DNA of 15,004 nucleotides from Candidatus Zixiibacteriota bacterium (GTDB taxonomy: Bacteria; SM23-81): assembly GCA_030628225.1 (NCBI GenBank), contig DAOVRJ010000030.1, positions 1 to 15,004 of the forward strand. Direction: 5' to 3'. Shown piece by piece: positions 1 through 15,004 of this stretch; positions within the stretch are counted from its first letter, which is position 1; each line of letters starts with the position of its first letter. The translations under genes were made by a program, and so were the position numbers. Under the pieces are notes generated by a model, which saw only the letters and a program-made list of their open reading frames with translations, was not told the DNA's origin and made no database searches.

Positions 1-458
1 AGATGAGGATGCGCACAACCAGTTCGTCCGGAGAAACCCACCACCTGACCCCCCCTCACCGGAATCTGACCGGGATCCAGAGAGATGTCCACGCTATAGC
101 GCTCCAGACGCGTCTGCTCTCTTTCCACTACCTGCTGAATCGAGGGGGCGAATTCGGAGAGGTGGCCGTAGATAACCGTCTTTCCATCCTCCAGCCTTAA
201 GTAAACGGCTTTCCCATACCCCCAGGGCGATGTTCTGATCCGCCAGACATACCCATTCCCCACGGCATAGACCTCATAGCCCACCTGCCCCCATGTTTTC
301 AGATCGATCCCGGCATGCAGGTGACCCGAGCGATACTCGGCAAAGGTGGAGGTCAGGGCCCGGGGAGCGTCCAGAGGCCAATGATAGCTCTCGGTGCGGC
401 ACGGGATAAGGAGACAAGACAGAATTAAGGCGATTAGTAGAAAATGGTTACGGGGCAT
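1..458 (-). CDS. M23-family peptidase (LytM/peptidoglycan endopeptidase type), exported, 3' end beyond window
   Basis: The reading frame opens with ATG at 458 and runs off the left edge after 152 codons, so only the N-terminal part is visible. Residues 6-19 are a hydrophobic stretch (FLLIALILSCLLIP), consistent with a signal peptide; C15 or C20 could be lipidated, but neither lipobox is canonical. M23 zinc-peptidase motifs follow in order: HxxxD at 48-52 (HAGID), YGHL at 97-100, and GFSGRTG...HPH just before the edge, where the HxH metal/catalytic motif begins. The family usually hydrolyses peptide cross-links of peptidoglycan, or binds it when inactive. Here both the first metal ligands and the start of the last motif look intact. 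About 40 residues separate GHL from GFSGRTG, more than in compact LytM domains. No good Shine-Dalgarno precedes the ATG, but no better in-frame start is visible and the promoter at 517-545 sits a sensible distance upstream. Confidence 0.88.
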   Translation of the reverse strand, partial: MPRNHFLLIALILSCLLIPCRTESYHWPLDAPRALTSTFAEYRSGHLHAGIDLKTWGQVGYEVYAVGNGYVWRIRTSPWGYGKAVYLRLEDGKTVIYGHLSEFAPSIQQVVEREQTRLERYSVDISLDPGQIPVRGGQVVGFSGRTGCAHPH

Positions 459-516
459 GATTTTTGGGTTGTTGTGTATGGAGACCTCAAGCTGTGCTGC
501 GTCGATTCTTTTGCTA

Positions 517-545
517 ATTATACAATTTTCGCTCACCCTTGTCAA
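517..545 (-). promoter_or_regulatory. Perfect-consensus sigma70-type promoter for the M23 peptidase gene
   Basis: Read on the minus strand, TTGACA (545-540) is followed by exactly 17 bases and then TATAAT (522-517). Both hexamers match the housekeeping consensus and the spacer is the optimal length. The expected transcription start is near 510, giving a leader of roughly 50 nt before the ATG at 458. It also lies just downstream of a T-tract terminator-like structure (568-594), which fits an independent transcription unit starting here. A functional call rests on consensus only; the host's sigma factor preference is unknown. Confidence 0.8.
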
Positions 546-567
546 CCCCTTATGCCCCCAAAGAGGG

Positions 568-594
568 AAAAAACCCGCCTGTGAGAGATCACAG
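568..594 (-). terminator. Terminator-like hairpin followed by a six-T tract
   Basis: On the minus strand CTGTGA (594-589), a TCTC loop and TCACAG (584-579) form a 6-bp hairpin. GCGGG and then TTTTTT (573-568) follow. The hairpin does not abut the T-run directly. A second pairing would place a stem right at it: ATCCGCC (618-612) can pair with GGCGGGT (579-573), seven pairs including one G-T. It lies between the small ORF at 589-666, whose stop codon falls in the hairpin, and the M23 promoter. It could end a short transcript or readthrough from the operon to the right. Confidence 0.45.
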
Positions 595-666
595 CCGAGC
601 TTTCTTTGGCCGGCGGATGATTCCCAACGAAGATCCGCCTGGGCCATCGATCACCACCCGATCCAT
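589..666 (-). CDS. Possible 25-residue small protein or leader peptide
   Basis: An ATG at 666 opens a 25-codon frame ending in TGA at 589-591. AGGAG lies eight bases upstream of the ATG, a good ribosome site, and an in-frame TGA stands two codons before the start, so the frame cannot be extended. The peptide starts MDRVVIDGPGG and ends with a basic tail, RRPKKARL. I do not recognise it and see no membrane segment. Its stop codon lies within the terminator-like hairpin at 568-594, and its second half holds two mutually exclusive stems (see findings). No promoter is obvious between it and the terminator at 733-771. It may be a real small gene, part of an RNA element, or chance. Confidence 0.25.
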   Translation of the reverse strand: MDRVVIDGPGGSSLGIIRRPKKARL

Positions 667-732
667 GAGTCACGCTCCTGATCAGGCAAACGAGGGGCCT
701 GGTGGGAAAAACCACGGCTTTATCGGCCTGCC

Positions 733-771
733 TAAAAAGATAAGGCCGGCCCTTTCTCAAGGACCGGCCTT
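733..771 (-). terminator. Rho-independent terminator closing the receptor/sorting-domain/PorV operon
   Basis: Minus-strand AAGGCCGGTCC (771-761), an eight-base loop and GGGCCGGCCTT (752-742) form an 11-bp GC-rich stem with a single T-G pair. It is followed by ATCTTTTTA. It lies 32 bases past the stop codon of the PorV-like gene at 803. The plus-strand side of the stem has no T-run, so it should act only on leftward transcription. Confidence 0.85.
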
Positions 772-802
772 CTGGCCGTCTATGTTATGACGGTCGCATC
801 TC

Positions 803-1894
803 TCAGAATCCCGCTGTCACCGTGAACCACTGCGGTGCATCGAAGAACTCGGCCATGCGGTAAGCATAATCGAAGGTGATTGGCGTCGTGGGCGTCAGGT
901 TGAACTTAAAGCCCACTCCGAAGCTGGGACCCCACAGATACTCCTGGTCGCTGCTGACAAACCCGTTATCGTAATCCGAGTTATCCTCCGCCAGGGGGTG
1001 GTCATCGCGATACGCCGTGGTGAAGGCTCCGCGCAGGAACAGCATATCGTCGTAGATATACTCCGCGGCGAAGTTGAACTGGTCATAGCTGTAGCCATTG
1101 TTCTGGAAGCTGCCCATGGCGGTGACAAGGTTGCGGTCGTCAAACAGGTAGTCGTAGGAGAGGCCCATCTGCAGGTAAGAGGGCAGATCAAAGGAAGCCA
1201 GAGTTGTGCGCACAGCCTCCTCCTCCGCGCCTTCCTCCGTGCCGGGCAGAGCCACAGCGTGTTCCAGATCCGGCCCGTCGAAGCTCATGTTGGGACCCAG
1301 GTTCATCAGGCAAATACCCAGCTTCAGGCCAGAGATCCCGCTGGCATACTGGAGTCCGAAGTCAAAACCGACACCGGTGGCATTTTCTCGCATGATCTTC
1401 TCGGAGATGAACTTTCCGGTGATCCCGAAGAGAATACGGTCGGTCATGGCCCGGGAGAAGCTCACGCCCATGGTGAGATAATTAGGCGAGAATGTGGTGC
1501 CGGTTCCATCGGGTCTCTCCACGGTGGTTTGCTCGATGTCTCCGAAACCAACGGTCTTGAAGTTAAATCCCAGATGGCCCATGTCACCTATCCTGGAGGT
1601 AACGGCGATGTATTCCACATTGATGTCGCCGATCCAGTTCAGGTGGGAGAACATGACCTCGGTGTCAGCACTGCTGGCGGCCACGCCCGCTGGGTTCCAG
1701 TACAGCGCCTCCACACCGCTGACGCTGGAGGCAAATGCTCCCCCTAGGGCGGTGCCTCTGGAGCCGACAGGAATCATCAGCTCGGTCGCACCCGCCGTGC
1801 CCTTACGAAGTCCGCTGCCGGCCTCAACACTGGCACTGAAGACGAAGAGGACCAGCAGCAAGGTGCTGAATGTTAAAACCTTCCAGGCTTTCAT
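803..1894 (-). CDS. PorV/PorQ-family outer-membrane beta-barrel protein
   Basis: A 363-residue protein. Residues 1-25 form a signal peptide with a VEA|G cleavage site. The mature N-terminus carries the family hallmark: glycine/alanine-rich GSRGTALGGAFAS at about 38-50, then LYWNPAGVA about 12 residues later (compare R-x-ALGGA and NPAG in PorV/PorQ proteins). The rest alternates hydrophobic and aromatic residues, as in an outer-membrane barrel, and ends FTVTAGF with a terminal phenylalanine. In Bacteroidetes PorV carries substrates of the type IX secretion system to the attachment complex. Many FCB candidate phyla encode several PorV/PorQ paralogues of unknown role. As last gene of the operon, it sits 90 bases after a protein with a sorting-like C-terminal domain, which fits a substrate-handling role (inference). 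A GTG 14 codons upstream also opens the frame, but AAGGAG stands seven bases before the ATG chosen here. Confidence 0.85.
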   Translation of the reverse strand: MKAWKVLTFSTLLLVLFVFSASVEAGSGLRKGTAGATELMIPVGSRGTALGGAFASSVSGVEALYWNPAGVAASSADTEVMFSHLNWIGDINVEYIAVTSRIGDMGHLGFNFKTVGFGDIEQTTVERPDGTGTTFSPNYLTMGVSFSRAMTDRILFGITGKFISEKIMRENATGVGFDFGLQYASGISGLKLGICLMNLGPNMSFDGPDLEHAVALPGTEEGAEEEAVRTTLASFDLPSYLQMGLSYDYLFDDRNLVTAMGSFQNNGYSYDQFNFAAEYIYDDMLFLRGAFTTAYRDDHPLAEDNSDYDNGFVSSDQEYLWGPSFGVGFKFNLTPTTPITFDYAYRMAEFFDAPQWFTVTAGF

Positions 1895-1901
1895 AGGATT
1901 G

Positions 1902-1907
1902 CTCCTT
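1902..1907 (-). promoter_or_regulatory. Ribosome binding site deciding the PorV-like start
   Basis: Minus-strand AAGGAG lies seven bases before the ATG at 1894. The codon 14 residues upstream that also opens this frame lies inside the hairpin at 1929-1958 and has no such site, so the shorter protein, which starts directly with the signal peptide, is preferred. Confidence 0.75.
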
Positions 1908-1928
1908 CTCTTTCGGTGTTCGCTCCCC

Positions 1929-1958
1929 TGGTGCACCTGCCCTCAGGCAGGTGCACCA
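1929..1958. repeat. Perfect 13-bp inverted repeat (intra-operon hairpin)
   Basis: TGGTGCACCTGCC (1929-1941), a four-base spacer (1942-1945) and GGCAGGTGCACCA (1946-1958) form a perfect stem with a tetraloop. It lies between the secreted-protein gene and the PorV-like gene. On the transcribed (minus) strand GGGGAGCG follows, with no T-run, so it does not look like an intrinsic terminator. It may be an mRNA-stabilising or processing hairpin, or a copy of a dispersed REP-type palindrome. Only one copy is in this window. Confidence 0.75.
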
Positions 1959-1984
1959 AACTTTAGTCGAGCGTCCTAGTCCTA

Positions 1985-4912
1985 TTAGAAGAAATCCAGC
2001 CTCTCTTCCGGCATGAACACGGCGAGCTTGAGAATCCTGTCGCCCACGCCGCTGATCTCTACGTGCGCGATGTACATGCCGCTTGCCACTGGAACGTCTC
2101 CCTCGTTTCTCAGATACCAATAGGCCATCGGTGTGTCCAGGGTACCCTGCTCTGTCCGCTCGTCGTTGTCGATGATCTTGACCAGGGTCCCGCTGAGGGT
2201 GAAGATCCTGATGGTCGCATCGCGGTCGGACAGGTGGGTGAAGGTGACGAAGCGATCGGTGGCGATCCTCTCCTGCGGGTTGAAACCGAAGTAGGGGTTG
2301 GGAACCACGTTGACCTTGTCCAGGTTGACCGCTTCCACAGCATCTCCGCTTGTGGGCGCTGCGGAGGAGAATGAGAACACGTCATTGGTGGTGTTGACGT
2401 AGTTGGGAATGAGCGTCCAAATGCCCTCTGTCTCCAGATACGGATGGGTGCCTCTCAACCGAGGCCAGTAGGCCCACAGGACGTCGGCGGAGGGTGCCCA
2501 CATGGGATCGTCGTCGCCGTAACCGCCGGCCGTAGTCGGATCGTAGTCGCTGTTCATGATGAACAGATACTCTCTCCCGCCGTAGTCGCTGTTGTCCGGA
2601 TCCCAGATCATGTTGGCTGGCTTCTCATCGGCATCGCTTTCCACAAAGGCGATGTTCAGCCTGCGGCCACCATCATCCATGTCATAGGCGCCGCCGGGGA
2701 ATGTGCCCAGACCCGGCTGAACGGCGTAGCCCAGATCACGACGGTACACCTTGCAGTTGGTCTGCTCTGTGCTGCTGAAGCGGATCTCCACCTTGTGGTA
2801 ATCCGCCGCCGTCAGGGTGCTGCCGAAGAACCATATGCCCAGATCGACGGCGCCGCCGAAGATGCTTCCGCCCCAATTGACCCAGCTGAACCACCGGGTG
2901 TCCGAATATTCCCAATCCTTCGCCTGGAGCGGGGGACCGGCCACCTTGACCAACAAACCTTCCACGATCTGGTAGTCCTCATCGCCAGTCTGATTAAGCT
3001 GATCGTCGAGCAGAACTTGGTTAGTGCTGGTGTTGGTCAGCCTCCAGGCGCTGGCGTCTTCATCCTCCACCTGGATTGTATGAAAGGTGACCTCATAGTT
3101 GTCGCCGGTCACAGAGAGCGGATCCAGGACGATGGGAGTGACCGTGCCGTCGCTGCCGCCGGCATGAGTCACCTCCAGGTACTCACCCACATCCACATTG
3201 GGATCCGAGTCGAACTGCTCCTGCGGGTAGATGAAGATGGCCTCCATGGCGCTCTCCACGGTGCGCGGGGCCACGGCCGGATCCTCGTTGAAAGCATAGG
3301 TGGTCACGGCGAAGTAGTAGCGGCGGTAATTGCTCAACGGCGTTTGGGTGAGGACATCTTCGTCGATGGTCAGGTATCGCTGAATCCCGCTGTTCTCGCC
3401 CCATTGCACCGGTTTCTCCAGGACCAGTCCCGTCTCGGCGTCGAAGGTCTTGTCGAAGATGATCCCGTAGTCGTCGACGATGTCGAAGGTGGCCAGGCGG
3501 GTCCAGGGACCGGAAACGGAGGAACCCTGATAGACGTTGTAGCCCTGGAACTGGTATCCGCCGAATTCGTAAGCCTCAACCTCTTCATAGCCCTCCTGCC
3601 AGGTCAGAACGATCTCCCTGTCCAGGGAAGCAATTTCCACCGCCGGCTGTGGCGGAGATGGCAATTCAAAGTCGCAGTCATAGGCGTTCTGGGCAAAGCC
3701 GTCGAAAAAGCGCAGGGCGGCCACGGCGCTGGTGTTGCTGACTCCCGGAGCGATGATCTTGGCGCCGACCACTACCTGAGTGTCGCCGGGGGCCAGAACG
3801 AAGGGTCCGGAGGACATCAGGAATCGCCGGTCGCCGGGGGCCACCGCCGAGCCATCCAGGTCCCCGGTGCCGGTCACCGGATCACCAACGAAGGCAAACG
3901 GCGAGGTCACATTGCCGTCTGAGTCGGTGTACGGGGTGCCGTCGCCGGCATATCCGTTCATGAACCAGTAGGCCTCCGAGGGAATCTCCGGGTCGTCGAA
4001 GGGGTCTGGAGCACCGTTGTAGTACCAGGCGAAGGCGGTCATGCCCAGGTACTCCCCCTCAACCTCCGGGCCCTGGAAGAAGTCAAACCCCAGGGCCGGC
4101 GGCTTGGAACCGTAGGTGGCATCGGTGGGGTTACCGTTGTAGCAGTAGCCCAGGCCCAGGGTGGTGTCGCAGCCGACCAGGTCGTCGGAGGCATCGCCCA
4201 GATCCGGGTCATCCCACAGGGCCACAAAGCAGGAGTCGAACTGCTGGGTGCCCTTGTGGATGAAGGTCCACTCGAAGAATATGATGTTGCCCATGGGATC
4301 GGCGCGGTTGAACCCGAAGACCTTGGCGTGGATCTCCACGCCCATGGGCGGTGTGCCGAACACGTTGGAATGCTGGGCGGCGTTGCTGTCGTTGTAGCAC
4401 CACCACAGGGTCTGATCGCCGATGATCCCGGGATCGCCGTTCTCGTCGACGGGAGCGCCCTGATCCACGGGCCAGACATCCCAGTCGCCGGTGCCGTCCT
4501 TGTTGATCTTATAGATGCGGTAGGCCTCGTCCGCTGAAGTCCCTCCCACGGGGCCGGCCACCAGCTCACTGGAATACTCGGCGCAGGCCGTGTAGATAAC
4601 GCCGTCGTCGTGTCCTATGCCGGCCAGCCACAGGCCCGAGGCGTAGTCGATGGTCTTGTTCGTTCCCTTGGGCCACTCCATGCCCGAGGCGCCGGTGATC
4701 CTGTGATCAACGATCAAACCATCGTTGGTCATGGAGCAGTCGATTGTGTTGCCGTCAAAGTGCTCGTGGCTGATCACGGTGGGCCTGGCCAGGGGCTCTC
4801 CTCCCGGCACCGAGGTGACCCGGGGGGCAGCCCACACAGTACCCACCAGCAGGAGGGTCAGCAGGGGCACCATGACGGAGCCGATGGTTGGAAACCCTCG
4901 TTTCCGGCTCAT
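1985..4912 (-). CDS. Large secreted protein with fibronectin-III-like region and type IX sorting-like C-terminal domain
   Basis: A 975-residue exported protein whose function I do not recognise. The start has a strong site (GAGGAGG, seven bases before ATG) and a signal peptide with a VWA|A site near residue 28. Residues about 55-110 carry MTNDG..., EWPKGTNKTIDYASGLWLAGIG, an N-terminal pattern I recall from large uncharacterised FCB proteins. Residues 420-545 resemble a fibronectin type III region (PQPAVEIASLDREIVLTW, YNVYQGSSVSGPWTRL, YYFAVTTYAFNEDP). Residues about 866-967 look like a type IX (Por) sorting domain: VNVVPNPY, ATIRIFTLSGTLVKII, then GDVPVASGMYIAHVE and a KLAVFMP strand. The end is unusual: EERLDFF rather than the common short basic end. 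Gene order, receptor upstream and PorV-like downstream, suggests a surface partner of the receptor handled by the PorV-like protein. That partnership is inference. Confidence 0.85.
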   Translation of the reverse strand: MSRKRGFPTIGSVMVPLLTLLLVGTVWAAPRVTSVPGGEPLARPTVISHEHFDGNTIDCSMTNDGLIVDHRITGASGMEWPKGTNKTIDYASGLWLAGIGHDDGVIYTACAEYSSELVAGPVGGTSADEAYRIYKINKDGTGDWDVWPVDQGAPVDENGDPGIIGDQTLWWCYNDSNAAQHSNVFGTPPMGVEIHAKVFGFNRADPMGNIIFFEWTFIHKGTQQFDSCFVALWDDPDLGDASDDLVGCDTTLGLGYCYNGNPTDATYGSKPPALGFDFFQGPEVEGEYLGMTAFAWYYNGAPDPFDDPEIPSEAYWFMNGYAGDGTPYTDSDGNVTSPFAFVGDPVTGTGDLDGSAVAPGDRRFLMSSGPFVLAPGDTQVVVGAKIIAPGVSNTSAVAALRFFDGFAQNAYDCDFELPSPPQPAVEIASLDREIVLTWQEGYEEVEAYEFGGYQFQGYNVYQGSSVSGPWTRLATFDIVDDYGIIFDKTFDAETGLVLEKPVQWGENSGIQRYLTIDEDVLTQTPLSNYRRYYFAVTTYAFNEDPAVAPRTVESAMEAIFIYPQEQFDSDPNVDVGEYLEVTHAGGSDGTVTPIVLDPLSVTGDNYEVTFHTIQVEDEDASAWRLTNTSTNQVLLDDQLNQTGDEDYQIVEGLLVKVAGPPLQAKDWEYSDTRWFSWVNWGGSIFGGAVDLGIWFFGSTLTAADYHKVEIRFSSTEQTNCKVYRRDLGYAVQPGLGTFPGGAYDMDDGGRRLNIAFVESDADEKPANMIWDPDNSDYGGREYLFIMNSDYDPTTAGGYGDDDPMWAPSADVLWAYWPRLRGTHPYLETEGIWTLIPNYVNTTNDVFSFSSAAPTSGDAVEAVNLDKVNVVPNPYFGFNPQERIATDRFVTFTHLSDRDATIRIFTLSGTLVKIIDNDERTEQGTLDTPMAYWYLRNEGDVPVASGMYIAHVEISGVGDRILKLAVFMPEERLDFF

Positions 4913-4988
4913 AATGTATCCTCCTCGTCTGGAAAATGGTACAAAGCGTTCATGCGCTTCATCTCATCATCTCCTGTTTAACACGGCA

Positions 4989-7937
4989 TCAAGGGTTGAA
5001 ATCGAAGCGCAGGCCCAGACGGATCTGCCTGGGCGTTCCCCAGTTATACGGATGATCGATGTAGGCACGGTACAGATCCTCCGCCGGCTCCCCACCGTTG
5101 TTGGCGATCCAATTCTGGCCTTCGGAGGTGCTCAGCCAGCCATTGTCGTCGGGAACCCCGGTGGCCTCGTAGATGCCCATGTAATCGGTAGCGCCGATGC
5201 TCAGACCGTAATTGAAGCGGTCGTTCTTGCGGTTGAAGGGGTTATCCGTGCCCAGCAGATTGATGACCCATACGTAGGCATCAAAGGTGACACCGACGAA
5301 GTTGAAAGACTTGTTCATTTTCATATCCAACTGTTGGGTCCAGTCGGTGTATGACGAGTTGATGGCCGCCACCGGGAAGGCCGTGCTGAAACGGGCCTGG
5401 AAGATGGTATCGCCAATTCTTTTCTGCGTGTATGGCAGACCACTGCCGAAAGACCAGTACAGGTTCAGGCCCATATTTCTAAACACCGGCCCATCGTCCG
5501 GCTTGCCGCGGATGTCCAGGTTGACCGATCCGGTGTGTCTCTGATCGAAATCCAGCGGGGCCACAAAGGTGGGATAGTACTCGGTGCCGATCCAGGTGAC
5601 GAAGAAATTGCCCCCGGATGTGGAGCCTGTGCCGCCGGCAAACTGCAGCGTGTAGCCGGCGTGAGCCGAAATCCGGTCTGTCCGGCGAAGATCGTAGCTG
5701 ATGCTGAAACCCTTTACCGACCCGTAATCCCCATTCTGATACTGAGGATAGGTGTTGGGGCTGGCCTCGTAGCGGTTACGCAAAACGATCAGATCCCGGA
5801 TCTCCTTGTAAAAAGCGGAGATGTCCAGAGCAGCGTTCTCGCCTAACTGCTGACTGAGGCCGACCTCGTACTGGGTGGTCTTGGTGGGCCTCAGATCCGG
5901 GTTGCCGATATCCACCTGGTTACCCTGCAGGATCTGGCCGGCCAGGTAATCCCATCCGGTGTACAGGAAGGATAACTGCGGCTGCTGGACGAACCGGCCA
6001 TACTGGGCGTGGAAGACGGTCCGGTCGGTGACCGGGAAGCCGATGCCGATCCTGGGGCTGAAACTGTGCTGGGCCTCGGTGTCCACCAACTGGTCCATCT
6101 CGATAAAACCATCCTCGTCAAGGGGAATATCGTAGGGATCTTTCAGCTTCTTATCGTTGGCGTTCATCATGTCCCAGCGCAGACCGATGTTGAGCACCAG
6201 GTCGGAGATCTCCACTTTATCCTGGAAATAAGCCGAGGCGATGATCGGGTGCTTGGCACCATCGTCGCCATCGTCCAGTGTGGCATCCGGATCCACCGGG
6301 TCACCGCCATCTCCGAAGTAAATGGGGTAGCCGAAATTGTCCGTGTAACCAGCGCGATAAGCGGCCCTGGGGTCCAGCCCGGGGTTGTCGGCCAGAGTTC
6401 CAGCGATCTGCATGGGCCTGGTCACGGAGTAGCGCCTCAAGGTGTTATAACGGTACTCAAAGCCGACTTTGAGCTCATGAATGTTCTTCACCTCGCTGGT
6501 CACATCGAACTTGATCCCCATGGAGGTGGAGCGGTTCAGGTAATAATCATCGAACACGCTGACAGAGTCGAAGATCCCCGATCCGAAGCGGTATGGATCG
6601 CCGGGGTTGGTCCCATCCATCACCAGAAAGGGCACGATGATGTCGTTGTCGTTCCAGTCAGACAAATCGCCATAGTCGGCGATGTTGCGGCCCAGAACCC
6701 CATCAGCCCGCTCGGTGCCGTGGGCGTGATAGCTGATGGTGGCAGTGTAAAAGGTGCGGGGATTGACGGCATGGGTGATTTTCCCATAAGTGGAGTAGGA
6801 GAACTCCTCATCGGTGGGATAATGGTTCATGGCCTCTTCCATGAGGGAGCGGTGTTGAGAATACTCTCTGTAATCAGAAGACCAGTAGTTCCCACCGACC
6901 TTGAACTGCAAGGGCTTCGCATCCAAAAGGAAATTGCCGTTGAACATCCACTCGCTTTCCGAGTTGTGGGGCAATGGCCCCGTCTCCGTGCCAATCTCGG
7001 CCACACCGGCGCTGTCGCCGATATCGACCAGAAAAGGATGCTTGCCCACTGTGGGCCGGCGGTCCTGAAGGAAACGCCGCTCGCCGGTTGCAAAGAACCT
7101 CAGCTTTTCGCCCAGCCCGGGGACCGGACCGCTTAAACCCATATTGTAGATATTATAACCGTAAGAGTAAGCCCCCAGATCCTCGTTTTCAGCACTGAGC
7201 CAGCTGTCGGTGATCACTTCGCCATTGATGTTGTAGGTCGGCCGTCCGATCTTGGTGCTGGTCTGGACCACGCCGGAGTTGGCAAAGCCGTATTCGGCGT
7301 TGAAACCTCCGGCCTGGTATGAGATCTCCTCCACCGAGTTGATGGGTACGTCTCCCATCCGCTCTCCAGTGCGCAGATCGTTCACGTACACGCCATCTAC
7401 ATAATAGGCGATCTCATCCTGTCGCCCGCCGCGCACGTGCATGGCCTCTCCCACCCTAACAACTCCAGGCTGAGTTGCCACCACAGATGAATAATCCCTC
7501 ATGGGCAGGTTTTGGAAATCTTCCAGGCGTAAAATGCGCGTGGCGTTAGTGACGTTGCGGTCCACCAGAGGCCGGGCGGCCGTAACCACTACCACTTGGC
7601 CTTCTATAACGGTTTCCTCCATAGCAACATCTTGGATGGTGGTGAGGTTAACGTTCACGATGACATTCTCAATCCGGGTAGTCTTATACCCCACCACGCT
7701 CACGGCCATGGTGTATCTGCTTGGCGGGACATTCATGATAAAGAACCTCCCGTCCATACCACTGGCCGCACCCATGGTGGTTCCCTCCAGGATAACGTTG
7801 GCGCCCACCATGGGATCACCGGTTCTGGCGTCGCTGACAATGCCCATGATCTTCCCTGTGTCGCCGGCCAATGCTAAGCAGGGAAGCAAAAAACCAAGGA
7901 TCAGGACACCTACCAACGGTGCAAATTTTCTGATCAT
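4989..7937 (-). CDS. TonB-dependent receptor with carboxypeptidase-regulatory-like N-terminal domain
   Basis: A 982-residue outer-membrane receptor and first gene of the operon. The signal peptide ends near ALA|G (24|25). Residues about 26-108 form a carboxypeptidase-regulatory-like/CNA-B-type beta-sandwich (GIVSDARTGDPMVGANVILEG, then SGMDGRFFIMNVP and SVVGYKT), as in SusC-like receptors. The plug domain spans about 118-230: VVVTAARP, LPMRDYSSVVATQPGVV, MHVRGGRQDEIAYYVDGVYV, then AEYGFANSGVVQTSTKIG. The rest is a beta-barrel with abundant aromatic strand ends (FSPRIGIGFPVTDRTVFHAQYG) and a C-terminus RLGLRFDFNP. Such receptors import a ligand with energy from TonB-ExbBD; the substrate is not visible. 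It shows no clear SusC-type length or motif, and no SusD lipoprotein follows. A longer start ten codons upstream has no ribosome site, whereas AAGGGGGA stands seven bases before the chosen ATG. Confidence 0.92.
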   Translation of the reverse strand: MIRKFAPLVGVLILGFLLPCLALAGDTGKIMGIVSDARTGDPMVGANVILEGTTMGAASGMDGRFFIMNVPPSRYTMAVSVVGYKTTRIENVIVNVNLTTIQDVAMEETVIEGQVVVVTAARPLVDRNVTNATRILRLEDFQNLPMRDYSSVVATQPGVVRVGEAMHVRGGRQDEIAYYVDGVYVNDLRTGERMGDVPINSVEEISYQAGGFNAEYGFANSGVVQTSTKIGRPTYNINGEVITDSWLSAENEDLGAYSYGYNIYNMGLSGPVPGLGEKLRFFATGERRFLQDRRPTVGKHPFLVDIGDSAGVAEIGTETGPLPHNSESEWMFNGNFLLDAKPLQFKVGGNYWSSDYREYSQHRSLMEEAMNHYPTDEEFSYSTYGKITHAVNPRTFYTATISYHAHGTERADGVLGRNIADYGDLSDWNDNDIIVPFLVMDGTNPGDPYRFGSGIFDSVSVFDDYYLNRSTSMGIKFDVTSEVKNIHELKVGFEYRYNTLRRYSVTRPMQIAGTLADNPGLDPRAAYRAGYTDNFGYPIYFGDGGDPVDPDATLDDGDDGAKHPIIASAYFQDKVEISDLVLNIGLRWDMMNANDKKLKDPYDIPLDEDGFIEMDQLVDTEAQHSFSPRIGIGFPVTDRTVFHAQYGRFVQQPQLSFLYTGWDYLAGQILQGNQVDIGNPDLRPTKTTQYEVGLSQQLGENAALDISAFYKEIRDLIVLRNRYEASPNTYPQYQNGDYGSVKGFSISYDLRRTDRISAHAGYTLQFAGGTGSTSGGNFFVTWIGTEYYPTFVAPLDFDQRHTGSVNLDIRGKPDDGPVFRNMGLNLYWSFGSGLPYTQKRIGDTIFQARFSTAFPVAAINSSYTDWTQQLDMKMNKSFNFVGVTFDAYVWVINLLGTDNPFNRKNDRFNYGLSIGATDYMGIYEATGVPDDNGWLSTSEGQNWIANNGGEPAEDLYRAYIDHPYNWGTPRQIRLGLRFDFNP

Positions 7938-7944
7938 GAGATAA

Positions 7945-7952
7945 TCCCCCTT
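7945..7952 (-). promoter_or_regulatory. Ribosome binding site deciding the receptor start
   Basis: Minus-strand AAGGGGGA is seven bases before the ATG at 7937. It lies inside the alternative longer reading frame that begins at 7967 and favours the shorter start, which also gives a normal signal peptide (MIRKF...). Confidence 0.7.
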
Positions 7953-8122
7953 ATTATCGACCATCAATAAAGATCAAGATGGCCATGATGTGAGCTCGTG
8001 CCCACGAATCTCAGCAAGTATCTTTCTCCGAGTCACCACCTCCTTCTGTTTCTCATTTTCAGCCTATTTTCTATTACGACTGTGAGCCCTTGTCGTCAGT
8101 ACAACGAATAGCTGCAAACGAT

Positions 8123-8150
8123 AAAGTAATATTTATAATGAGATTGTCAA
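8123..8150 (-). promoter_or_regulatory. Candidate proximal promoter of the receptor operon
   Basis: Minus-strand TTGACA (8150-8145) is a perfect -35 hexamer, followed after 16 bases by TACTTT (8128-8123), a weak -10 match. A leader of about 180 bases to the ATG at 7937 would result. The call rests mainly on the -35 element and the AT-rich setting. Confidence 0.3.
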
Positions 8151-8282
8151 GAAAAAACTTTACTACAATACACCCCACCTCTCTCTTTAGAGCGAGGAAA
8201 TTCCAGCTTGGCAAACGATCTTTAGCCTCAAAGTTGTCTGCTACACACTATCTGGTGGCCGTATATAGTAACAACTACCAGA

Positions 8283-8310
8283 AATCTACACCTTTTTGGT
8301 CCATTGTCAA
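8283..8310 (-). promoter_or_regulatory. Candidate distal promoter of the receptor operon
   Basis: Minus-strand TTGACA (8310-8305), 16 bases, then TAGATT (8288-8283), four of six matches to TATAAT. The run TAGATTTC also resembles the TAnnTTTG -7 element known from Bacteroidetes. The leader would be about 340 bases. Its -35 shares the sequence ATTGTCAAGA (plus strand) with the proximal candidate at 8123-8150. Confidence 0.35.
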
Positions 8311-8365
8311 GATAATTTTTTGTTTACTGCAATTTTTTTTGAGTGTTGCCGAGATGAAAAATCCC

Positions 8366-8394
8366 TTGCCTTGCTCTATTCCATTTTGTAATTT
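8366..8394 (+). promoter_or_regulatory. Candidate promoter of the PpiD-like gene
   Basis: TTGCCT (8366-8371), a 17-base spacer and TAATTT (8389-8394). Both hexamers are imperfect, but spacing is ideal and the expected start near 8401 gives a leader of about 45 bases before ATG 8446. Confidence 0.3.
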
Positions 8395-8445
8395 AATTAA
8401 ATTCGAACTTAACCCTCACATGAAAATGGGAAAAGGAGCACACAC

Positions 8446-10242
8446 ATGCTTAAAACCATGCGTCAAAACACGAAACTTATCCTGTGGATCATCCTGATCG
8501 CCTTTGTGGGAACGATCATCTTCGCCTGGGGCATGAACGTAACAGGGATGAAAAAGCGCCCGCGAGAAATAGTGGGTGTGATCAACAGTCAGAAGATCTC
8601 TTTTCAGCTGTTTCATAGTACTCTTCAGAAAATGCACACCCAGGCGCGAGAACGCTCGGGCCAGGAACTGGATGCGGAGGCCTCGCGCCGGCTGCGCGAT
8701 GAAATCTGGAATGAAATGGTCAAGCAAATCTTGTTGGCGGAGGAGGTGGAGAAAAGAAAACTTCAGGCCACAGACGAGGAACTGCTCTATTACATCCAGC
8801 ACAACCCGCCGCCTTTTATTCTGAACAACGAGAGTCTGCAGACAGATAGGAAATTTGATCCCCAGAAGTACGCGGCGATACTGGCTGACCCCAGATACGA
8901 TTGGACATTTCTGGAGAACCAATATCGAGCGATGATTCCATTGCAGAAACTGCAGAGCATGATTGCAGCCACCGTTAGGGTCACCGACGCAGAGGTGTTG
9001 AACGAGTATAAGGCCAAAAATGAAATGGTCCAGACACGCTATGTGGCCTTTCTGCCGAAGAATTTTAAGGTCAATCAGGCCAAGATTACCGGGGAGGAAA
9101 TCGGCCAATATTTTGACGAACACCGGGAGGATTATCACCAGCCGCGCAAGGCCAATCTGGATTACGTGTTCCTGGAGAAAATTCCCACTCAGGCAGATAA
9201 GGACAGCAGTCGGGCGGATATCGAAGCCATCAGAGAGAGAATTATGATGGGCGAGGATTTCGCTGAGATGGCCGAGGCTTTTTCCCACGGGCCTTCTGCC
9301 AAGGAAGGTGGAGATCTGGGGTTCTTTGGCCGGGGAGTCATGGACAGCGTTTTCGAGGCCACGGCCTTTGCCCTCCAAGAGGGAGAAATATCAGTTCCGG
9401 TCCGCACCACCTTTGGCTGGCACATCATCAAGCTGGAGGAAAGGCAAGGCCAGGGCAGTAAAGAGGAGGTGCACGCACGACACATTCTGCTGGAAGTCCG
9501 TCCCAGCTATGAAACGCTGCAGGCCCTTATAGCTCAAGTCAACGATCTGGTTGAGAAGGCCAATGAGATCGGGTTAGAGAAGGCCGCCCAGGCGGCGGAC
9601 TTAGTAGTCAAACAAACGGGTCTTTTCCCGGAGGGCAGCAGATTCGTGCCCGGACTAAGCAGGGCCAACAGAGCCTCCCGGTTTGCCTTTTCGGAGAAGC
9701 CGGGAAAAATCGGTGGCCCCTTCGAAAACGAGAGCGGATTCTATGTGATCTCCATCCGGGAACAACGGGAATCCGGGGTACCCCTGTTGGAGGAAATCAA
9801 GGCGCAGGTCAAATCAGACCTGGTTCGCCAAAAGCAAAGCCAACTGGCTCTGGAAAAAGCTACGGATTTTGAACATCGCCTCCATGAAAACTTGACTCTT
9901 GATGAAGGAGCCCAAGAGACCTCCCTCACCGTGGAGGAGACGAAACTCTTTGCTCGCCAGGACTATGTTCCCAATATTGGTCTGGCCAACGAGTTTGTGG
10001 GAACGGCTTTTGGACTCTCGGAGGGTGAAACCAGCGGCATGGTGGAGACCAATCGCGGATACTACTTCCTGCAGGTGGTGGCTGGAGAGGATATAGAGCT
10101 GGATCAATACGAGGAACAGAAAGAAGCCTTGAAACTGGATCTGCTTAGAAAAAAGCAAAATCAGGCTTTCGGAGACTGGTTTGAGGGCGTAAAAAAACAG
10201 GCCAAAATAGAGGACTATCGCAACGACTTCTACGAAGGATAG
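8446..10242 (+). CDS. ppiD: PpiD/SurA-like membrane-anchored peptidyl-prolyl cis-trans isomerase (periplasmic chaperone)
   Basis: A 598-residue protein with the PpiD plan: a short cytoplasmic N-terminus, one transmembrane anchor at about 10-29 (LILWIILIAFVGTIIFAWGM), a SurA-N-type chaperone region at about 40-190 (GVINSQKISFQLF, then RRLRDEIWNEMVKQILLAEE), and a parvulin-type domain at about 234-333 (EDFAEMAEAFSHGPSAKEGGDLGFFGRG, then TTFGWHIIKLEER). A second parvulin-like segment starts with canonical EVHARHILLEV (341-351) but lacks the GGDLG core. A third echo, VGTAFGLSEGETSGMVETNRGYYFLQVV, lies at about 518-545. E. coli PpiD has 623 residues and helps newly exported proteins fold near the Sec translocon. 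Whether this protein isomerises prolines is uncertain, as the first domain lacks the usual N-terminal histidine motif. AAAGGAG lies seven bases before the ATG. It is transcribed divergently from the receptor operon and convergently with the BamB-like gene. Confidence 0.88.
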   Translation: MLKTMRQNTKLILWIILIAFVGTIIFAWGMNVTGMKKRPREIVGVINSQKISFQLFHSTLQKMHTQARERSGQELDAEASRRLRDEIWNEMVKQILLAEEVEKRKLQATDEELLYYIQHNPPPFILNNESLQTDRKFDPQKYAAILADPRYDWTFLENQYRAMIPLQKLQSMIAATVRVTDAEVLNEYKAKNEMVQTRYVAFLPKNFKVNQAKITGEEIGQYFDEHREDYHQPRKANLDYVFLEKIPTQADKDSSRADIEAIRERIMMGEDFAEMAEAFSHGPSAKEGGDLGFFGRGVMDSVFEATAFALQEGEISVPVRTTFGWHIIKLEERQGQGSKEEVHARHILLEVRPSYETLQALIAQVNDLVEKANEIGLEKAAQAADLVVKQTGLFPEGSRFVPGLSRANRASRFAFSEKPGKIGGPFENESGFYVISIREQRESGVPLLEEIKAQVKSDLVRQKQSQLALEKATDFEHRLHENLTLDEGAQETSLTVEETKLFARQDYVPNIGLANEFVGTAFGLSEGETSGMVETNRGYYFLQVVAGEDIELDQYEEQKEALKLDLLRKKQNQAFGDWFEGVKKQAKIEDYRNDFYEG

Positions 10243-10243
10243 C

Positions 10244-11398
10244 CTACTTTATGGCGGATGAATCCTCTGCTCCCTCCCCGAATGCATACATGTAGCCATC
10301 CATGGAGCCGACGAAGATCTGTCCCTGCCAGGCCACGGGGGATGAAACAATGGCCCTCCCGGCGTGATAGCTCCACCTGAGCTCACCGGTTTCACCATCC
10401 AGGGCGTAAAGCGTTCCATCGCTGGCACCGAAGATAACCAGCTCATAGCTGGTCAAAGGTGAACTGGGGATGGCGTTTTCCACCGTAAAGCACCACTTCA
10501 GCCTTCCGCTAGTGGCATCCAGCGCGCACAACTTGCCGTCATCAAACCCCACATACACCCTTCCGTTCCCCATGGCCGGCGAACCGGACAGCCCACCCTC
10601 CCCCTGATACGACCACATCACCTCCCCTTGCTCTCCCCTCAGAGCGTAGACCTTCCCCTCGAAGGAACCCACATAGACGCATCCCTCATGGGCAACGGGC
10701 GACCACCAGATGGCTCCGGCCAGCTGCCGCCGCCAGACCTCCCGACCACTCTCGGCCTTCAGGGCATAGAGGAAACCATCGTCCGAGCCAAGGTAGACCA
10801 TCTCTCCGTCAACTGCGGCCGGTGAGTTCACCCGCCCCCCCGTCTGAAACCACCACAACTCGCTCCCATCCTCCGCAGATAACGCGTGAAAACTGCCTGA
10901 TCCGGAGCTGACGAACACCATCTGGCGAGCCAGGGTCAACGATGCCGAGATATCGCCGATCTCCGCTTTCCAGCGCATGTCCCCGGTGTCCAAATCCACG
11001 GCGTATATAGTATCATCACCAAACTCCGTCCCAAAATAAACGGTCTGCCCTGCCATTGCCGGCGAAGAGGAAATGCTGGACTTTAGTTTGAGAGATCCCT
11101 GCAGCTGCCCATCCATGACCGAAAGGAGGTAAAACCTCTTGTCCAGTGAACCGAAGCAGACCGCACCACCCATCACCACCGGCGAGGAAACAATAGGACC
11201 CCTGGCGCGGAATTGCCATAAAAGCTCAAGGGGAAGGTGGAGTTGGCCGGAGTAAAAACCGGTATGCCCGCTGTTCCCGCCGAGCATGGACCAGCCCCCA
11301 TCGGGCTGAAAACCATCGGGAAGACGAAGATGTGCCCGGCAGGAAAAACAGCAAGCAGCCGTCATTACGGCAAGAGCTGTGAGTAATCGCAGCTTCAT
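10244..11398 (-). CDS. BamB-like PQQ-type eight-bladed beta-propeller lipoprotein
   Basis: A 384-residue protein. Residues 1-20 form a signal sequence rich in cysteine (MTAACCFSC); TAAC at 13-16 is the best lipobox, though not ideal. From residue about 58 to the end, eight repeats of roughly 40 residues follow the PQQ-propeller pattern SSP...VYVGS-DG-LYALD--TG---W, with the small-residue-proline element near residues 71, 111, 191, 232, 273, 313 and 352 and a degenerate one near 151. The last repeat lacks its outer strand, which the N-terminal LELLWQF segment could supply as a closing strand. Eight blades match BamB, the lipoprotein that supports BamA in outer-membrane protein assembly. No catalytic dehydrogenase residues were recognised. 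The gene begins eight bases after the stop of the Omp85 fusion gene, supporting joint transcription and function. A start seven codons upstream would overlap that gene and adds nothing signal-like, so it was not used. The ribosome site is weak (GAGACG). Confidence 0.8.
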   Translation of the reverse strand: MKLRLLTALAVMTAACCFSCRAHLRLPDGFQPDGGWSMLGGNSGHTGFYSGQLHLPLELLWQFRARGPIVSSPVVMGGAVCFGSLDKRFYLLSVMDGQLQGSLKLKSSISSSPAMAGQTVYFGTEFGDDTIYAVDLDTGDMRWKAEIGDISASLTLARQMVFVSSGSGSFHALSAEDGSELWWFQTGGRVNSPAAVDGEMVYLGSDDGFLYALKAESGREVWRRQLAGAIWWSPVAHEGCVYVGSFEGKVYALRGEQGEVMWSYQGEGGLSGSPAMGNGRVYVGFDDGKLCALDATSGRLKWCFTVENAIPSSPLTSYELVIFGASDGTLYALDGETGELRWSYHAGRAIVSSPVAWQGQIFVGSMDGYMYAFGEGAEDSSAIK

Positions 11399-11406
11399 TT
11401 TTCGTC

Positions 11407-14220
11407 TCAATAATTCCATCCGAAGAAAAATTGTACCCTCGTTCGAGGAAAGATAGTGTCGAAGTCGGTGATCTTGGCAAAATCGAGGCGAAGCACGGTG
11501 AAATAGCCCATTCTGGCCCGCAGACCGATGCCGAAGGCACCGTGGACCTGATACAGCTCCTCCTTTAGGCTGAGATTCTCATTCCAGGCGTTGCCCACGT
11601 CCAGGAAAATGGCACCTCTGATGGCCCGGAGCTCCAAATTCCCAAAGGGGAAACCCACCAGGAGGTTGTCGATCACCGGCACCCTGAGCTCATTGTTCAG
11701 CAGAATCAGCTTCCGGCCCATGAAGTGTCGACGTGGATACCCTCTCATATCCCAACTTCCTCCCATATAAAATATCTGGGGCTCTACCCCTTGACTGTAG
11801 CGGCCAACCAGCCGGACGGCATGAGAGATCCTGTGGCTTATCCGGAAATATTGACGCAAATCAGCCATTACCGCTCGGTTAAACACACGCCCCGACCGGG
11901 GTTCCCAGGTGAGTCCCAGGGTGAGCTTCATCCTGGAACCGTCCATGGGCCCCACCGGCCCCCACAGGGAAGTGTCCTTGATGAAGGAAAAATAGGAAGA
12001 GGACAAAATAGTCGATCTGCTCTTTCCGGTGTCGTAATTCTCCTTGTCCGAATTCTTCAGCAAGGTGCTCAGCTCTATTCGGTGAAACTTTGAAAACGGG
12101 TGGCTGGCGGTGACAAAAGCCCCGAACTGCCGCTCGTAATACCAGCCGTAATAGTCGTCGAAGTAATCGTCCACAAAGTGAAAGCCCCCTCCCCCGAAAT
12201 TAGTGCGGCGAGATAGGTTGAAATAGCTAAAACCGAGGTTGAAGCTGGAGAGAAAATCCCGCCGGGCGCTGGCGATGTTATTGACCAGGAAATAGTACTG
12301 GTGGTCTCCCAGCATGTCCGTCAGGGCAACCTGGAAACCTCCGCCGACGCCGAAAACGGGATCATAGGAGACGGCACTCTGGGCGATGTCCAGGGAGAGC
12401 TTCTTTCGATATCTGACCAGGGAAGGGGCCCGGGGGGCAGTGAGCTTCGCCGGCCGCCAAGGATCTCCCCCATCTGACCGTAAGGCCAACACCCCGGGCT
12501 CCAGGGAATCGGGGATTCCCATGCGATAGATCTGGAACTGCTGATTCCCATAGGCGGAGAAAACAAGCTGCCGGCCATCGACGGACCAGTCGGGGTCAAA
12601 GGCACCGGTTATGATATTGGTCAGCCGATGAACACTCCGATCCCCTTCGCCGACATCCAGAATGTAAAGGTTAAAAACACCTTTCCTGTCCGAGGAAAAG
12701 GCAATACGGTCTCCCTCCGGCGACCAGGAGGGTGCGTAGTCGTTATGAGATCCCTCTGTCAGCTGCTCTATCTCTCCTTCCCCAATGCGATACAGGTATA
12801 GGCTGTGAAATCCCCGGCGGCCCTGAGGCGATCGATCCGAACTGAAAGCCAAAAACCGGCCATCGGGAGACCAACTGGGATCCCTATCGTCATAAATGTC
12901 TGCCGTCAATCGGCTAAGCGCTCCTCCCTGGATCTCCACCATATAGAGATCCACATGACCATGAAAATCTGCGCCGGAGAAAACGATTTCATCGCCCCCG
13001 GGGGACCAACATGGTGAGGACAGGGAAATTAGACTGGGGAACTTAAACTTGTGGACGACACAGCCGGTCTCTATATCCATTAAATTGAGAACGTCCGTCT
13101 CCCGCGATTTGGATATGAAGGCCAGCACTCCGTCGCCGGAAAGGTTCAGCTTGCTTCTGTGCAAGTGCAGCGATTCGAACTCCGGGCTCCGTTCGCCACG
13201 GACCAGCCTCCTCTCCTTATTTCCCTCCTCACCGGGAGTTAATAGATAGATGGCCTCGTAACCCATCCTGTTGGACATGAAGACCACTCCCTCCTCACCC
13301 AAGCCCATCGCCGGGCAAACGGCCGGTTTGAGATTAGAACCCACAGTGGTCAGTTGATCGGCCACCTGTTCGGGCATATCATGGTCCTTCATCAGGGGAA
13401 AGTAGCGCTTTTTCAGGCTATACTGCCATTGTCTGTCCAGCTCCTTCAGGGAGCAGCCCAGTGTGATCTCCAGCACATCGCGAAATTTCTTGGCCTTCCA
13501 CCAATTTTCGAAAAGGCGCAGGATTTTATCCTCACCGTATCGCTGGGCGATGAACTCCACGGCGGATTGTCCTTCCTTATACATCTGAAAAGTGCCGTTG
13601 ATCCGGTACATCTGTTCTAGGGGAACCAGGTTTCCGGAGATAACTGCATCTCGCATGACCATCTCGGCCCGGGCGTCCCAGCGGCCCGACCAGTATTCGG
13701 CCAGCCCCTCTATCATCCACAGGGGGGGCAGATAATACTGGAATTTGTCGTGGTCGCGGAGCACAATCCTGAGCTTGGCCAGGTTGAACACATGCACCAG
13801 CTCATGCCGGATGGTTCGATCCAAGCGAGCATAAGAACCGTTGAAGGGAATGACCACGCGACCCTTCATGAACTCCATGAACCCGCCCACACTTTCCGGC
13901 AGCATATAGGGGGTGGTATTGGTCTGTTGAAAATAATTGTGAGCGCTGTAGAGAATCAGGGGAATGGGCCGGGAGAGGGGCTGGTGAAACTTGGCGGCCA
14001 GCTCTCGGTAGCTCCTCTCGGCCATGGCCGCTGCCGCCTCGGCCAGCATCCTTTCCTGCGGATAGAAGTACACCTCGAAGTGGTCGGTTTTCATCACCTG
14101 CCACTTGAAATCGGTGTACTGTATCTTGTTCTTCCCGAAGTAAAACTGGGCCTGGCCTTCGGACAACAGGCCGAAGATACAGATCAGGCTGATGGTGAGA
14201 ATGATGCTCAATCTTCTCAT
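11407..14220 (-). CDS. Peptidase-MA-like zinc metallopeptidase / TolB-type PD40 propeller / Omp85 barrel fusion
   Basis: A 937-residue outer-membrane protein in three parts. After a signal peptide (cleavage GQA|QFYFG near 24), residues about 40-270 form a gluzincin-type peptidase domain: RHELVH with the HExxH motif at 139-143 and EGLAEYW at 171-177, E171 being the expected third zinc ligand. Residues about 295-565 carry six propeller repeats of PD40/TolB type, clearest at PSWSPDGRFLAFSSDR (448-463), PSWSPEGDRIAFSSDR (497-512) and PDWSVDGRQLVFSA (543-556). Residues about 605-937 are an Omp85/BamA-type barrel with GGSWDMRGYP (820-829), the conserved loop-6 RGY element, and an aromatic C-terminus, RVQFFFGWNY. 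No POTRA repeat was seen where Omp85 proteins normally have them. Longer frames start at TTG 14262 or ATG 14250, but ATG 14220 starts directly at the signal peptide; its ribosome site (AGAAGAG) is moderate. Architecture suggests periplasmic proteolysis or binding coupled to an outer-membrane barrel; substrate unknown. Confidence 0.87.
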   Translation of the reverse strand: MRRLSIILTISLICIFGLLSEGQAQFYFGKNKIQYTDFKWQVMKTDHFEVYFYPQERMLAEAAAAMAERSYRELAAKFHQPLSRPIPLILYSAHNYFQQTNTTPYMLPESVGGFMEFMKGRVVIPFNGSYARLDRTIRHELVHVFNLAKLRIVLRDHDKFQYYLPPLWMIEGLAEYWSGRWDARAEMVMRDAVISGNLVPLEQMYRINGTFQMYKEGQSAVEFIAQRYGEDKILRLFENWWKAKKFRDVLEITLGCSLKELDRQWQYSLKKRYFPLMKDHDMPEQVADQLTTVGSNLKPAVCPAMGLGEEGVVFMSNRMGYEAIYLLTPGEEGNKERRLVRGERSPEFESLHLHRSKLNLSGDGVLAFISKSRETDVLNLMDIETGCVVHKFKFPSLISLSSPCWSPGGDEIVFSGADFHGHVDLYMVEIQGGALSRLTADIYDDRDPSWSPDGRFLAFSSDRSPQGRRGFHSLYLYRIGEGEIEQLTEGSHNDYAPSWSPEGDRIAFSSDRKGVFNLYILDVGEGDRSVHRLTNIITGAFDPDWSVDGRQLVFSAYGNQQFQIYRMGIPDSLEPGVLALRSDGGDPWRPAKLTAPRAPSLVRYRKKLSLDIAQSAVSYDPVFGVGGGFQVALTDMLGDHQYYFLVNNIASARRDFLSSFNLGFSYFNLSRRTNFGGGGFHFVDDYFDDYYGWYYERQFGAFVTASHPFSKFHRIELSTLLKNSDKENYDTGKSRSTILSSSYFSFIKDTSLWGPVGPMDGSRMKLTLGLTWEPRSGRVFNRAVMADLRQYFRISHRISHAVRLVGRYSQGVEPQIFYMGGSWDMRGYPRRHFMGRKLILLNNELRVPVIDNLLVGFPFGNLELRAIRGAIFLDVGNAWNENLSLKEELYQVHGAFGIGLRARMGYFTVLRLDFAKITDFDTIFPRTRVQFFFGWNY

Positions 14221-14352
14221 TATAGGCTCTTCTGCCGCTAGTAACTCCATGTTAAACGTCAAGACATGCCCTCATAATATGCTCTTCATATCCTCTAAAA
14301 ATTGTGGGTTTAGGTATTGAAAGTGAAGTGTTAACAGCTAAGAGCCTTCAGA
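14221..14352. other. Short intergenic region upstream of the Omp85 fusion operon
   Basis: These 132 bases must hold the start signals of the fusion operon unless it is read through from the methyltransferase gene. No convincing promoter or terminator is visible: TTAACA at 14333-14328 on the minus strand is the best -35-like hexamer, but its downstream partner, TAAACC, is poor. No T-run hairpin follows the methyltransferase stop. Confidence 0.4.
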
Positions 14353-15004
14353 CTACGTAGCCTGCTTTCTAGCCAAAACCACTAAAGTCTCGGATATCCC
14401 CAAAAACATAGGGAAAATCTTAACTCTCTGTAAGTTTGCTGATTTTAACTCTACCTCGATCTCCCCAAGACTTACTGGATACCAAGAGGTTTTTTTCATT
14501 AACCTCTTCTTTTTCCTCAAAAATCCTTGCCGACAATTTCTATGACTATAGGCGATAATCACGAACGACTTACTTGTCCTTCTAAATTCGTTGAGAACTC
14601 TTTCTCTGACTAAAGGGGGCAGATGACCAAATAGGCGAAGGCAAATGGCTAAATCGAAATAATTATCTTCGAAAGATAGAGATTCTGCATCTCCCACATT
14701 AAGTTTTACCTTGTTTTTATAAGAAGAGTTACTTCGTTTCGCGGCTGCTTGCTCTATCATTTCACGCGAAATATCTACACCTTCTACTTGGAAACCTTTC
14801 CTGGCTAAAAAGAGCGAAAGCCTACCTGTACCACATGGCAAATCTAATAATTTTGCAGGTGGCGTTATGCCCGCTTGTTTTATAGACTTATCAATTAAAG
14901 CTTTCTCCCGCCTGTCTATAAAATAGCCCTTAATATTATGAAATCGCTCCCTATCATACTTTCTAGCAACTTCTCTATCGCTGTAGTATTTTCTTGCTTT
15001 ATAA
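14353..15004 (-). CDS. Class I SAM-dependent methyltransferase, N-terminus beyond window
   Basis: The frame is open from the right edge to the TAG at 14353 and yields 216 residues; the start codon lies outside. Translation from the edge gives YYSDREVARKYDRERFH, the usual lead-in of small class I methyltransferases. The SAM-binding motif I LLDLPCGTGRLSL follows, then VEGVDISREMIEQA (acidic residue for the ribose), VGDAESLSF (motif II) and YFDLAICLRLFGHLP. These mark an intact Rossmann-type SAM fold. The C-terminal part (RKKKRLMKKTSWYPVSLGEIE) resembles the small-molecule or lipid methyltransferase type, but the substrate cannot be told. An apparent start at 14841 is only a TTG inside motif I. 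Base composition stands apart from its neighbours: three 60-base lines counted by hand gave about 32-40% GC, against roughly 60% in the receptor operon, suggesting a different origin. No link to the neighbouring envelope genes is evident. Confidence 0.85.
   Translation of the reverse strand, partial: YKARKYYSDREVARKYDRERFHNIKGYFIDRREKALIDKSIKQAGITPPAKLLDLPCGTGRLSLFLARKGFQVEGVDISREMIEQAAAKRSNSSYKNKVKLNVGDAESLSFEDNYFDLAICLRLFGHLPPLVRERVLNEFRRTSKSFVIIAYSHRNCRQGFLRKKKRLMKKTSWYPVSLGEIEVELKSANLQRVKIFPMFLGISETLVVLARKQAT

Follow-up and report, generated by a model that had tools for sequence, protein, structure and literature searches.

Organization of the locus

The window, the whole stretch of 15,004 nucleotides analyzed here, carries on its minus strand an open reading frame that runs from an ATG at 14220 to a stop codon at 11409-11407 and encodes 937 amino acids; an alternative TTG start at 14262 would lengthen the product to 951 amino acids. 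Directly downstream on the same strand lies a gene for a BamB-like protein, which overlaps the first gene by 13 bases and has an alternative start at an internal ATG just beyond the upstream stop. The features of the two genes are listed below.

11407..14220, minus strand: whole gene, encoding a signal peptide, gluzincin peptidase, TolB-like propeller and Omp85 barrel (open reading frame, Pfam, AlphaFold2 model)
14149..14220, minus strand: signal peptide, residues 1-24, ending in GQA and followed by QF (sequence, read by eye)
13360..14100, minus strand: gluzincin peptidase domain, residues 41-287 (Pfam Peptidase_MA_2, AlphaFold2 domain model, M30/M9/M1 fold matches)
13792..13806, minus strand: HELVH, residues 139-143, two zinc histidines and the catalytic glutamate (homologue conservation)
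13708..13710, minus strand: E171, third zinc ligand, 28 residues past H143 (conservation, HMMER alignment to ColG)
12496..13359, minus strand: six-bladed TolB-type propeller, residues 288-575 (PD40, AlphaFold2, TolB fold match)
12400..12495, minus strand: linker, residues 576-607 (about 570-607 in the model), of low model confidence and poor conservation, without POTRA (AlphaFold2, conservation)
11410..12399, minus strand: 16-stranded Omp85 barrel, residues 608-937 (AlphaFold2 strands, BamA/Sam50 fold match, Pfam Omp85)
11737..11745, minus strand: loop-6 RGY, residues 826-828 (conservation)
11593..11607, minus strand: FxDxG motif within the 13th strand of the barrel, residues 872-876 (conservation)
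10244..11419, minus strand: BamB-like PQQ-propeller protein, probable lipoprotein, conserved downstream (best NCBIfam match BamB)

The first-pass annotation had described a gluzincin, a propeller and an Omp85 barrel in one polypeptide, and this three-part architecture is borne out by Pfam, AlphaFold2 and fold comparison; the residue numbers that it gave for H139, E140, H143, E171 and RGY 826-828 are correct on the translated frame. In Pfam scans the protein matches Peptidase_MA_2 at residues 77-270 (43.0 bits against a cut-off of 32.4), PD40 (83.8 bits, above the cut-off) and Omp85 at residues 670-934 (35.0 bits, cut-off 24), with zero matches to POTRA or Peptidase_M48 up to E = 1. Peptidase_MA_2 found no match in any of 14 control genomes. 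NCBIfam matches to TolB, the Omp85 family and BamA are all sub-threshold: the TolB equivalog TIGR02800 scores 126.3 against 343 bits and the BamA equivalog TIGR03303 24.5 against 297. A weak similarity to ShlB is also detected (E 0.047).

Predicted structure

An AlphaFold2 model of the whole protein, built on an 80-sequence alignment, has a mean pLDDT of 89.2 and a pTM of 0.88. It places an alpha/beta peptidase domain (41-287) ahead of propeller strands spanning residues 296-568, which we grouped into six four-stranded blades, and these are followed by exactly 16 strands of the barrel, the first beginning at 609 and the last ending at 935 (609-620, 624-634, 640-648, 660-668, 674-688, 692-708, 713-728, 734-749, 757-773, 778-793, 799-810, 837-857, 860-879, 893-904, 908-918 and 928-935). 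In structure comparisons, model residues 309-573 match the E. coli TolB propeller with a Z-score of 28.2 over 241 residues, and residues 610-937 match the BamA/Sam50 barrel with Z-scores of 22-23 over about 290-305 residues; these fold matches draw on Foldseek as well. The region 605-937 is therefore predicted as a 16-stranded Omp85-type barrel, as had been claimed. The further claim that POTRA domains are missing agrees with the clean Pfam scan and with the model, in which residues 288-575 form a TolB-type propeller and no POTRA fold; a POTRA hidden within this region is ruled out by the model and the TolB match together. Only loop 6, of about 26 residues, and one loop of 13 residues stand out among the extracellular loops of the modeled barrel, which are otherwise short, so that the bulk of the protein mass is predicted to be periplasmic.

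Folded alone (residues 26-292, pLDDT 86.3) and compared by structure, with Foldseek also run on this domain, the peptidase matches M30 lugdulysin (Z 16.6), M9 collagenases (up to 15.9) and M1 aminopeptidases (about 14). In HMMER, its profile aligns without gaps to clostridial ColG from HExxH to the glutamate, in a weak match. As regards membership of the M9 collagenases, the best PDB profile match has E 0.0044, and the fold similarity is common to M30 and M1. The features of a clan MA gluzincin are present, namely HExxH with a distant glutamate and the gluzincin fold (Pfam, Z 14-17), and from the fold matches and the gapless ColG alignment we regard the domain as a gluzincin nearest in fold to M30 and M9. 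It differs from these enzymes in sequence, at about 14% identity, and in sharing its chain with a propeller and an outer-membrane barrel.

Conservation and distribution

A scan of named genomes gave at least 557 confirmed relatives, of which the best 80 were used. Zixibacteria, KSB1, Calditrichota, Ignavibacteria, Melioribacteraceae, Rhodothermales, Gemmatimonadota, Neomarinimicrobiota, Eisenbacteria, Krumholzibacteria, Glassbacteria and contigs labelled Bacteroidota are among the sources of these best 80. A contig titled Caldisericaceae (L118) has a Calditrichota-like copy and is probably misplaced. Full-length homologues with a single architecture are spread over many phyla, and since these have invariant zinc ligands, the architecture is not a product of chance. 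An artefactual fusion in a single assembly is ruled out by its recurrence in independent genomes.

Without exception, H139, E140 and H143 are retained in the homologues (79/79), as is E171 (80/80), counts that are partly biased because one search pattern contained the glutamate motif. In relatives from a whole-protein search the same residues are invariant in 12/12, or 17/17 when B-type paralogues (see below) are counted. Judged by these residues, the zinc site does appear intact, as first supposed, and a degenerate peptidase is ruled out. In the barrel, loop 6 retains R826 in 79/79 and G827 in 71/79 homologues, so that the RGY element reported earlier is indeed present; the FxDxG motif retains D874 in 79/79 and G876 in 74/79, G934 of strand beta-16 is found in 79/79, and the C-terminal residue is F or Y. 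Mean column identity is highest in the peptidase (0.63), followed by the barrel (0.58), the propeller (0.50) and the linker (0.28). Invariance of the catalytic residues, distant paralogues included, indicates that selection maintains the protease, and the invariant or nearly invariant barrel motifs indicate the same for the Omp85 barrel. At the sequence level, these two sets of residues argue that both ends of the protein are functional.

The source genome encodes three peptidase-propeller proteins with barrel-type C-termini: A, the 937-residue protein of the window; B, of 1057 residues (contig C171); and C, of 1020 residues (contig C166), whose barrel is read from the sequence and has no Pfam Omp85 match. 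In a quick FastTree phylogeny, B and C each fall on one supported branch, separate from a supported A group. B-type loci have no BamB-like neighbor. In five genomes (G000, G001, G002, G003 and G012; loci L021, L022, L010/L040, L023 and L035) the B-type gene directly adjoins a MurA gene, a second conserved linkage. A C-type protein of 1020 residues (L129, 9436-12498) has NHPELEW after its signal peptide and an HEFTH motif, and a 594-residue Omp85 protein with three POTRA domains is encoded about 5 kb from its gene.

A linked gene for a probable BamB-like lipoprotein

Among the 80 named loci, 76 leave room for a downstream gene, and a BamB-like gene is directly downstream in 66 of these, in about ten phyla. 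With lineages named by record titles as deposited, the linkage is complete in Zixibacteria (11/11), Calditrichota (7/7), Melioribacteraceae (5/5), KSB1 (4/4), Gemmatimonadota (4/4), Neomarinimicrobiota (3/3), Rhodothermales (3/3) and Eisenbacteria (2/2), and partial in Ignavibacteria (12/15) and Bacteroidota (10/13). The nearest possible start overlaps the upstream stop in 43 of the 66 and lies at most 30 bases away in 17 more. By a heuristic scan, 58/66 homologues have a hydrophobic stretch with a lipobox-type cysteine. A second BamB-like match above 60 bits was not found in the flanks of the tallied loci, and the window protein is the only small BamB-like protein of the source genome; the other BamB-like match there is a 1143-residue frame (G000:C295, about 3801-4787) with three BamB-like propeller stretches.

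None of the ten partner proteins tested passes the BamB equivalog TIGR03300 (cut-off 285.2 bits; window protein 242.6, nine homologues 64-183), although BamB is the best NCBIfam match for each. The PQQ-propeller partner also matches designed propellers, and because such propellers are generic, 'BamB-like' denotes a likeness and not family membership.

Could the linkage reflect general synteny? This explanation is weakened by the next commonest neighbors, a PEGA-domain protein, PTS enzyme I and a sugar isomerase, which occur in 23-28 loci against 65 for the BamB-like gene. In 28 loci (e.g. L055, 7641-8438), or roughly half of the loci that have room, a PEGA gene comes directly after the BamB-like gene, and the PEGA protein may be a third component; the window has no such gene, and there the gene following the BamB-like gene is convergent.

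Discussion

Based on these results, we tentatively propose that the 937-residue protein and the BamB-like lipoprotein constitute a module for assembly and quality control at the outer membrane. The large protein would be an accessory Omp85, separate from both BamA and TamA, in which a zinc endopeptidase and a TolB-type propeller take the place of the POTRA 'handle'. Since both ends of an Omp85 barrel face the periplasm, the peptidase and propeller should be located there, beneath the barrel, a placement that we infer from Omp85 topology and by analogy with PlpD, whose enzyme domain was found to lie in the periplasm (PMC11116518). The co-encoded lipoprotein would join the 937-residue protein, and the propellers of the two may hold unfolded or partly folded clients close to the barrel seam, so that clients able to fold pass on into the membrane and the peptidase cleaves those that stall. 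The physical partnership, the type of client and the proteolysis are likewise inferred. The linked gene, overlooked in the first-pass annotation, is the strongest functional clue, as a partner of this kind points to the handling of outer-membrane clients, and it lends support to the earlier suggestion, plausible in itself, that a periplasmic client is cut or checked before insertion or export through the barrel.

The accessory role follows from the presence in the source genome of a separate BamA-like protein with five POTRA domains (contig C153), which makes the 937-residue protein an addition to BAM. The genome further encodes an Omp85 with three POTRA domains adjoining a TamB gene (contig C2) and two more POTRA-bearing proteins. 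BamA identity of the 937-residue protein is ruled out by the five-POTRA protein and by the BamA equivalog score. Among working systems the closest parallel is BepA, a metallopeptidase active on BAM that can either assist the assembly of LptD or degrade it (PMC8423444). Like the proposed module, BepA, an M48 enzyme of E. coli, is a periplasmic zinc peptidase working at an Omp85 barrel; it differs in standing alone as a protein, in belonging to a different peptidase family and in having no barrel or propeller.

Several points count against such a module. BamB docks on the POTRA domains of BamA, and as the 937-residue protein has none, its partner must bind elsewhere. The generic nature of PQQ propellers and the sub-threshold BamB scores of the ten partners tested also weigh against it. 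In PlpD an Omp85 barrel bears an enzyme and is not known to act as an insertase (PMC11116518), and a term search of a paper on the Bacteroidota BAM structure found neither a peptidase nor a propeller (PMC12611786). The protein may instead be a tethered protease, in which the barrel is an anchor devoid of insertase activity (as that of PlpD may be), the peptidase and propeller process or degrade envelope proteins, and the lipoprotein serves as a scaffold or substrate adaptor. We consider this a serious candidate, if a somewhat doubtful one: it has a precedent in the retention of the PlpD enzyme in the periplasm (PMC11116518), conservation is highest in the peptidase, and the genome already has its five-POTRA BamA-like protein and TamB beside a POTRA-Omp85. 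Yet the invariant loop-6 arginine, FxDxG aspartate and beta-16 glycine exceed the constraint expected for a plain anchor, and the BamB-like partner is linked. The invariant motifs, the linked lipoprotein and the BepA analogy lead us to favor the quality-control module.

Two further readings are less likely than either of these. The barrel could be a dedicated, two-partner-like translocase that exports a specific client, trimmed by the peptidase in passage. FhaC/ShlB-type Omp85 proteins export single partners, and the similarity to ShlB, faint as it is, fits such a role; but FhaC-type transport relies on POTRA domains, missing here, and the conserved neighbors are the BamB-like and PEGA proteins, with no gene for a large secreted partner conserved among them, so we hold this reading to be unlikely. 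Type Vd-like display, with the barrel moving both N-terminal domains out of the cell to act as a surface protease, seems more improbable still. A signal peptide, an enzyme and an Omp85 barrel make up the layout once proposed for PlpD, and the peptidase fold resembles that of secreted M9 and M30 enzymes, but display would require the passage of folded domains of about 550 residues, the periplasm is the probable site of the linked lipoprotein, and PlpD itself turned out to be periplasmic (PMC11116518).

How does this protein relate to known Omp85 classes? POTRA domains are usual in the Omp85 superfamily but not universal, as 'noNterm' and WD40 subfamilies exist. Heinz & Lithgow 2014 defined the 'WD40-Omp85' subfamily, in which a TolB-like propeller stands where POTRA would be, and likened it to a BamA-BamB fusion (PMC4104836). 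In 2024 WD40-Omp85 was still listed as not well characterized (PMC11116518). Compared by published description, WD40-Omp85 proteins share with ours a propeller N-terminal to the barrel and the lack of POTRA; the accessible description gives the propeller only, whereas here an intact zinc peptidase and a linked BamB-like gene are present too (PMC4104836). The first-pass annotation knew of no characterized member, and none of this peptidase-propeller-Omp85 type was found in the open-licence literature; its sense of novelty was somewhat overstated, as the propeller-Omp85 class had been defined in 2014 (PMC4104836). An intact peptidase in this class and the conserved gene pair with a lipoprotein appear to be undescribed in that literature. 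PF00149 is a metallophosphatase family, so the 'Metallo' Omp85 class is not the gluzincin found here. It is PF00149 that Heinz & Lithgow 2014 cite for this class (PMC4104836).

With BamA and BAM the protein shares the 16-stranded barrel (Z about 23), loop-6 RGY, FxDxG and a BamB-like partner; it differs in having a peptidase and a propeller and no POTRA, alongside a separate five-POTRA BamA-like protein. PlpD, a Pseudomonas patatin-Omp85, likewise has an enzyme fused ahead of the barrel, but this is a lipase with one POTRA, lacking zinc peptidase and propeller, and the accessible part of its report mentions no BamB-like operon partner (PMC11116518). TolB of the Tol-Pal system shares the propeller fold (Z 28, 18-20% identity), which here is fused to peptidase and barrel and scores 126 against 343 bits for the TolB equivalog.

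What is known of outer-membrane protein quality control is divided among BAM, the protease BepA and chaperones, each a part of its own. With protease, client-binding propeller and Omp85 barrel fused, one can test directly whether a single machine can combine assembly with proteolytic editing, and the 937-residue protein is a concrete entry to the uncharacterized non-POTRA Omp85 classes. Its occurrence beside a BamB-like gene in many little-studied bacteria suggests an uncharacterized device for outer-membrane assembly and quality control. An earlier study placed the arrival of BamB late, within Proteobacteria (PMC3359395), and our linkage suggests that BamB-type partners are not confined to Proteobacteria, their presumed origin. 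The Bacteroidota BAM has added subunits conserved in FCB phyla (PMC12611786). We also entertain, with more doubt than conviction, a bolder view, in which the 937-residue protein, the lipoprotein and, in many lineages, the PEGA protein form a third, POTRA-free and protease-equipped machine for outer-membrane protein assembly beside BAM and TAM, old in FCB bacteria and combining insertase and quality-control protease in one polypeptide.

Wider gene neighborhood

Immediately upstream of the peptidase-propeller-barrel gene, 23-27 loci (e.g. L061, L063) carry genes for PTS enzyme I and a probable sugar-phosphate isomerase, which sets the gene pair there in a partly conserved metabolic neighborhood. 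In the window, a SurA/PpiD-like peptidyl-prolyl isomerase gene (8446-10242) is convergent with the BamB-like gene and ends one base away from it. Further along, between 803 and 7967 on the minus strand, genes for a PorV/PorQ-family protein, a 975-residue secreted protein with weak similarity to T9SS tails and a TonB-dependent receptor are arranged in tandem.
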